Positions 1 to 64,000 of a DNA stretch of 64,000 bases are shown here, piece by piece (the first letter of the stretch is position 1; every line of letters starts with the position of its first letter). Both the position numbers and the translations under genes were made by a program. Under the pieces are notes generated by a model that worked only from the letters and a program-made list of their open reading frames with translations, was not told where the DNA came from and ran no database searches. This stretch comes from Aliiroseovarius halocynthiae. Its GTDB lineage: Bacteria; Pseudomonadota; Alphaproteobacteria; Rhodobacterales; Rhodobacteraceae. The stretch lies in contig NZ_ML660019.1 of the NCBI RefSeq assembly GCF_007004645.1, forward strand, positions 826,437-890,436, in the 5' to 3' direction.

Positions 1-225
1 GCGGTCGACTAGCCACATCAGAATGGCTGCGGTTTCGAACACCACCCCGTCCGGCGTCTCAAGCGCTGGGATTGTCCCCATCGGATTGACCTTCAGATAT
101 GCCGCACTGTGCTGTGCATTGCTGGCACGGTCCACCAGAACGGTTTCATAGGGGGTGCCCAGCTCTTCCAACACAAGGCGGATGATTAGTGAGGCGTTGT
201 CGGGGGCGTAGTGAAGTTTCAACAT
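1..225 (-). CDS. Glutathione S-transferase family protein, N-terminal part (cut by window edge)
   Basis: The minus-strand frame from the ATG at 223-225 runs 75 codons to the window edge without a stop. The peptide has the thioredoxin-fold start of bacterial GSTs: MLKLHYAPDNAS at the start, a glutathione-site NPMGTIPAL stretch at residues 47-55, and the ETAAILMWL helix at 64-72 following a conserved acidic residue. These proteins conjugate glutathione to electrophiles or act in related thiol chemistry in the cytosol. Only the N-terminal domain is visible, so the class and substrate cannot be assigned. It is divergent from rpiA, with about 130 bases between the two starts. Confidence 0.8.
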   Translation of the reverse strand, partial: MLKLHYAPDNASLIIRLVLEELGTPYETVLVDRASNAQHSAAYLKVNPMGTIPALETPDGVVFETAAILMWLVDR

Positions 226-355
226 GCGGCGACCCAAACAAATTCAACGCGCTGTGACCAGAAAAATCGCACTTTTGGCCGCAGCATGCTCGCCAAGACG
301 CGGTGGGACCTCTATAAATTTCCCAATATTTTATATATCTAAGGGATTCGTAATC

Positions 356-1138
356 ATGTCTGCCCAATTATCCCCCATTGATGCGGCCAAAAGCATTGCC
401 GCTAAATTTGCGGTTCAGTTCGTTGAAGATGGTATGCGTGTTGGGTTGGGAACGGGCTCAACTTCGGCTTGGATGATCCGGTATCTCGGCGAGCGTATAA
501 AAGACGACGGACTGGACATCGTCTGCGTACCCAGTAGCCAGCGAACGGCGGAGTTGGCGGAGGGCGCAGGGATTCGTCTTTCCAGACTGGATGATGTGAA
601 GTGGCTTGATGTGACGATTGATGGCGCAGATGAGTATGACGGCGAGCTGACGTTGATCAAGGGCGGCGGCGGAGCGCTACTACAGGAAAAAATTATCGCG
701 ACCGCTTCGGATCGGATGATCGTGATCGCTGACCACTCCAAAGAAGTTGGACATCTCGGCGCGGCGCCGCTACCGATCGAAGTGGTGCCCTTCGGATTGC
801 AAACCACCCGCGCAATGGTCGAAGCCGTTTTGGAAGGAATGGACGTGCTTGGCTGGGAGGCTGCAGTGCGCCGGGTTGATGGAAGCCCATTCACGACCGA
901 TGCTGGCAACCATATCCTAGACTTGCACCTGAACCGCATTGGCGACCCTCGCCGACTGGCTTTGGCGCTGAACCAGGTGCCAGGCGTCGTTGAAAACGGC
1001 TTGTTCATTGATATCTGCGATGTGGTTGTCGCCGGGCACGGAGATGGCCGTGTCGAGGTGACGGATCTGGAAAACGGTACAATCAGTGAAGCTTTGATGG
1101 ATGTTGAGCAAGCCAGCAATATCTTTGCCAACCTGTGA
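356..1138 (+). CDS. rpiA: Ribose-5-phosphate isomerase A
   Basis: Interconverts ribose 5-phosphate and ribulose 5-phosphate in the non-oxidative pentose phosphate pathway. The protein is 260 aa, close to the usual 220-260. Visible family motifs are GLGTGST at 30-36 (phosphate loop), DGADE at 89-93, KGGGGA at 102-107 and the following catalytic-region Glu111. The frame is open upstream to 224, but homology begins at the ATG at 356; the upstream stretch is AT-rich leader sequence with no protein-like content. A short imperfect inverted repeat lies just after the stop but lacks a T tract. The next gene, gor, is on the same strand 138 bases on and may be transcribed separately. Confidence 0.95.
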   Translation: MSAQLSPIDAAKSIAAKFAVQFVEDGMRVGLGTGSTSAWMIRYLGERIKDDGLDIVCVPSSQRTAELAEGAGIRLSRLDDVKWLDVTIDGADEYDGELTLIKGGGGALLQEKIIATASDRMIVIADHSKEVGHLGAAPLPIEVVPFGLQTTRAMVEAVLEGMDVLGWEAAVRRVDGSPFTTDAGNHILDLHLNRIGDPRRLALALNQVPGVVENGLFIDICDVVVAGHGDGRVEVTDLENGTISEALMDVEQASNIFANL

Positions 1139-1276
1139 TCCGCACTGAGCGCGGATTCGTGATCATTGTGTCAGGAGCCGGGGGTGGAAAGCCGCGCCCC
1201 AAATGCATAACTTTCTGCGACGACAAACCTATATGTGATGCGCACCCGGTCGGGTGGGACGTGAAAGGCAACGGAA

Positions 1277-2644
1277 ATGAGCGGATTTGACTATGACCTC
1301 TTTGTGATCGGCGGCGGTTCGGGCGGCGTTCGCGCTGGTCGCGTCGCAGCCGAGGGCGGCGCGAAAGTGGCGTTGGCGGAAGAGTTCCGTATGGGCGGTA
1401 CCTGTGTCATCCGTGGCTGTGTGCCGAAAAAGCTGATGGTCTTTGCCTCGCAACATGGGCCCGCTGCTGCAGACGCGGCTGCTTATGGTTGGAAGGGCAA
1501 TGCGCGTGGTGAATTTGACTGGAAAGACACATTCCGCCCGGCACTTCACGCCGAGTTGGATCGTCTGGAAAGCATCTACACCCGCAACCTCGGCAACTCG
1601 GGTGCCGACATCTACAACGCACGCGCGGTTGTGAAGGATGCCCATACAGTCGAGCTGTCGACCGGTGAAACCTTCACCGCCAAACACATCTTGGTGGCCA
1701 CCGGCGGACGCCCGTTCATTCCCGATACACCGGGTGCGGCCGAGCTGGGGATTACCTCGAATGAAGTGTTCAATCTGGAAGACTTCCCTGAGCGGATCCT
1801 GATCGTGGGTGGTGGATATATCGCGACAGAGTTTGCTTGTATCTTCAACGGCCTGGGCAGCCATGTGGCGCAATGGTATCGCGGCGCACAAATCCTGCGC
1901 GGCTTTGATGATGAAGTGCGCGGTTTCCTGGCCGAACACATCCGCGAGCGTGGTGTAGACCTGCATGTGGGCCTTGAGGTCGAGCGGATGGAGCGCCGCG
2001 ACGGCGCCATTTGGGTCAAAGGTACGGATGGGCGCGAAGAAACCTTCGATCAGGTGCTCTTTGCAACGGGGCGTGTGCCGAATACCGACGGTCTGGGTCT
2101 GGAAGAAACAGGCGTAAAGCTAGGCCGTGGTGGCGAAGTGGTCGTGGATGACTACAGCCAGACCTCGGTCCCGTCGATCTATGCGGTGGGCGACGTAACC
2201 AACCGGATCACCCTGACCCCGGTTGCGATCCGCGAAGGCATGGCCTTTGTGGAAACAGTCTTTAACGGCAATCCGACAAAACCGGATCACGAGAATGTCG
2301 CCTCGGCCGTGTTCACCCAACCGGAATACGGCACGGTAGGTCTGTCCGAGGAAGACGCCCGCGTGCAGGAAAAAGTCGACGTCTATTGTGCCGCCTTCCG
2401 CCCCATGCAGAAAAGCTTCATCGGGTCGAACGAGCGCGTGCTGTTCAAGTTGATTGTCAGCCAGGCCACTCAAAAAGTGCTGGGTGTGCATATCGTGGGC
2501 GACGGCGCAGGCGAGATGATTCAGTTGGCCGCTGTGGCTGTGAAAATGGGCGCAACCAAGACGGATTTCGACCGAACCGTGGCCGTTCATCCGACCATGT
2601 CGGAAGAGATCGTGCTGATGAAGTCACCCACGCGCAGCGACTGA
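1277..2644 (+). CDS. gor: Glutathione-disulfide reductase
   Basis: Flavoprotein of 455 aa that reduces glutathione disulfide with NADPH in the cytosol. It has an FAD-binding GGGSGG at 12-17 and the redox-active pair Cys43/Cys48 in GTCVIRGC. It also has a second dinucleotide fold (VGGGYIATEF, near residue 178) and the C-terminal HPTMSEE with His438 and Glu443, the active-site base pair of the disulfide reductase family. Arginines after the second fold (YRG...LRGFD) suggest NADPH preference and favour glutathione reductase over lipoamide dehydrogenase or mercuric reductase. ATG at 1277 is preceded by a purine-rich ribosome site. A T-rich hairpin at 2673-2699 ends the unit. Confidence 0.93.
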   Translation: MSGFDYDLFVIGGGSGGVRAGRVAAEGGAKVALAEEFRMGGTCVIRGCVPKKLMVFASQHGPAAADAAAYGWKGNARGEFDWKDTFRPALHAELDRLESIYTRNLGNSGADIYNARAVVKDAHTVELSTGETFTAKHILVATGGRPFIPDTPGAAELGITSNEVFNLEDFPERILIVGGGYIATEFACIFNGLGSHVAQWYRGAQILRGFDDEVRGFLAEHIRERGVDLHVGLEVERMERRDGAIWVKGTDGREETFDQVLFATGRVPNTDGLGLEETGVKLGRGGEVVVDDYSQTSVPSIYAVGDVTNRITLTPVAIREGMAFVETVFNGNPTKPDHENVASAVFTQPEYGTVGLSEEDARVQEKVDVYCAAFRPMQKSFIGSNERVLFKLIVSQATQKVLGVHIVGDGAGEMIQLAAVAVKMGATKTDFDRTVAVHPTMSEEIVLMKSPTRSD

Positions 2645-2672
2645 TCCAGCAATAAGTGCATCTAAACATGTG

Positions 2673-2699
2673 AAAAGGGGGCGCATTGCGGCCCCTTTG
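2673..2699 (+). terminator. Intrinsic terminator after gor
   Basis: AAAGGGG at 2674-2680 pairs with CCCCTTT at 2692-2698 around a GC-rich loop. It lies 30 bases past the gor stop and upstream of hflK. The T tract is short. Confidence 0.6.
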
Positions 2700-2773
2700 C
2701 CTTGAAATTCTGCGCCCGAAGGGCCAGTTATGAGCGCGAAACCCTGTTTTCAACACGGAAGGAATAGGACCAG

Positions 2774-3931
2774 ATGGCCAGCGATAATGGCGGTCCCTGG
2801 GGCGGCGGTGGAAACCGTGGCGGCTCTGACGGACGTCCCCCCTCGAATAATGGTGGCAACCGCGGCGGAAATAATCGCCCCGGCGGTGACAACCCCCAGA
2901 TCCCTGAAATCGACGAGCTGATGAAAAAAGGCCAAGAACAGCTGCGCGTGCTGATGGGGGGTCGTGGCGATTCCCGAAAAGGCGGCGGTCAGGGTGGCCA
3001 AGGGGCAGGTGGTCCCGGTATTGGGCGCGGCTCGATTCTGCTGATCGCATTGGTTGCGGCTGCGGTTTGGGTCTTTGCCAGTTTCTATCGCGTGGACACG
3101 TCCGAGCAATCGGTCGAACTGCTGTTTGGGGAGCGCTATGGCGTCGGGCAAGAGGGTCTGAATTTCGCCCCGTGGCCCGTTGTGACCAAGGAAATCTACC
3201 CCGTGACCCGCGAGAATGTCATCAACATCGGTGATGGCACATCTGAAGGCCTGATGCTGACCGGCGACGAAAACATCGTCGACATTGATTTCCAGGTCGT
3301 GTGGAACATCTCGGACATTGAAAAATTCGTGTTCAACCTGGCCGCTCCCGAAAACACCATTCAGGCCGTATCCGAATCCGCCATGCGCGAGATTATCGCG
3401 CGCTCGCTCCTGGCACCGGTCTTAACTTCGGACCGTGGTGTTATTGCGCAAGAGCTGGAAGAACTGATTCAGTCCACGCTCGATGGCTATCAGTCGGGTG
3501 TGAACATCGTGCGTGTGAACTTTGACCGCGCTGACCCGCCCGCAGAAGTGATCGACAGCTTCCGTGAAGTTCAAGCCGCAGAACAGACCCGCGATACGTT
3601 GCAGAAACAGGCCGACGCCTATGCCAACCGCGTTGTGGCGGCTGCCCGTGGTGAAGCGGCTCAGTTGGTAGAGCAGGCCGAAGGCTATCGCGCACAGGTC
3701 GTGAACGAAGCCGAAGGTGAAGCTGCACGTTTCCTTGCTGTGTTCGAAGAATACCAGAAGGCGCAGGACATCACCCGCAAACGTCTGTATTTGGAAACGC
3801 TGGAAAAAGTCATGACCAGCGTCGACAAGGTCATTCTGGATGAGGCCATCAGTGGTGGCAACGGTGTCGTGCCCTATCTGCCCCTGAACGAGCTGAACAA
3901 ATCACAATCAAACAGCGGAGGGTCGAACTGA
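2774..3931 (+). CDS. hflK: HflK, membrane-bound FtsH modulator subunit
   Basis: SPFH/prohibitin-type membrane protein of 385 aa that, with HflC, forms the periplasmic-side cage around FtsH and tunes membrane protein turnover. The N-terminal ~80 residues are Gly/Asn-rich and disordered, typical of HflK. One transmembrane segment lies at about 86-105, followed by the SPFH domain and a charged Ala/Glu-rich coiled coil (about 255-320). ATG 2774 has an AAGGAA-type ribosome site. The stop overlaps the hflC start by one base, so the two are translationally coupled. ftsH itself lies 15 kb downstream in this window. Confidence 0.93.
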   Translation: MASDNGGPWGGGGNRGGSDGRPPSNNGGNRGGNNRPGGDNPQIPEIDELMKKGQEQLRVLMGGRGDSRKGGGQGGQGAGGPGIGRGSILLIALVAAAVWVFASFYRVDTSEQSVELLFGERYGVGQEGLNFAPWPVVTKEIYPVTRENVINIGDGTSEGLMLTGDENIVDIDFQVVWNISDIEKFVFNLAAPENTIQAVSESAMREIIARSLLAPVLTSDRGVIAQELEELIQSTLDGYQSGVNIVRVNFDRADPPAEVIDSFREVQAAEQTRDTLQKQADAYANRVVAAARGEAAQLVEQAEGYRAQVVNEAEGEAARFLAVFEEYQKAQDITRKRLYLETLEKVMTSVDKVILDEAISGGNGVVPYLPLNELNKSQSNSGGSN

Positions 3932-4803
3932 TGAAACGTACTCAAATCGCTCTTTTTGTCATGTTCGCTCTGGTCGTTGGTGCGTTGCAGGCAGTCTATA
4001 TCATTGATGAGCGGCAGACCGCGCTACGTCTGTGGTTCGGTGAAGTAACAGCCGAAATCCGCGAGCCGGGCCTGAATTTCAAAGTTCCGTTCCTGCACGA
4101 GATCGTCAAATACGATGACCGGATCTTGCCGCTGGATACGCGAAAGCTGGAAGTGACCCCGGCCGATGGTCGCCGTCTTGAGGTCGACGCGTTTGCCCGT
4201 TGGCGCATTGCGGATGCCAAACAGTTCCGCCGTGCGGTTGGCGCAAGCTCGATCGAAGGTGCGCGTCCGCGTCTTGAACGGATCCTGAACGCTGAATTGC
4301 GCGAGGTTCTGGGTAAAGTGAACTCGGGCGCTGTTTTGTCGGCAGACCGTGTGGTTCTGATGAACCAGATCCGCGATCAGGCGCGTGCGCAAGCTTTGTC
4401 GCTTGGCGTTGATATCGTTGACGTGCGGATCAAGCGCGCCGACCTGCCCAAGCAGAACCTTGAAGCCACATTTGAACGGATGCGCGCCGAACGTCAGCGT
4501 CTGGCCGCAGACGAAATCGCCCGCGGTAATGAAGCCGCGCAGCGTCTTCGTGCGACCGCAGATCGTACCGTGGTGGAAACCGTATCGGAAGCCCGCAAGA
4601 ACGCGCAGATCGTTCGCGGTGAAGCAGACGCTCGCCGTACCGCCATTCTGGCGGATGCTCTGGGCCGTGATGCCGAGTTCTTTACCTTCCTGCGTTCGCT
4701 GGAAGCCTATGAGAAATCTCTGACGACGGGCAATTCGTCGCTGGTGATTTCACCAGATAGCGAGTTCTTCGACTATCTGGAATCAGAACAAGGGCGCCAA
4801 TGA
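3931..4803 (+). CDS. hflC: HflC, membrane-bound FtsH modulator subunit
   Basis: Partner of HflK, 290 aa. It has an uncleaved transmembrane anchor at about residues 6-24, an SPFH domain opening with the DERQTALRLWFGEV stretch, and a long charged coiled coil (about 190-240) ending in the conserved EAYEKSL region. It is coupled to hflK upstream (1-base overlap) and to the DUF2065 gene downstream (4-base overlap), so hflK, hflC and two small genes form one operon. Confidence 0.93.
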   Translation: MKRTQIALFVMFALVVGALQAVYIIDERQTALRLWFGEVTAEIREPGLNFKVPFLHEIVKYDDRILPLDTRKLEVTPADGRRLEVDAFARWRIADAKQFRRAVGASSIEGARPRLERILNAELREVLGKVNSGAVLSADRVVLMNQIRDQARAQALSLGVDIVDVRIKRADLPKQNLEATFERMRAERQRLAADEIARGNEAAQRLRATADRTVVETVSEARKNAQIVRGEADARRTAILADALGRDAEFFTFLRSLEAYEKSLTTGNSSLVISPDSEFFDYLESEQGRQ

Positions 4804-4991
4804 GCCTTGTTCTGCTAGGCATCGGGCTTGTGCTCGTGATCGAGGGGCTGGTGTTCGCACTGGCCCCTTCGCGTCTGGATGATCTGGTTCAGATGATGGC
4901 GTCCATGTCGCGCGATCAACGGCGCATGATTGGCTTGGTGGCGCTGGCGCTTGGAGTGCTTCTTGTCTGGCTATCAGGCATTCGCCCATGA
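4800..4991 (+). CDS. Small inner-membrane protein, DUF2065 (YjeT-like)
   Basis: Protein of 63 aa with two hydrophobic helices (about 3-21 and 43-60) joined by a short charged loop (SMSRDQRRM), the layout of the DUF2065/YjeT family commonly found directly after hflC. Function is unknown; the conserved neighbourhood suggests a role linked to the HflKC-FtsH complex (inference). It starts inside the hflC stop (ATGA) and its own stop overlaps the next start, so it is translationally coupled on both sides. Confidence 0.85.
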   Translation: MSLVLLGIGLVLVIEGLVFALAPSRLDDLVQMMASMSRDQRRMIGLVALALGVLLVWLSGIRP

Positions 4992-5260
4992 CGCAGACCG
5001 CGATCCGGTTTGAGGCAGTAATTTTGCGTAAGCAAGATGATCTGCCCCGCTATATTATCATCAAGCCCGAGATCGCCCGCGCGTTCTCGGGCTCTTTCGA
5101 TGCTCAAGTATCTTTGAATGATGGTCAGCTATTCCATCGTCGCATTCACCCTTGGGGAAAAGGGTCGGACGCGTATTTCTTCAACCTGACCAAGGTGCAA
5201 TGTTACAAGGCTGAATTGGGCACCGGCGACATGTGCCATGTGACCGTGATTCCCGTCTGA
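4988..5260 (+). CDS. Small DUF1905-like protein
   Basis: Protein of 90 aa with no signal or membrane segment. Its pattern resembles a DUF1905 beta-barrel fold: an early F-x-A-x-I-x-R strand, a 'pRYIIIKPEI' strand, an 'RRIHPWGKGSDAYFFNLTK' segment and a closing 'GTGDMCHVTVIPV'. That assignment is by eye and moderate. The start overlaps the DUF2065 stop (ATGA), so it is the fourth gene of the hflKC operon. The biochemical role is not known. Confidence 0.7.
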   Translation: MTQTAIRFEAVILRKQDDLPRYIIIKPEIARAFSGSFDAQVSLNDGQLFHRRIHPWGKGSDAYFFNLTKVQCYKAELGTGDMCHVTVIPV

Positions 5261-5397
5261 TTGCTCACGCTGTGTTACGCACGTTCACATACCGGTGAGA
5301 TCGCATTCCAAACTTTGCGTTGCGCTTTCCCGCTCCTATCTAGAGACTATCATTCAAGCGGATGTTTCATCCGGTAGTTATCGAAAAGGAGAGTAGT

Positions 5398-6891
5398 GTG
5401 AGAGCGCAGGCATACGCCATCAGGCAGGTGCAGTCAGAGTTTTATCGGGGTTTTGTGGCCCTGATCCTTGCGGTCGCCACTTTGTTGGCAACATCCATTC
5501 GGGTAGACGCACGCGGTGCGCCGGAAAGCTTCGCGGATCTGGCCGAGCAGGTCAGCCCGGCTGTGGTGAACATCACCACCTCGACCATTGTGGCAGGTCG
5601 TGAAGGCGGCCCGCAGCCAATGATCCCCGAAGGCAGCCCATTTGAAGAGTTTTTCCGCGATTTCCTAGAGCGCAATCAGCAAGGTCCGAATGGCGATCAG
5701 GCCGAACCGCGCCAGCGTCGCAGTCAGGCTTTGGGGTCCGGCTTTGTCATTTCTGAAGATGGATTCATCGTCACCAACAACCATGTCATTGAAGGCGCAG
5801 ATGAAATTCTGATCGAATTTTTCGACCGGGACGAGCAGCTGGAAGCCAAGGTGATCGGTACAGACCCCAACACGGATATTGCACTTCTGAAAGTCGAAAG
5901 CGACGAGCCGCTGACCTATGTCAGTTTCGGGGACAGCGACATCATGCGCGTTGGCGATTGGGTGATGGCCGTGGGTAACCCGCTTGGGCAAGGTTTTTCG
6001 GTGTCTGCTGGGATCGTGTCACAGCGCAACCGCGAACTGTCGGGTAACTATGACGACTATATTCAAACCGATGCGGCCATTAACCGTGGAAACTCGGGCG
6101 GTCCGCTGTTCAACATGGACGGTCAGGTGATCGGCGTGAACACCGCAATCCTAAGCCCCAATGGTGGCTCGATCGGGATCGGGTTTGCCATGTCCTCGGC
6201 CGTGGTGGATCGTGTGGTTGCTCAGTTGAAGGAGTTCGGCGAAACCCGCCGCGGTTGGCTGGGTGTGCGTATTCAGAACATCACAGATGACATTGCCGAG
6301 GCATTGGGTCTGGAAAGCACGGACGGCGCGATGGTGACGGATGTACCGGATGGTCCTGCGAAAGATGCGGGCATTCAGGTGAACGACGTGATCCTAAGCT
6401 TTGACGGAGTCGAGGTCACAGATTCGGGCGAACTTGTGCGCACTGTGGGCAATGCCCCTGTCGGCAAGGCTGTGCGCGTGATGATCCTGCGTGATGGTAA
6501 GACCGAAACCATTCTTGTGACGCTTGGGCGTCGCGAAGATGCGGTTGCAGCCTCGAACCAAGGTGAAGAAGCACCTTCGGCCCCGGCGGAACCCAGCAAG
6601 CTTCTGGGCATGTCGTTGGCTCCGTTGGATGACACCTCGCGCGAAGCACTGGGGCTGAACCCGGGCGAAGAAGGGCTTGCCGTTCTGGACATCGACGAAG
6701 ACACCGAGGCCTTCGAAAAGGGCATTCGCGCTGGTGATGTGATTTCGGAAGCCGGGCAACAGCCGGTGACCTCGATCAAAGATCTGGAGGACAGCTTGCA
6801 GGTGGCGCGTGATGGCGGGCGGAAGTCGGTTCTGCTTTTGGTGCGTCGCGACGGCAACCCGCGCTTTGTGGCATTGTCGCTGGGTGAATAG
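5398..6891 (+). CDS. Do/DegP-family periplasmic serine endoprotease
   Basis: HtrA-type protease for misfolded envelope proteins, 497 aa from the GTG at 5398. That start has an AAGGAG site five to six bases upstream, whereas the in-frame ATG at 5362 has none. It has an N-terminal hydrophobic signal segment (about 20-33), a trypsin-like domain with triad His129, Asp160 and Ser233 (NNHV, NTDIALLKV and RGNSGGPL), and two PDZ domains (about 285-370 and 400-495). Length and domain order fit DegP/DegQ/MucD; which of these it corresponds to cannot be decided by sequence reading. It probably has its own promoter in the 137-base gap. Strong hairpins follow the stop. Confidence 0.92.
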   Translation: MRAQAYAIRQVQSEFYRGFVALILAVATLLATSIRVDARGAPESFADLAEQVSPAVVNITTSTIVAGREGGPQPMIPEGSPFEEFFRDFLERNQQGPNGDQAEPRQRRSQALGSGFVISEDGFIVTNNHVIEGADEILIEFFDRDEQLEAKVIGTDPNTDIALLKVESDEPLTYVSFGDSDIMRVGDWVMAVGNPLGQGFSVSAGIVSQRNRELSGNYDDYIQTDAAINRGNSGGPLFNMDGQVIGVNTAILSPNGGSIGIGFAMSSAVVDRVVAQLKEFGETRRGWLGVRIQNITDDIAEALGLESTDGAMVTDVPDGPAKDAGIQVNDVILSFDGVEVTDSGELVRTVGNAPVGKAVRVMILRDGKTETILVTLGRREDAVAASNQGEEAPSAPAEPSKLLGMSLAPLDDTSREALGLNPGEEGLAVLDIDEDTEAFEKGIRAGDVISEAGQQPVTSIKDLEDSLQVARDGGRKSVLLLVRRDGNPRFVALSLGE

Positions 6892-6906
6892 GCCAAAAAA
6901 GAAATA

Positions 6907-6931
6907 GCCCGCCAGAGCGTATCTGGCGGGC
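6907..6931. terminator. Hairpin after the Do protease gene
   Basis: A perfect 10-bp stem (GCCCGCCAGA / TCTGGCGGGC) with a 5-base loop starts 15 bases past the protease stop. A-rich runs on both sides make it usable in either direction. Confidence 0.7.
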
Positions 6932-6969
6932 AAAAAGAAACCCGCGCTAATCGGCGCGGGTTTCTTTTT
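6932..6969. terminator. Bidirectional intrinsic terminator between convergent genes
   Basis: A 16-bp near-continuous stem has core GAAACCCGCGC at 6937-6947 and GCGCGGGTTTC at 6954-6964. It is flanked by A5 on the left and T5 on the right, so it can stop transcription from the protease on the plus strand and from the DUF1127 gene on the minus strand. Confidence 0.85.
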
Positions 6970-7023
6970 GTCTGGTCCTGAACAGTGTTGTTCAGGTCAA
7001 ACAGATTGGTGAGTGGTGAGGTC

Positions 7024-7218
7024 TTAGATCGTGTCGATATCGGCGCGGCACAGCCCGATATCTTCAAGCTCGCGATCTGTCAGTTTCGACAGTGCGTTGC
7101 GGGTTTCGCGAGCGTCATTCCAGGCGACCACAGCGGCAACAATACCGCGCATGGCGTCGGACAGACGGCCCCCGAAGACACCGCCGGTTACGGGAGTCAT
7201 GGTTTCGAAAGCAGCCAT
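7024..7218 (-). CDS. DUF1127 small protein
   Basis: Protein of 64 aa from the ATG at 7218; the longer open frame to 7338 lacks family similarity. The C-terminal half has the DUF1127 signature: an Arg-rich helix with NALSKLTDRELEDIGLCRADI near residues 42-62. Short DUF1127 proteins of alphaproteobacteria have been linked to sRNA processing and to stress or nutrient responses (family knowledge). A second, different DUF1127 gene in this window (56429-56644) heads an RNA array; this copy has no such array downstream, only terminators. Confidence 0.85.
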   Translation of the reverse strand: MAAFETMTPVTGGVFGGRLSDAMRGIVAAVVAWNDARETRNALSKLTDRELEDIGLCRADIDTI

Positions 7219-7575
7219 TTTCGTGTCCTTCACAAAAAAGAGGTTGGGTGAGCTTGTTTGCTCTGAGGCGCCATCTAGGGCCGAAAATTCGCCCCCACAA
7301 GCACGGTTTTTTGCATGTCCCGTATGCGTTTTCTGCAACGGGTCGCTTTCGGAAAAAACAGGGTCGAAATTGGTCGGAAATTGGCGAAATTAACCATAAT
7401 CGGTCGGCGTTCAGTGAAATTATTTTTTGCTGGTGCCTTGAGCTTTGGCATGCTGCGCACACACCGGATTGTTTCACGCCAAATCCCGCTGGCCTATGTT
7501 CTTGTTTCGTGCTAGTTCTTGGCGCGACACAAAAACGCGCCGGAAAGGCCGTGAAATAACAGAGCAGGGCAGGAT
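7219..7575. other. Divergent intergenic region, DUF1127 / ruvC
   Basis: No protein-like frame. It holds the promoters of two divergent units. A TTAACCAT sequence at 7390-7397 matches the short variant of the CtrA site, but an 8-base match alone is weak. Confidence 0.5.
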
Positions 7576-8082
7576 ATGCGCATCATAGGCATTGACCCGG
7601 GACTTCGAAATATGGGCTGGGGTGTCGTTGATACCCAAGGGACTCGCCTGTCACATGTGGCCAACGGGGTCTGTATGTCGCGTACGGGGGATCTGGCCTC
7701 GCGGCTTTTGTCCTTGCACGAGCAACTCTCGGATGTAGTGGCGCGGTTTCAGCCGGATACGGCGGCTGTGGAACAGACATTTGTGAACAAAGACGCGGTC
7801 GGCACCCTGAAACTGGGGCAGGCACGCGGGATCGCGCTGCTTGTGCCGGCTCAGGCGGGGCTGTCGATTGGGGAATATGCGCCGAATGCGGTGAAGAAAG
7901 CCGTGGTGGGTGTGGGGCACGCCGACAAGCAACAAGTGGATCATATGGTGCGGATGCAATTGCCGGGGGTGCAAATCACCGGACCGGATGCGGCGGATGC
8001 TTTGGCCATTGCGATTTGCCATTCCTTCCACGCACAAAATGCAGGACGGCTTGAGGCCGCAGTGAAAAGGGCGACAGCATGA
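7576..8082 (+). CDS. ruvC: Holliday junction resolvase RuvC
   Basis: Endonuclease that cuts Holliday junctions after RuvAB branch migration. At 168 aa it has the family length. The four acidic catalytic residues sit at the same positions as in E. coli: Asp7 ([13 protein letters not shown]), Glu66 (AVEQTFVN), Asp138 and Asp141 (GPDAADALA). ATG 7576 is preceded by a GGCAGGA site. The stop overlaps the ruvA start by 4 bases, giving the usual ruvC-ruvA-ruvB operon. Confidence 0.96.
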
Positions 8083-8780
8083 TCGGACGGATCGCAGGAT
8101 GCATTGACTATCGGGCGGATGATCATGTGCTGATCGACGTGAAGGGCGTTGGCTATCTGGTCTATGTCTCGGACCGAACGATGTCGGCCCTGCCGGGAAA
8201 TGGCGAAGCCGTGGCGCTTTATACAGACCTTCTTGTCCGCGAAGACAATCTGCAACTTTTTGGCTTCACGTCTCTGGTCGAGAAAGAGTGGCATCGCCTT
8301 CTGATGAGCGTTCAGGGCGTGGGGGCGAAGGCCTCGATGGCCATTCTGGGCACGCTAGGCGCGGACGGCGTTAGCCGCGCAATCGCGCTGGGTGACTGGA
8401 ACGCGGTGAAGGCGGCCAAGGGGATCGGCCCCAAGACAGCACAGCGCGTGGTGAACGAGCTGAAAGATAAGGCGGCCAGCGTTATGGCGTTGGCAGGAGC
8501 AGGGGGTGCAGCTGGGGCAGGCTCAGGCGCTGTCGCGCCTGAGCCTGATCTCGATGACGTGGTCATCGAGACACCCGCAGTTGCGGGTGCGCAAGCAGTG
8601 CCCTTAACGCCAAATGTTGACCCCGCCGCGCAGGCTGAAGCTCTGTCTGCATTAACCAACCTGGGATACGCCCCCGGCGAGGCTGCCTCCTCCGTGGCGC
8701 AGGCTTTGGGGGATGATCCGGCGCTGGACACTGCCGGGTTGATCCGGGCTGCATTGAAACTGCTTGCGCCTAAAGACTAG
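8079..8780 (+). CDS. ruvA: Holliday junction branch migration protein RuvA
   Basis: Tetrameric junction-binding subunit that loads RuvB. The protein is 233 aa, slightly long because of an Ala/Gly-rich linker (about 140-175) before domain III. It opens with the OB-fold MIGRIAGCI, followed by two helix-hairpin-helix motifs ([13 protein letters not shown] and [13 protein letters not shown]). The C-terminal domain (about 185-233, [11 protein letters not shown]) is the RuvB-contacting part. Coupled to ruvC; ruvB starts 18 bases after its stop. Confidence 0.95.
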
Positions 8781-8798
8781 GCGCTAAAGGATTAGGTT

Positions 8799-9860
8799 AT
8801 GTCGATCTCGGACCCTGCACACAGCCCCGACCCGACCCTGCGCCCGGCCCCCACGCCGGAAGAACGCGCCGAGGTGGACCGCGCCCTGCGTCCGCAAGCG
8901 CTTGGTGATTTCATCGGTCAGGCCGAGGCGCGCGCAAACTTGCGTGTTTTCATCGAAAGTGCCCGCCGCCGGAACGAGGCGATGGATCACGTGCTGTTTC
9001 ACGGCCCGCCCGGTCTTGGTAAGACGACGCTGGCCCAAATCATGGCGCGCGAGCTTGGGGTTAATTTCCGCATGACCTCTGGCCCCGTTTTGGCCAAGGC
9101 TGGTGATCTGGCGGCGATCCTGACCAATCTGGAAGCCAATGACGTCTTGTTTATTGATGAGATTCATCGCCTGAACCCGGTCGTCGAAGAAGTGCTCTAT
9201 CCCGCGATGGAAGATTTCGAGTTGGATCTGGTCATCGGCGAAGGCCCTGCGGCCCGCACCGTGCGGATCGAGCTTCAGCCGTTTACTTTGGTGGGTGCGA
9301 CCACCCGTCTGGGCCTTCTGACCACGCCCTTGCGTGATCGTTTCGGCATTCCGACGCGATTGCAATTCTATACGGTGGACGAGTTGCACGAGATCGTCTC
9401 GCGCAATGCAGTCAAGTTGGGCGCTCCGGCGGACGAAGATGGCGCGCGAGAGATTGCGAAACGTGCGCGGGGAACGCCTCGGATCGCGGGGCGCCTGTTG
9501 CGGCGCGTCGTGGATTTCGCGGTGGTTGAGGGCGACGGGCGCATCACGCGTGACATCGCCGATAATGCACTGACCAGGTTGGGCGTCGATAATCTGGGCC
9601 TTGATGGGGCGGATCGGCGCTATATGGGACTGATGGCTGAACATTATGGCGGCGGTCCCGTTGGGATCGAAACGCTGTCGGCGGCTTTGTCCGAAAGCCG
9701 CGATGCACTGGAAGAAGTGATCGAGCCCTACCTGCTGCAACAAGGCCTGATCCAGCGCACGCCGCGTGGGCGAATGCTTGGGCAACGGGCGTGGAGCCAT
9801 CTTGGCCTGACTGCGCCTGCACCGCAAAAGCCGGGGCAGGGGCAGCTCTTCGATGGATAA
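8799..9860 (+). CDS. ruvB: Holliday junction branch migration ATPase RuvB
   Basis: AAA+ hexameric motor, 353 aa. Walker [10 protein letters not shown] at 69-77, Walker B FIDEIH around 118-123, a sensor-1 GATTR segment, an Arg-finger region, and the C-terminal winged helix with RTPRGR near residue 324. The first ~20 residues are Pro-rich and variable. Last gene of ruvCAB; the following gene has its own AGGAG site 50 bases on. Confidence 0.96.
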
Positions 9861-9914
9861 CGCTTGAAACGCGCGCCCGTATAGGGGACACCCGGCGCGA
9901 TCAAGGAGAGAATG

Positions 9915-10556
9915 ATGACCGACGCGCCGCTTATGACCCCCGCTGATGTGACCGCACATTTCACCCGCTCGAATGGCAACTTCACTTTTGCACGTTGGGG
10001 GCGCCCGATCGTGCCGGTGGTCTTTGGCGTCGAAGAACAGACGCTGGAAGTCGTGAAAGGCGCGGTCGAGGCAGTGGTTGTACTGGCAGACCATAAAATG
10101 GCCGAAACAGATCCCGAGCTGGGCGCAAACCTGATGGTCTTCTTCTTCCGCGACTGGGACGAATTGCTAGAGGTTCCAAAACTGGACGAGCTGATCCCGG
10201 ATCTGATCGCAACAGTTGCGCGTCTGAAAGGGGCAGGGGCCAGCCAGTATCGCGCGTTCCGTTTCGACGACCAAAACGCCATTCAGGCCTGTTTCACTTT
10301 TGTCTGCATGACCGATGCCATGGCTGCGCAACCTGCCGAAGCCATCGCCCTGACCCAAGCCGTTCAGGCGATGCTACTGTGGAGTGATGAGATTTTCGCC
10401 ACCCAAAGCCCTCTTGCGCTGTTGCCGGATGGGCAAACCATCCTGCGCCCAGAGATCGCCGCACTGGTCAAAGCCGCCTATGACCCAATGCTGCCCGTTG
10501 CTGCCGATGACGCATCCCACGCGCTGCGGATGTTTGCGCGGCTACCGAATTCCTAG
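9915..10556 (+). CDS. Conserved hypothetical protein
   Basis: Protein of 213 aa. Two ATGs stand in tandem (9912 and 9915); the second is better spaced from the AGGAG at 9904-9908. The protein looks soluble, with alternating beta and helix, no signal peptide and no known catalytic motif. Features are an N-terminal segment with RWGRPIVPVVFG, a central FFFRDWDELLEVPKL, and a helical C terminus. I do not recognise a family. Base use matches the neighbours, and it may be co-transcribed with ruvCAB. Confidence 0.8.
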   Translation: MTDAPLMTPADVTAHFTRSNGNFTFARWGRPIVPVVFGVEEQTLEVVKGAVEAVVVLADHKMAETDPELGANLMVFFFRDWDELLEVPKLDELIPDLIATVARLKGAGASQYRAFRFDDQNAIQACFTFVCMTDAMAAQPAEAIALTQAVQAMLLWSDEIFATQSPLALLPDGQTILRPEIAALVKAAYDPMLPVAADDASHALRMFARLPNS

Positions 10557-10564
10557 AGGTTGTT

Positions 10565-10585
10565 CTTGCAGCACGGCGCTGCAAG
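10565..10585. terminator. Possible terminator hairpin
   Basis: A perfect 8-bp stem CTTGCAGC / GCTGCAAG with a 5-base loop lies nine bases past the stop of the hypothetical gene. It has no proper T tract, so it could instead be an mRNA-stabilising hairpin. Confidence 0.45.
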
Positions 10586-10670
10586 TAGCGCTATAGTTGA
10601 TTTACTCTTGCGATTGGCGCGTTTCTACCTCAGTTGTAGCTGAGTATATCGAATCTATGGAGATTGAGCG

Positions 10671-11303
10671 TTGGATATTAGGTCGTTGCTGAAGCGTATG
10701 GGTACCAATAAGCCGGAGGAAAAGTTGGAGGGACAGCCCACCAGCAAGCGTCCAGCGCGGCTTCGGATGATGACAAGTTTGGGCCTTGCTGATGGTATGG
10801 GCGCAGAAATCGGTGTGTTTAAGGGAGAATTCTCTGCTGAGCTGCTGCGCGAAGTTGGCGTAAAAAAATTGTTCATGATCGACCCGTGGGAGAACTTTGA
10901 CGATCCGGGCTTAAAGAGCAGTTGGTATCATTCGAGTGCCAAAAACAATATGATCGACATATATAAGCATGTCAAAGAAGAGTTCGCAGCGGAAACGGCT
11001 TCTGGTCAGGCGACGATCATACGTGGTGGCTTCGAGGACGCGTGCGCCGAAATCGCCGACGACGAACTGGATTTTGCATATATTGATGGCGATCACCGCT
11101 TCGAGGCGGTTCTGCACGATTTGACGCTGGCCGCGCCAAAGGTGAAAACCGGCGGTTTTCTGATTGTAGATGATTACTCCGTTACGGGGTGGTGGCGCGA
11201 TGGTGTGGTTGCTGCGATGAGTACATTCCTTGGCCGTAACCCTAACAACTGGATGATTGTAAGGTGTGTTGGCCATCAGGTTGCGATCAAACGACTTCAG
11301 TAA
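10671..11303 (+). CDS. Class I SAM-dependent methyltransferase
   Basis: Protein of 210 aa from a TTG at 10671 with a GGAG eight bases upstream; ATG 10698 is the alternative. The Rossmann SAM site is seen in GMGAEIGVFKGEFSAELL (about 43-60) followed by an acidic strand end LFMIDPW. Later AYIDGDHRFEAVLHDL and GGFLIVDDY match the Methyltransf_24 type, often found in glycan or natural-product methylation. The substrate is unknown. Base composition looks less GC-biased than its neighbours, and it sits alone between a hypothetical gene and the tol operon, which suggests insertion (inference). Its stop is two bases before the ybgC start. Confidence 0.75.
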   Translation: MDIRSLLKRMGTNKPEEKLEGQPTSKRPARLRMMTSLGLADGMGAEIGVFKGEFSAELLREVGVKKLFMIDPWENFDDPGLKSSWYHSSAKNNMIDIYKHVKEEFAAETASGQATIIRGGFEDACAEIADDELDFAYIDGDHRFEAVLHDLTLAAPKVKTGGFLIVDDYSVTGWWRDGVVAAMSTFLGRNPNNWMIVRCVGHQVAIKRLQ

Positions 11304-11305
11304 CC

Positions 11306-11692
11306 GTGGCGCACCACTTCCCCATCCGCGTTTACTATGAAGACACCGACATGGCCGGGATCGTCTATTACGCCAATTATCTGCGGTATATCGAACGCGC
11401 GCGGTCGGATTGGGTGCGTGAGACTGGGATTGATCAGAATGCGATGCGGGACGATGGGCTGGTTTTTGCCGTGCGTCGGGTCGAAGCGGACTATATCGCG
11501 CCCGCCAAGTTTGACGATGTGTTACAGGTTGAAACAACTGTCGCGCAGGTGACCGCCGCTCGGTTGGTTCTGAAGCAGGCGGTCAAACGTGGCGATCAGC
11601 CCTTGTTTCAAGCCGTTGTAACCATCGTTTGCGTGGCTGATAATGGTGCGCCCGCGCGACTTCCGGCGAATATTCGCCAGTTGCTGCACTAA
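11306..11692 (+). CDS. ybgC: Acyl-CoA thioesterase YbgC
   Basis: Hot-dog-fold thioesterase of 128 aa, first gene of the tol-pal operon in many Proteobacteria. The signature is YYEDTDMAG at 10-18 with Asp15 as the catalytic aspartate, followed by IVYYANYLRYIERAR. GTG 11306 is preferred over the in-frame ATG 11264, which would lie inside the methyltransferase gene and add residues unlike the family. About 110 bases separate it from tolQ. Confidence 0.9.
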   Translation: MAHHFPIRVYYEDTDMAGIVYYANYLRYIERARSDWVRETGIDQNAMRDDGLVFAVRRVEADYIAPAKFDDVLQVETTVAQVTAARLVLKQAVKRGDQPLFQAVVTIVCVADNGAPARLPANIRQLLH

Positions 11693-11802
11693 AACGCGGC
11701 AATCTCTGCCGATGGCATGGTTTTAATAGCCATAGGCCTTTGCATGCGCTAACATTCGTGCAGAAAAGCGGCCCAAAGAGGCGGCGGTACAGAGGCAGAG
11801 AT

Positions 11803-12498
11803 ATGGAAACGGAAGCGCTTTCGGCAGCGGCGGAGATTGATTTCTCCTTCTTAGCTCTATTTTTACGTGCGACATTCACTGTGAAGCTGGTGATGCTTCT
11901 GCTGATTGTTGCGTCGATCTGGGCTTGGGCCATTATTATCACGAAATTCATCGCATTCCGGCGCACCCGCGCCGAGGCCGAGACATTTGACCGCAAATTC
12001 TGGTCTGGTGAGCCGTTGGACGAGCTGTTTGACCAAATCGGTCCCAGCCCGTCAGGATCGGCCGAGAAAGTCTTTTCTGCCGGGATGCTCGAGTGGCGAC
12101 GCTCGCACCGGGCGGATGGCGGATTGATCGCAAATGCCCAATCGCGGATTGATCGGTCGATGGATGTGGCCATTGCCAAGGAAGGCGAGGCGATGAACAA
12201 GGGGCTGAGCTTCTTGGCAACGGTGGCATCAACCGCGCCATTTGTTGGGCTATTCGGCACCGTCTGGGGCATTATGAACGCGTTCATCGAGATTGCGCAG
12301 CACCAAAACACCAATCTGGCGGTTGTGGCCCCCGGTATTGCCGAAGCCTTGTTGGCGACGGGTCTGGGGCTGCTGGCCGCGATCCCGGCGGCGGTGTTTT
12401 ACAACAAGCTAAGCGTGGACAGCGACAACATCCTTGCAGGCTATGAAGCCTTCGCGGATGAATTCGCCACCATTCTTAGCCGCCAGTTGGACAGCTAA
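11803..12498 (+). CDS. tolQ: Tol-Pal proton channel subunit TolQ
   Basis: Inner-membrane MotA/TolQ/ExbB protein of 231 aa that with TolR uses the proton motive force to energise TolA and outer-membrane constriction at division. Transmembrane helices lie at about 27-49, 137-159 and 179-199. The last two carry the conserved Thr/Pro/Gly pattern (ATVASTAPFVGLFGTVWG and LLATGLGLLAAIPA). ATG 11803 has a purine-rich site; the frame opens earlier at 11740 but that stretch is not protein-like. tolR begins two bases after the stop. Confidence 0.95.
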   Translation: METEALSAAAEIDFSFLALFLRATFTVKLVMLLLIVASIWAWAIIITKFIAFRRTRAEAETFDRKFWSGEPLDELFDQIGPSPSGSAEKVFSAGMLEWRRSHRADGGLIANAQSRIDRSMDVAIAKEGEAMNKGLSFLATVASTAPFVGLFGTVWGIMNAFIEIAQHQNTNLAVVAPGIAEALLATGLGLLAAIPAAVFYNKLSVDSDNILAGYEAFADEFATILSRQLDS

Positions 12499-12499
12499 A

Positions 12500-12982
12500 A
12501 TGGGCGCGAATGTGCAATCCAGCGGGGGTGCCGATCGGCGCGCCCGTCGTGGGCGGCGTCGCGGCAAGCATCGTCGCGTGATGGCGGAAATCAACATCAC
12601 ACCTTTCGTCGATGTTATGTTGGTGCTTCTGATCATCTTCATGGTGGCCGCCCCCCTGTCGGTGGTCGGCGTTCCGGTCGAGCTGTCTCGGACAGCAGCA
12701 AAGGCGCTGGAAGCCCCCGAGGAAGAGCCGCTGTCCGTCACCATCAACGCCGATGGTCAGGTTTTCCTGCAAACGACCGAGGTTTCTCGTGACGATCTGA
12801 TCCCGCGTCTGCGTGCCATTGCAGCAGAGCGTGTGGATGACAAGGTTTTCCTTCGGATTGATGGGCAGGTTGCTTGGGACAGCACTGCGCAGATCATGGG
12901 CGCGTTGAATGCCGCAGGCTTCTCGCGCATTGGGTTTGTGACCGAAGGTGGTGGGCCGACATTGACCGGGCAGGGGAACTAA
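12500..12982 (+). CDS. tolR: Tol-Pal proton channel subunit TolR
   Basis: ExbD/TolR-family protein of 160 aa. It has a basic cytoplasmic N terminus (about 12-26), a single transmembrane helix at about 37-55 with the essential proton-path Asp38 in ITPFVDVMLVLLI, and a periplasmic domain. It starts immediately after tolQ; the longer frame to 12434 would overlap tolQ and is rejected. tolA follows after six bases. Confidence 0.95.
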   Translation: MGANVQSSGGADRRARRGRRRGKHRRVMAEINITPFVDVMLVLLIIFMVAAPLSVVGVPVELSRTAAKALEAPEEEPLSVTINADGQVFLQTTEVSRDDLIPRLRAIAAERVDDKVFLRIDGQVAWDSTAQIMGALNAAGFSRIGFVTEGGGPTLTGQGN

Positions 12983-12988
12983 GGCCGG

Positions 12989-14041
12989 ATGCGCAAGGGG
13001 CTGTATATCTCGACAGCCGCTCATGGGGCGTTGATCCTGTGGGTGCTTTTTGGCGGGGTCTTTGCATGGGATCGCGACGAAGAGCTTGTGCAGGTGTCGG
13101 ATGTGTCCTTTATCTCGGAAGATGAATTTGCTGCGCTCAGCGCGCCAAAACCCGAAACTAACGCGCCTGATGCTACATCGGCCCCAGCGCCGCGTCCCGA
13201 GCCATCCCCGGAACCCGAGCCGGAGCCTGTGCCAGAGCCTGCACCCATGCCGGAACCGGAACCGACCCCGGAACCCGAGCCGGAGCCAGAACCCGACCCT
13301 ATACCACAACCCGAGGCCGAGCCTGCCCCGGTGACCGAGACTGCACCTCCGGCGCCCGCGCCGCGCGTCGCACCCGAGGCTGCTCCAGAACCAGAAACGC
13401 CTGCGGAAGACGCCCCCGATCCGACCGAGGCCGTGGCGCCCGAGCCTTCGCCCGAGGCCGAGCCTGCCCCCGAAGAGGTCGCCCCTGCCGCGCCGCCCGA
13501 AGCGACGACCGAGATTGTGACCGAAGCCGAAGAGCCGGTCGAGGAACCGTCTGCCGCGCCCGCAACCTCGCAGCGGCCGAAGTCGCGCCCCGCGCGTTCG
13601 AAGCCAGTCGCGGCGCAACCTGAAACTCCGCCAGCGTCGGATGCGAATGACGTTGCGAATACCATTGCGGATCAGGTCGCAGGTGGCACGCAAGACGCGC
13701 CTGCGCAAGACATCCCACTTGGCCCGCCGATGACGCGCGGCGAGAAAGATGGGCTGCGTGTCGCCGTCAGCCGCTGCTGGAACGTGGGGTCTCTGTCAAC
13801 GGACGCGTTGTCAACGACCGTCGTCGCGTTGGTCACAATGAACCGCGACGGTAAGCCCGAAAACATCAGTTTGGAAAGCTGGGACGGCCCCAGTCAGGCT
13901 GCAGCAAACACCGCGTTCCAGGCAGCGCGGCGCGCGATTATTCGCTGTGGCGCACGTGGCTTTGATCTGCCTGCCGAAAAATACGGCCAGTGGCGCGAGA
14001 TCGAAATGACCTTCGATCCTGAAAAGATGAGGATCAAATAA
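12989..14041 (+). CDS. tolA: TolA-like protein, Pro/Glu-rich periplasmic spanner
   Basis: Protein of 350 aa that links the TolQR motor to TolB/Pal. One N-terminal transmembrane helix at about 11-27, then a long Pro/Glu/Ala-rich low-complexity stalk (about 50-220) with PEPEP repeats in place of the Ala/Lys helical domain of E. coli TolA, and a C-terminal globular TolA/TonB-like domain (about 245-350, including the Cys pair near 264 and 311). The GC-rich repetitive stalk creates large false reading frames on both strands. The assignment rests on position and architecture. Confidence 0.9.
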
Positions 14042-14045
14042 AGCC

Positions 14046-14774
14046 ATGGCCCGTTCAACGCATATCACTCCGCTTGAAATCTGTGTGGACACGTTCGCGG
14101 GAGCGCTGGCCGCGCAAGAGGGCGGGGCTGACCGGGTCGAGCTGTGCTCGGCCCTGTCCGAAGGCGGGCTGACCCCGTCCGTTGGGTTGATGCGGCAAGC
14201 GGCGACGTTGTCGATCCCGGTCTATGCCATGATCCGCCCACGCTCGGGTCTGTTTCACTTTTCGGACGCTGATGAAGCGATCATGCTGGCGGACATCCGG
14301 GCCGCGAAAGAGGCGGGGTTGGACGGCGTCGTGCTGGGGGCACAGCAAAGAGATCACCGGCTGGACGTGCCGCGACTGGCGCGTCTGCTGACAGCGACCG
14401 AAGGGATGGGAAGCACATTGCATCGTGTGATTGATGTGGTGCCTGATCCGCTTGAGGCTTTGGATGCGGCCATTCAATTGGGTTTCGACCGGGTGCTGAC
14501 CTCGGGCGCGGCGCCTGAAGCGATTGATGGCGCAGATATGCTGCGCGACATGGTTGCGCGTGCTGCGGGACGCATATCTGTCATGGCGGGCTGCGGTCTG
14601 ACGCATGAAAACGTGGCCGCGTTGGTGCGCGAAACCGGCGTAACCGAGACGCATGCCGCCTGCGCGGACAAGATCGTGGACGAGCGGATTTTCTCTGATT
14701 TTTCCCCTGCCGGTGGCCGGGTCACAACCTCTAAGCATATGGTGCAGATGATGAAGGGAGCGTTGGAACAATGA
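14046..14774 (+). CDS. cutC: CutC family TIM-barrel protein
   Basis: Protein of 242 aa with the CutC signature [27 protein letters not shown] near the N terminus, then a [11 protein letters not shown] strand and a DGVVLGA strand of the TIM barrel. CutC was originally tied to copper tolerance; the true reaction is not settled. It lies between tolA (4-base gap) and tolB (4-base overlap), so it is translated within the tol operon, which is not the usual order. A metabolic rather than a Tol role is likely. Confidence 0.9.
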
Positions 14775-16135
14775 AACGCACATCTAAACGCGTGAGCGGC
14801 CAGCTCAGAAAAATGACATGCCTTCTGGCTGCATGTGCCGCATTCATGGCGGGGGGCGTGACGGCGACTGTCGCCCAATCTGATGGACCGCTTCGGATTG
14901 AAATCACAGATGGTGTGATTGAACCCTTGCCGTTCGCGATACCGAACTTCGTGTCGGAAGACGGAGGATCGGCGGATATTGCGCAGTCCATCTCGCGCGT
15001 GATCGCGGCGGATCTGGCCAGTACGGGCCTGTTCCGCGAGATCCCTCAGGATGCATTCATCTCGGGCATTTCCAGCTTTGCCAGCCCTGTTGCCTATTCC
15101 GATTGGAACGCAATCAACGCGCAGGCGTTGATCACAGGTGCGGTCAGCGGTTCAGGCGGCAATATCAACGTGAAGTTCCGCGTTTTTGACGTTGAGGCGA
15201 ACCAACCGCTTGGTGAAGGGCTGCAATTTTCGGGCGGTGCGGCTGGGTGGCGGCGCATGGCGCATAAGATTGCCGATGTCGTCTATAGCCGTATCACCGG
15301 CGAAAGCGGATATTTCGACAGCCGCGTTGTGTTCGTTGCCGAAAGCGGCCCGAAGAATGCGCGTCGCAAGCGCTTGGCGATCATGGATTACGACGGCGCG
15401 AATGTGCAGTATCTGACCGATAGCTCGGCGCTGGTATTGGCCCCGCGCTTCTCGCCCCGTGGGGATCAGGTGTTGTACACCAGCTATGAGACGGGCTTCC
15501 CGCAGGTTTATCTGCTGGACGTTGCCACCGTGGGGCGCCGCGTATTGTCCAGCCAAGAGGGCACCATGACCTTCGCGCCGCGCTTCTCGCCGGATGGGCG
15601 TACCGTGGTGTATTCCTTGTCAGCAGGCGGCAACACGGATCTTTATACCATGGATATCGCCAGCGGGCAGGCACGTCGTTTGACGCAGGCCCCGTCGATC
15701 GAAACTGCGCCCAGCTTTTCGCCCGACGGATCGCAAATCGTGTTCGAAAGCGACCGCTCGGGCAGCCAGCAGCTTTATGTGATGCCTGCATCTGGGGGCG
15801 AAGCGAAGCGGATCAGTTTCGGAAAGGGGCGGTATGGCACGCCCGTCTGGTCGCCGCGTGGCGACTTGATCGCTTTCACTAAGCAGAATGCGGGTCGGTT
15901 CCATATTGGTGTGATGCGCACGGATGGATCAGAAGAGCGTTTGCTAACGGCGTCGTTCCTTGACGAAGGACCAAGCTGGTCGCCGAACGGTCGCGTGATC
16001 ATGTTTACTCGTGAAAGCCAAGGTTCAGCTGGTGAGGCTGCGCTGTATTCGGTCGATATATCTGGCCGCAACCTGCGCCGCGTTCTGACTGAGGGGGCCG
16101 CCTCGGACCCCGCTTGGTCGCCGTTGTTAAAGTAA
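14771..16135 (+). CDS. tolB: Tol-Pal periplasmic beta-propeller TolB
   Basis: Periplasmic protein of 454 aa that binds Pal and TolA. A signal peptide with a basic start and hydrophobic core (about 15-34) ends at a VAQ site near residue 36. An N-terminal TolB domain (about 40-170) precedes a six-bladed WD40-like propeller with repeated [19 protein letters not shown] and PSWSPNG blades. The ATG overlaps the cutC stop. A 10-bp hairpin lies between tolB and pal. Confidence 0.96.
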
Positions 16136-16154
16136 CCTAGTGTTGAAATAAGTG

Positions 16155-16180
16155 AACGGAACGCGTGATGCGTTCCGTTT
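16155..16180 (+). terminator. Hairpin between tolB and pal
   Basis: A perfect 10-bp stem AACGGAACGC / GCGTTCCGTT with a 5-base loop GTGAT, 19 bases past the tolB stop, followed by T then CC. It could partly terminate the tolQRAB transcript or protect its 3' end, with pal driven also from a nearer promoter (inference). Confidence 0.55.
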
Positions 16181-16262
16181 CCAAACGGTCGGCAAGGTGC
16201 TAAACTTCCGGCAAGAATATGAAAGAGCACGCCCTGACAGGGCAGAAGTTACAGGAAAGACC

Positions 16263-16772
16263 ATGAAACATATTGCGATGACTGCGCTGTTCGTGGGCGC
16301 ATTGGCCCTATCGGCTTGTTCAAACAACGACCGCTTTGGAAATGGAGGAAACGGTACCGGTGTTGGAGGAGATTTCGTGGCTGGTAGCCCGTCAGATCCG
16401 CGCTCGCCCGCCTATTTCAACCAGACCATTGGTGACCGCGTGTTGTTCGCTGTTGATCAATCGGCTCTCAGCCCCGAAGCCGTTCAGGTTCTGACCCAAC
16501 AGGCCACATGGCTGATCGAAAACACCAGCTATACTGCTGTGATCGAAGGCCACGCGGACGAGCAGGGCACCCGTGAATATAACCTTGCACTTGGGGCGCG
16601 TCGTGCTTCGGCTGTGCAGAACTTCCTGATTGATCGCGGTGTTGCGCCGAACCGTTTGCAGACCGTCAGCTATGGTAAAGAGCGCCCGCTCGAGATCTGC
16701 TCGGACGAGGCATGCTATTCGCAGAACCGCCGTGCGGTGACTGTGCTGGCGGCTGGCGCGCTGACCAGCTGA
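16263..16772 (+). CDS. pal: Peptidoglycan-associated lipoprotein Pal
   Basis: Outer-membrane lipoprotein of 169 aa. Signal peptide with lipobox LSAC and lipidated Cys19, a Gly/Asn-rich linker, then an OmpA-like peptidoglycan-binding domain (about 55-165) with GHADEQGTREYNLALGARRA at 96-115, where Asp99 and Arg114 are the residues that bind diaminopimelate in this family. ATG 16263 follows an AGGAAAG site; the frame opens at 16152 but that part is the leader with the hairpin. Confidence 0.96.
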   Translation: MKHIAMTALFVGALALSACSNNDRFGNGGNGTGVGGDFVAGSPSDPRSPAYFNQTIGDRVLFAVDQSALSPEAVQVLTQQATWLIENTSYTAVIEGHADEQGTREYNLALGARRASAVQNFLIDRGVAPNRLQTVSYGKERPLEICSDEACYSQNRRAVTVLAAGALTS

Positions 16773-16799
16773 TCTGACTGGACGGAAGGAGCCTGAAAT

Positions 16800-17633
16800 A
16801 TGGTTGCAAAATCCTTGAAAGCCTTGTTGCTGGGGGCGGCTTTGGTGGCCGCGCCCAGTCTGGCAATCGCGCAGGATCGTGCGCAGTCCTTGGCGGATAT
16901 TCGGCAGGAACTAACTGTTCTGTATGTTGAAATCCAGAAGTTGAAGACCGAACTGTCGACCACCGGAAGTGCCAATGTGACCACCGGTGCGGGCAGCCTG
17001 TCGCAGCGTATGTCGGCCATCGAGGGCGAGCTGTCGCGGCTGACCTCGAAGACCGAACAGCTGGAGTTTCGCATCAACTCGATCGTGAAAGACGGGACCA
17101 ACCGGATCGGTGATCTGGAATTTCGTCTGGTCGAGCTTGAGGGCGGAGACATTTCGAAACTGGGCGAAACTTCGACCCTTGGGGGCGGGGCGGCACCAGT
17201 GGGGCCGGTGGCGGCTCCGGCACCTACGACAGTGCCGGAAAGCGAGCTAGCGATCGGCGAGAAACAGGATTTCGACGCCGCTGGTGCTGCGCTGGAGGCG
17301 GGCGATTATGTACAGGCCGCGACGTTGCTGACGCAATTTGTCGAAAATTATCCAGGCAGTCCGCTGACATCAGAGGCGCATTTCCAGCGTGGAGAGGCGC
17401 TGACGGGTGCCGGCGACGTGAAGAACGCCGCGCGTGCCTATCTGAATGCTTTCTCTGGCGCGCCCAACAACGATCGTGCGCCCGATGCGTTGTACCGGCT
17501 GGGCTTTTCGCTGGGCGAACTTGGGCAGGTGAACGAAGCCTGCGCGACGCTGGCTGAAGTTGGCAAGCGCTTCCCGGGCGCGCCCGCAGTGGCCGATGCG
17601 CAAACTGCGCGGCAAGCCCTGAGCTGCCCGTGA
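16800..17633 (+). CDS. cpoB: Cell division coordinator CpoB (YbgF)
   Basis: Periplasmic protein of 277 aa that coordinates Tol-Pal with septal peptidoglycan synthesis. A signal peptide ends near residue 24 (AIA/Q). An N-terminal coiled coil follows (about 28-110, heptad-like LSRLTSKTEQLEFRI), then a Gly/Pro linker and a C-terminal TPR domain (about 150-277). It starts 27 bases after pal and its stop overlaps the tilS start by 4 bases. Confidence 0.92.
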   Translation: MVAKSLKALLLGAALVAAPSLAIAQDRAQSLADIRQELTVLYVEIQKLKTELSTTGSANVTTGAGSLSQRMSAIEGELSRLTSKTEQLEFRINSIVKDGTNRIGDLEFRLVELEGGDISKLGETSTLGGGAAPVGPVAAPAPTTVPESELAIGEKQDFDAAGAALEAGDYVQAATLLTQFVENYPGSPLTSEAHFQRGEALTGAGDVKNAARAYLNAFSGAPNNDRAPDALYRLGFSLGELGQVNEACATLAEVGKRFPGAPAVADAQTARQALSCP

Positions 17634-18868
17634 CGCCGACCCAAATTTTTGAGAATGCTCTGGACCGGGCCCGCCAGCGCGGGCCCGTTTCGCGTCTTGG
17701 ACTGGCGGTGTCGGGTGGCAGTGACAGCATGGCGATGTTGGTCTTGGCGACCGCTTGGGCGAAGGCGCAAGGGGTAACGTTGCACGCAGCGACGGTGGAT
17801 CACGGGTTACGCCCAGAGGCGGCACAAGAAGCCGCTTGGGTGAAAGAGCGCTGCACTGTGCTGGGTGTGCGTCATGGCACGCTGACATGGACGCAGGCCC
17901 CAATAGGCAACGTGCAAAACGGTGCGCGTACTGCACGCTATCAGCTTTTGGCCTCGTGGGCGCGGAAGCTGAACCTAGATGCGGTCGCTGTGGCGCATAC
18001 ATCCGACGACCAGGCCGAAACCTTCGTGATGCGGTTGGCGCGCGGCTCTGGTGTGGATGGGCTGTCGGCGATGCGCACCGATTGGGATGCGTTAGGTACG
18101 CGATGGCTGCGGCCATTATTGACCGTGGGGCGCGACGATCTGCGTGGGGTATTAGAGGCGAACGGGCAGGGTTGGATTGACGACCCCTCAAACGACGACA
18201 CACGGTTCGAACGTGTGCGGGTCCGCAAGGCGATGGCAGGTCTGGCTGAACTGGGGCTGGATCGGGATCGGCTTGTGAACACGGCTGGTCGCATGTCTGA
18301 TGCACGCGCGGCGCTGACCCAGGCGGCGTTAGCTGCGGCCGATACATGTGCAGATGTCGCGCTGGGGGAGGTTGTCATTGATCACGCCAGCTATGCCGCG
18401 TTGCCCACGGAAACCCGCCATCGTTTGTTGTCTGCCGCAATTCGATTCGTCGCGAGCGCCGTGTACCGCCCACGCTATGATGCCTTAAAAGAGGCCGAGG
18501 CGCAGGTGCTGGACGGCCAACGCCGCACCCTGTCCGGGTGCACTTTGGAACTGAAGACCGGGCAGCTGATCGTGGGGCGTGAACTGAATGCGCTGCGTGA
18601 TGCTGTGGTCTCACCCGGAGGCATCTGGGATGGGCGCTGGTGCGTTACCGGGCCGGAAACGGCGCAGGTGCGTGTGTTGGGGCAAGCGATTTCAGACTGT
18701 GCTGATTGGCGTGATGTGGGACAATCGCGTACCCGCTTGATGACCACGCCAGCGGTATTTCAAGGTGACCGCTTGCTGGCTGCCCCAGCGGCGGGTTTCG
18801 CCCGAGAGGGCGTTCAAATCTATGCGCCGGGAAAAGCTGATTTCCGAAAGGCTATTTTATCGCATTGA
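17630..18868 (+). CDS. tilS: tRNA(Ile)-lysidine synthase
   Basis: Modifies the wobble cytidine of the tRNA(Ile) CAU anticodon to lysidine using ATP and lysine. Protein of 412 aa from a GTG that overlaps the cpoB stop. The N-terminal PP-loop SGGSDS lies at 28-33, followed by AATVDHGLRPEA and later HTSDDQAETFVMRLARGSG, all typical of TilS. The rest is a C-terminal tRNA-binding region. It precedes ftsH, an arrangement common in bacteria. Confidence 0.93.
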   Translation: MTPTQIFENALDRARQRGPVSRLGLAVSGGSDSMAMLVLATAWAKAQGVTLHAATVDHGLRPEAAQEAAWVKERCTVLGVRHGTLTWTQAPIGNVQNGARTARYQLLASWARKLNLDAVAVAHTSDDQAETFVMRLARGSGVDGLSAMRTDWDALGTRWLRPLLTVGRDDLRGVLEANGQGWIDDPSNDDTRFERVRVRKAMAGLAELGLDRDRLVNTAGRMSDARAALTQAALAAADTCADVALGEVVIDHASYAALPTETRHRLLSAAIRFVASAVYRPRYDALKEAEAQVLDGQRRTLSGCTLELKTGQLIVGRELNALRDAVVSPGGIWDGRWCVTGPETAQVRVLGQAISDCADWRDVGQSRTRLMTTPAVFQGDRLLAAPAAGFAREGVQIYAPGKADFRKAILSH

Positions 18869-18956
18869 ACCTTGGCCAATCATCCCTATTTTAAGGACAC
18901 GGCGCACGGCAGACTGCTTGGCGTCCTGTCGCTATGGCATCTAAAGGAGATCCCCC

Positions 18957-20873
18957 TTGGGCAACGCGAGAAATTTCGCCTTCTGGATTGTGCTTTTTGT
19001 GCTCATCCTGGCCTTGTTCAACCTGTTTTCGAACGGCCAGTCTGGGCTTGCATCGTCTCAGTCAACCTATTCGGAGTTTATCGCCGCCGTTGAGGGCGAC
19101 AACGTAAAGTCGGTCACCATTGATGGTGAAAAGCTGGTCTATCAGGCCGCCGACGGAAAGATTTATCAAACCGTTGTGCCGCGTGATGCGTCCGTCACAG
19201 AGCTGCTGATCGCTGAAGGCGTCGAAGTGACTGCCGAACCGCAGCAACAATCGGGTTTTATGTATCTGGTTTCATTGCTTCTTCCTGTCGCCCTGCTGAT
19301 TGGTTTCTGGTTCTTCATGATGAACCGGATGCAAGGTCGCGGGGGCGGGGGCGCAATGGGCTTCGGCAAATCGAAAGCCAAGATGCTGACCGAGCGTGAA
19401 GGCCGCGTGACCTTTGACGACGTGGCAGGCATTGATGAAGCCAAGGAAGAGCTGGAAGAGATCGTGGAATTCCTGCGCAACCCGCAGAAATTCAGCCGCC
19501 TTGGCGGTCAGATCCCCAAAGGTGCTCTGCTTGTTGGCCCTCCGGGAACAGGTAAGACCCTGCTGGCGCGTGCGATTGCAGGCGAGGCTGGCGTGCCTTT
19601 CTTCACCATTTCGGGTTCTGACTTTGTCGAGATGTTCGTCGGCGTTGGCGCCTCCCGTGTCCGCGATATGTTCGAACAGGCCAAGAAAAACGCGCCCTGC
19701 ATCGTGTTCATCGACGAAATCGACGCCGTGGGCCGGTCGCGTGGCGCAGGCTATGGCGGCGGCAATGACGAACGTGAACAGACCCTCAACCAGCTTCTTG
19801 TCGAAATGGACGGCTTTGAAGCCAATGAAGGCGTAATCATTCTGGCCGCGACCAACCGTCGTGACGTTCTGGACCCGGCTCTGCTGCGTCCCGGTCGTTT
19901 CGACCGTCAGGTCACCGTGCCGAATCCCGACATCAAAGGCCGCGAGAAAATTTTGGGCGTCCACGCCCGCAAAGTACCGCTGGGCCCCGATGCCGACATG
20001 CGCATCATCGCGCGTGGTACGCCGGGCTTCTCGGGTGCTGATCTGGCAAACCTCGTGAACGAGGCCGCGCTGATGGCTGCTCGTGTGGGGCGCCGTTTCG
20101 TGACCATGGAAGATTTCGAGAACGCGAAAGACAAGGTCATGATGGGGGCCGAGCGCCGCTCGATGGTGCTGACGGACGACCAGAAGGAAAAGACCGCCTA
20201 TCACGAGGCTGGTCACGCTGTTGTCGGCCTGAAATTGCCGCAATGTGATCCGGTCTATAAGGCGACCATCATCCCGCGCGGTGGAGCGTTGGGGATGGTT
20301 GTATCTTTGCCCGAGATTGACCGCCTGAACTGGCACAAGTCGGAATGCGAAGAAAAGCTGGCCATGACCATGGCGGGCAAGGCGGCCGAGATCATCAAGT
20401 ATGGCGAAGAGAACGTGTCGAACGGGCCGGCTGGGGATATCCAGCAGGCGTCCGGTCTGGCACGTGCCATGGTGATGCGCTGGGGTATGTCCGACAAGGT
20501 GGGCAATATCGACTATGCTGAAGCGCATGAAGGCTATCAGGGCAACACCGCTGGTTTCTCAGTCTCGGCGCATACGAAAGAGCTGATCGAGGAAGAGGTG
20601 AAGGGCTTCATCCAGAATGGCTATGAAACGGCGTTCAAGATCCTGAAAGACCATGAGCAGGAATGGGAAAACCTTGCTCAGGGGCTGTTGGAATATGAAA
20701 CCCTGACCGGTGCTGAAATTGAACGTGTGATGAAGGGTGAACCACCCCACGCATCAGATGACGATGACACGCCAGATGAGGGCAGCGCACCGTCGGTTGC
20801 GGCCATACCGAAGACCAAGCCTCGCAAGAAGTCTTCTGATGATGGTGGGCTGGAACCGGAACCTACTGCATGA
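18957..20873 (+). CDS. ftsH: ATP-dependent zinc metalloprotease FtsH
   Basis: Membrane-anchored AAA+ protease of 638 aa. It starts at a TTG (18957) with an AAGGAGA site eight bases upstream; no ATG fits. Transmembrane helices at about 7-25 and 102-121 enclose a periplasmic domain. AAA domain with Walker A GPPGTGKT at 194-201, Walker B FIDEID at 251-256 and the [18 protein letters not shown] region. Zinc site HEAGH at 416-420. The acidic/Lys tail (about 600-638) is variable. Works with HflKC, also encoded in this window. Confidence 0.97.
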
Positions 20874-20880
20874 ATTGGCT

Positions 20881-20908
20881 CCCCCAGGGCAATGCTCTGG
20901 GGGGTCTT
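20881..20908 (+). terminator. Intrinsic terminator after ftsH
   Basis: CCCCCAG at 20881-20887 pairs with CTGGGGG at 20897-20903, then GTCTTTC. It lies eight bases past the ftsH stop. Confidence 0.75.
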
Positions 20909-21452
20909 TCAGGTAACACAATGTGTGAGTCGCTGTTATTCGCCCAACAGGTCAGGGTTTTGAAAACGAACAGGCCCCACGGTGCCCCCACCGAATACAC
21001 AGCAACGATCACTTGGCTGGTGTTACGCCAAAGCGCAACATTACCATGCACAGCAAAGGGTGAATTCCGATGGATCCGTCGGCGAAGCCCGCTTGCGCCG
21101 TGGCGCGAACATGACAACGGTTCCACGCAAGCAGCAACGGGTAAACAGGATATCACGGCCCGCTGCGATCATGCCGGATCTCTTGAGGCTGGGGCGTCAT
21201 GCGCCTGATCAGCTCACTTGGAAACCCAAGTCAACATAGGTGGTTTTCGTGCTAGAAATATTGGTGCCTTTCAAGAACCTTCGTTGCGGATCAGAAACGC
21301 TGCGTCATTGATCCGACGAAATCGGCGGCAAACATGTCGGATTTCACCCTGTCTGTCGGGATTTGGAGCGTTATGCAGAGAAAGATATTCGGCCACAGCG
21401 CGAACAGGGATGTGGCCGCCTTGAACATGCTCTCGTTTCTGAAGGATCTGCC
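20905..21452. other. Long non-coding leader region upstream of fhs
   Basis: About 550 bases between the ftsH terminator and fhs with no reading frame that looks like protein. It contains a 6-bp hairpin ACTTGG / CCAAGT near 21217-21232 followed by a short T run, and an 8-bp hairpin at 21390-21418. No known riboswitch consensus, tmRNA or 6S element was recognised. It may hold the fhs promoter and a long 5' leader or an unrecognised small RNA. Confidence 0.4.
21390..21418 (+). promoter_or_regulatory. Leader hairpin upstream of fhs
   Basis: Perfect 8-bp stem CGGCCACA / TGTGGCCG with a 13-base loop, ending 34 bases before the fhs ATG. There is no T tract, so it may influence mRNA folding or stability rather than end transcription. 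Confidence 0.4.
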
Positions 21453-23129
21453 ATGAGCTATAAATCTGATATCGAAATTGCCCGTGAAGCCAAAAAACGC
21501 CCGATTCAGGAAATCGGCGACAAGCTGGGCATTCCGACCGAGCACCTGCTGCCCTATGGCCACGACAAAGCCAAAGTCAGCCAGGACTTCATCAACTCGG
21601 TCCAGTCCGAAGAGGACGGCAAGCTGATCCTTGTGACCGCGATCAACCCAACCCCGGCAGGTGAAGGTAAGACCACCACCACAGTTGGTCTGGGCGACGG
21701 TCTGAACCGCATTGGCAAGAACGCCATGGTTTGTATCCGCGAAGCATCGCTGGGTCCGAACTTCGGTATGAAGGGTGGCGCTGCTGGCGGCGGTTACGCG
21801 CAAGTGGTGCCGATGGAAGAGATGAACCTGCACTTCACCGGTGACTTCCATGCCATCACCTCGGCACACTCGCTCTTGTCGGCTATGATCGACAACCACA
21901 TCTATTGGGGCAACGAGTTGGAAATCGACGAGCGTCGCGTTGCATGGCGTCGCGTGGTGGATATGAACGACCGTGCCCTGCGTGACATCGTGTGCTCGCT
22001 GGGCGGCGTTGCCAACGGCTTCCCGCGTCAAACCGGTTACGACATCACCGTGGCCTCAGAGGTCATGGCGATCCTGTGTCTGGCCAACGACCTGCAGGAT
22101 CTGCAGAAGCGTCTGGGCGATATCATCGTGGCCTACACCCGCGAGCGTAAAGCCATCTACTGCCGCGACATTGGTGCCGACGGTGCAATGACCGTTCTGC
22201 TGAAAGACGCCATGCAGCCGAACCTGGTGCAGACGCTGGAAAACAACCCGGCCTTCGTCCACGGCGGCCCGTTTGCCAACATCGCACACGGCTGTAACTC
22301 GGTCATCGCAACCAAGACCGCGCTGAAACTGGCGGACTATGTTGTGACCGAAGCTGGCTTTGGTGCCGACCTTGGCGCCGAGAAGTTCATGAACATCAAG
22401 TGCCGCAAGGCAGGTCTGGCCCCTTCGGTGGTCGTACTGGTTGCGACGGTGCGTGCGATGAAGATGAATGGCGGCGTTGCAAAGGCCGATCTGGGCGCTG
22501 AAAACGTCGAGGCCGTCGAAGCAGGGTGTGACAACCTTGGCCGCCACATCGAAAACCTGAAATCCTTCGGTGTACCGGTTGTGGTTGCCATCAACCACTT
22601 CGTCAACGACACCGACGCCGAGGTTGCTGCGGTTAAGGACTATGTGGACGGACATGGCGCCGAAGCCATCGTGTCGCGTCACTGGGAGCTGGGCTCGGAA
22701 GGCTCAGCCGATCTGGCAACCCGCGTTGCGGAAATCGCCGATGCTGACGTTGCAGCTTTCGCTCCGATCTATCCGGACGACATGCCGCTGTTCGAAAAGA
22801 TCGAGACCATTGCCAAGCGCATCTACCGCGCTGACGAAGTTCTGGCTGACGCCAAAGTGCGCAACCAGTTGCGTGACTGGGAAGAAGCTGGCTATGGCGA
22901 TCTGCCGGTCTGCATGGCGAAGACCCAGTATTCGTTCTCGACCGACCCGTCGCTGCGCGGCGCACCCACCGGCCACTCGGTGCCGGTGCGCGAGGTTCGC
23001 CTGTCCGCGGGTGCTGGCTTCATTGTTGTCGTCTGCGGCGACATCATGACCATGCCGGGGCTGCCACGCAAACCTGCGGCGCTGTCCATCGGCCTGAACG
23101 CCGAAGGCGAAATCGAAGGCCTGTTCTAA
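21453..23129 (+). CDS. fhs: Formate-tetrahydrofolate ligase
   Basis: Makes 10-formyl-tetrahydrofolate from formate, THF and ATP in C1 metabolism. Protein of 558 aa, the family length. The P-loop [12 protein letters not shown] lies at 66-77; further conserved stretches include [18 protein letters not shown] and the C-terminal [13 protein letters not shown] 21453 has a GAAGGAT site, while the frame upstream (to 21363) includes the leader hairpin. It is followed by a strong hairpin and two folD genes, giving a formate/formyl/methylene-THF interconversion block. Confidence 0.96.
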
Positions 23130-23139
23130 GCAGGATAAT

Positions 23140-23170
23140 GAAGGGCGGGACTTTCCCGCCCTTCACTTTT
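23140..23170 (+). terminator. Intrinsic terminator after fhs
   Basis: Perfect 11-bp stem GAAGGGCGGGA / TCCCGCCCTTC with a CTT loop (23140-23164), followed by ACTTTT. It separates fhs from the first folD gene, allowing attenuation between them. Confidence 0.85.
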
Positions 23171-23206
23171 CAGAACCCTCAAAACCCCGCAAAGAAGGAA
23201 TGGGCC

Positions 23207-24100
23207 ATGATTGGCAACACTGCCACTCTGATCGACGGCAAGGCGATTGCTGCCGATTTGCGCAAGGATGTGGCCGCACGCGCAGCCGAACTGTCTGACA
23301 AGGGTTGGTCGCCCAAGCTGGTGTCGCTGTCCGTTGGCGACGCCGCCGCCGCCGAACTTTATGTGCGCAACCAGCAGAAATCGGCGAAAAGCGCCGGGGT
23401 CGAGTTCGAGGCGCGCAATTATCCCACCGAGACCTCTCTGGAACAACTGACGGGTATCATCCAGGGCCTGAACGCCGACCCGCGCGTAAACGGGATCATC
23501 ATTCAGCGCCCGCTGCCCGATCATATCCCAGTGAAAACCCTGCAAAAGCTGGTACATCCGCTGAAGGATGTGGAGGGGATGCACCCCGCGTCCATCGGTA
23601 ACATCGTTTATAACGATCTGGCGCTGGGGCCCTGTACCGCTGTGGCTGCTGTGGAAATCCTGAAAACTCTGCCCTTGGATATGGAAGGGCTTAACGTCAC
23701 CGTGATTGGCCATTCGGAAATCGTCGGCAAACCCATCGCCTTCCTTCTGATGGGGCTGGGTGCGACGGTCACTGTGTGTCACCACATGACCCGCTCGGTC
23801 GCGATGCATAGCCGTGCTGCCGACGCGGTATTCGTCGCCGTGGGCGTGCCCGGTCTGGTGACGGGCGAGATGCTGAAACCCGGCTGCGCGGTGATCGACA
23901 TCGGCATCAACCGCGTTGACGACAAGACCGTGGGCGACGCCGATTTCGAAAGCTGCAGCCAAGTTGCCGGCTGGATCACCCCGGTTCCCGGCGGCGTCGG
24001 CCCCGTGACGGTTGCGACCCTCATGTCCAACGCGGTATTGGCAACTGAAATGCAGATGAATCACTATCGTGACGCCTATGCGCGTTCCGAGTTTGACTGA
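23207..24100 (+). CDS. Divergent FolD paralogue lacking the catalytic lysine
   Basis: Protein of 297 aa in the methylene-THF dehydrogenase/cyclohydrolase family. The fold and NAD(P) region are intact ([32 protein letters not shown]), and Gln100 of the QRPLP motif is kept. At the active-site YVxxKxK motif it reads YVRNQQK, so the catalytic Lys (Lys54 in E. coli FolD) is Gln56. The KDVDG motif is KDVEG with Glu123. Family knowledge says this Lys is needed for the cyclohydrolase step, so this protein may be dehydrogenase-only or act on another substrate (inference). ATG 23207 has an AAGGAA site. It lies 17 bases upstream of a canonical folD. Confidence 0.85.
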
Positions 24101-24117
24101 CAGATAAGGAGAGCGTG

Positions 24118-25008
24118 ATGACGGCTCAGATCATTGATGGCAAAGCATTTGCCGCAACTGTCCGCGAGAAAGTCGCGGGTCACGTAACCCGCTTGAAAGA
24201 AGAAAGCGGCATCACGCCAGGTCTGGCCGTGGTGCTGGTGGGCGAAGATCCCGCATCGCAGGTCTATGTCCGCTCGAAGGGCAAGCAGACCGTCGAAGTG
24301 GGCATGAACAGCTATGAGCACAAGCTGGAGGCCGACACCTCGGAAGAAGATCTTCTGGCGCTGATCGACAAGCTGAACAATGACCCTGCCGTACATGGCA
24401 TTCTGGTCCAGCTGCCGCTGCCCGGTCACCTGAACGAAGACCTTGTGATCAACTCGATCGACCCGGCCAAGGATGTGGACGGGTTCCACATCTCGAACGT
24501 GGGCCTTCTGGGCACCGGTCAGAAATCTATGGTCCCTTGCACCCCGCTGGGCTGCTTGATGATGCTGCGCGACCACCACGGATCGCTGTCAGGGATGAAC
24601 GCCGTTGTCATTGGCCGCTCGAACATCGTGGGCAAGCCGATGGCGCAACTGCTGCTGGGCGACAGCTGCACCGTCACCATCGCACACAGCCGTACCAAAG
24701 ACCTGCCCGAGGTCGTGCGCGGCGCGGACATCGTTGTTGCCGCCGTAGGCCGCCCCGAAATGGTTCCCGGAGACTGGATCCGCGAAGGCGCCACCGTGAT
24801 CGACGTGGGCATCAACCGGATCGAGCGTGACGGCAAGAACAAGCTGGTCGGCGACGTGGACTTTGAAAGCGCCTCCAAAGTGGCAGGGGCCATCACCCCG
24901 GTTCCCGGCGGCGTCGGCCCGATGACCATCGCCTGCCTTCTGGCCAACACCCTAACCGCCTGCTGCCGCGCCAACGGCCTGGCCGAGCCGGACGGGCTGA
25001 CGGCGTAA
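24118..25008 (+). CDS. folD: Bifunctional methylene-THF dehydrogenase / methenyl-THF cyclohydrolase
   Basis: Canonical FolD, 296 aa, converting 5,10-methylene-THF to 10-formyl-THF. All key residues fall at the E. coli numbers: Tyr50 and Lys54 (YVRSKGK), Gln98 (VQLPLP) and Asp121 (KDVDGFH). The C-terminal [13 protein letters not shown] is intact. ATG 24118 is better spaced from the AAGGAG at 24107-24112 than the GTG at 24115. It is likely co-transcribed with the divergent paralogue upstream. Confidence 0.95.
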
Positions 25009-25204
25009 GATTGGAGCTTAAGAGAATTGAGACGGCGTCAGGGGAACTTGGCGCTGTTTTTCGTTTTGGGCTTAGGCTATGTGGAACAAAATGGACGTCA
25101 GCCGAGCATATTTGAGTGTTTGCTATGCTGCACTGTTCAAATGCGGGAAGATAGAATTATTGATTGAGCAACAAGGCGATTGATAGGCGAAGATGGAGGG
25201 TTCA

Positions 25205-25891
25205 ATGGCGTCTGATTTGTTTGATTGGTGCAAAAGAGCAAATTCGTTGCTGCCGCGTATGGCTGAAGACGATGATCACTATGAGCTCACCGCAAATATG
25301 TTTCCAGACATATCGAAAAACTTAGAGCTGCCGGACTTTGCTATCCGACGCGGTACGCACCAGTACTTAGATACAATGCGCGTCGAATACTTACAAATTT
25401 CCGCCACCAAGGACGCCTATCGTTCGCTTGGTCTTTCAATGCTCGCCGCGGCTTTTCAAGCCAAAGACCTCTGGATCACACTAACGAATGAAGTGACCGA
25501 ATATCGGTATCTGTCAGTCTTGGGATCTGAGATGCTCTCAATTGGACGCACAGCTAACAGAATTGCCCTGAAGGAATTTGTTTATGCGCCCCGCGAACGC
25601 TCAAGGCATCCACTTTTTGCAGACCGATTGACCGAGTTTCCAGCGTTTCACCTCAAATGCAGCGACAGTGAAACGCCGCCAACCGATATTTGGGAAGCCC
25701 GGGATACGGTTGAGGGCTTTGGACGACTTGAACCTTCATTGCTGCTTGCGGAGCTGCTGCTCGACATAGGGAGGCAAAGTAACACTGAAAACGAGTTTGT
25801 CCTCGAAGGTCCCGCTGGCTTCCAGGGCGTTGATGTGCTTAGCGCCGAGGTGCGCCTTTGGTTGCCAGGAGCAAATGGTTACGATCTTTGA
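25205..25891 (+). CDS. Hypothetical protein, no family recognised
   Basis: Protein of 228 aa from ATG 25205, preceded by GGAGGG four bases upstream; ATG 25193 in the same frame has a weaker site. No signal peptide or clear membrane helix; a moderately hydrophobic helical stretch lies near 75-90. The sequence is acidic and rich in Leu/Glu, with an RRGTHQYLDTMRVEYLQISATKD region of unknown meaning. Base composition appears lower in GC than neighbours, and it sits alone in an intergenic space between folD and a crotonase. It may be a recently acquired orphan gene. Confidence 0.65.
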   Translation: MASDLFDWCKRANSLLPRMAEDDDHYELTANMFPDISKNLELPDFAIRRGTHQYLDTMRVEYLQISATKDAYRSLGLSMLAAAFQAKDLWITLTNEVTEYRYLSVLGSEMLSIGRTANRIALKEFVYAPRERSRHPLFADRLTEFPAFHLKCSDSETPPTDIWEARDTVEGFGRLEPSLLLAELLLDIGRQSNTENEFVLEGPAGFQGVDVLSAEVRLWLPGANGYDL

Positions 25892-25975
25892 CGTTCGCTC
25901 AGAAGCTGACATTCGAACGTGACGCAACCAATACAGCTTTGGGCTCTCAACTTTCATTTCTCTGACAACCACCTC

Positions 25976-26770
25976 TTAATCCTTAAACTCCGCCTTCCGC
26001 TTTTGCATCCCGGCCATCACAGCCTCCATTTGATTGGGCGTGCCCATCAGCTTTTCTTGCGTTTTGCTCTCAGTAATCAGCGTCTCGCGGGTGTCCGTGA
26101 GCTCGGTGTCACGGATCAGGGCTTTGGCGGCGCGGATGGCGTCGGGGGATTTCGATGCGATCTCGGCGGCGATGGCGTGGGCGCGCTCCAGCGGGGTGTC
26201 GGAAATTTCGGTCACAAAGCCCCAATCGAGCGCGGCGGGGGCTTCGAATTGCTCGGCGGAATAGGTCAGTTTGCGGATCACGTCGCCCCGCGCCAAGCGG
26301 CGCATCAGGACCATGCCGCCCATGTCGGGGATGATGCCCCAGCGGCCCTCCATAATGGAAAAGCGCGTGTCTGGCGCAGCAATGCGCATGTCAGCACCAA
26401 GCATGATCTGAAACGCGCCGCCGAACGCATAGCCATGCACGGCGGCAATCACGGGTTGAGGCATTTCAGCCCAGACCATGCTGGCGGCTTGGAAAAGGTT
26501 CGAGTTGTTATGGGTGCGCTCCAAAAACACGCCGCCCTGCATCGCGAACTGCGCAATCTGCGGCATGGCGTTCAGGTCCAGCCCGGCGGAAAACGCGGGT
26601 CCGTCACCGGCCAGCACCACCGCGCGGATGTCCTTGCGTGTGGCCAGTGTTTCGCCCGCGTCGACGATTGCGCGGATCATGTCCAGATCCAGCGCGTTGC
26701 GTTTGTCTGCGCGGGTCAGCGTGACAGTTGCGACTTGGTTTTCTTCAGTGATAGAAACGCGATCTGACAT
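25976..26770 (-). CDS. Crotonase / enoyl-CoA hydratase family protein
   Basis: Protein of 264 aa. The crotonase oxyanion-hole segments are visible: AFSAGLDLNAM (about 59-69) and GYAFGGAFQIMLGADMRIA (about 113-131), then a Glu in IMEGRWGIIPDMGG where hydratases carry a catalytic acid. Members hydrate or isomerise acyl-CoA thioesters, mostly in fatty acid or amino acid degradation. The exact reaction cannot be told. The ATG at 26770 has an AAGGAT site; the longer frame to 26824 is not supported. Monocistronic. Confidence 0.85.
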   Translation of the reverse strand: MSDRVSITEENQVATVTLTRADKRNALDLDMIRAIVDAGETLATRKDIRAVVLAGDGPAFSAGLDLNAMPQIAQFAMQGGVFLERTHNNSNLFQAASMVWAEMPQPVIAAVHGYAFGGAFQIMLGADMRIAAPDTRFSIMEGRWGIIPDMGGMVLMRRLARGDVIRKLTYSAEQFEAPAALDWGFVTEISDTPLERAHAIAAEIASKSPDAIRAAKALIRDTELTDTRETLITESKTQEKLMGTPNQMEAVMAGMQKRKAEFKD

Positions 26771-26932
26771 AATTTCATCCTTTGTGTTCACTGAAATTCT
26801 CGTCGCCGGAGGCGGTGCAGGCAAGTCTCACGTTGCGGCAAGTGTTTCCATTGACACAGCTTGCTTTCTGAGTGTTTTGAAGGGGTAGTGCAGTGCGTTT
26901 TGTACATCTTGAGCAAATGGAAACGGGGCCAG

Positions 26933-26955
26933 CATGTGCCAGCCCCTGTTCATGG
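26933..26955 (-). terminator. Weak hairpin downstream of the AAA ATPase gene
   Basis: GGGGC and GCCCC flank a 12-base spacer just past the stop of the minus-strand ATPase gene. The stem is short and there is no clear T tract, so it is only a candidate. Confidence 0.3.
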
Positions 26956-26971
26956 TCACCAAAGCTTCAGA

Positions 26972-28285
26972 TCAGTGAACGATTTCTTCTTCTTTGACGA
27001 ACATGTTTTCCCATGCGCGGTCGATCAGATCCGGGGTCATTTGATATGGAATACCTTCAAACTCGCAGATTGAAATCATCTGATCGATCAGGAAGATCGG
27101 CTGATAGTTCGCATAAATGTTGTCAATGGTCGGATATTTGTTCTTCAACAGATGAACCAACGCATCTTGCGACAAGGGCATTTTTCGCTTCTTCGCCACC
27201 ATGGCAAAGATTTTCAAGTAGTCCTCTTGCTCGGGACCATCGATCTTGATCTTGTAGAAAATCCGGCGCAAGGCCGCCTTATCGAAGATCTTGTTCGGGT
27301 GGAAGTTGGTCGAGAAAATGACCAGAGTGTCGAACGGAACCTCGAATTTCTCACCCGATTGCAGCGCAAGAATATCTTTGCTTTCTTCAAGCGGCACAAT
27401 CCAACGGTTGATCAGGGCCTGGGGCGGATCTGCCTGACGGCCCAAGTCGTCCACGATGAAGACGCCGCCTGTAGATTTAAGCTGCAACGATGCAGTATAG
27501 GTCCGCGCCGTTGGGTTATAGACTAGGTCCAGCATGTCCAGCGTCAATTCACCACCGGTGATCACCGTGGGACGATCACACAAGACATAGCGCCGGTCGT
27601 ATTTCTTGGTCGCGCGGCGCAGCGAGTTCCCGTCTTCGTCATTATTCTCGGCCGATGTGTGCACAATTGGGTCATATACTGTGATGATCTGCCCGGAATA
27701 CTCGATTGCGCGTGGAACGTAGATCTTGTCCCCAAGTGCGTCACGGATACCGTTCGAGATCGACGATTTACCGTTACCCGGTGGGCCATACATCAGGATC
27801 GAGCGGCCAGATCCAACCGCTGGCCCGAGTTGATCCAGTAGATTCGGTGGGAGAATCAGATGCCCCATTGCGCCGGTCAACTGATCGCGCGTCATGGTGA
27901 TGTTGCGGATCGATTGACGTTTTACTTGCTTGGCGTAGATATCCATTGGAATGGGCATTGCGCCAAAATACTCGGACTGGGACAGGGCATCCAGTGCACG
28001 CGCTTTGCCTGTGTCGGATAGGCGATAGCCCATTTCCGAACTTTGCGCACCGGCATGGAGCGTGCCCATGGCCTCGATCAAGCTTAGGTCACGACACATA
28101 TCGACCAGTTCTTGCGCGACACGGGCCGGGACACAAAGCACGCGCTCCAAATCGGTGATCCGTTCCAGATTGGTGCGAAACATTGTTTTCAGCAAAATGT
28201 CACGCATCATGACCGTGGTGAGCCCAAGGTCGCTTGCAGTTTTTAGCCCCTGAGGCGCAATCATATCAGACGGTTGCACATTCAT
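26972..28285 (-). CDS. AAA-type ATPase of unknown role
   Basis: Protein of 437 aa. An N-terminal region of ~150 residues without motif precedes an AAA domain with Walker A GPPGNGKSS at 167-175 and Walker B VFIVDD at 275-280 followed by LGRQ, and a C-terminal helical part. It has no membrane segment. It lies about 1.9 kb downstream of the last tad gene, separated by an opposite-strand membrane protein, so a link with pilus assembly or secretion is possible but not shown. It is not the TadA ATPase, which is at 34157-35635. Confidence 0.75.
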   Translation of the reverse strand: MNVQPSDMIAPQGLKTASDLGLTTVMMRDILLKTMFRTNLERITDLERVLCVPARVAQELVDMCRDLSLIEAMGTLHAGAQSSEMGYRLSDTGKARALDALSQSEYFGAMPIPMDIYAKQVKRQSIRNITMTRDQLTGAMGHLILPPNLLDQLGPAVGSGRSILMYGPPGNGKSSISNGIRDALGDKIYVPRAIEYSGQIITVYDPIVHTSAENNDEDGNSLRRATKKYDRRYVLCDRPTVITGGELTLDMLDLVYNPTARTYTASLQLKSTGGVFIVDDLGRQADPPQALINRWIVPLEESKDILALQSGEKFEVPFDTLVIFSTNFHPNKIFDKAALRRIFYKIKIDGPEQEDYLKIFAMVAKKRKMPLSQDALVHLLKNKYPTIDNIYANYQPIFLIDQMISICEFEGIPYQMTPDLIDRAWENMFVKEEEIVH

Positions 28286-28402
28286 TTTCGTTGCCCGATC
28301 TTTGGTTCAGTTAGCACGTGTATATATTCTTTTTTCTGGCACACAAAGCCTTGCCTGAGAATGCATTGACGCTAATTTGGCTACAAAAGAATGAGGGCAG
28401 GT

Positions 28403-30079
28403 ATGCGCGCAAATAATGGTAAGATTTTGGCGGCTTTCATTGGCGCGCTTTTGCTGGTCTATGCTGGTCTGGCCCTTTTGAAGGGAGGACTCTACATAGG
28501 GAAGCATGAGGGGGACACGTTGCATTTGGTGCAAATCCTGTTCCGAATGCAGGACGGAGACTGGCCGCATCTGGATTTTGTCACCCCGATTGGGATTTTG
28601 GCGTTTGCGCCTATTGTGATGTTCTTGAAGGCGGGGCTGGGAGCAGGCCAGGCAATGCTGGCCGGACAAATTCTGGTCGCTTCTGTATTATCTCCTTTTA
28701 TTTGGTGGGTCGCGCGCAGTCGCTTTTCTGGCGGCTGGGCGTATCTGTTCGCAGTGACCATTGTGGTTTTATGTGTTGCCATGGTGCCGGGTGAGGCCGA
28801 GGATGCGATCTCGATCTCAATGCATTACAATCGGTGGGCATGGGCTGCGGCCTTTCTGGCAATCACAACTGCAATGTTGAAACCGCGCACTGCCCGAACT
28901 CATGCACTTCTTGATGGAGTCCTTGTTGGTTTCATGATGGCCGCGATGGCGTTGACAAAGGCAACCTACTTTGCTGCGTTTTTCTTGCCGGTACTGATCG
29001 GTTTGTTGGCGCGTGGGGCAGGGCGTACCGTGTTGTGGGCCATCGTGGCTGGCCTGCTTTCGGCGGTCGTTGCGACGATGATTGTCGGAACGCCTACAAT
29101 TTGGCTGGCCTATTTGGGGGATCTCTTGAACGTCGCCGGTTCAGAGGTGCGGCCTCAGCCAGGTCATGACTTTAGTTATGTTGTCAGCGCACCAGCCTAT
29201 CTTGGCGGATCATTGGTGATGCTAGCGTCAGTGGTAGTCATGAGACAGGCGGGCCGACGGTCTGAAGGTTTGATGCTTTTGCTGCTCGCGCCAGCATTCT
29301 TCTATGTGACATACCAGAATTATGGAAACGATCCCCAGTGGTTGTGGTTGCTGGGGTTATTGCTGTTCGCACGTCTTCCCGATGAAGGCCTGTCCAACGG
29401 ATTCGGATGGAACCTGCGATTGTCTGCGAGCTTCTGTGCGGTAGCCGCATTCGCGCTGGCAACGCCTAGTATCGTGAATTTGTTGGCAAGCCCAATGCGC
29501 CATTATGCACTAGACGCCGAGAAATACGCCCCCTTAATTCCCGGGTCGGAAGTCCATGAAAATCTTCGGACATATGCACCAAGGGCTTTCCAACTGGACT
29601 TCCGGGCAGCTATGGATGGCGAGGGCACCGCTTTTGCCAGCTACAAAGAATATGCAAAACGTGACAGCACCTCGGTCAAATTTCTAGGCGAGGATATTCC
29701 CTTTTGTACGCTGGAAGTTGGGTTGGTTGGTTGGTTTGAGACTATTGCGAATGACCTTGCCAACTGGGACGGCGGCAAGGGAAAGCAGTTTTTTACAGCA
29801 GATCTTCTGTCAAGCCATTGGCTTTACGCAGATCTCACTCCGCTCAAGAAGGGTGCTCCTTGGTATTACGGTGAGTTGTCGGGGATCGAGAACGCAGACT
29901 ATTTGCTGGTGCCCAACTGTCCGGTGTCGGCAGAGACACGGAAGACCATCTTGAACGAGATCTCAGCACAAAGATGGGCTGGGGAAATGAAAGAGGTTCG
30001 CCGGACTGAACTATATACGCTTTACACGCTTCCCGGAGAGAAAGCCGTGCCAGTTTCGTCAACAGGTGAAACCAAATGA
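28403..30079 (+). CDS. Polytopic membrane protein, possible GT-C glycosyltransferase
   Basis: Protein of 558 aa from ATG 28403, which has a GAGGG site five bases upstream (ATG 28391 has none). About ten hydrophobic helices fill residues 5-400, followed by a soluble C-terminal domain (about 400-558). The first extracytoplasmic loop carries HEGDTLHL, with Glu36-x-Asp38, and then DGDWPHLDFVTPIG, an arrangement typical of GT-C enzymes that use polyprenyl-phosphate sugars. This reading is tentative; a transporter or ligase is not excluded. It lies between the AAA ATPase and prepilin peptidase genes on the opposite strand, convergent with the latter. Confidence 0.6.
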   Translation: MRANNGKILAAFIGALLLVYAGLALLKGGLYIGKHEGDTLHLVQILFRMQDGDWPHLDFVTPIGILAFAPIVMFLKAGLGAGQAMLAGQILVASVLSPFIWWVARSRFSGGWAYLFAVTIVVLCVAMVPGEAEDAISISMHYNRWAWAAAFLAITTAMLKPRTARTHALLDGVLVGFMMAAMALTKATYFAAFFLPVLIGLLARGAGRTVLWAIVAGLLSAVVATMIVGTPTIWLAYLGDLLNVAGSEVRPQPGHDFSYVVSAPAYLGGSLVMLASVVVMRQAGRRSEGLMLLLLAPAFFYVTYQNYGNDPQWLWLLGLLLFARLPDEGLSNGFGWNLRLSASFCAVAAFALATPSIVNLLASPMRHYALDAEKYAPLIPGSEVHENLRTYAPRAFQLDFRAAMDGEGTAFASYKEYAKRDSTSVKFLGEDIPFCTLEVGLVGWFETIANDLANWDGGKGKQFFTADLLSSHWLYADLTPLKKGAPWYYGELSGIENADYLLVPNCPVSAETRKTILNEISAQRWAGEMKEVRRTELYTLYTLPGEKAVPVSSTGETK

Positions 30080-30156
30080 CGTGTTGTGGCTTGGGCATCT
30101 TGACGCAAGAAAGCCCACAGATCAGACAGCGGGCTCTCTTCAAGTTCTTGATAAGA

Positions 30157-30657
30157 TCAGGCGCCGTATAGCGCGCCCAGCACCAGATAGGTCAGGAATG
30201 TCAGGCAGATACTGAATCCCATAGGATAATCCCTTCGTGACCAGCTTTCCCAGTCTGGCGTCAGTTCCCGAAGCGGTTTAATCCGACGCAAGAAGCGGTG
30301 GATGGCAAAGCCAAGCAGGATCATCACCGCGAAAATTGTTAACACCAAAAATGTGTCATACAGGGCAACGAATGGCGCAATCGCAGCAGCGAGCTTTGCA
30401 TCTCCGGCCCCGAGCATCCGTGCCAGATGCATCAAAAAGCCTATGGCCAAAACGACCGCGAAATGTGCCCATCTCCATAGATACTCGTGAAGATCCAGCG
30501 CAAAATAGCCCAATATGGCGAATCCTGCCACAAGGGCCAAGACCGCCTTGTTCGGGATTTTCATGCGTGACAGGTCCGACCAGATCACCCAAGCGGAAAT
30601 TAGGGTGGCCAACGGCAGGAAGAGGGTCGCCGCCCATTGAGTAAGGGTGGTATGCAT
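30157..30657 (-). CDS. cpaA: Prepilin peptidase CpaA/TadV
   Basis: Inner-membrane aspartic peptidase (A24) of 166 aa that cleaves the Flp prepilin leader. The two catalytic aspartates are visible: Asp28 in WSDLSRMKIPN and Asp86 in the GAGDAK motif (83-88). Five to six hydrophobic helices are predicted. It lacks the N-terminal methylase domain of PilD, as expected for TadV/CpaA. It is the last gene of the tadZ-tadA-tadB-tadC-TPR-tadD run. Confidence 0.9.
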   Translation of the reverse strand: MHTTLTQWAATLFLPLATLISAWVIWSDLSRMKIPNKAVLALVAGFAILGYFALDLHEYLWRWAHFAVVLAIGFLMHLARMLGAGDAKLAAAIAPFVALYDTFLVLTIFAVMILLGFAIHRFLRRIKPLRELTPDWESWSRRDYPMGFSICLTFLTYLVLGALYGA

Positions 30658-30663
30658 TTAATC

Positions 30664-31530
30664 TTATCCGTTTGACACGTTGTTTTCTAAAGCCTCAAGC
30701 GCACGGGTGGCGGCCTCGAAATACTGCGGATGCGTGTCGATCGCTTCCTTCAGAAGGCCTTTGCCCGTCGCAACATCTCCCTGTTTGATGGCAGACAGAG
30801 CCATTGTATGCAGAAGTTGCGCGCGTTCGGTCTGTGTCATTGAAATGACGGGGAGATCATACTTACGCTGTGCTCCTCGGGCCAAAACTAGATTGTTCTT
30901 GGTGGTAAAGCGCTTAGAGTCATAGCTGAGCGATTGTGTGAACAGATCCTCAGCACCACGATAGTCGGCACGGGTCAGTTTGGAATACCCCCAATTGTTC
31001 AAAACAGATGCGGGGTTGGTCGTCAGACCCACTGCGATCTCATAGAAGCTGTCGGCTTTCTTCCAGTTCTCTTTGCTGTCAGCAATCATAGCTTCCAGAC
31101 GATATCTGCGGAAAGTCTCGTGGGTGGGCGGAACTTTGTTCAGTTCGGCTTCGGCCTGTTTCCAATCGCCCGAGCGGATCAAAGAATCTGCGAGCGCAAC
31201 ACGATCTTCATGGGTTGCTCCGGGAAGTAAAACGACCTTTTTCCACGCGCCGACGGCTTCTGACGGGCGCTTGGCGCGAACCAAAGACTGGCCAAGACCG
31301 CGCTGCAGGTCGATCCGTTCCGGGTTCTGCGCGGTAGCTCGACGGAAGTATTCTGCGGCCTCGTTGGCGTCCCCGACTGTCAACATAATGTCGTTCAGGT
31401 TGCTTTCATCGATGACGTTGAGATCCTCCAAAGCCCGCTCGACATCTTCGCCGTCGCTCTTTGGTTTCTGGCAGGCCGTCACGGCCAAGGCGCTGCTTAC
31501 GCACAGTGCAAGGAGAATAGGGTGGCGCAT
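30664..31530 (-). CDS. TadD-like TPR lipoprotein
   Basis: Protein of 288 aa with a lipoprotein signal (lipid Cys20 in VTACQ) and a series of tetratricopeptide repeats (about 50-280), for example AAEYFRRATAQNPERIDLQRGLGQ. TadD of tad loci is such a TPR lipoprotein and is thought to help the secretin or assembly at the outer membrane. The start is the ATG at 31530 with an AGAGGA site; the frame to 31704 has no coding character. It follows a second, smaller TPR lipoprotein. Confidence 0.85.
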   Translation of the reverse strand: MRHPILLALCVSSALAVTACQKPKSDGEDVERALEDLNVIDESNLNDIMLTVGDANEAAEYFRRATAQNPERIDLQRGLGQSLVRAKRPSEAVGAWKKVVLLPGATHEDRVALADSLIRSGDWKQAEAELNKVPPTHETFRRYRLEAMIADSKENWKKADSFYEIAVGLTTNPASVLNNWGYSKLTRADYRGAEDLFTQSLSYDSKRFTTKNNLVLARGAQRKYDLPVISMTQTERAQLLHTMALSAIKQGDVATGKGLLKEAIDTHPQYFEAATRALEALENNVSNG

Positions 31531-31561
31531 TGTTCGCGTCCTCTGCTGCTCGTCTTCTCGT

Positions 31562-32179
31562 CTAGATTTCGGACAGAAGCAGGTAGTCACCTGATCCACG
31601 ACGCACCAGCGAGAATGTATCATTATCTGCGGGAGCATAGTCCGGATTGTTTCTTTTTGCGAGCGCAAGGCGCAAATTCTCTCGGATCTCGGCAGATTGG
31701 CCACGATTCAGGCCAAATGCGAGCTGGAAAGCGCGGGCCGCTTCGCTGACATGGTCCGTCTCCATCAATACGACGCCTAGATTATTCCAGGCCGGGGCGA
31801 ACTCCACGTCGATCTGAGTGGCCTTTCGGAGGATCTTTTCCGCTTGGCCTAAGCGCCCTAGCTGCAAATTTGCCGAACCGATGGCCGATAGGACATCCAC
31901 GGTGATACCGTGTTCTGCGGCGGCCCGCTTATAGGCCTTCAGCGCCAACTCATGCTCGCCTGCTGCGGTCAGCCTGTGCCCAACCGTCAGCCCATCAACA
32001 GCATCATCGTTTGCATTAAAGGTTCCGGGAGCATACGGACTGTCCGCGGCGCTTTCAAAACCCGAGGTGTTTTTCTGGCAGCCTGCTAATACCACCACGC
32101 ATGCAAGGAGGGGCAGCGAACGTAAACCAAGTCTGTTTGTGACTTGGAAAAGACGTGGGCGAGCGGTCAATGAGTACAT
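31562..32179 (-). CDS. Second TPR lipoprotein of the tad cluster
   Basis: Protein of 205 aa. After a basic N terminus, a hydrophobic segment ends in a lipobox LAGC with Cys34. TPR units occupy about 67-170 (ALKAYKRAAAEHG, NLGVVLMETDHVSEAARAFQLAFGL). It resembles a short TadD. It lies between tadC and the longer TPR lipoprotein, so the cluster carries two, perhaps with divided roles. Confidence 0.8.
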   Translation of the reverse strand: MYSLTARPRLFQVTNRLGLRSLPLLACVVVLAGCQKNTSGFESAADSPYAPGTFNANDDAVDGLTVGHRLTAAGEHELALKAYKRAAAEHGITVDVLSAIGSANLQLGRLGQAEKILRKATQIDVEFAPAWNNLGVVLMETDHVSEAARAFQLAFGLNRGQSAEIRENLRLALAKRNNPDYAPADNDTFSLVRRGSGDYLLLSEI

Positions 32180-32200
32180 CCTTAGGTGTTTTTGATCCCG

Positions 32201-33175
32201 TCAGAACCTGATATTGCTCAGAGTTTGAGCAACTCCGTAAACTGATGGTCCGATCAGAATGATCAGCAGGGGTGGAACGGTAAGCATCATTGTCGCCAAC
32301 GTCATCTTAGTAGGAAGTTTGTTGGCTTTTTCTTCTGCGCGCATAACACGTTTGTCGCGCATCTCGCCTGCGTATACACGAAGCGCTTCGGCAATTGACG
32401 TACCAAAGGTTGCGGATTGAATCATCACGGTCACGAAGCTGGCGACATCTGCAACCCCTGAGCGCTCTGCCATGTCACGCAAAACCTGAACGCGATCTTT
32501 ACCGGCTTTGGTTTCGTTGGAAACGATGGTGAATTCGTCAGAAAGTGCGGGATATGAAGGGCGAATTTCTTTGGCCACACGAAGGATCGCTTGGTCCAAC
32601 GACTGCCCCGCTTCAACACAGACCAGCATCATGTCCAAAGCATCGGGGAAGCCGTTGGTGATTTCTTCCTGACGCTCCTCTACGCGACGCGTAACCCAGT
32701 ACTTGGGAAACAAGTAGCCAAGCGCGCCGGGACCCAAAATCCACATCATGCGTGCCTGAGTCGTTAGTTCTTGGTCATTGGCAGTCTTAAGAATGGTGAT
32801 GAAGATCCCAACCACCATAAGACCAATGGCAAGCGCAAGCTGCAGGAAATGGTAGGTCTGAACCGCATTTTTGCCGGGATATCCCGCTTGCAGGAGCTTT
32901 AGCTGAATTGCAGAATACTCGGCCTCATCTTGCGGCTCAAGGAAAGCCGAGTACTTCTCAAGTTTGTTTGATCCCTGAGCAACACGAAGATCTGCTTTCT
33001 CGACCTTTTTTGAGTTCCCTTGACGCAACTCTTTAATCTTGTCTAGCGGATCCACCTGCTTGCGTAAAAGAATGGGAAGCGTGGCTACGACCAAAACGAT
33101 CCCGATCCCCCCCAAGGCCAGAATTGGTCCGGCGGGACCAAGGAGCTCTGTCAAAAAGTCGGTGATGAATTGCAT
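32201..33175 (-). CDS. tadC: Tad pilus inner-membrane platform protein TadC
   Basis: Protein of 324 aa with a T2SSF (GspF) domain. One helix at the N terminus (about 9-34), a pair near 110-155, and a C-terminal helix ending in the TLATMMLTVPPLLIILIGPS stretch. It forms the platform with TadB on which TadA acts. It is 12 bases downstream of tadB. Confidence 0.92.
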   Translation of the reverse strand: MQFITDFLTELLGPAGPILALGGIGIVLVVATLPILLRKQVDPLDKIKELRQGNSKKVEKADLRVAQGSNKLEKYSAFLEPQDEAEYSAIQLKLLQAGYPGKNAVQTYHFLQLALAIGLMVVGIFITILKTANDQELTTQARMMWILGPGALGYLFPKYWVTRRVEERQEEITNGFPDALDMMLVCVEAGQSLDQAILRVAKEIRPSYPALSDEFTIVSNETKAGKDRVQVLRDMAERSGVADVASFVTVMIQSATFGTSIAEALRVYAGEMRDKRVMRAEEKANKLPTKMTLATMMLTVPPLLIILIGPSVYGVAQTLSNIRF

Positions 33176-33187
33176 GGGATAGGTGAC

Positions 33188-34156
33188 CTAGACTTTAATG
33201 TTAACAAGCATACGCATGACGAAAACGTTTGCGATCAGAAAGCCGGCAACGATCAGGCATGCAGGCATGAAATAGGGAGTATCGCGAACTTCGTCGTAAT
33301 AGTTCGGCTCAACAAGGTTGATCATAATGAGTGCGAGAAGTGGGAATCCAGACAGGAAATTTCCAGACCATTTGGCCTCGGAAGTGATGGCACGCACACG
33401 CCGAAACAGACGGAACCGTGCACGAATAACCTTACCGAGTCCGTCCAGAATTTCTGCAAGGTTACCCCCTGAAGTCTGCTGGATCGTTACAGCGACCGCT
33501 AGAAAGCGCATATCCTGATTGTCCATTCGCTCGGCCATGCTCGCCAAAGCTTCGCCGACCTCCCGCCCATAGGCGCTTTCGTCGGCAATCAGGCCCATTT
33601 CCGTGCCAAGCGGATCGGGAACTTCCTTCGCAACAATCTGAATGGCAGAAGCGAAAGGGTGCCCTACGCGAAGTGAGCGTACCATAAGCTCGACGGCGTC
33701 GGGCAGCTGCTCTTCGATCATATCCATCCGCTTTTTGGCCGTGTTGTTGACCCACATAAATACGCCACCAAAGCCCATGGCGATGGATATACCGAGGCGA
33801 ACGCCAAAGCCTGACGCGGTGCCGACGCTGAGGCAGAAAAATGCGAAAACGGACAGCCCGACCATGATCAAAACCAGCTGTCCAGGTGTAAAGGCAATAG
33901 CGGCCTTCTGAGCCTTCGTCGCCAGAAGGGAATAGAACGGCAAACCCTGCGCGCGAACGTGTTGGCTCATCTCCTTGCGGAGCTTTTCCAGCACTTCTTC
34001 GCGTGCAGCGCCCTTTTCCAGCATGTCCAGGCGCCGGTTGACCTTGCTGTTTAGGCTAATGGATTTCCCAAAAACGGTCAGATAGATACCTTGGACCAGC
34101 AGCAATACGGCCAGGAAGATCAGGCCATAGATAATTGGCTCGGCTGAGATCGTCAT
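33188..34156 (-). CDS. tadB: Tad pilus inner-membrane platform protein TadB
   Basis: Protein of 322 aa with a T2SSF domain. Hydrophobic helices at about 10-28, 90-140 and 270-315. The cytosolic part has SLRVGHPFASAIQIVAKEVPDPLG, the usual core. The gene starts directly after the tadA stop (no gap), so the two are tightly coupled. Confidence 0.92.
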   Translation of the reverse strand: MTISAEPIIYGLIFLAVLLLVQGIYLTVFGKSISLNSKVNRRLDMLEKGAAREEVLEKLRKEMSQHVRAQGLPFYSLLATKAQKAAIAFTPGQLVLIMVGLSVFAFFCLSVGTASGFGVRLGISIAMGFGGVFMWVNNTAKKRMDMIEEQLPDAVELMVRSLRVGHPFASAIQIVAKEVPDPLGTEMGLIADESAYGREVGEALASMAERMDNQDMRFLAVAVTIQQTSGGNLAEILDGLGKVIRARFRLFRRVRAITSEAKWSGNFLSGFPLLALIMINLVEPNYYDEVRDTPYFMPACLIVAGFLIANVFVMRMLVNIKV

Positions 34157-35635
<1,479 letters not shown>

Positions 35636-35651
35636 AGTGACTCCGATAGAT

Positions 35652-36893
35652 TTATTGGGCCGCGACGTCTGACTGGTTCAAGTCGTGCACGGATTTAGCA
35701 AGCTTCTGCAGTTCTTTGCGCAGAACGTTCTTCGGGGCAGAGCTGGCCAAAGGGGAGCCGTGGTCACTGCTTTCAGCCACCTGCTTTCCACCATCTGGCA
35801 GCATAAGCTCGATCGATATATCCAGGCTTTCTGCCAGGCGTTTTACACGCGATTTCCCTGACATATCGGTGAATTTGGGTGCGCGATTCAAAACATATCG
35901 TAGTTTTTCAACGGGCAGTTCTTCCGACTTCAACGCTTTGATCATCCGAAGCGTATTCTGCGCTGACCGAAGGTCCAATTCCAGCGTCACGAAATAGACA
36001 TGTGCAGCTTGGAGAACGGTTTCCGTCCATTGCACCAATGTGCTTGGCATATCGATAATCACATAGTCGAAATTGGTGCGTGCCATTTCGACAATCCGCC
36101 CAACATCTTCAACGCTGATCATATCCAAAGGAAGCATGTCTGGCGGTGCGGTCAGTACTTGCAGGCGCTCATCGAACGGCTGCAGTGCCTGCATGAAAAG
36201 CTCCTGATCCATCATCTCTGTGTCAGAAAGAAGTTCGTACACAACGTCGCGCCGTTGCAGGTCAAGATAAGTTGCGGTCGAGCCAAACTGCAGGCCAAAA
36301 TCCAACAGGCAAACCCGTGGCGGCGTGTTGCCTTCCACCTGTGTCAACTCCCATGCGAGGTTGACAGCTAGGGTCGTCGCCCCTGTGCCGCCCGCCATGG
36401 GCTGCACAGCCAAAATGACAGCTTCGCGATTTCCGGTTGACCTGACGACGGGTGTATCGCCAGCAGGCACTGCTGCTGCGGCGTCCTTCTGGCGCATACG
36501 CTTGATGGCATCATGAAGCGCTCCACTTGGAAGCGGATAAGGGACAAATTCTTCGGCCCCTAGTTTCAGAAGTTGATGAAGAGCGATTGGGCTCATCTCT
36601 TCTGCAATGACGATGACTTTAATCTTACGTTGAACTGCGACCTTAATCACGGATGCTACATTGGTCAGATCAGCTTCGTCCTGATCGTCCAGAGCCATTG
36701 CGATGAACTCGAGATCTTGGGCGTCAGGTTGCGAAAAAAAGGTTACGGCGTCATCAAGCGGCAGATCCCCCCACGCTTCACCCAATTCAGCTTCCATATC
36801 CTCAATCAGAAGGTCGAAATTTTGTACATCCCGCGAAACAGTGCACGCGATGATCGGTTCCGGGTCTGATTGAAGCGCGGTGCTGTCACTCAT
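35652..36893 (-). CDS. tadZ: Tad pilus localisation protein TadZ/CpaE
   Basis: Protein of 413 aa with an atypical response-regulator-like N-terminal domain (about 12-135) and a MinD/ParA-like domain from about 158. The nucleotide motif reads AGGTGATTLAVN at 167-178; both lysines of the deviant Walker A box (KGGxGKST) are Ala, an atypical form known in some TadZ proteins. Members mark the pilus site at the pole. ATG 36893 has a strong AAGGAACGAGGA site; the frame to 36956 is rejected. It is the first gene of a minus-strand run to cpaA. Confidence 0.9.
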   Translation of the reverse strand: MSDSTALQSDPEPIIACTVSRDVQNFDLLIEDMEAELGEAWGDLPLDDAVTFFSQPDAQDLEFIAMALDDQDEADLTNVASVIKVAVQRKIKVIVIAEEMSPIALHQLLKLGAEEFVPYPLPSGALHDAIKRMRQKDAAAAVPAGDTPVVRSTGNREAVILAVQPMAGGTGATTLAVNLAWELTQVEGNTPPRVCLLDFGLQFGSTATYLDLQRRDVVYELLSDTEMMDQELFMQALQPFDERLQVLTAPPDMLPLDMISVEDVGRIVEMARTNFDYVIIDMPSTLVQWTETVLQAAHVYFVTLELDLRSAQNTLRMIKALKSEELPVEKLRYVLNRAPKFTDMSGKSRVKRLAESLDISIELMLPDGGKQVAESSDHGSPLASSAPKNVLRKELQKLAKSVHDLNQSDVAAQ

Positions 36894-37236
36894 ATCCTCG
36901 TTCCTTTCGTATCCGGTCCGCCGCACTGGTATCTTCGGCAACCGGTTTCTCGTCAACTTCTAATCGCAAACATGCAAAGAGCCCCCTACAGCTTGAACCG
37001 TTACAGGGAAACTAGGCAAGAATGCGGCCCTAAAGGCGTTATTGCAAACACCTTATGGACGATTGATCCATTTGGAAAGGATCTGTTTCTCTTTATTCAA
37101 CGAAAATGACGGTGGACCCTACGATCCAAGTTGCCAAATTCACACCCACTATAGCATTGATAACGAACGAAATAAATCAAAAGTGCGTTAATTGACGTTT
37201 GCTCACTCCCCGACAATTCCTTGACACGGAACGAAA
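36894..37236. other. Intergenic region upstream of tadZ
   Basis: No coding frame of protein character. It probably holds the promoter of the tadZ-cpaA run, since the upstream OmpA lipoprotein gene ends with a strong terminator. No canonical CtrA box (TTAA-N7-TTAA) was seen here. Confidence 0.5.
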
Positions 37237-37263
37237 ATGGGGCGCAACACTATTGCGCCCCAT
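37237..37263 (-). terminator. Intrinsic terminator after the OmpA lipoprotein gene
   Basis: Perfect 11-bp stem ATGGGGCGCAA / TTGCGCCCCAT with a 5-base loop; on the minus strand it is followed by TTTTCG. It splits the tad genes into two transcription blocks. Confidence 0.85.
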
Positions 37264-37283
37264 CGTCAAATTGGTTTGGCCGT

Positions 37284-37943
37284 CTATTCTTCGCCGCCGC
37301 CTACTTGTTGAATTCGAGTAGGAGCGGTCGCACTTGCAACATATTCGCGATCGATGATCTGGGCATATCTACCATCCAGAAGCGTTGCTTTTCGATTGTT
37401 GGCAAAGCCAACTACCTCGGTTACGGTACGACGGTTGCGCAGCTCTTGCATCTCAGTCCGGATCAGCGGGCGCGTTTCGCCAAAGCTAACCACGGCCTCA
37501 AGACGGCTACGGCTGATGCCACGCGACACGAGGTGGTTCACGACAGCACGTGCGCGACGCATGCCCAAGCGTTTATTATACCCGGACGAACCGACGAGGT
37601 CCGTGTGACCATAGACGCGGAACCGCATCTCTGGGAATTGCTGGATCCAAGTGGCTTGAGTGTTCAGGATGGCCTGTGCCTCTGGCGAGAGCTTAGCGCT
37701 GTTGAACTCGAAGTTCACCGTATCGCCAACCTCGCGGCTGAAGCGATCAGCAAGCGCTTGGACAACGTTGATCTCACCGGTATGAACACCAATGTTATGC
37801 GCTGTCGGGGCACTAAAGCCGCCTTCATTCAAGTGATCCCCGGCTTCATTTGTCCAGAAATGAAGCGCCTGAGGGTTATCTGCGCAACCTGCCAACAATG
37901 CGATGACAGACGACGCGGCGAGAAGTGGTTTAATCCGTTTCAT
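37284..37943 (-). CDS. OmpA-family lipoprotein of the tad cluster
   Basis: Protein of 219 aa. Signal with lipobox LAGC (Cys20), then an OmpA/MotB peptidoglycan-binding domain (about 72-185) with YGHTDLVGSSGYNKRLGMRR at 111-130 and the ligand residues Asp115 and Arg130. It lies directly after the secretin gene, in the place where Caulobacter-type loci carry the lipoprotein CpaD. It may anchor the secretin to peptidoglycan (inference). Confidence 0.88.
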   Translation of the reverse strand: MKRIKPLLAASSVIALLAGCADNPQALHFWTNEAGDHLNEGGFSAPTAHNIGVHTGEINVVQALADRFSREVGDTVNFEFNSAKLSPEAQAILNTQATWIQQFPEMRFRVYGHTDLVGSSGYNKRLGMRRARAVVNHLVSRGISRSRLEAVVSFGETRPLIRTEMQELRNRRTVTEVVGFANNRKATLLDGRYAQIIDREYVASATAPTRIQQVGGGEE

Positions 37944-37953
37944 GTCCTGGTCC

Positions 37954-39372
37954 TTATTCCATCACGTAGCCGTAAGAGCCCGAGAAGTCCTGTTTGGCAA
38001 CCTCAGCCGCTATGCCGGCTTTGGGTGCGGAGGCAGCAGCAGTTTTGCCATTCAGGAACAGATCTTTCTCCGAAGGGGGGCGAATACGGTCCGTCGGGAC
38101 GGCCAGAAACTCGCCGCGTGTCGGCGTGACAAGGTGTGCGGATACGATGATAACCAATTCAGATTGGCGACGCTGATACTCGCTTGAACGGAAGAGTGCG
38201 CCTAGAACTGGTAGGTCACCAAGCCATGGAACGGCCCCAACTGCGTCCTGAAAGTCATCTTCAATCAGGCCTGCAATTGCAAAGCTCTCGCCATCGCGAA
38301 GTTCGACAGTGGTTTTCGTCTCACGACGACGAAAGCCATTCACGAATCCATTGCCTACAGGAACAGCAATCGCTCGGTCGATAGATGAAACAGCGGCCAC
38401 CAGTTCGAGATTGATCACGTCATCCGTCAACACCGTGGGAACAAACGCGAGTTCGACGCCGAATGGCTTGAATTCGATTGTTGTAACACCACCATCTTGG
38501 GGTACGGGGGTCGGTATCTCTCCACCCGCCAAGAACGTTGCTTCCTGACCCGACAATGCTGTCAGATTGGGCTCGGCTAATGTGCGAACAACGCCTTTAC
38601 TTTCAAGGGCTTCCAGCAGGACGCCGACGCTGAAGCTGCCCGCGCCGAAGCCGATGCTCATAACACCTTGCTTGTCTGCGCCAACGGTAATTTGCTTGGC
38701 GTCTGGAAGACTATTACCATCTCTAAGCCAAGTTCCGGTAGTGCCGCCAACATTGACGCTGCTGCCGGGTGCATTTCCCAGCCGAACTGAGCTGGACAGT
38801 GCTTTTCGTGTTGAGCGACTCATTTCAGCAAAGCGGACTTTCAGCATCACCTGCTGGGTGCCACCGACGCTCATCATGTTGGAAACGCGCTCAGGTGCAT
38901 AGCGCTGTGCAAGTTCCATTGCGAGTGCCATTTTGCTTGGCGAACTAACAACGCCAGACAGGACAATGCCGTCATTGGCGGTACGCACTTCAACACCTTC
39001 GCCAGGAAGGATTTGGCGCAGGCGCTCTTTGAATTCACTAATATCTGGGGTGACGTGCACGTCGACATTGCTCATGAGCGAGCCATCTGGACCCAACAGG
39101 GTTAGTGTCGTACGACCGGGTGTTTTACCCAGAACGTAGATGGTGCGATCCGACAATGTCGAAATGTCCGCGATACCTGGATTCGCGATGGAAAGTTCCG
39201 CAAAGGGGGTTTCGCTTTCCACGACCACGGCTCGGTTCATTGGAACCGTCAGTGCTCGAGATGGGCCAGTGTCAGTGACCTTCAGCGTTTCCGCAAAACC
39301 TGCAATAGGCGCGGAACCAACTCCCAATGACAGACCCAATAGGGCTGCCCTAACAATACTATCAATCTTCAT
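37954..39372 (-). CDS. cpaC: Tad pilus outer-membrane secretin RcpA/CpaC
   Basis: Protein of 472 aa. A signal peptide ends near AGFA/E (residue 27). An N-terminal pilus-formation domain (about 30-105) and a BON-like region (about 110-175) precede the secretin domain (about 240-420) with VRTLAEPNLTALSGQEATFLAGGE, the hallmark of the family. It forms the pilus exit pore. The OmpA lipoprotein gene follows after 10 bases. Confidence 0.93.
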   Translation of the reverse strand: MKIDSIVRAALLGLSLGVGSAPIAGFAETLKVTDTGPSRALTVPMNRAVVVESETPFAELSIANPGIADISTLSDRTIYVLGKTPGRTTLTLLGPDGSLMSNVDVHVTPDISEFKERLRQILPGEGVEVRTANDGIVLSGVVSSPSKMALAMELAQRYAPERVSNMMSVGGTQQVMLKVRFAEMSRSTRKALSSSVRLGNAPGSSVNVGGTTGTWLRDGNSLPDAKQITVGADKQGVMSIGFGAGSFSVGVLLEALESKGVVRTLAEPNLTALSGQEATFLAGGEIPTPVPQDGGVTTIEFKPFGVELAFVPTVLTDDVINLELVAAVSSIDRAIAVPVGNGFVNGFRRRETKTTVELRDGESFAIAGLIEDDFQDAVGAVPWLGDLPVLGALFRSSEYQRRQSELVIIVSAHLVTPTRGEFLAVPTDRIRPPSEKDLFLNGKTAAASAPKAGIAAEVAKQDFSGSYGYVME

Positions 39373-39598
39373 GTGATCCTGCCTCTCTGACCACGTTGTG
39401 GGCGGGGCTCCGATTTAGACCGGAGTCCCTAATGCTCGTTGACGATGAAGCCCTCTTTTTGGGGCCTTTACCGCATATTGGATGAAATATTGCGCGGTAA
39501 CGTTGAAAAATCAACAATTAATAGCCTTAAGGCCGAACCTTATGTGTGCAGAAAGCAACACTTTTTGCTTGTCCGGCCTTTTCGGTGGCTTTAATACC

Positions 39599-40408
39599 TC
39601 ACTCCGGGCACGGAACCGGAACTTCGATGGTCTCCGCGCCGCGGCGTGTGCGAATTGAGCAGCTTTGCTCTTCTGGCGCTTCTGTTTCGCCTATTAGGTC
39701 ACCTTGATCCACTTCGACGGCGTCGGTGGTGGTCTCATCCTGAGCTCCGACAAGCGCCAATGACAAGCGCCCACTGGCTTGCGCCTGTGCAAGCGCGGCA
39801 ACCTGACGTGGTGTTACCTCAACGGTAACTGTTCGGGCGATGGTCGGCGCGGCTCGGTCGCCATCGGCGGTTTGGTCGACAGCGATCAGCTTTACGCTTG
39901 CCAGGATGAGCTTGGTGGCGTTCTGGGCGGACCAGTAGACATCTACCCTGTCGCCCGGACGAAGGAAGCCGGACACACCCGAGCTGACATCAACCCGAAT
40001 AGCGAATGCTCGCATGCCTTGCGACAAGCGCGACGACACGCCGGCCTCTGCGCCAGGTTTCGAAACCTTGACTTGCATCAATGCTTCATCTTTCTCCATA
40101 GCGCGAACTACAGTGCGGAAGTTTGGCTCTCCCTCTGGGAACACTTCACTAATAAGGCTGAAGGTTCCTTCAGGAATGGCGTTCTCGGGCCACTTGACGG
40201 CACGAAGATCTTCTTCCGTAATGCGCTCACCGTAACGTACGGGCTTGTTAAGCACGAATACATCAACAGTTTGAACCATTTCTGCACGTGCAGCGCGTTC
40301 GGCAGCAAGTTGCGCTTGCTGTCCTCCAATGAATTCGCGTGCCATGTAGACGGCAAATCCAGCCAGTCCGACGCCGATAACCAAGACCAGTCCGAAGATT
40401 AAGCGCAT
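39599..40408 (-). CDS. cpaB: Tad pilus assembly protein CpaB/RcpC
   Basis: Periplasmic, membrane-anchored protein of 269 aa. An N-terminal hydrophobic helix at about 3-24 is followed by a SAF domain (about 48-115, with FVLNKPVRYGERITEEDLRAVKWP) and a RcpC/CpaB domain (about 118-215). The C-terminal tail carries two Cys (TEAPEEQSCSIRT...PCPE). It lies 295 bases downstream of the pilin gene beyond a terminator, so expression may depend on readthrough or its own promoter. Confidence 0.9.
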   Translation of the reverse strand: MRLIFGLVLVIGVGLAGFAVYMAREFIGGQQAQLAAERAARAEMVQTVDVFVLNKPVRYGERITEEDLRAVKWPENAIPEGTFSLISEVFPEGEPNFRTVVRAMEKDEALMQVKVSKPGAEAGVSSRLSQGMRAFAIRVDVSSGVSGFLRPGDRVDVYWSAQNATKLILASVKLIAVDQTADGDRAAPTIARTVTVEVTPRQVAALAQAQASGRLSLALVGAQDETTTDAVEVDQGDLIGETEAPEEQSCSIRTRRGAETIEVPVPCPE

Positions 40409-40653
40409 CCGAATCCCTTTCGATTTAACTTCCCTGAGCGCTGCGGCTTGTCATTTCGCCTGGTTGCAGTTGTGCGCTATGCAGGACTTTCTCGATTTAC
40501 ACGGGAATTGTTGCCATTATCCAGCCTTATCTTCCGTGTGGGGCTGTTTTTTTGAAGTTTCAGCGCAAGTAAGCTTTTGACGGACCAATGTGTGAAATTG
40601 TATGGGCGCGCGGCGATGTGGGGCGTGTCGAAAAAGGGTGGGGCTTCAACAAG

Positions 40654-40679
40654 AAAGGCCGCACATAAGTGCGGCCTTT
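40654..40679 (-). terminator. Terminator directly after the Flp pilin gene
   Basis: Perfect 11-bp stem AAAGGCCGCAC / GTGCGGCCTTT with a 4-base loop. On the minus strand it is followed by CTTGTTG. A terminator after pilin is expected to give pilin mRNA excess over the machinery genes downstream. Confidence 0.85.
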
Positions 40680-40703
40680 GAATGTAATTCTCTGAAAAGA
40701 GAT

Positions 40704-40889
40704 TTACTTGGCATCCATGGTCATAATTTTGTTGGAGATTTTGGTTGCCAGGCCTTCGGTTGCGCCGCGAACCGACAGCATAACGGCAAGGCCAAGGCCT
40801 ACGATGGCTGCAGTCAGAACAACCCAGTCTACAGTTACAGCACCGTCTTCTTCGGCAGCGAAGGTTTTGAACATATCGATCATTTTCAT
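40704..40889 (-). CDS. Flp/Fap-type prepilin
   Basis: Major pilin precursor of 61 aa: short leader, cleavage after Gly16, then the hydrophobic AVTVDWVVLTAAIVGLGLAV and a short tail. The family consensus after the cleaved Gly is four residues then Glu-Tyr; here positions +5/+6 are Asp21-Trp22. The size, the hydrophobic stretch and its place at the head of tad genes make it the pilin. A CtrA box lies about 160 bases upstream. Confidence 0.92.
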   Translation of the reverse strand: MKMIDMFKTFAAEEDGAVTVDWVVLTAAIVGLGLAVMLSVRGATEGLATKISNKIMTMDAK

Positions 40890-41214
40890 GGTCTTTTTCC
40901 TTGGTTAGGCATTTAGAATTAGTAAGCGTTTGCAGGATTTCCTACATCGTCGCTATTCACGGTGACAATAAGCAACTCGAATGGGGCAAGAATTGGGCGC
41001 GTTTCGTACGTTTTATCGCTTTGTATAGTTTTTTTTCTGAAGATAAATTAACATATTGTTAACTAACGATAAAAAATAAACTTCGCATCAGGGTTTGCTC
41101 AGGCTTGTCGAAGTTTGCTTAGGGTAATTGAATAAGGTTGAGGAAAAACTAGCTCTTTTTTCGCCAATCTGCGAGAAGTGAATCAGTCCCTGAGGTAGAG
41201 TAGAGAACCGCAAA
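40890..41214. other. Divergent promoter region, pilin / lytic transglycosylase
   Basis: AT-rich spacer of 325 bases with no coding frame of protein character. It contains the CtrA box at 41048-41062 and several T/A runs around it. It should hold both the pilin promoter (minus) and the transglycosylase promoter (plus). Confidence 0.6.
41048..41062. promoter_or_regulatory. Perfect CtrA box TTAA-N7-TTAA
   Basis: TTAA CATATTG TTAA, an exact match to the CtrA binding consensus, between the pilin gene and the transglycosylase gene. In Caulobacter the pilin gene pilA is a direct CtrA target (established). Here the box lies about 160 bases from both starts, so it could act on either. Confidence 0.6.
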
Positions 41215-42066
41215 ATGCGGCTAAGCACATATACAGGCATATATATAGGAGCAGTGTGCTCCTTCGCGTTGGGAGGTTTTGTGTTTGCACAGGACGACCC
41301 GCCGCCATTTCGCGATTTCACCTTCAAGCGTGTATCCGTTCCTCAAGCAGGTACAGCCAATCGTTTGAATGTTCAGATCGATCCAGAAGAGCAGGCCGCG
41401 GCACTCGCAGTTCCTGCGAAACCAGAAGCCATCGATATCCCGGACATCGAAGTGGACATTCCTGCGCCGACCCCTTGGGATTGGTTCTGGCAAGAGGTCT
41501 CTCCGAAACTGTCAGATTCTGGGCCAGCCAATACTCAGAAGGCAATTGGTGCAGTGGCGGATCGGGACGGGATTCCCCAGCCACGGCTCCAGCATCTACA
41601 AGACATTGCGCGTGCGCATGGAACTCATATCTTGCGTGAGACCGTGGGGACGTCCGTGTCGCCTGCGCTGGTGGTGGCTTTGATCTCGGTGGAAAGCGCG
41701 GGTAACAAACAGGCGATCAGCAGCGCTGGTGCAGAAGGGTTGATGCAGCTTATTCCCGCCACTGCGGAGCGCTTTGGTGTGACCGACAGCACGAACCCCG
41801 CTCAGAACATCAAAGGCGGCGTTGCTTATCTTGAATGGTTGATTAAGAACTTCCAAGGCGACCCAATCTTCGCGCTCGCCGGTTATAACGCGGGTGAGAA
41901 TGCGGTTGGAAAGCACGGTGGCATTCCGCCGTATCCTGAGACCCGCGCCTATGTCCCAAAAGTGCTGGCTGCTTGGGGGGTGGCGCGTGGGCTATGTGTA
42001 ACGCCACCCGAGTTGCTGACGGATGGGTGTGTTTTCAAAGTGATGGATTCCTCATCGGATGGCTAA
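41215..42066 (+). CDS. Lytic transglycosylase, SLT domain
   Basis: Periplasmic peptidoglycan-cleaving enzyme of 283 aa. A signal peptide ends near VFA/Q (residue 25). A Pro/Asp-rich region precedes the Slt70-like catalytic domain (about 145-270). Glu160 in LISVESAGNKQAIS is the catalytic acid, with GAEGLMQLIPATAERFGV and AGYNAGENAV following. Its place next to the tad genes fits a role in opening the wall for the pilus (inference). It overlaps the next gene by 8 bases. Confidence 0.9.
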   Translation: MRLSTYTGIYIGAVCSFALGGFVFAQDDPPPFRDFTFKRVSVPQAGTANRLNVQIDPEEQAAALAVPAKPEAIDIPDIEVDIPAPTPWDWFWQEVSPKLSDSGPANTQKAIGAVADRDGIPQPRLQHLQDIARAHGTHILRETVGTSVSPALVVALISVESAGNKQAISSAGAEGLMQLIPATAERFGVTDSTNPAQNIKGGVAYLEWLIKNFQGDPIFALAGYNAGENAVGKHGGIPPYPETRAYVPKVLAAWGVARGLCVTPPELLTDGCVFKVMDSSSDG

Positions 42067-43504
42067 GATTAAACACATGAAACCTTTGGTTCTGGATGTT
42101 GATGGAACCTTTCTGCGCACGGATATTCTGTTCGAGTGTTTCTGGGCCGCTTTGGGAAAGGATCCGATTCGTACGCTGCGCGTCAGCGTTTCGAACCTGA
42201 ATGCTCCCGCGCGTTTGAAAGCCGAACTGGCTGAGATCTCTAGTCTTCGTACAGATTTGTTGCCGGTCGAGACAGAGGTGGTCAAGCTTTCTACCGACGC
42301 TAAGGCGGATGGGCGAGAGGTGATCCTCGCCTCGGCGTCACATCACCCGCTAGTCGTGCAGTTGGCCAAGGATCACGATCTGTCGGAACGGATCTTTGCC
42401 TCTGATGGGCGGACGAACCTGAAAGGCGCCCATAAGGCGGATGTGCTGGTTGAGGCCTTTGGCGAGGCTGGTTTTGACTATGCGGGAAACGCGTCGGTGG
42501 ATCGGGCGGTCTGGGCGAAGGCGGATCATGCGATTGTGGTCAGAGACACCGCGTCCGCCCGGCAGATCGAAGCACGCGGTCAGCCTTTGACGCAGGTCAA
42601 AGGTGGTTGGCGTCTGGCTGATGTTCTGCGCAGTTTTCGCCCGCACCAGTGGGTTAAGAACGTCCTGCTTCTGTTGCCTATGATCGCGGCCCATGCTTTC
42701 GACGCGGGCACGATCTTTGCGGCGTTCATGGGAATCATCGCCTTTTCTGCTGCCGCCTCGTCGATCTATTTGGTGAATGACCTTCTGGATCTCGAGGCTG
42801 ATCGTCTGCATGCCACCAAGCATAAGCGCCCGTTTGCCTCGGGTGCGGTGCCCATCCCGATCGGCATGCTGTGCTTCGTGTTGCTTGCGGCCATTGCATT
42901 GGGCGTGGCATCGTCGTTGTCTTGGGCGTTTCTCGGTGTTGTTGCGTTCTATATGGCGCTTTCCTTGGCGTATTCGCTCAAACTGAAACGCATGCGCTGG
43001 GTCGATATTGCTGTGCTCGCGTCGCTCTATACGTTGCGCGTTGTGGCGGGAGCGGCCGCCACCGGGATTTATATCTCGGGTTATCTGCTCGTCTTCATCT
43101 TCCCGGTTTTCCTGGCGCTTGGCTGTGTGAAGCGACTGACTGAACTTACCTTGGCGACGACAGATGAGCGGTTGCCAGGACGAGGTTATGGCCGCGCAGA
43201 CCGTCCAGACCTTCTGAATGTCGCGGGCCTTGGCGTTGTTGCGGCTCTGGTTGCCTTTTTCCTGTATTCCTTCACCGAACAAGCCATCGGCCTTTACAAG
43301 ACGCGCTGGTTGATTTGGGTCGCTGAAATTCCGCTGGCGTGGTGGCTTATCCGCATGGTGTCACTTGGGTGGCATGGCAAGCAGGATTACGACCCGATCG
43401 TCTTTGCCATGAAAGACAAGCGCGGGATTGGGCTGATTCTGATGACACTGGCCATTATGTTCTATGCGGCTGGGCTGTGGCAGACGTGGTTCAGCGCGCT
43501 GTGA
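42059..43504 (+). CDS. HAD phosphatase-UbiA prenyltransferase fusion (decaprenyl-P phosphoribosyltransferase-like)
   Basis: Protein of 481 aa with two parts. Residues 1-180 form a HAD hydrolase (LDVDGTFL, nucleophile Asp13 and Asp15, with ASASHHPLV as motif II). Residues 185-481 form a UbiA membrane prenyltransferase, with NDLLDLEADRLHATKHKRP at 240-258 as the Mg-prenyl-diphosphate site and about eight helices. The UbiA part resembles mycobacterial Rv3806c, which joins PRPP to decaprenyl phosphate. The HAD part could remove the 5-phosphate of that product (inference). The start at 42059 overlaps the transglycosylase stop; ATG 42077 is an alternative. It converges on DprE1/DprE2-like genes. 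Confidence 0.85.
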   Translation: MAKIKHMKPLVLDVDGTFLRTDILFECFWAALGKDPIRTLRVSVSNLNAPARLKAELAEISSLRTDLLPVETEVVKLSTDAKADGREVILASASHHPLVVQLAKDHDLSERIFASDGRTNLKGAHKADVLVEAFGEAGFDYAGNASVDRAVWAKADHAIVVRDTASARQIEARGQPLTQVKGGWRLADVLRSFRPHQWVKNVLLLLPMIAAHAFDAGTIFAAFMGIIAFSAAASSIYLVNDLLDLEADRLHATKHKRPFASGAVPIPIGMLCFVLLAAIALGVASSLSWAFLGVVAFYMALSLAYSLKLKRMRWVDIAVLASLYTLRVVAGAAATGIYISGYLLVFIFPVFLALGCVKRLTELTLATTDERLPGRGYGRADRPDLLNVAGLGVVAALVAFFLYSFTEQAIGLYKTRWLIWVAEIPLAWWLIRMVSLGWHGKQDYDPIVFAMKDKRGIGLILMTLAIMFYAAGLWQTWFSAL

Positions 43505-43539
43505 TCGCGCTTCCACAACCCGCAAAACTGCGCCCAGGA

Positions 43540-43558
43540 CCCGTGCCGCAGGCACGGG
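43540..43558. terminator. Hairpin between convergent UbiA and DprE2-like genes
   Basis: Perfect 8-bp stem CCCGTGCC / GGCACGGG with a GCA loop, 36 bases past the HAD-UbiA stop. A smaller stem TGCCC / GGGCA lies at 43579-43592. No long T tract is present. Confidence 0.45.
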
Positions 43559-43594
43559 CCACCGATGACGGAAAGACATGCCCGTAAGGGCAGG

Positions 43595-44332
43595 TCAGAT
43601 CGACATCTTTTTGAAGATGAACTCGGGAATGTTGCGGATGATCAGCATGATGTAGCGCCAGAAAAAGGGCGTGTAGATCACGTTCTTCTGTTTTTCCACT
43701 GCTTTCAGGATATCCTTGGCAACTGCCTCGGGCGAGGCGACAAGGAACATACCGTCGACGCTCCAGGTCATGGCTGTGTCCACAAAACCGGGCTTCACGG
43801 TCACCACATGCCCACCCGAGCGGGTCAAACGGTTGCGCAATCCCGACAGATAGGTGGCAAAGCCCGCCTTGGCCGAGCCATAGACGTAGTTCCCGATGCG
43901 CCCGCGATCTCCGGCAACGGATCCCACACCGACCACGGTGCCCGCGCCGCGTGCCTCGATCACCGGGGCAAGTTGGGTCAGGAATGTTGCGGGGCCAGTG
44001 TGGCTGTCTTGAACAACGCCCTCGATCAGGTTGGGATCCGCGTCAATTGCATCTTGTGAAGGCATCGAGCCCACGAAGACGGCTGCATTGATCACGCCTT
44101 CCATGTGTTCAGCCCGCGCGATGATTGGCGCGAACGTGGCGCTGTCACGCGCATCGAACTTCATGGCGACGGCGTCGACACCGCGCACGGACATGTCAGC
44201 CGCTGAGCGCTTCAAATCGTCCATATCGCGGCCCGCCAGAATGACGCTGGCCCCTTGATCGGCCACGGCAGTCGCAAACCCACGCGCCATCGAAGATGTC
44301 GCCCCCAGAATGATCCAGCAATTCTGTGTCAT
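43595..44332 (-). CDS. SDR oxidoreductase, DprE2-like
   Basis: Short-chain dehydrogenase of 245 aa. NAD(P) motif GATSSMARG at 10-18, catalytic Ser138, Tyr151 and Lys155 (GSVAGDRGRIGNYVYGSAKAG), and a hydrophobic C terminus. The VYGSAKAG stretch and partner gene match DprE2, which reduces the 2-keto intermediate in decaprenyl-phosphoryl-ribose epimerisation. The start overlaps the stop of the FAD oxidase gene upstream by 4 bases (ATGA), supporting a two-subunit epimerase. Without the neighbour it would be only a generic SDR. Confidence 0.82.
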   Translation of the reverse strand: MTQNCWIILGATSSMARGFATAVADQGASVILAGRDMDDLKRSAADMSVRGVDAVAMKFDARDSATFAPIIARAEHMEGVINAAVFVGSMPSQDAIDADPNLIEGVVQDSHTGPATFLTQLAPVIEARGAGTVVGVGSVAGDRGRIGNYVYGSAKAGFATYLSGLRNRLTRSGGHVVTVKPGFVDTAMTWSVDGMFLVASPEAVAKDILKAVEKQKNVIYTPFFWRYIMLIIRNIPEFIFKKMSI

Positions 44333-45651
44333 GACGCATCTCCTGCTGTGCGCAGATCAAGCCGCCGCACCATGTCGGTTTCCAAGGCGTGGTCGGCATC
44401 CGCTTTGTTTACCGCCTTCACCCAATCGCTATGTTCTGGGTACATTGCCTTGATCGCGGGGCCGGTCGCCAGCGCATCCTTTGCCAGATAAAGCCGCCCG
44501 CCTGCGTCAACGGTCATGTCTTCCAGCATCGCAATAAGCTCGGGCGCCGCGTCGCGTGCAGGGAAGTCCACAGCCAGCGTATACCCTTCCATCGGGAAGC
44601 TCATATGCCCTGCGCGTCCCGGTCCCATACGCTTCAAAACCGCAAGAGGCGAGGCAAGACCAACCCCTGCGATCTCCGAAAGCATAGCTTTCAACGCGTC
44701 GGCCTGATCCAAAGGCACAACGTTCTGGAATTGATAGAACCCTCGTTTCCCATACAGACGGTTCCAATCATGGATCTTATCGAGCGGGAAAAAGAACTCG
44801 TCGATCCGTTTGACCGATGACCGGCCCGATGTCGGGACGCGCCGGTAATAGGTATTGTTGAATGTCCGAACGATGGGACCAGACAGGGCAAATCCCGGCG
44901 CGTTCATCGGCACCGTCTTGGCAGGTTTGGGTTTTGGCAGCAGCCCCGCGGCAAGCTCGGCCTCTTCGACAATACCGCGTCCAAGGTTAGCCCCGGTCGC
45001 AGTCGCGTCGATCCAACCCACGCAATAGCTGGCTTGGCTGGCGTCCAGAAGCGCAAGGTGGGTGTCCCAGTTCTCGGCGCGTTGTTCCGTCACCATCATC
45101 ACGTCGCCGGGGCAGGGCTTTAGCTGCAGCTTGGCTTCGGCGATCACACCGGTTTGCCCGATGCCACCCATCGTCGCACGAAACAGACCGGCGTTACGGC
45201 CGGGCGTGGCGACTGTGCGTTTGGTCCCGTTTAACAGAGTGATCGACAAGACGTGTTGCCCAAAACTGCCTTCATTGTGGTGGTTCTTGCCATGCACATC
45301 CTGCGCGATGCAGCCGCCAACTGTGGCAAAGCCAGTGCCGGGCATGACAGCGGGCAGCCAGCCCTTGGGCGCGAAAACCTTGGCCAGCGTGGCGATGGTA
45401 ATGCCCGCTTCGACTGTGACTACGCCGGTTTCGGCGTCGAAATCCAAGATGCGGTTCAACCGCGTCATGTCGATGGCGCGGCCCCCGTCATTCAGAGGCG
45501 CATCACCATAGGATCTGCAATTTCCAATCGCAGGGCAGGGCGTATCCGCCAGCGTGCTTTTTAGGGTGCTGGCGCGCTCGGGACGGGCCAGCTCTGCCGT
45601 GGCGTGTTGAACACGGCCCCAGCCAGAATACTCAGATGTTTTCCAAACCAT
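44329..45651 (-). CDS. FAD-linked oxidase, DprE1-like (polyprenyl-phosphoryl-ribose 2-epimerase subunit)
   Basis: Protein of 440 aa with a FAD_binding_4 domain and a C-terminal oxidase domain. It follows mycobacterial DprE1 closely by eye: GWGR near the start, NCRSYGDAPLNDGG, PGTGFATVGGCIAQDVHGKNHH at 104-125 (His120 at the flavin-contacting His132 position), EWNR-like DWNRLYG, and GGRLYLAKD with Tyr388 and Lys391 at the Tyr415/Lys418 positions. The residue at DprE1 Cys387 is Ala360. The predicted reaction is oxidation of C2 of polyprenyl-phosphoryl-ribose. Middle gene of a minus-strand operon; overlaps UPF0104 upstream by 20 bases. Confidence 0.85.
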   Translation of the reverse strand: MVWKTSEYSGWGRVQHATAELARPERASTLKSTLADTPCPAIGNCRSYGDAPLNDGGRAIDMTRLNRILDFDAETGVVTVEAGITIATLAKVFAPKGWLPAVMPGTGFATVGGCIAQDVHGKNHHNEGSFGQHVLSITLLNGTKRTVATPGRNAGLFRATMGGIGQTGVIAEAKLQLKPCPGDVMMVTEQRAENWDTHLALLDASQASYCVGWIDATATGANLGRGIVEEAELAAGLLPKPKPAKTVPMNAPGFALSGPIVRTFNNTYYRRVPTSGRSSVKRIDEFFFPLDKIHDWNRLYGKRGFYQFQNVVPLDQADALKAMLSEIAGVGLASPLAVLKRMGPGRAGHMSFPMEGYTLAVDFPARDAAPELIAMLEDMTVDAGGRLYLAKDALATGPAIKAMYPEHSDWVKAVNKADADHALETDMVRRLDLRTAGDAS

Positions 45652-46663
45652 TGTGATGTCTCAGTGAAAATTTCTCGGCGATGGGAAAGATCAGAAAGCC
45701 AATCCCGATCGCAAACCAAAGGGTGGTGACGCGGATGATGATGGTTGCGGGCAGGCTGGTTTCCAGCGGAACGCCTTCCAGCGCAAGCAGGGCGACCATA
45801 GCGGCTTCGGCACCGCCAACGCCGCCGGGTGCGCCTGTCAGGCCCCCAGCCAATGTCGAAAAGACGAAGATGGCGACCGCTTTGGCAAAGCCGATATCAG
45901 CCCCCATCCACATCAGAAGCAGATGAAACGCATAACCTTCGGCAATCCAGCCAATGACGCCGATCAGTGCTGCTGCGGCGATCAAGGTGGGCGATGTGAA
46001 GGCTGACAAAGATCCGGCGGCGCGACGCAACTTGGCCCAAAGGCGCGGAAAGCGGCCCGTCAGGCGGTGGCCCATCGTGGCAAAGCCTGCCAGAAGCCGG
46101 GGGCGGGTGGCGGCAAAAGCTGCGATCAGCGCCAAAATCGTCACGGGCAGACCGCCCGCGATGCCCGTTGTTGAGAAGGCCAATGCCAAACCAAGGATCA
46201 GCGCCATGGCCGTCAGGTCCGACGCCCGGTCGATCAGAACCAATGGGGCGGTGCGCTCGAAGCTCCAACCTGTTTCGCGACGCAGCCAGCGCATCCGAAC
46301 CAGTTCACCCACGCGGCCCGGAGTGACCGACATGGCAAAGCCACCAAGGAAGTGACGCAGATCCTGCACCAGCCCGGTAGGTAGGCCCAGTTTGCGGGCA
46401 AAGATGTGCCACCTGAGGCCGCGAAAGACATAGTTTACAAGACTGAGCACCAGCAGGATGGCAAACTGCCCAAGGGTCAGCTTCATCAACTGATCGCGGG
46501 TTTCTTCCCAGCCCGTTGCGGCCGCCAAACCGATCACTCCGGCCAATACAAGGCCGAATAACCCCAGAAGAACAAATGTATCCCGCAACCGCCGGTTTGG
46601 GGCTGCGCGCACAGATTGTTTCGCTGTGGTTGACGATGCTGGGTTCGTGCTGCTCATTGTCAT
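45632..46663 (-). CDS. UPF0104 / LPG-synthase-TM family membrane protein
   Basis: Protein of 343 aa with about eight transmembrane helices and the UPF0104 pattern: LRWHIFARKLG, SVTPGRVGELVRMRWL, VLIDRASDL and GGLTGAPGGVGGAEA. Related domains occur in lysyl-phosphatidylglycerol synthases and in polyprenyl-linked sugar pathways, where they are suspected transporters. First gene of the operon with the DprE1- and DprE2-like genes. It could flip the polyprenyl-phosphoryl pentose or act as a glycan-pathway membrane partner (inference). Confidence 0.8.
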   Translation of the reverse strand: MTMSSTNPASSTTAKQSVRAAPNRRLRDTFVLLGLFGLVLAGVIGLAAATGWEETRDQLMKLTLGQFAILLVLSLVNYVFRGLRWHIFARKLGLPTGLVQDLRHFLGGFAMSVTPGRVGELVRMRWLRRETGWSFERTAPLVLIDRASDLTAMALILGLALAFSTTGIAGGLPVTILALIAAFAATRPRLLAGFATMGHRLTGRFPRLWAKLRRAAGSLSAFTSPTLIAAAALIGVIGWIAEGYAFHLLLMWMGADIGFAKAVAIFVFSTLAGGLTGAPGGVGGAEAAMVALLALEGVPLETSLPATIIIRVTTLWFAIGIGFLIFPIAEKFSLRHHNGLENI

Positions 46664-46774
46664 TGCCCGGCTTATGGCGGGGGATTGCGGCGAGATTATG
46701 AAAGCTCTGCCGTTTTGGCGAGAGCTAATTGTCGTGTCATTCGCGAAATCACATTTGTGACCAAGAAAGCCATA

Positions 46775-47914
46775 TCAATTAGGCGTCAGGCGCAGAAGTC
46801 GCCCGTTGCGCCCGTCTTCCAGCACCCACAATGCTCCGTCCGGCCCTTGTTCTACGTCACGTATACGCACGTCCCAACTGAAGCGCTCTCGTTCGGCCGC
46901 TGTATCCGGGTGGAGACGCACGCGGATCAGTGCACGACTGACGAGACCTCCGATCACGGCCGAGCCGTGCCAGTCCGGAAACATATTGCCCGTGTAAATC
47001 TCCAAGCCAGAGGGCGCGATGCTTGGCACCCAATAGGCGCGTGGGGCTGCCAGATCTGGACGGGTATCGTGATCTGGGATTTCGACCCCGCTGTAGTGAT
47101 CGCCATTGGATACAAGCGGCCAGCCATAGTTCTGGCCCGCGACGATCAGGTTCAGCTCGTCTCCATGACGTGGCCCCATCTCATGCGCCCAAAGCCGCCC
47201 ATCCGTGTCAAAGGCGATGCCCAGTGAATTGCGATGCCCAAGCGTCCAGAAACTTTTGGCCAGTTCCCCTTGATCTTGGAATGGGTTGTCGGTGGGCACT
47301 GTGCCATCTTCGTTCAACCGGATGAGTTTGCCCAAGGACTGCGCCATGTCCTGTGCTGGGTCCAGTTCTTGCCGGTCGCCTGAGGTGATGAACAGCTTGC
47401 CATCATGCGGCCCGCCCGCCGGCCCAAACGCTAACCGGTGCGAGAAATGACCGCGCCCCGGATAAGCCGGAAACTGACGCCAGATTTCTTCGTGATCGGT
47501 CAGGGTGGGCGTGTCGTTCAGGTCCAATTGCGCCCGGATCACCACGGCCTGCCGCGTACCAGATTGGTCGCCTTTGGCCACATAGGACAGATAGACCCAT
47601 CCGTTCTGCGCAAACTTGGGGTTTGGCACTACATCGCCCAGCCCACCTTGCCCGCCATCCAGAACCGAAGGCACGCCCGCAATCTGCGTCTTGGTCCCAT
47701 CGGTCGACACCAACCAAAGGCGCCCCGGTTTCGTGGTGACCAAGGCCTGTTCGTTGTTCAGAAAACTCATCGCCCATGGGTGATCGAAGCGTGCGACCTT
47801 TTCGGCGTCCAACTGAGTTCCAATATTGCTTTCAATGGGAAATGCCCAGCTGGTGGCGGGCGTGAAGGCCATAGCAGACAGGCCAAGACAAAAAGCGGTA
47901 AGAATTCTTCGCAT
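46775..47914 (-). CDS. PQQ-dependent aldose sugar dehydrogenase-like protein
   Basis: Secreted beta-propeller of the soluble glucose dehydrogenase (GSDH/YliI) family, 379 aa. Signal peptide to about residue 24 (SWA/F). Visible family stretches are [45 protein letters not shown]-like text, and [11 protein letters not shown] with ENYGWP-like [15 protein letters not shown]. It oxidises aldoses in the periplasm using PQQ supplied elsewhere. The start is ATG 47914; the frame to 48010 is upstream leader. Monocistronic. Confidence 0.88.
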
Positions 47915-47999
47915 GGGGCACCTCGTCAGATGCCCTAGACAAACACCAATTTCACGGCACTGCAAATCCACCCGGTCCACAATGCCGTGAGGATACAAA

Positions 48000-48021
48000 A
48001 AAGGCCCCACGCGGGGCCTTT
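48000..48021 (-). terminator. Intrinsic terminator after the CoA-transferase operon
   Basis: Perfect 9-bp stem AAAGGCCCC / GGGGCCTTT with a 4-base loop; on the minus strand it continues into TTTTTGT. It lies 25 bases past the beta-subunit stop. Confidence 0.88.
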
Positions 48022-48045
48022 GATGTTTCGTTTGCTGTCACAAGG

Positions 48046-48675
48046 TCAATCGACGATGGTCGCCTCGGTTGCGGCGCGCAGTTCGTCTTTGGTCACGCCC
48101 TCGGCGGTCTCAACGATTTTCAAACCGCCCTCGACCACATCCAGAACACCCAGATTGGTGATGATGCGGTCCACAACCGACTTGCCGGTCAGGGGCAGGG
48201 TGCAGGCTTTTAACACCTTCGACGCGCCATGCTTGTTGGTGTGATCCATCACAACCACCACGCGGCCAACACCGGCCACCAGGTCCATCGCGCCGCCCAT
48301 GCCTTTAACCAGCTTGCCGGGGATCATCCAGTTGGCCAGATCTCCGTTTTCAGCCACTTCCATCGCGCCAAGGATCGCCATCGCGATCTTGCCGCCACGG
48401 ATCATACCGAAGCTCATCGAGCTGTCGAAATAGGCGGTTTGCGGCAGTTCCGTAATGGTCTGTTTGCCGGCGTTGATCAGATCGGCGTCAATCTCGTCCT
48501 CGGTCGGGAAGGGCCCCATGCCCAGCATGCCGTTTTCCGACTGAAGCGTTACGTTGACACCTTCAGGGATGTAGTTCGATACCAGCGTCGGGATGCCGAT
48601 GCCGAGGTTCACATACCAACCGTCTTGCAGTTCCTGTGCCGCGCGGGCGGCCATTTGATTGCGGTCCCAAGCCAT
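48046..48675 (-). CDS. scoB: 3-oxoacid CoA-transferase subunit B
   Basis: Beta subunit of 209 aa that transfers CoA from succinyl-CoA to 3-oxoacids (ketone body or 3-oxoadipate use). The [10 protein letters not shown] motif holds the catalytic Glu47. It also has [13 protein letters not shown] and the closing [13 protein letters not shown]. The start overlaps the stop of the small gene upstream (TGATG). Whether it is SCOT (acetoacetate) or PcaJ-like cannot be decided by motif alone. Confidence 0.9.
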
Positions 48676-48875
48676 CAGTTGTTCCTCGCGTTGATGTCAA
48701 GCTGCAAAAACATGTTTGCCATAGCAATACGGTAATCCTTGATGTCGTCTGCCTTGTAGATGCGGAGTTTGTTGGCAGGTGGATTTTCCTTTAGATCTCG
48801 AATCACATCCTCAGCGGCGTCAAAACAAGCTCTCACCAGTTCTCGATCGTAAGAAGGTATATTGTACTTTCCCAT
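48675..48875 (-). CDS. Small unknown protein encoded between CoA-transferase subunits
   Basis: Protein of 66 aa, charged and probably helical, no membrane segment ([18 protein letters not shown] ... [19 protein letters not shown]). No family recognised. It begins 3 bases after the scoA stop with a GGGAGGC site in the end of scoA, and its stop overlaps the scoB start. That placement makes it a translated member of the operon. It could be a regulator, chaperone or remnant. Confidence 0.7.
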
Positions 48876-48878
48876 GTC

Positions 48879-49592
48879 TTAAGCCTCCCGGATGGTGCGT
48901 TGTTCGATGCGCTTCTCGTGCTCGCCTTGAATGATGCGATGCACGTAGATGCCCGGCAGATGGATCGAGTCAGGATCCAGTGAACCGGTCGGCACGATTT
49001 CTTCCACCTCAACCACACAGGTCTTGCCACACATAGCAGCGGGCGGGTTGAAGTTGCGGGCGGTCTTGCGGAAAACAAGGTTGCCGGTCTCATCCGCTTT
49101 CCACGCCTTCACGATCGAAAGATCGGCAAAGATGCCTTCTTCCATGATATAGGTCTCGGCCTCGCCATTGGGGCCGGTGGGGAAGTCTTTGTGTTCCTTG
49201 CCCTCGGCAATCACGGTGCCCACGCCGGTCTTGGTATAGAAACCGGGGATGCCGTGGCCGGCCGCGCGCATGCGTTCGGCCAGCGTGCCTTGCGGGTTAA
49301 ACTCCAGCTCCAGCTCGCCCGACAGGTACTGGCGCATGAACTCGGCGTTTTCGCCCACATAGGACGAAATCATCTTCTTCACCTGCTTGGTTTGCAGCAG
49401 GATGCCAATACCGAAGTCATCAACGCCCGCATTGTTCGAGGCGAAGGTCAGATCCTTTGCGCCGTTTTCCTTGATGGCTTCCAGCAGAAGCTCGGGAATG
49501 CCGCACAGGCCAAAGCCGCCGGCGGCAATCAGCATGTCGTCCGACAAAAGCCCGTCCAGAGCTTCGGCGGCGCTGCCATATACCTTGTTCAT
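48879..49592 (-). CDS. scoA: 3-oxoacid CoA-transferase subunit A
   Basis: Alpha subunit of 237 aa. GGFGLCGIPE at 25-34 is the glycine-rich CoA-site motif, followed by FASNNAGVDDFGIGILL and a FAREYxxE-like FRKTARNFNPPAAM. Length fits the family. ATG 49592 has a GAGGGA site. First gene of the three-gene unit. Confidence 0.92.
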   Translation of the reverse strand: MNKVYGSAAEALDGLLSDDMLIAAGGFGLCGIPELLLEAIKENGAKDLTFASNNAGVDDFGIGILLQTKQVKKMISSYVGENAEFMRQYLSGELELEFNPQGTLAERMRAAGHGIPGFYTKTGVGTVIAEGKEHKDFPTGPNGEAETYIMEEGIFADLSIVKAWKADETGNLVFRKTARNFNPPAAMCGKTCVVEVEEIVPTGSLDPDSIHLPGIYVHRIIQGEHEKRIEQRTIREA

Positions 49593-49749
49593 GAAAGTTC
49601 CCTCTCGTCTATTTCGTTGCTTTTCTGGCGTGCAGGCGGGGGTGAGTCAACGAAACCGAGGGGAATTGAGTGGTGAAAGGTATTTCTACCTAGGGCTTGA
49701 AACGCCCCGTAAGCCTTAAATGACCCGCAGCGTTTCGAAGTGGACAAGC

Positions 49750-50586
49750 CTATTGCGTGAACCGGATATCTGTCACGTCGGCGATGAAAAACGCAAAGTA
49801 GGCATCCGTGCCAAACATGTTGCCGGCTTCGATATGAGTGGGCAATCGGAACCCTTCAAATTCGCGAAACTCTGACAGGTGCCCGCCGAAGGGCTGGAAA
49901 CGATACTCGCCGTCGGGGTTAGCGTTGCTCCACCGCTCTAATACGATGCGCACGGGCCGCCCGCTTGCATCTACTGAAACGTCGACTGACTGACGACGCC
50001 CGTCATGTGACAGCGTTAGGCGGGCGGTGTTTTCGTCAACCGCGTCCCACGTCACACCGGGGCCGGGAAGCACTGCAGCCGGTGTCCAGAACACAGCTTC
50101 AGAAATGTATCGCCCAAATCCGGACAACGCATGATCCGCCGTGCCGCCCGCGCGGGCAACAGGGATAACACCTGCCAGCCAGAAACGTGTCCATTGCGCA
50201 GTATCTGACCCGGAAATTGTCATCGCACCGGAACCTCCTGACATTTGCCAGACAAAACCCTCGGGCGCTGCGAGCACCTGTTCGGCTTTCATGGGTAAAT
50301 AGTTCGGCGCGTTTTTCTCGCCCATCCCAAACTGTCCGCGCATGGAAATCTCAGCGACTTTAAATAAGGGGGTTCCCTCTTTGATGGTGAAATGGAAATA
50401 GCGCCTTGCCGGTTCCGGAAGGTCTTCCACCATTGCTTTTGAGAAACGCTGAGGGTCCGTTTGGCGCATCGCCAGAAGCCTGTCAGCTTCAGCCTGTGCG
50501 GACCGTTGGTCCCCCATGCGCCACAGATAGAGGCCGGAAAGGACCACAACAAGAAAAAGCGCTGATAGGAGTATGACAACTTTCAT
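49750..50586 (-). CDS. Membrane-anchored DUF6544-like protein
   Basis: Protein of 278 aa. An N-terminal hydrophobic helix (about 3-22) is followed by a soluble extracytoplasmic part rich in beta strands, with LPEPARRYFHFTI (about 57-69), ISMRGQFGMG and a closing DAYFAFFIADVTDIRF. The pattern suggests DUF6544, seen in membrane proteins of unknown function; the match is by eye. ATG 50586 opens the anchor; the longer frame to 50637 is less likely. No operon partner. Confidence 0.65.
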   Translation of the reverse strand: MKVVILLSALFLVVVLSGLYLWRMGDQRSAQAEADRLLAMRQTDPQRFSKAMVEDLPEPARRYFHFTIKEGTPLFKVAEISMRGQFGMGEKNAPNYLPMKAEQVLAAPEGFVWQMSGGSGAMTISGSDTAQWTRFWLAGVIPVARAGGTADHALSGFGRYISEAVFWTPAAVLPGPGVTWDAVDENTARLTLSHDGRRQSVDVSVDASGRPVRIVLERWSNANPDGEYRFQPFGGHLSEFREFEGFRLPTHIEAGNMFGTDAYFAFFIADVTDIRFTQ

Positions 50587-50715
50587 GTGACGATACTTGG
50601 TTAGAAACGACGCTGATGTATTGCGCGATCCCGCCACCGTTTACTTTGATCTGCGTCACGAAATGGAAAGAATATTATCTTTGCAGGCCGTAGAAAACCC
50701 GAACCTGCAAGTGTG

Positions 50716-50750
50716 CTTGCTTGGCTGGCGAAACGGCCAGCGCAAGCAAG
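50716..50750 (-). terminator. Long hairpin downstream of topA
   Basis: A 14-bp stem with a single bulge: CTTGCTTG plus GCTGGC at 50716-50729 pairs with GCCAGC and CAAGCAAG at 50736-50750. No T tract, but it lies 33 bases past the topA stop and is the likely 3' end. Confidence 0.55.
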
Positions 50751-50783
50751 ACATAAGTACAGAAATGTTGACGCCGCGCGCGT

Positions 50784-53375
50784 TTACTTTCCGCCCGCGG
50801 CCGCCTTCTTCGCTGGTGCAGCTTTCTTCTTTGGCGCAGCCTTTTTCTTAGCCGCTGCCTTCTTTTTCGCAGGCTTCTTCTTTGCCGCTTTTTCGGCAAT
50901 CCAGCCCACGGCCATTTCCATAGTGACGTTGGCGGGTTCGACGTCGTTCGGGATCGTCGCGTTCACCTTGCCCCATTTTACATATGGGCCATAGCGGCCT
51001 TCCAGCACGTTCACCGGACCGCCATCTTCCGGGTGTTCGCCAAGCTCTTTCAAAGGCTTGGCGGCCGCCGCTCCACGACGTCCGGGGTTGGCGCGCTTGT
51101 CGGCCAGCAGTTCAACCGCGTGGTTCATGCCCACGTCGAACATCTCGGTCCATTGTTTCAGGCTGACATAAACCGGCTTTTCGTCATCCGGGAACTTGTG
51201 CATCAGATACGGGCCAAAACGGCCCAGATTTGCGGTGATCCGCCCGCCTTCCGGGTGGTCGCCAACATGGCGTGGCAGCGACAGAAGTTGCAGCGCACGT
51301 TCCAGATCGGTTTCCTCTTTCGGCCAGCCGCCATTTCGGGCTTGCGGAAGCGAGGTGCGCTTGGGGCGTTTGTTCTCGGGCGTGGCTTCCCCGCGCTGCA
51401 CATAGGGGCCATAGCGACCGTCCTTCAGCCAGATCTCGTCATCGCCATCCGTGCCCAGAAGCTTTTCTTCGCCTTCTGCGCCTTCGCCTGCAATGGGGCG
51501 GGTATAGTTGCATTCCGGGTAGTTCCCGCAGCCAACAAACCCGCCGGTGCGCGAGGTTTTCAAGTGCAACTGACCGGTCCCGCATTTCGGGCAGATACGC
51601 GGATCAGTACCGTCTTCACGGGGCGGGTACAGTTGCGGCGCAAGGGCTGCATCCAGCTTGTCGAGTACCTCGGAAATGCGCAGCTCGGAGGTTTCGGAAA
51701 TCGCGGCCGAGAAATCACGCCAGAAGCGCGCCAGCACTTCCTTGTAGTCCATGTCGCCTGCCGAAATCTCGTCGAGCTCTTCTTCAAGGTTCGCGGTGAA
51801 TTCGTAGCCCACATATTGGCGGAAGAAGTTCATCAGGAAGATCGTGACGATCCGGCCCTTATCCTCGGGGAACAGGCGGTTCTTGTCTTTGCGAACATAC
51901 TCGCGGTCTTGAATGGTGGTGATCACAGACGCATAGGTCGATGGGCGGCCAATGCCCAGCTCTTCCATGCGTTTGACCAGCGTCGCCTCGGTGTAACGGG
52001 GCGGGGGTTGGGTGAAGTGCTGTTCGGGCGAAATGGTCTTCTTGTCGGCCTTCTCGCCTTCCATGATCTGCGGCAGACGCTTGTCGTCCTCGTCCACCAC
52101 CTGATCGTCGCGACCTTCTTCATAGACCTTCAGGAAACCTTCGAAAACAACCACTTGCCCGGTGGCGCGCAGCACAACTTGCCCGTCATCCGATCCCACA
52201 TCCACGCTGGTGCGTTCGAACCGGGCGCTTTCCATCTGGCTGGCAAGCGTCCGCTTCCAGATCAGATCATAAAGCTTACGCTGATCGGGCTCCAGCTTCG
52301 CCAGATCGCTGCCAGATACGGTCATATCCGTCGGGCGGATACATTCGTGCGCTTCCTGCGCGTTCTTAGCTTTGTTCTTGTAGATGCGTGGGCTGGCCGG
52401 AATGAATTCCTTGCCGTAGCGGTCGCTGATGGCGTCACGGGCAGCGGCCACGGCCTCAGGTGCCATGTCGATCCCGTCGGTCCGCATATAGGTGATATAG
52501 CCCGCTTCATACAGGCGCTGGGCGGTCGACATGGTTTGACGCGCACCAAAGCCGAATTTGCGGCTGGCTTCCTGCTGCAGGGTCGAGGTCATGAAGGGCG
52601 GCGAGGGGTTGCGGGTGGCAGGCTTTGCCTCGACCGACTGAACCGACAGATCGCGCGAGGTGATGGCCTGCACGGCCAGCTCGGATGCAGTTTCGTTTTC
52701 AAGGTCGTAACGATCGAGTTTTTGGCCGCCCAGAACCGTCAGACGGGCCTCAAACTCCTGCCCGCGCGGCGTTTGTAACAACGCCTTCACCGACCAATAT
52801 TCACGGGCGTTGAATGCCTCGATCTCTTCCTCGCGCTCGACGATCAGACGCAGGCAAACCGATTGCACACGACCGGCCGAACGGGCACCGGGCAGTTTGC
52901 GCCATAGAACGGGCGACAGGTTGAAGCCCACCAGATAATCCAGCGCACGGCGGGCCAGATAGGCCTCGACCAGATCGCTGTCCACGTCGCGCGGGTTCTG
53001 CATCGCCTCGGTCACGGCGGATTTGGTGATCGCGTTGAATACCACGCGGCTGACCGGCGTGTCCTTCTTGACCGCACGGCGTTTGCGCAGGGCTTCTTCC
53101 AAGTGCCACGAAATCGCTTCCCCTTCGCGATCGGGGTCGGTTGCGAGGATCAGGTTGTTGTCGTCTTTCAGGGCGTCGGCAATGGCACGCACATGTTTGG
53201 CGCTGTCGCGTCCGACCTCCCATGTCATGGCAAATTCGTTGTCCGTATCAACTGATCCATCCTTGGGCGGCAGGTCGCGCACGTGACCATACGAGGCCAG
53301 CACCGTGTAATCCGATCCAAGATATTTATTGATGGTCTTGGCTTTGGCCGGGCTTTCGACGACGACAACGGGCAT
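50784..53375 (-). CDS. topA: DNA topoisomerase I
   Basis: Type IA topoisomerase of 863 aa that relaxes negative supercoils. TOPRIM domain with Glu7 (VVVVESPAKA) and the acidic ATDPDREGE (Asp80, Asp82, Glu84). Catalytic Tyr296 in YITYMRTD. A four-Cys zinc finger (CPKC ... CGNYPEC) follows near residue 590, then TopoC repeats (GRYGPYV and GRFGPYL) and a Lys/Ala-rich tail. The frame is open to 53717, but homology starts at the ATG at 53375 and the extension would overlap uvrD. Divergent from uvrD. Confidence 0.96.
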   Translation of the reverse strand: MPVVVVESPAKAKTINKYLGSDYTVLASYGHVRDLPPKDGSVDTDNEFAMTWEVGRDSAKHVRAIADALKDDNNLILATDPDREGEAISWHLEEALRKRRAVKKDTPVSRVVFNAITKSAVTEAMQNPRDVDSDLVEAYLARRALDYLVGFNLSPVLWRKLPGARSAGRVQSVCLRLIVEREEEIEAFNAREYWSVKALLQTPRGQEFEARLTVLGGQKLDRYDLENETASELAVQAITSRDLSVQSVEAKPATRNPSPPFMTSTLQQEASRKFGFGARQTMSTAQRLYEAGYITYMRTDGIDMAPEAVAAARDAISDRYGKEFIPASPRIYKNKAKNAQEAHECIRPTDMTVSGSDLAKLEPDQRKLYDLIWKRTLASQMESARFERTSVDVGSDDGQVVLRATGQVVVFEGFLKVYEEGRDDQVVDEDDKRLPQIMEGEKADKKTISPEQHFTQPPPRYTEATLVKRMEELGIGRPSTYASVITTIQDREYVRKDKNRLFPEDKGRIVTIFLMNFFRQYVGYEFTANLEEELDEISAGDMDYKEVLARFWRDFSAAISETSELRISEVLDKLDAALAPQLYPPREDGTDPRICPKCGTGQLHLKTSRTGGFVGCGNYPECNYTRPIAGEGAEGEEKLLGTDGDDEIWLKDGRYGPYVQRGEATPENKRPKRTSLPQARNGGWPKEETDLERALQLLSLPRHVGDHPEGGRITANLGRFGPYLMHKFPDDEKPVYVSLKQWTEMFDVGMNHAVELLADKRANPGRRGAAAAKPLKELGEHPEDGGPVNVLEGRYGPYVKWGKVNATIPNDVEPANVTMEMAVGWIAEKAAKKKPAKKKAAAKKKAAPKKKAAPAKKAAAGGK

Positions 53376-53597
53376 GAATTTCCTCTCGACTGGGCCGGGC
53401 AAAATCAAACCCGTGCTTCTGAGGGCGTTAGATGGGTCGGGAAGGGGCGGCTTGTCAATGGGCACTCTTCTTATATAGGGGGGTATTCTGTCGCGCCCCC
53501 GTAGGGGGCGGAAAGTTGCGCGGGATTTTAGGGAGCGGAAAGAACATATGTGGAACAGACTCTTCCCCTGTGGCGCGGGCGTTGGTAAGAAGGGCGC

Positions 53598-56081
53598 ATG
53601 AGCAGCATGGATGACGACAATCTGATCGATGATTCCGATGACGGAATGAATGCACCCAAAGTCCCTCTGTCGCAGCGGGCGATGGGGGCTATAGAAGGAG
53701 TGCCCGGAGCACTCCATCTTGAGTGGCTCAATGAGCCACAGCTAGAGGCGGCAACAAATTTAGCTGGTCCCATGCTAGTGCTTGCGGGAGCAGGAACGGG
53801 CAAAACTAGAGCGCTAATTTCTCGTATTGCGGAGCTGATACACAAGCGTGCAGCGAGATCGAACGAGATCTTGGCGGTTACTTTTACGAACAAAGCTGCT
53901 CGCGAAATGAAGGACCGAGTTTCGCAGTATCCGGTTAATCTTGCGGGAGGCATGCCGTGGATGGGCACGTTCCACTCGATCTGCGTGAAGCTTCTGCGCC
54001 GCCATGCCGAGCTTGTGGGGCTGAAGTCGAACTTTACCATTCTGGACACAGACGACCAAAACCGGTTGCTGAAACAGTTGATTGTTGCCGCAAATATCGA
54101 CGAAAAACGCTGGCCAGCGCGGCTATTGTCGGGCGTGATCGACAATTGGAAAAACCGGGCGTGGACACCGGAAACGCTGCCATCATCCGAGGCGCAGGCG
54201 TTTAACGGGCGCGGGCCTGAACTGTATGCGCAATATCAAGAGCGTCTGAAAACACTGAACGCTTGTGATTTCGGTGATCTGCTGCTGCATATGGTCACGA
54301 TTTTCCAAAAGCACGATGACATTCTTGCCAAGTATCAAAGCTGGTTTAAATACATCCTCGTCGACGAGTATCAGGATACTAACGTGGCCCAATACCTGTG
54401 GCTGCGCCTGCTGGCGGCGGGACATAAGAATCTCTGCTGTGTAGGCGATGATGATCAGTCGATCTATGGCTGGCGCGGGGCCGAGGTGGGCAATATCTTG
54501 CGGTTTGAAAAGGATTTTTCGGGCGCGAAGGTTGTCAGGCTCGAACAAAACTATCGCTCGACCGCGCATATTCTGGCGGCTGCCTCTGGCGTGATTGCTG
54601 GGAATTCGGACCGTCTGGGCAAAGAGCTGTGGACCGAGGCTGAAGGGGGCGAGAAAGTCCGCCTGATCGGCCATTGGGATGGCGATGAAGAAGCCCGTTG
54701 GGTCGGTGAAGAAATCGAGGCGATGCAATCGGGCACGCGTGGGCGGGCAGGGATGTCTTTGGATGACATGGCCATCCTTGTGCGCGCATCCCACCAGATG
54801 CGTGCGTTCGAGGACCGCTTCCTGACCATTGGTTTGCCCTATCGCGTCATCGGCGGCCCGCGTTTCTATGAACGGCTCGAAATCCGGGATGCCATGGCCT
54901 ATTTCCGGCTTGCTGTGTCTCAGGACGACGATCTGGCGTTTGAACGTATCGTCAACACGCCCCGCCGTGGGTTGGGCGACAAGGCGATCCAGACCATCAA
55001 CATGCTGGCGCGATCGAATGGCGTTTCCATGGTCGAAGGCGCGCGTATCGCGATCGAGACAGGGGCAATAAAGGGAAAGGGCGGCAAGGGGCTGGCTGAA
55101 CTGGTCAGCAATCTGGACCGTTGGGCGGCAATCCTGCATATGCAATCCTTGCCCGAGCTGTCCGAAGACGCGGTGATCGACGGCACGTCGGATCTGGGGC
55201 TGCCCATTGCCGACCTGCCTGCTGACGCCCCGCAGACTCATATCGAACTGGCCGAAGTCATTCTGGATGAAAGCGGCTACACCACGATGTGGCTGAACGA
55301 CAAAACGCCGGAAGCACCGGGGCGGCTTGAGAACCTGAAAGAACTGGTCAAGGCACTGGAAAGCTTTGAGAACCTTCAGGGCTTCCTCGAACATGTCAGC
55401 CTGATCATGGATAATGACACGGATGATGCTGAGCAGAAGGTCACCATCATGACCCTGCACGCGGCCAAAGGGTTGGAATATCCCGCCGTGTTCCTGCCGG
55501 GTTGGGAAGATGGGCTATTTCCGTCGCAACGCTCGATGGATGAAAGCGGGCTGAAAGGCTTGGAAGAGGAACGCAGGCTTGCCTATGTGGGCATCACGCG
55601 GGCCGAAGAGGTCTGTACGATCTCTTTCGCCGCCAACCGCCGCGTCTATGGCCAGTGGCAGTCTCAGCTGCCCTCGCGATTTGTCGATGAACTGCCGGAA
55701 GCGCATGTCGAGGTTTTGACCGCGCCGGGGCTTTATGGTGGTGGCTATGGTGGCGCGTCTGGTGATTACGGAGGCTCCCCGTTGCAGGACAGGGCCGCAC
55801 GTGCAGATGCCTATAATTCGCCCGGATGGAAGCGGATGCAGGCCCAAGCCGATCGGCGGTCAAAATCCAGCCATAGTAATGCCAAGGGTCTTGTGATCGA
55901 CGCCACCGCCGTGTCGTCCTTCACCCAAGGGGACCGCGTTTTTCACACCAAATTTGGCTATGGCACCGTGATGGGCATCGAGGGCGACAAGCTGGATATC
56001 GAGTTCGACAAGGCGGGCGCAAAGAAGGTTGTGGCCAAGTTCATCGTCCCCGCAGCGCAAGCGGGCGACGCCCCCTTCTGA
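53598..56081 (+). CDS. uvrD: ATP-dependent DNA helicase II (UvrD/PcrA)
   Basis: SF1A helicase of 827 aa for mismatch and excision repair and for removing RNA polymerase or recombinase filaments. Walker A GAGTGKT at 64-70, then FTNKAAREMKDRV, VDEYQDTN, DDDQSIYGWRGA, LEQNYRST, TLHAAKGLEYPAVFLPGWEDGLFP and VGITRA, in the normal order. The C-terminal Tudor-like part (about 775-827) reads GDRVFHTKFGYGTVMGIEG. Start ATG 53598; ATG 53607 is the nearest alternative. The cuckoo RNA array terminates convergently just after its stop. Confidence 0.95.
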   Translation: MSSMDDDNLIDDSDDGMNAPKVPLSQRAMGAIEGVPGALHLEWLNEPQLEAATNLAGPMLVLAGAGTGKTRALISRIAELIHKRAARSNEILAVTFTNKAAREMKDRVSQYPVNLAGGMPWMGTFHSICVKLLRRHAELVGLKSNFTILDTDDQNRLLKQLIVAANIDEKRWPARLLSGVIDNWKNRAWTPETLPSSEAQAFNGRGPELYAQYQERLKTLNACDFGDLLLHMVTIFQKHDDILAKYQSWFKYILVDEYQDTNVAQYLWLRLLAAGHKNLCCVGDDDQSIYGWRGAEVGNILRFEKDFSGAKVVRLEQNYRSTAHILAAASGVIAGNSDRLGKELWTEAEGGEKVRLIGHWDGDEEARWVGEEIEAMQSGTRGRAGMSLDDMAILVRASHQMRAFEDRFLTIGLPYRVIGGPRFYERLEIRDAMAYFRLAVSQDDDLAFERIVNTPRRGLGDKAIQTINMLARSNGVSMVEGARIAIETGAIKGKGGKGLAELVSNLDRWAAILHMQSLPELSEDAVIDGTSDLGLPIADLPADAPQTHIELAEVILDESGYTTMWLNDKTPEAPGRLENLKELVKALESFENLQGFLEHVSLIMDNDTDDAEQKVTIMTLHAAKGLEYPAVFLPGWEDGLFPSQRSMDESGLKGLEEERRLAYVGITRAEEVCTISFAANRRVYGQWQSQLPSRFVDELPEAHVEVLTAPGLYGGGYGGASGDYGGSPLQDRAARADAYNSPGWKRMQAQADRRSKSSHSNAKGLVIDATAVSSFTQGDRVFHTKFGYGTVMGIEGDKLDIEFDKAGAKKVVAKFIVPAAQAGDAPF

Positions 56082-56101
56082 TCCCAACTGACATTCTGGG
56101 A

Positions 56102-56144
56102 CAAAAAAACGGCGCCGCTCGGGAGGAGGTGAGCGACGCCGTTT
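56102..56144 (-). terminator. Cuckoo RNA hairpin 8, also the intrinsic terminator
   Basis: Outer stem AAACGGCG / CGCCGTTT (8 bp) and inner GCTC / GAGC (4 bp) with a 2x2 internal loop; loop motif at 56121-56129. On the minus strand the stem runs into T7 (A7 at 56103-56109 on plus), a full intrinsic terminator. It lies 20 bases past the uvrD stop, so it may also act on the convergent uvrD transcript. Confidence 0.85.
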
Positions 56145-56155
56145 CCTATGTGGTC

Positions 56156-56181
56156 GGACCTCTGGGAGGAGGGTGAGGCCC
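56156..56181 (-). ncRNA. Cuckoo RNA hairpin 7
   Basis: Stem CCTC / GAGG extended by GG / CC across an A-C mismatch; the weakest stem of the set. Loop motif at 56164-56172. Confidence 0.7.
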
Positions 56182-56193
56182 GGCGCTGTGACA

Positions 56194-56215
56194 TGGGTCG
56201 GGAGGAGGTGACCCA
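56194..56215 (-). ncRNA. Cuckoo RNA hairpin 6
   Basis: Stem TGGGTC / GACCCA, 6 bp, perfect. Loop motif at 56200-56208. Confidence 0.82.
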
Positions 56216-56228
56216 CATCGGATCGGCA

Positions 56229-56251
56229 CGTTCCTGGGAGGAGGTGGAACG
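56229..56251 (-). ncRNA. Cuckoo RNA hairpin 5
   Basis: Stem CGTTCC / GGAACG, 6 bp, perfect. Loop motif at 56236-56244. Confidence 0.82.
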
Positions 56252-56272
56252 CCCCGAAATTTGGGGGTGCGG

Positions 56273-56298
56273 CGATGTCAGGGAGGAGGAAGACATCG
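56273..56298 (-). ncRNA. Cuckoo RNA hairpin 4
   Basis: Stem CGATGTC / GACATCG, 7 bp, perfect. Loop motif at 56281-56289. Loop flanks are the same as in hairpin 3. Confidence 0.85.
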
Positions 56299-56309
56299 TC
56301 GCGGCCCAA

Positions 56310-56337
56310 GGACTGTCAGGGAGGAGGAAGACAGTCC
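56310..56337 (-). ncRNA. Cuckoo RNA hairpin 3
   Basis: Stem GGACTGTC / GACAGTCC, 8 bp, perfect. Loop motif at 56319-56327. Confidence 0.85.
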
Positions 56338-56352
56338 GAAGATTTTGGGCGA

Positions 56353-56379
56353 CGAGATCAGGGAGGAGGAGAGATCTCG
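56353..56379 (-). ncRNA. Cuckoo RNA hairpin 2
   Basis: Stem CGAGATC / GATCTCG, 7 bp. Loop motif at 56361-56369. Confidence 0.82.
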
Positions 56380-56390
56380 CCGCCATTCGT

Positions 56391-56422
56391 GTTCACCGCC
56401 AGGGAGGAGGAAGGCGGGGAAC
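56391..56422 (-). ncRNA. Cuckoo RNA hairpin 1 (first transcribed)
   Basis: Stem CCGCC / GGCGG with an outer GTTC / GAAC pair and one mismatch. Loop motif at 56402-56410. It begins 7 bases after the DUF1127 stop codon. Confidence 0.8.
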
Positions 56423-56428
56423 CGAAAC

Positions 56429-56644
56429 TCAGTTGCCGTAAACGGCCATGCGTGCGACCAAACGGATCGAGCTGCGGTTGATGCCCAGATCGTAAAGTTC
56501 GCGATCGCTCAGCGCGCTCAGCTCTTTCACAGTGTTGCGATAGGTCTGGCGGGTGGCGAAGTTTTCTTTCCAGCGCGCGATCGTTGCTACGAAGCGGTCG
56601 GACAGGCCAGCTTGGGCCAGGATGATTTCAGATGCGTGTGCCAT
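56429..56644 (-). CDS. DUF1127 protein, CcaF1-like leader gene of the cuckoo RNA array
   Basis: Protein of 71 aa with the DUF1127 C-terminal signature (KELSALSDRELYDLGINRSSI, about 40-60) after an amphipathic, basic N-terminal helix. In Rhodobacter sphaeroides a DUF1127 protein in the same place (CcaF1) binds RNA and affects processing of the CcsR sRNAs made from its own mRNA 3' region (established). The identical layout here predicts the same job. The stop is 7 bases from the first hairpin, so sRNAs must be released from the mRNA. A sigma-32-like promoter lies about 100 bases upstream. Confidence 0.88.
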   Translation of the reverse strand: MAHASEIILAQAGLSDRFVATIARWKENFATRQTYRNTVKELSALSDRELYDLGINRSSIRLVARMAVYGN

Positions 56645-57075
56645 TGCACTTTCTCACTTTCGGTCGCAGGTCTCTGCGGATTAAGGCCGGCCATCAGGCG
56701 GCCAAAAAATTCTGTTAGCGACAACATCGTCGCTGTGAGACAAAGATGGGGGTAATGCTGCACATGCACAATACCCCTAACAATCAAACCCGCCATGCGC
56801 TGTGCGCATAGGTGAGTGTGCCAATAAAATAGTCACAAATCCGTTACTTAGGCGGGTGCTGTGTGAAAATGCTGCAACGCAGAAATTAAGCTTAACCGGT
56901 GCCGCCAGGGAAATGTTAGCGTCATGCATAACTTGCTAAGGAGCGAGGCGGCTTGCCCAAAATTAGATCGGGGGCCGGTCGGCTATTGTCTTTCGTTGAT
57001 TCTCGCGCGGCGCTTTGCCTCTTGCGTCTGTGTGGAATCGCGCCAAGTAATGAGGTCAGGATCAAGGAGACTTAA
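56645..57075. other. Divergent intergenic region, DUF1127 / mrp
   Basis: No coding frame of protein character. It holds the heat-shock-type promoter candidate for the DUF1127 gene (minus) and should hold the mrp promoter (plus). A stretch GGCCGGCCATCAGGCGGCC near 56685-56703 can fold in the DUF1127 leader. Confidence 0.5.
56744..56771 (-). promoter_or_regulatory. Candidate RpoH (sigma-32 type) promoter for the DUF1127-cuckoo unit
   Basis: On the minus strand a TTGTGC (-35 like, 56766-56771) is followed after 14 bases by CCCCATCT (56744-56751), an exact match to the sigma-32 -10 consensus CCCCATnT. It lies about 100 bases upstream of the ATG. The CcsR unit of R. sphaeroides is driven by RpoHI/RpoHII (established), which supports this reading. 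The -35 match is partial. Confidence 0.5.
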
Positions 57076-58149
57076 ATGGCGGATATGAAGGATAGGATTA
57101 AAGGGGCGCTATCTGCGATCGCTCTGCCGGATGGCGGGGACCTGGTATCGCGTGACATGGTGCGAGCCCTAACGATCGAGGGCGGGGCTGTGCGCTTTGT
57201 AATCGAGGCGCCTTCACCAGAACAGGCCGCTGGGCTCGAGCCGCAGCGCCGCGCCGCAGAAGCAGCCGTGGCGGATCTGCCCGGTGTCGATACGGTTTCA
57301 GCCATTTTAACGGCGCATGGATCCGCCCCAGCCAAGCCAGCACCTAATCTAAAGATTGGTGGGCACCCTAAACCGCAGGCTGGTCCTTTGCCGGTGCCGG
57401 GGGTGGCGTCCATTGTGGCCATTGCTTCGGGCAAGGGTGGGGTTGGCAAGTCGACGCTCAGTTCGAACCTTGCGGTGGCCTTGGCCAAGCAGGGGCGCAA
57501 AGTTGGCTTGCTGGACGCCGATATCCTTGGACCATCACAGCCCCGCATGATGGGTACAACCGAACGTCCGGGATCGTCGGATGGGGATATGCTGACTCCT
57601 GTTATGGCGCATGGTGTCAAGATGATGTCCATTGGCTTGATGCTGAAATCAGACCGCGAGGCCGTGGTCTGGCGTGGTCCGATGTTGATGGGGGCATTGC
57701 AGCAGATGCTGTTCCAGGTCGACTGGGGTCCGTTGGATGTGTTGCTGATCGACTTGCCGCCCGGAACGGGGGATGTTCAGCTAACCTTGGCACAGAAGTC
57801 ACAGATAACTGGCGCTGTTGTTGTCTCGACCCCGCAAGATGTGGCGCTTTTGGATGCGCGTAAAGCCATTGATATGTTTGACAAGGTCAAAGTGCCGATC
57901 TTGGGGCTTGTCGAAAATATGTCTTCCTATGTCTGCCCAAGTTGTGGGCACGAGGCACATCTGTTCGGACATGGCGGTGTAAAGGACGAGGCTGCGGCGA
58001 TCGGTGCGCCCTTCCTGGGGGAAATTCCCCTATCACTTGATGTGCGCCTTGCGGGCGACGGGGGAACTCCAATCGCAGCAGGCAAGGGGGCGGTCGCAGA
58101 TGCCTATGCCAAGCTGGCTCAAGATATGGTGACACGCGGGATCGCCTGA
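57076..58149 (+). CDS. mrp: Iron-sulfur cluster carrier Mrp/ApbC
   Basis: P-loop NTPase of 357 aa that carries Fe-S clusters to target proteins. The N-terminal DUF59/MIP18-like domain (about 1-85) is joined by an Ala/Pro linker to a MinD-like domain with GKGGVGKST at 119-127, [14 protein letters not shown], and [13 protein letters not shown]. The cluster-binding CxxC is Cys287/Cys290 (YVCPSCGHE). ATG 57076 has an AAGGAGA site. A strong hairpin follows. Confidence 0.94.
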
Positions 58150-58172
58150 TCCGCGTTGACATAATTACATGG

Positions 58173-58203
58173 ACGCCCGGCGCAATCACTGCGCTGGGCG
58201 TTT
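58173..58203 (+). terminator. Intrinsic terminator after mrp
   Basis: A 12-bp stem (58173-58184 with 58190-58201, one G-T pair) and 5-base loop ATCAC, followed by TTT. It lies 23 bases past the mrp stop. Confidence 0.78.
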
Positions 58204-58809
58204 GGATTCTGGGTTGATGTCGCGATTGGGAATTCATGGGTTCCGCACTGAACGCGCATGGGATCGTCGCAATTTACTAAGAGATCGTGACAGAAATTCG
58301 CCCTGCCTCCGCTGAAATTGCCCTGATTTGATTGTCGGAGAGAAAAATTTTGGATTTTATGGGAAATAGTAGTTCTGCGAGTGCATCACTATATCTTGTG
58401 GGTGTGGTATTTCCTTGCGCCACATTCCGTGATGTATTGAGTCAATATTCTGCAATTGCATCAAGCTTTCAATGTGTTCAGGGCCTGTTAGCGTATAGGG
58501 TGCCATAAAAAACTATTGCTTCCCATGATTTCCCGGGCTATCCCTGTATTCAAGATGAGGACGGGACAGAAAGGGGCGATAAGACCCCGAACGACACTCC
58601 CAAGTCAGGTTTCATGCAGGCCCCGCTTCATCGAACGAAAGAGATCCGGCGCGTACGCGAGCAGACATCCCCCCCAGGTGGCGCGCGCAGCTGGGCACCC
58701 GGAAACGGGACAGGCGGCGGATTGGTCAGTGGCAGCTAGATCAATTCGCCGTTTTTATTCCAGCCCTCGCTTGGGTTGGTGGGACAGTTGATTAAAGGGG
58801 GCCGCGCAA
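58204..58809. other. Long intergenic region upstream of mraZ
   Basis: About 600 bases without a convincing gene. The left half is AT-rich; the right half is GC-rich with small hairpins (for example GGGG / CCCC around 58575-58590). The RNase P core (GAGGAAAGTCCGGGC) was sought and not found. TGGG repeats near 58773-58784 (two copies, 8 bases apart) only loosely resemble MraZ boxes. It should contain the dcw promoter and a long leader. Confidence 0.4.
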
Positions 58810-59313
58810 GTGGCACGCAGGTTCAGAGGTGAAAGCCACCACAAGGTGGACACGAAGGGCAGGGTTTCAATCCCGGCCCTGTTTCGCCGTGTGCTTGAGG
58901 CCGGTGACCCCGATTGGACCGATGGTCTGAACCCCAATCTTGTTATTGTTTATGGTGATCATCGCCGTAATTATCTGGAAGCCTACACGATCGAGGCTAT
59001 CGACGAGGTTGACGACCAGATCGCACAGATGCCGCGCGGCTCGATGGAGCGTCGCATGCTGGAGCGTCTGTTCAACGGGCAATCTTTCCCCACGACTGTG
59101 GACGAAACGGGTCGATTGGTTCTGCCTGCCAAGCTGCGCCAAAAAATTGGCCTAGACAAAGAAGCGTTCTTTATTGCCACCGGCGACACATTCCAGATTT
59201 GGAAGCCCGAGACCTATGACGAGGTCGAGATTGCCAAGACCGAAGAATGGCTGGATGAGCAGCCAGAAGATTTTGACGTGCTGACCCTGTTGGGCGGCCA
59301 GGGGGAGCACTAA
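58810..59313 (+). CDS. mraZ: Transcriptional regulator MraZ
   Basis: Protein of 167 aa that binds the dcw promoter region and represses the cluster. Two SpoVT/AbrB-like half domains: [11 protein letters not shown] near residue 13 and [19 protein letters not shown] near residue 97. The GTG at 58810 sets the usual N terminus ([13 protein letters not shown]). It is followed by rsmH after one base. First gene of the division and cell wall cluster. Confidence 0.93.
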
Positions 59314-59314
59314 G

Positions 59315-60313
59315 ATGTCTGACCCGGCTGCCACCGAAAAACGACCTCATATCCCCGTTCTTCTTCGGCCGCTTCTGGAAGCGGTCGCACCGGTTTCTGG
59401 TGACTGGGCGGATGGAACCTTTGGGGCAGGGGGATATACACGCGGATTGCTGGATGCTGGTGCCGGCTGGGTTTGCGGCATTGATCGCGATCCGATGGTG
59501 TTTCAGATGGCTGCGGACTGGGCTGCGGAGTATGGTGAACGGCTTGCGCTGCGCGAAGGTACGTTTTCGGACATGGACGCGCTGGCGGATAAGCTGCTGG
59601 ATGGCGTGGTTTTGGATCTCGGCGTCAGCTCGATGCAGTTGGACCTGGCTGAACGCGGCTTCTCTTTCATGAAAGAGGGGCCGCTGGATATGCGGATGAG
59701 CCAATCGGGCCCGTCCGCCGCCGATCTTGTGAACGAAGCCGATGCCGACACGTTGGCTGACATTCTGTATCACTACGGGGAAGAGCGAGCGTCACGTCGG
59801 ATTGCGCGCGCGATTGTGAGAGCGCGGACTGACGCACCGTTTGAAACGACATTGCAACTGGCCGACGTGATCGAAAAGAACCTGCCGCGTTCGAAACCCG
59901 GTCAAAGCCACCCGGCGACGCGTAGCTTTCAGGCGATCCGCATCGCGGTGAATGATGAATTTGGTCAATTGATTGAGGGGCTTGAAGCCGCTGAGCGCGC
60001 GTTGAAGCCCGGTGGTAAACTGGCTGTGGTGACGTTCCATTCGATGGAAGATCGCGTGGTCAAGCGGTTCTTGCAGGCGCGCGCGTCCTCGGGCGGGGGC
60101 GGGTCGCGCTATGCACCCGAAGCTGCTGAAGAGACGCCGCGGTTCAACCTGACGCCACGCAAAGCCATCGGCCCGGAAAAGGACGAGCTGCAAGAAAACC
60201 CCCGTGCGCGGTCGGCCCGTTTGCGTGTGGCGACCCGTACGGATGCACCAGCAGGTCTGTCTGATCGTAAAAAGCTTGGCTTGCCGCCCCTGGTATTTAA
60301 GGACAGATCGTAA
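59315..60313 (+). CDS. rsmH: 16S rRNA m4C1402 methyltransferase RsmH
   Basis: SAM-dependent N4-methyltransferase of 332 aa acting at C1402 of 16S r[16 protein letters not shown] at the start, SAM motif [10 protein letters not shown] at 33-42, [26 protein letters not shown], and a C-terminal [12 protein letters not shown]. Formerly mraW. The stop overlaps the ftsL start by one base. Confidence 0.96.
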
Positions 60314-60657
60314 TGCGTAGCTTGCTGTATATTCTATCTGCCCTTGCTGTGATGGGGCTGGCCTATTGGGCTTATTCCGAGAACTACAAAACGCAGGCCT
60401 CGCTTGACCGGTCACATGCGCTTCAGGGGGAAATCGGCCGTATGCAGGAAGAGCTGGCGGTATTGCGGGCTGAATGGGCCTATCTGAACCGCCCGGATCG
60501 TCTGCGCGATCTGGCGCGGATGAACTATGACAAACTTGAACTGAATGTGCTTGAGCCGGGCCAGTTCGGCCGGGTAGATCAGATCGCCTTTGCTGACGAT
60601 GACGAATTGCCCGAAATCACCGGCGCCGTGGATGTAATCGGAGATCTGGAAGAATGA
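60313..60657 (+). CDS. ftsL: Cell division protein FtsL
   Basis: Small bitopic divisome protein of 114 aa. A short N terminus leads into a transmembrane helix (about 2-20), followed by a periplasmic coiled coil (about 28-60, LQGEIGRMQEELAVLRAEWAYL) and the short NRPDRLRDLARMNY motif common to alphaproteobacterial FtsL. Assigned by position between rsmH and ftsI and by this pattern. The stop overlaps the ftsI start (ATGA). Confidence 0.88.
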   Translation: MRSLLYILSALAVMGLAYWAYSENYKTQASLDRSHALQGEIGRMQEELAVLRAEWAYLNRPDRLRDLARMNYDKLELNVLEPGQFGRVDQIAFADDDELPEITGAVDVIGDLEE

Positions 60658-62459
60658 CCCGCGTCCCCCTTCGCCCACTCGCCCGTATTCTTGATGCCCG
60701 TGCCAAGGGTGAAAACCCCGATGCGATTGAGTGCGAAAACCTGCGCCAGCGCCATGACCAGATCCGCAATGAATCGCGCCTGCGCTCGGAAGGGCGTTTG
60801 CTGGTTCTGGCGGGTTTCTTTCTGTGCGCATTCGTCACCGTTGGTGCGCGCATGGCAACCCTGTCGGCATCCGAAGCACAAGAACCGCGCGCGCAGGCGC
60901 CCGGGTCGTCGATCGCAACGGCGCGTGCAGACATTCTGGACCGTCAGGGCCGCATTCTGGCAACCAACCTTGTGACGCATGCGCTGTATGCCCAGCCGCA
61001 TCAAATGGTCGACCCGGAGCGTGCGGCGGACGAATTGGTGCGGATCTTTCCTGACCTTAAGCGCGCGCGCCTGATCAAGGACTTCACTGGGTCGCGCAAG
61101 TTCTTGTGGATCAAGAAAAAAATTAGCCCCGAGCAAAAGCAGGCTGTCTTTGACATTGGCGAGCCCGGCCTTCTGTTTGGCCCGCGCGAAATGCGGCTTT
61201 ATCCCAATGGCAAGCTTGCAGCCCATGTCTTGGGCGGGGCAAGCTTTGGACGCGAAGGCGTTTCGGCCGCTGAAGTCATCGGTGTTGCTGGTGTCGAGAA
61301 GCAATTCGATGATTTCCTGCGCAACCCCGCGAATGGTGGCGCACCGTTGGAGCTGTCCATTGATCTGACCATTCAGGACGCCGTCGAGCGCGTGCTTTAT
61401 GGCGGCATGAAAATGATGAACGCCAAGGGCGCAGCTGCGATCTTGATGGATGTGCACACGGGCGAGGTGATCTCGGTCGCGTCCCTGCCGGATTTCGACC
61501 CCAACAACCGTCCGCGCCCGTTGACGGTGGCGGATAAAGGCAAAGATCAATCTGACAGCCCGCTTTTTAACCGTGCGGTGCAGGGCGTGTACGAGCTTGG
61601 GTCGACCTTCAAGATTTTCACCGCCATTCAGGCGATGGATCTTGGGTTGGTGAACCCGAACACGGTGATCGACACCGGCGTGCCGATGAAGATCTCGGGA
61701 TACCGCATTGGCGAATTTCGCAACAAAAACTATGGCGAGCTGTCTGTCTCGGACATCATCGTCAAAAGCTCGAACCGAGGGACGGGGCGCATGGCGCTTC
61801 AGATCGGGTCGGAACGCCAGCAAGAGTTCCTGAAAACGCTAGGTCTTCTGGATCGCACCCCGCTCGAGATCGTCGAAGCCACCGGATCGACCCCGCTTGT
61901 GCCGAAAAACTGGGGCAAGCTTAGCTCGGTCACGATTTCCTATGGTCACGGCATTTCGAACTCGCCCATGCATCTGGCTGCGGCTTATGCGTCGATTGCC
62001 AATGGCGGCTTTTCCGTGAAGCCGACAGTTCTGAAACAGCATCATGTCGAACGCGGCGCGCGGGTAATGAGTGAACGCTCGGCTGCCGCTGCACGCGATA
62101 TGCTGCGCAAAGTGGTCACCGAGGGCACCGCCAGCTTTGGCGAGGTCGAGGGATATCTGGTGGGTGGCAAGACCGGCACAGCAGACAAGCCCAAGCCGCG
62201 TGGCGGATATTATGATGATAAGGTGATCAACACCTTTGCCAGCATGTTCCCGTCGGATAACCCGAAATACGTTCTGATCGTCACGCTGGACGAACCGGTC
62301 GAGACATCGGGCACCAAGCCGCGCCGCACAGCGGGCTGGACGGCCGTTCCCGTTGCAGCCACGATCATCGAACGCGTGGCGCCGCTGTTGGGCATGAAAC
62401 CGCGCGAAACCCGCGTTGAACCTTTGGCCGCAACTGGGGTAACACTCACGTCGAACTGA
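60654..62459 (+). CDS. ftsI: Septal peptidoglycan transpeptidase FtsI (PBP3)
   Basis: Class B penicillin-binding protein of 601 aa. A cytosolic basic tail precedes one transmembrane helix (about 49-67) and the dimerisation domain with RADILDRQGRILATNL. Transpeptidase motifs are STFK at 317-320 (acyl-serine Ser317), SSN at 372-374, and KTGT at 506-509. Crosslinks septal peptidoglycan. Overlaps ftsL; murE begins 19 bases after. Confidence 0.96.
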   Translation: MTRVPLRPLARILDARAKGENPDAIECENLRQRHDQIRNESRLRSEGRLLVLAGFFLCAFVTVGARMATLSASEAQEPRAQAPGSSIATARADILDRQGRILATNLVTHALYAQPHQMVDPERAADELVRIFPDLKRARLIKDFTGSRKFLWIKKKISPEQKQAVFDIGEPGLLFGPREMRLYPNGKLAAHVLGGASFGREGVSAAEVIGVAGVEKQFDDFLRNPANGGAPLELSIDLTIQDAVERVLYGGMKMMNAKGAAAILMDVHTGEVISVASLPDFDPNNRPRPLTVADKGKDQSDSPLFNRAVQGVYELGSTFKIFTAIQAMDLGLVNPNTVIDTGVPMKISGYRIGEFRNKNYGELSVSDIIVKSSNRGTGRMALQIGSERQQEFLKTLGLLDRTPLEIVEATGSTPLVPKNWGKLSSVTISYGHGISNSPMHLAAAYASIANGGFSVKPTVLKQHHVERGARVMSERSAAAARDMLRKVVTEGTASFGEVEGYLVGGKTGTADKPKPRGGYYDDKVINTFASMFPSDNPKYVLIVTLDEPVETSGTKPRRTAGWTAVPVAATIIERVAPLLGMKPRETRVEPLAATGVTLTSN

Positions 62460-62478
62460 TTAGGCGGATTGCAAACAG

Positions 62479-63969
62479 ATGGGTGCTGAGATGGTAACGA
62501 AATCCCTAGGGCAGCTGGGGCTCAGCGCCCGTTCTGGTCGCGATGTGCAGGTGACAGGGCTGTCGGTTGACAGTCGTCTGGTCAAGCCCGGCCACTTGTT
62601 TGCCGCCCTTCCCGGCGCAAAGCTTCATGGTGGTGAATTTATTCAATATGCCTTGCGTATGGATGCCGCGGCCATTCTGACCGATCCTGAAGGCGCAAAG
62701 ATTGCCGAGGCTGAACTGGCCGCATCCGATGCAGCTGTCGTGGTCACTGAAGACCCTCGCATGGCACTGGCCTATGCCGCAGCGCTTTGGTTTGGTGCAC
62801 AGCCGGAACACATGGTGGCTGCGACGGGGACGAACGGGAAGACTTCGGTTGCCAGCTTCACACGGCAGATCTGGGCGCTTCTGGGCATCAAAGCCGCTAA
62901 TCTGGGGACCACCGGCGTTGAAGGCGCGTTCACGGCACCCTTGTCACACACCACGCCTGAACCGATCACCTTGCACACAGTACTGGCCGATATGGCAGGC
63001 GCGGGCGTGACCCATGCCGCGATGGAGGCATCCTCCCACGGGTTAGCGCAGCGCCGCCTTGATGGGGTCCGCCTGTCCGCCGCCGCTTTCACCAACTTCA
63101 CGCAAGACCATCTGGATTATCACGAGACATTCGAGGAATACTTCGCCGCCAAGGCAGGTCTCTTCGCGCGCGTGCTGCCCGAAGGGGGAACCGCTGTGAT
63201 CAATATGGATGATCCGAAAGGCGCCGAGATGGCCACGATTGCCGAGGCGCGTGGCCAGAACCTGATCCGTGTGGGGCAGGGCGAGAGCTGCGAGCTGCGG
63301 CTTAAGGCGCGGCGTTTTGATGCGACCGGGCAAGAGCTGATGTTTACGTGGCAGGGCAAACCGTTCACCGCACGCTTGAACTTGATCGGAGGGTTTCAGG
63401 CAGAGAACATCCTTGCAGCCTCAGGACTGGCCATTGGCTGTGGCGCTGACCCCGAGCATGTGTTCGACACGTTCAAAGATCTTGAAACCGTGCGCGGCCG
63501 GATGCAGCACGCCGCCACCCGCGAAAATGGCGCGGCCGTGTTTGTGGACTATGCCCACACGCCGGACGCGCTGAAAACCGCTCTGCGGGCCATGCGCCCG
63601 CATGTGCTTGGGCGTTTGGTGGTTGTGTTCGGCGCTGGCGGGGATCGCGATACATCGAAACGGAAACTGATGGGGCGGGCTGCGGCCGAGAATGCCGATG
63701 TGGTCTTTGTGACCGACGACAATCCCCGCTCGGAAGACCCGGCGCTGATCCGCGCCATGGTGATGGAAGGCTGCCCCGAGGCCGTAAATGTTGGTGATCG
63801 GGCCGAAGCTATCTTGCGCGGCGTCGATGCATTGGGGCCGGGTGATACGCTTTTGATCGCTGGGAAAGGACACGAGACGGGCCAAACTGTTGGCAATGAC
63901 GTGCTGCCCTTTGATGATGTCGAACAGGCCTCGGTCGCGGTGGCTGCATTGGAAGGGCGGCTGGCATGA
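62479..63969 (+). CDS. murE: UDP-MurNAc-L-Ala-D-Glu:meso-diaminopimelate ligase
   Basis: Adds meso-diaminopimelate to the peptidoglycan precursor. Protein of 496 aa; ATP site ATGTNGKTS at 115-123, central domain with NFTQDHLDYHETFEEY, and the DNPR motif at 414-417 that marks meso-DAP rather than Lys specificity. ATG 62479 or 62491 are both possible starts. The stop overlaps murF by 4 bases. Confidence 0.95.
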   Translation: MGAEMVTKSLGQLGLSARSGRDVQVTGLSVDSRLVKPGHLFAALPGAKLHGGEFIQYALRMDAAAILTDPEGAKIAEAELAASDAAVVVTEDPRMALAYAAALWFGAQPEHMVAATGTNGKTSVASFTRQIWALLGIKAANLGTTGVEGAFTAPLSHTTPEPITLHTVLADMAGAGVTHAAMEASSHGLAQRRLDGVRLSAAAFTNFTQDHLDYHETFEEYFAAKAGLFARVLPEGGTAVINMDDPKGAEMATIAEARGQNLIRVGQGESCELRLKARRFDATGQELMFTWQGKPFTARLNLIGGFQAENILAASGLAIGCGADPEHVFDTFKDLETVRGRMQHAATRENGAAVFVDYAHTPDALKTALRAMRPHVLGRLVVVFGAGGDRDTSKRKLMGRAAAENADVVFVTDDNPRSEDPALIRAMVMEGCPEAVNVGDRAEAILRGVDALGPGDTLLIAGKGHETGQTVGNDVLPFDDVEQASVAVAALEGRLA

Positions 63970-64000
63970 GTTTGTGGACTGCGAATGAGGCCGCGAAGGC
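63966..64000 (+). CDS. murF: UDP-MurNAc-tripeptide-D-Ala-D-Ala ligase, first codons only
   Basis: Only 11 complete codons are in the window (SLWTANEAAK after the Met). The ATGA overlap with murE, the L-W-T-A-x-E-A-A start usual for MurF and the dcw gene order support the call. Nothing of the catalytic region is visible. Confidence 0.7.
   Translation, partial: MSLWTANEAAK

Follow-up and report, generated by a model that had tools for sequence, protein, structure and literature searches.

An eight-hairpin array of the ar14/cuckoo RNA family behind a DUF1127 gene in Aliiroseovarius halocynthiae, and a bias of its candidate target sites toward solute-binding protein genes

Background

On its minus strand, a 64,000-nucleotide stretch of the Aliiroseovarius halocynthiae genome (3.39 Mb; contig NZ_ML660019.1, positions 826,437 to 890,436; hereafter the window) carries a row of hairpins with one and the same C-rich loop directly behind a small DUF1127 gene. 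To which RNA family does this row belong, is its structure maintained, and what might its loops bind? An earlier note on this DNA had read it as an anti-Shine-Dalgarno "cuckoo" array laid out like the ccaF1-CcsR1-4 unit (CIN1) of R. sphaeroides, with twice as many hairpins. The cuckoo RNA family, reportedly treated by Reinkensmeier and Giegerich in 2015, combines a conserved loop with free stems, as the window array does. For the R. sphaeroides operon, a RpoHI/RpoHII promoter, cleavage by RNase E and flhR mRNA as a target have been reported (PMC10253847, PMC8307010; for RNase E cleavage of CcsR see also PMC7866481), while NfeR1, an ar14 RNA of Rhizobiales, reportedly uses its loops to silence ntrB and two transporter mRNAs (PMC10746234, PMC7143759).

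Methods

Candidate target genes were collected as ORFs behind GGGAGGA start sites, with AAGGAGA start sites as control. In the A. halocynthiae genome the GGGAGGA places, two of which share one site, gave 37 ORFs of at least 80 aa; all 37 were scanned against Pfam and 34 had a Pfam family. For AAGGAGA, 50 loci of 112 places gave 38 ORFs of at least 80 aa, of which 36 were scanned and 34 had a family; the site in the window (C1:883500), L159 (whose ATG lies inside the DctP gene of L116) and L162 were left out. In G012, a congeneric species, 30 loci were taken out of 62 places; L171 (the gene of L170), L172 and L179 were left out, and 27 were scanned, all with a family. Two genomes that lack an array contributed 30 loci of 302 GGGAGGA places and 30 AAGGAGA loci, which were compared using phmmer only.

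Results

Anatomy of the locus

Read 5' to 3', the minus strand has a promoter-like stretch, the DUF1127 gene and then eight hairpins (56422-56104; Table 1), with six bases between the DUF1127 stop codon and the first stem. Within the whole window the motif CCTCCTCCC has eight copies against 0.40 expected; every one of them is on the minus strand between 56121 and 56410, and eight copies were reached in none of 100 shuffles. As the earlier note had described, each of the identical loops sits on its own stem: hairpins 1-7 have stems of 8-12 pairs, with a single mismatch in three of these stems, and hairpin 8 has 17 pairs. The fold of the array has an energy of -151.5 kcal/mol (z = -12.4; 0/100 shuffles equally good), and all eight loops are predicted to be unpaired with a mean probability of at least 0.995. 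The terminal hairpin that the note had pointed out is hairpin 8, which runs directly into seven T and is probably the last anti-Shine-Dalgarno hairpin and an intrinsic terminator in one; a terminator scan, which accepts loops of 3-8 only, gave no match at the array.

Table 1 Features of the locus, with positions in the window
Feature	Position	Strand	Basis
Palindrome CTGCGTTGCAG, candidate regulator site upstream of promoter	56872..56882	-	CTGC-N3-GCAG type
Sigma-32-like promoter: TTGTGC, 14 nt, CCCCATCT; wider motif TTGTGCA...GCAGCA	56744..56771	-	sequence
DUF1127 small protein gene, CcaF1-like, 71 aa	56429..56644	-	PF06568, E = 3.1e-10
Hairpin 1, first of pair 1	56391..56422	-	stem; CcsR1 model 56344-56428, 45.6 bits
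Hairpin 2, second of pair 1	56348..56384	-	stem; same CcsR1 model match 56344-56428
Linker between pairs 1 and 2, A/T-rich, candidate RNase E site	56338..56347	-	CAAAATCTTC, 7/10 A/T
Hairpin 3	56310..56337	-	stem; both-side changes in 6/8 pairs
Hairpin 4	56269..56302	-	stem; both-side changes in 6/10 pairs; 99% of cells paired
Linker between pairs 2 and 3, candidate RNase E site	56258..56268	-	ACCCCCAAATT, 6/11 A/T
Hairpin 5	56223..56257	-	stem; 80% of cells paired
Hairpin 6	56190..56219	-	stem; inside ar14 match 56105-56226 (hairpins 6-8)
Hairpin 7	56155..56182	-	stem; ar14 match; CcsR1 model 56104-56192, 34.7 bits
Hairpin 8 and T-run (probable terminator)	56104..56147	-	stem, sequence; helix 8 paired in 100% of cells, 20 genomes

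The DUF1127 protein is 76-83% identical to its counterparts in four loci named Aliiroseovarius. Past the end of the array, and oriented toward it, lies a UvrD/PcrA-type helicase gene, and upstream of the DUF1127 gene, in the opposite orientation, a gene for a Mrp/NUBPL-type ATPase. The same genome has, as judged by eye, a second DUF1127-like small protein (L147; G000:C1:387694) away from the array locus. Elsewhere in the window, 58150-58810 is a long non-coding stretch before mraZ, with no Rfam match at E 0.1; the UpsM leader RNA is reported at the equivalent position in R. sphaeroides (PMC5089854).

Family membership

The Rfam model ar14 (RF02344) matches hairpins 6-8 with 68.7 bits, over its gathering cut-off of 58.8, which upholds the earlier assignment to the cuckoo/anti-Shine-Dalgarno RNAs; a second match (56305-56430) scores 55.1 bits, under the cut-off. 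Every loop contains an unpaired CCUCCUCCC, and the stems are variable yet paired. The covariance-model search proposed as a check in the note thus does score the hairpins, with ar14 over and CcsR1 (RF02791) below cut-off: the full-length CcsR1 model fits hairpins 1-2 and 7-8, both matches (Table 1) falling short of 65.3 bits. Because the CcsR1 cut-off is missed, we class the row not as a CcsR1 RNA but as an ar14/cuckoo array within an operon of the ccaF1-CcsR type. The layout itself, a short DUF1127 gene with CcsR-like hairpins directly behind it, is that of CIN1, as had been claimed.

The claim of twice as many hairpins as in R. sphaeroides was not supported. There, transcript RS0680a has two stem loops with the motif on each (PMC3927594 section 2.7), and RSs0680a-d are reported to have been renamed CcsR1-4 (PMC5036791). 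The Rfam CcsR1 model (83 positions) also has two hairpins with this loop on each, and since the model and RS0680a each show two, the four homologous CcsR RNAs should hold eight hairpins, as here, a number that derives from the Rfam model and the literature and not from the R. sphaeroides sequence. The abstract of a 2015 CcsR paper is said to agree with eight. The one predicted transcript in the window likewise has eight hairpins; cleavage between the pairs would leave two on each RNA.

Conservation within the genus

A three-loop pattern was matched in 20 of 21 genomes of the genus, the non-matching genome (G008) being 87% complete. By spacing, all 20 arrays are of the eight type; 19 have eight CTCCTCCC cores, and the remaining one (L015) has seven cores and one double-length gap, and eight hairpins under a looser count. 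When the 20 sequences were aligned with the window structure, 92.0% of 1570 cells were paired and both-side changes were present in 43/80 stem pairs, values that were each reached by 0/500 shuffles; one of five covariation measures (further pair types) was reached by 1/500. Pairing falls to 33-46% when one side is slid by 1-3 columns, a test that favours the window structure somewhat because this structure was derived from one of the aligned sequences. Pairing is least complete in hairpins 5 and 6 (80-81% of cells), and the loop stays CCUCCUCCC across the genus while the stems drift. We conclude that the structure of the array is under selection. The note had taken the differing stems within this one array as compensatory change, for which such hairpins, being paralogues, do not suffice alone; compensatory change as such is nevertheless real, being shown by the orthologues in 20 genomes and not by the array itself. 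L022 (G007) has the largest inter-hairpin insertion in the alignment, which adds ≈30 bases to the stretch that separates hairpin 2 from hairpin 3.

Arrays across the order and class

Rough counts in 57 genomes of the order, a set that is not random (a long-array search supplied 35 of the 62 loci), gave between 2 and about 24 hairpins per array, with 31 arrays having more than eight, 8 having eight and 18 having fewer. Eight hairpins are hence not the large array that they had been taken for, and the window array is a new array of ordinary size in an already known RNA family of alphaproteobacteria. The counts depend on the script used (20, 24 and 23 for L060; 9, 17 and 20 for L061). L060 (G170:C1:347000-350200, minus strand), with 20-24 hairpins behind a DUF1127-like ORF, is the longest array seen and has signs of tandem duplication of multi-hairpin units. 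A DUF1127-like ORF is present upstream of 53/57 arrays, in 50 of them ending at most 22 nt from the first counted stem and in the remaining three 57, 144 and 234 nt from it; this layout test is partly circular because the profile was trained on 52 ORFs of these loci picked by a motif that we wrote, and the Pfam check of DUF1127 identity covers the window's protein only.

A long-span pattern, which the window array does not satisfy, was found in 64/390 genomes of the order (11/390 when read backwards) and the three-loop pattern in 37/81. In a class-wide set of 76 genomes, with a single genome for each family other than the window's, two close loops were present in five: the window's genome, another of its family, and three others with a single isolated loop pair each, of which two also score in the reversed control; this sample misses known carriers, as five Brucella loci each show three loops. 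A distant DNA search for the array on plasmids was without matches, and DUF1127 relatives are present in 207 plasmid records at E 0.01, 130 of them from Rhizobium.

How such arrays grow can be seen in L048 (G112, minus strand 1815-1897), with 14 hairpins in seven regular pairs and the best CcsR1 match (106.2 bits); from this score, it is probably a close R. sphaeroides relative with more than four CcsR units. Its stem flanks have an identity of 0.83-0.88 at even steps (0.88 two apart) and 0.60 at odd steps, and its loop spacing alternates between 37-39 and 65-76 nt, the longer distance separating neighbouring pairs, compared with 36-45 nt in the window array. In L061 the alternation is weaker (0.72 vs 0.57). 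The two-hairpin period in L048 and L061 therefore suggests that the growing unit is two hairpins where growth is recent. In the window array no two-hairpin period was detected in the stems (identity 0.52-0.59 at steps 1-6), and A/T content does not cleanly mark the borders between pairs: the linkers there are 7-11 nt long, that of hairpins 6/7 has 2/7 A/T, and the linkers inside pairs 1 and 4 have 4/6 and 4/7. The reading as four units thus rests on the relatives, i.e. by kinship the window array should consist of four two-hairpin units.

Promoter and upstream palindrome

Upstream of the DUF1127 gene lies TTGTGCA..TGCAGCA followed by CCCCAT-T, and TTGTGCANNNGCAGCA has its only exact match in the window at 56756-56771. 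The motif TTGTGCA-N1-4-GCAG is present upstream in 20/20 genus loci and in 46/53 other loci. With its 14-nt spacer, TTG...CCCCATCT resembles what we take to be the sigma-32 consensus, in line with the promoter type reported for ccaF1 (PMC10253847).

Further upstream, a palindrome of the form CTGC-N3-GCAG, with one transition allowed, is found at 19/20 genus loci and 51/53 others (strict form, 16/20 and 24/53); the background for the looser form is 26 matches in 96,327 nt, or 0.09 per 350 nt. Judged by eye, it starts 28-29 bp before TTGTGCA in 36/53 non-genus loci and 20-21 bp before it in 9, and in the genus it lies 110-112 bp before TTGTGCA in 16/20 loci, including the window's, and 29 bp in three. 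Its distance to the promoter is thus near-fixed in Rhodobacterales, with a shift of ≈80 bp in 16/20 genus loci. As to its regulator, PhaR might be guessed at, as might an LsrB/VtlR-like LysR protein by analogy with NfeR1, for which activation by LsrB is reported (PMC10746234).

Loop binding and candidate targets

The note had equated the loop with the anti-Shine-Dalgarno core of 16S rRNA. CCUCCU is indeed common to the loop and to what we take to be the 16S tail, but the perfect complement of the loop, GGGAGGAGG, is not a perfect Shine-Dalgarno sequence. The predicted duplex energies for the loop and for this assumed tail were -12.3 and -9.8 kcal/mol with GGGAGGA, -7.5 and -7.8 with AAGGAGA, and -9.9 and -16.5 with a perfect Shine-Dalgarno sequence; the assumed tail, as a 17-mer, had no match in the genome. 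Since the loop outbinds the assumed tail at GGGAGGA, this is a start-site type where the loop can win.

GGGAGGA is present 4-12 nt before ATG at 44 places in the A. halocynthiae genome, and the reversed pattern at 3. Solute-binding proteins, a class that we assigned from Pfam names, account for 15/34 Pfam-annotated GGGAGGA genes vs 2/34 AAGGAGA genes (Fisher p = 0.0005). They belong to SBP_bac_1, DctP, Peripla_BP_4, Peripla_BP_6 and NMT1_3, and the other GGGAGGA genes include AMP-binding acyl-CoA synthetases, enoyl-CoA hydratases, an acyl-CoA dehydrogenase, SoxA and a TRAP membrane part; the rest of the AAGGAGA genes include ribosomal proteins, a sigma-70 factor and housekeeping enzymes. The initial data had already drawn attention to the solute-binding class, which makes the later 14 sites of the same genome, 8 of which precede solute-binding proteins, and G012, with 10/27 (p = 0.003, compared with the A. 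halocynthiae AAGGAGA control), the fairer tests. This bias of GGGAGGA start sites toward solute-binding protein genes is a new result. Two GGGAGGA start sites 6 kb apart (L123, C1:1123082; L124, C1:1129137) precede two sulfur-oxidation genes, SoxA and a flavocytochrome c sulfide dehydrogenase-like gene, and G012 also has the SoxA site as a word match only.

In the two array-less genomes, solute-binding-like hits by phmmer were 2/22 for GGGAGGA ORFs (3 by eye) and 0/22 for AAGGAGA, and the same test gave 13/37 GGGAGGA ORFs in A. halocynthiae. The bias is thus weaker without an array, and part of it may therefore be unrelated to the array RNA. The possibility that the GGGAGGA sites really pair with AbcR was rejected, as far as RNAs fitting the ar15 model are concerned: no ar15 match in the A. 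halocynthiae genome was over the cut-off of 40, the best having 17.2 bits.

Discussion

We regard it as likely that the locus is a stress-induced operon of the CIN1/ccaF1-CcsR type whose loops silence GGGAGGA-type mRNAs for uptake and catabolism. Judging from the promoter motif and R. sphaeroides, a stress sigma factor would start one transcript at the heat-shock-type promoter; it would encode the DUF1127 protein and carry in its 3' region the RNA units 1-2, 3-4, 5-6 and 7-8, with hairpin 8 doubling as terminator. RNase E probably cuts the linkers between the hairpin pairs, and the DUF1127 protein may tune the maturation of the RNAs. The freed loops would then pair with GGGAGGA-type Shine-Dalgarno regions and block translation, as the pairing energies and the gene bias suggest. 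Because many candidate targets are enzymes of carbon use or solute-binding proteins that serve ABC and TRAP transporters, stress would lead, via the operon, to reduced catabolism and nutrient uptake.

With CIN1 (ccaF1 is RSP_6037), the window locus shares a 71-aa DUF1127 gene followed by CCUCCUCCC-loop hairpins, the sigma-32-like promoter motif, the end terminator and the expected hairpin count (4 RNAs x 2); the stems differ, and the CcsR1 matches stay under the cut-off. With ar14/NfeR1 it shares the loop, the match of hairpins 6-8 and transporter genes among the candidate targets, whereas NfeR1 is a three-hairpin RNA with a sigma-70 promoter of its own, and the available text on it mentions no DUF1127 gene (PMC10746234, PMC7143759). 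AbcR (ar15) and Caulobacter SisA-D are like the window loops in having anti-Shine-Dalgarno seeds, and AbcR is reported to repress transport and metabolic mRNAs and SisA many mRNAs, but unlike here no hairpin array is described in the available text (PMC10746234, PMC12559287). DUF1127 proteins are also reported to bind sensor kinases, and one of them, Salmonella YjiS, reportedly gave no sign of RNA binding (PMC12501420).

Could the loops instead act in bulk, as free anti-Shine-Dalgarno decoys that lower all translation from strong Shine-Dalgarno sites in proportion to hairpin number? Eight identical exposed loops would suit such a sponge, and so would the variation from 2 to about 24 hairpins in the order, which is expected if dose matters. 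We nevertheless consider it improbable, since the loop is no copy of the 16S tail, binds a perfect Shine-Dalgarno sequence worse and GGGAGGA better than the assumed tail does, and one gene class is over-represented behind GGGAGGA start sites. It is very unlikely that the hairpins mainly serve the DUF1127 mRNA as 3' stabilizer, terminator or protein-binding platform for self-control, with the free RNAs as by-products. The closeness of the array to a DUF1127-like ORF in 50/57 genomes would fit, as would the reported effect of R. sphaeroides CcaF1 on the maturation of its own transcript (PMC8307010); this leaves unexplained, however, why the CCUCCUCCC loop stays constant amid drifting stems, nor does it account for the report that the related NfeR1 silences mRNAs through its loops (PMC10746234).

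That the C-rich repeats are part of a protein or a simple repeat has a next to negligible probability: several ORFs do cross the array on both strands, but the four tested, two per strand, are without Pfam match, and the base-pair covariation in 20 genomes refutes such a reading. Copy number, fold z and the covariation shuffles rule out a chance origin of the array.

Beyond the silencing operon that we favour, a wider scheme for Rhodobacterales is tentative and, on balance, doubtful. It would have a start-site code in which GGGAGGA, bound better by the cuckoo loop than by the ribosome, marks a regulon of solute-binding proteins and carbon-use enzymes. The CIN1 array would be the common off-switch: how many two-hairpin units it has (about 1 to 12) would determine the dose, and the sigma-32-like promoter and the palindromic operator at a nearly fixed distance would control it.

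A literature search, which did not extend to the founding papers, returned no report of arrays beyond 2-4 hairpins. The locus adds a member to a studied family, and the family picture and the target list may matter more: arrays in the order, with eight hairpins here and up to ≈24 elsewhere, go far beyond the 2-4 hairpins given for the cuckoo motif (PMC4504443) and have in some genomes grown by two-hairpin units, the promoter motif and the palindrome are common across much of the order, and the GGGAGGA genes provide a testable list of targets for the uptake of dissolved nutrients.
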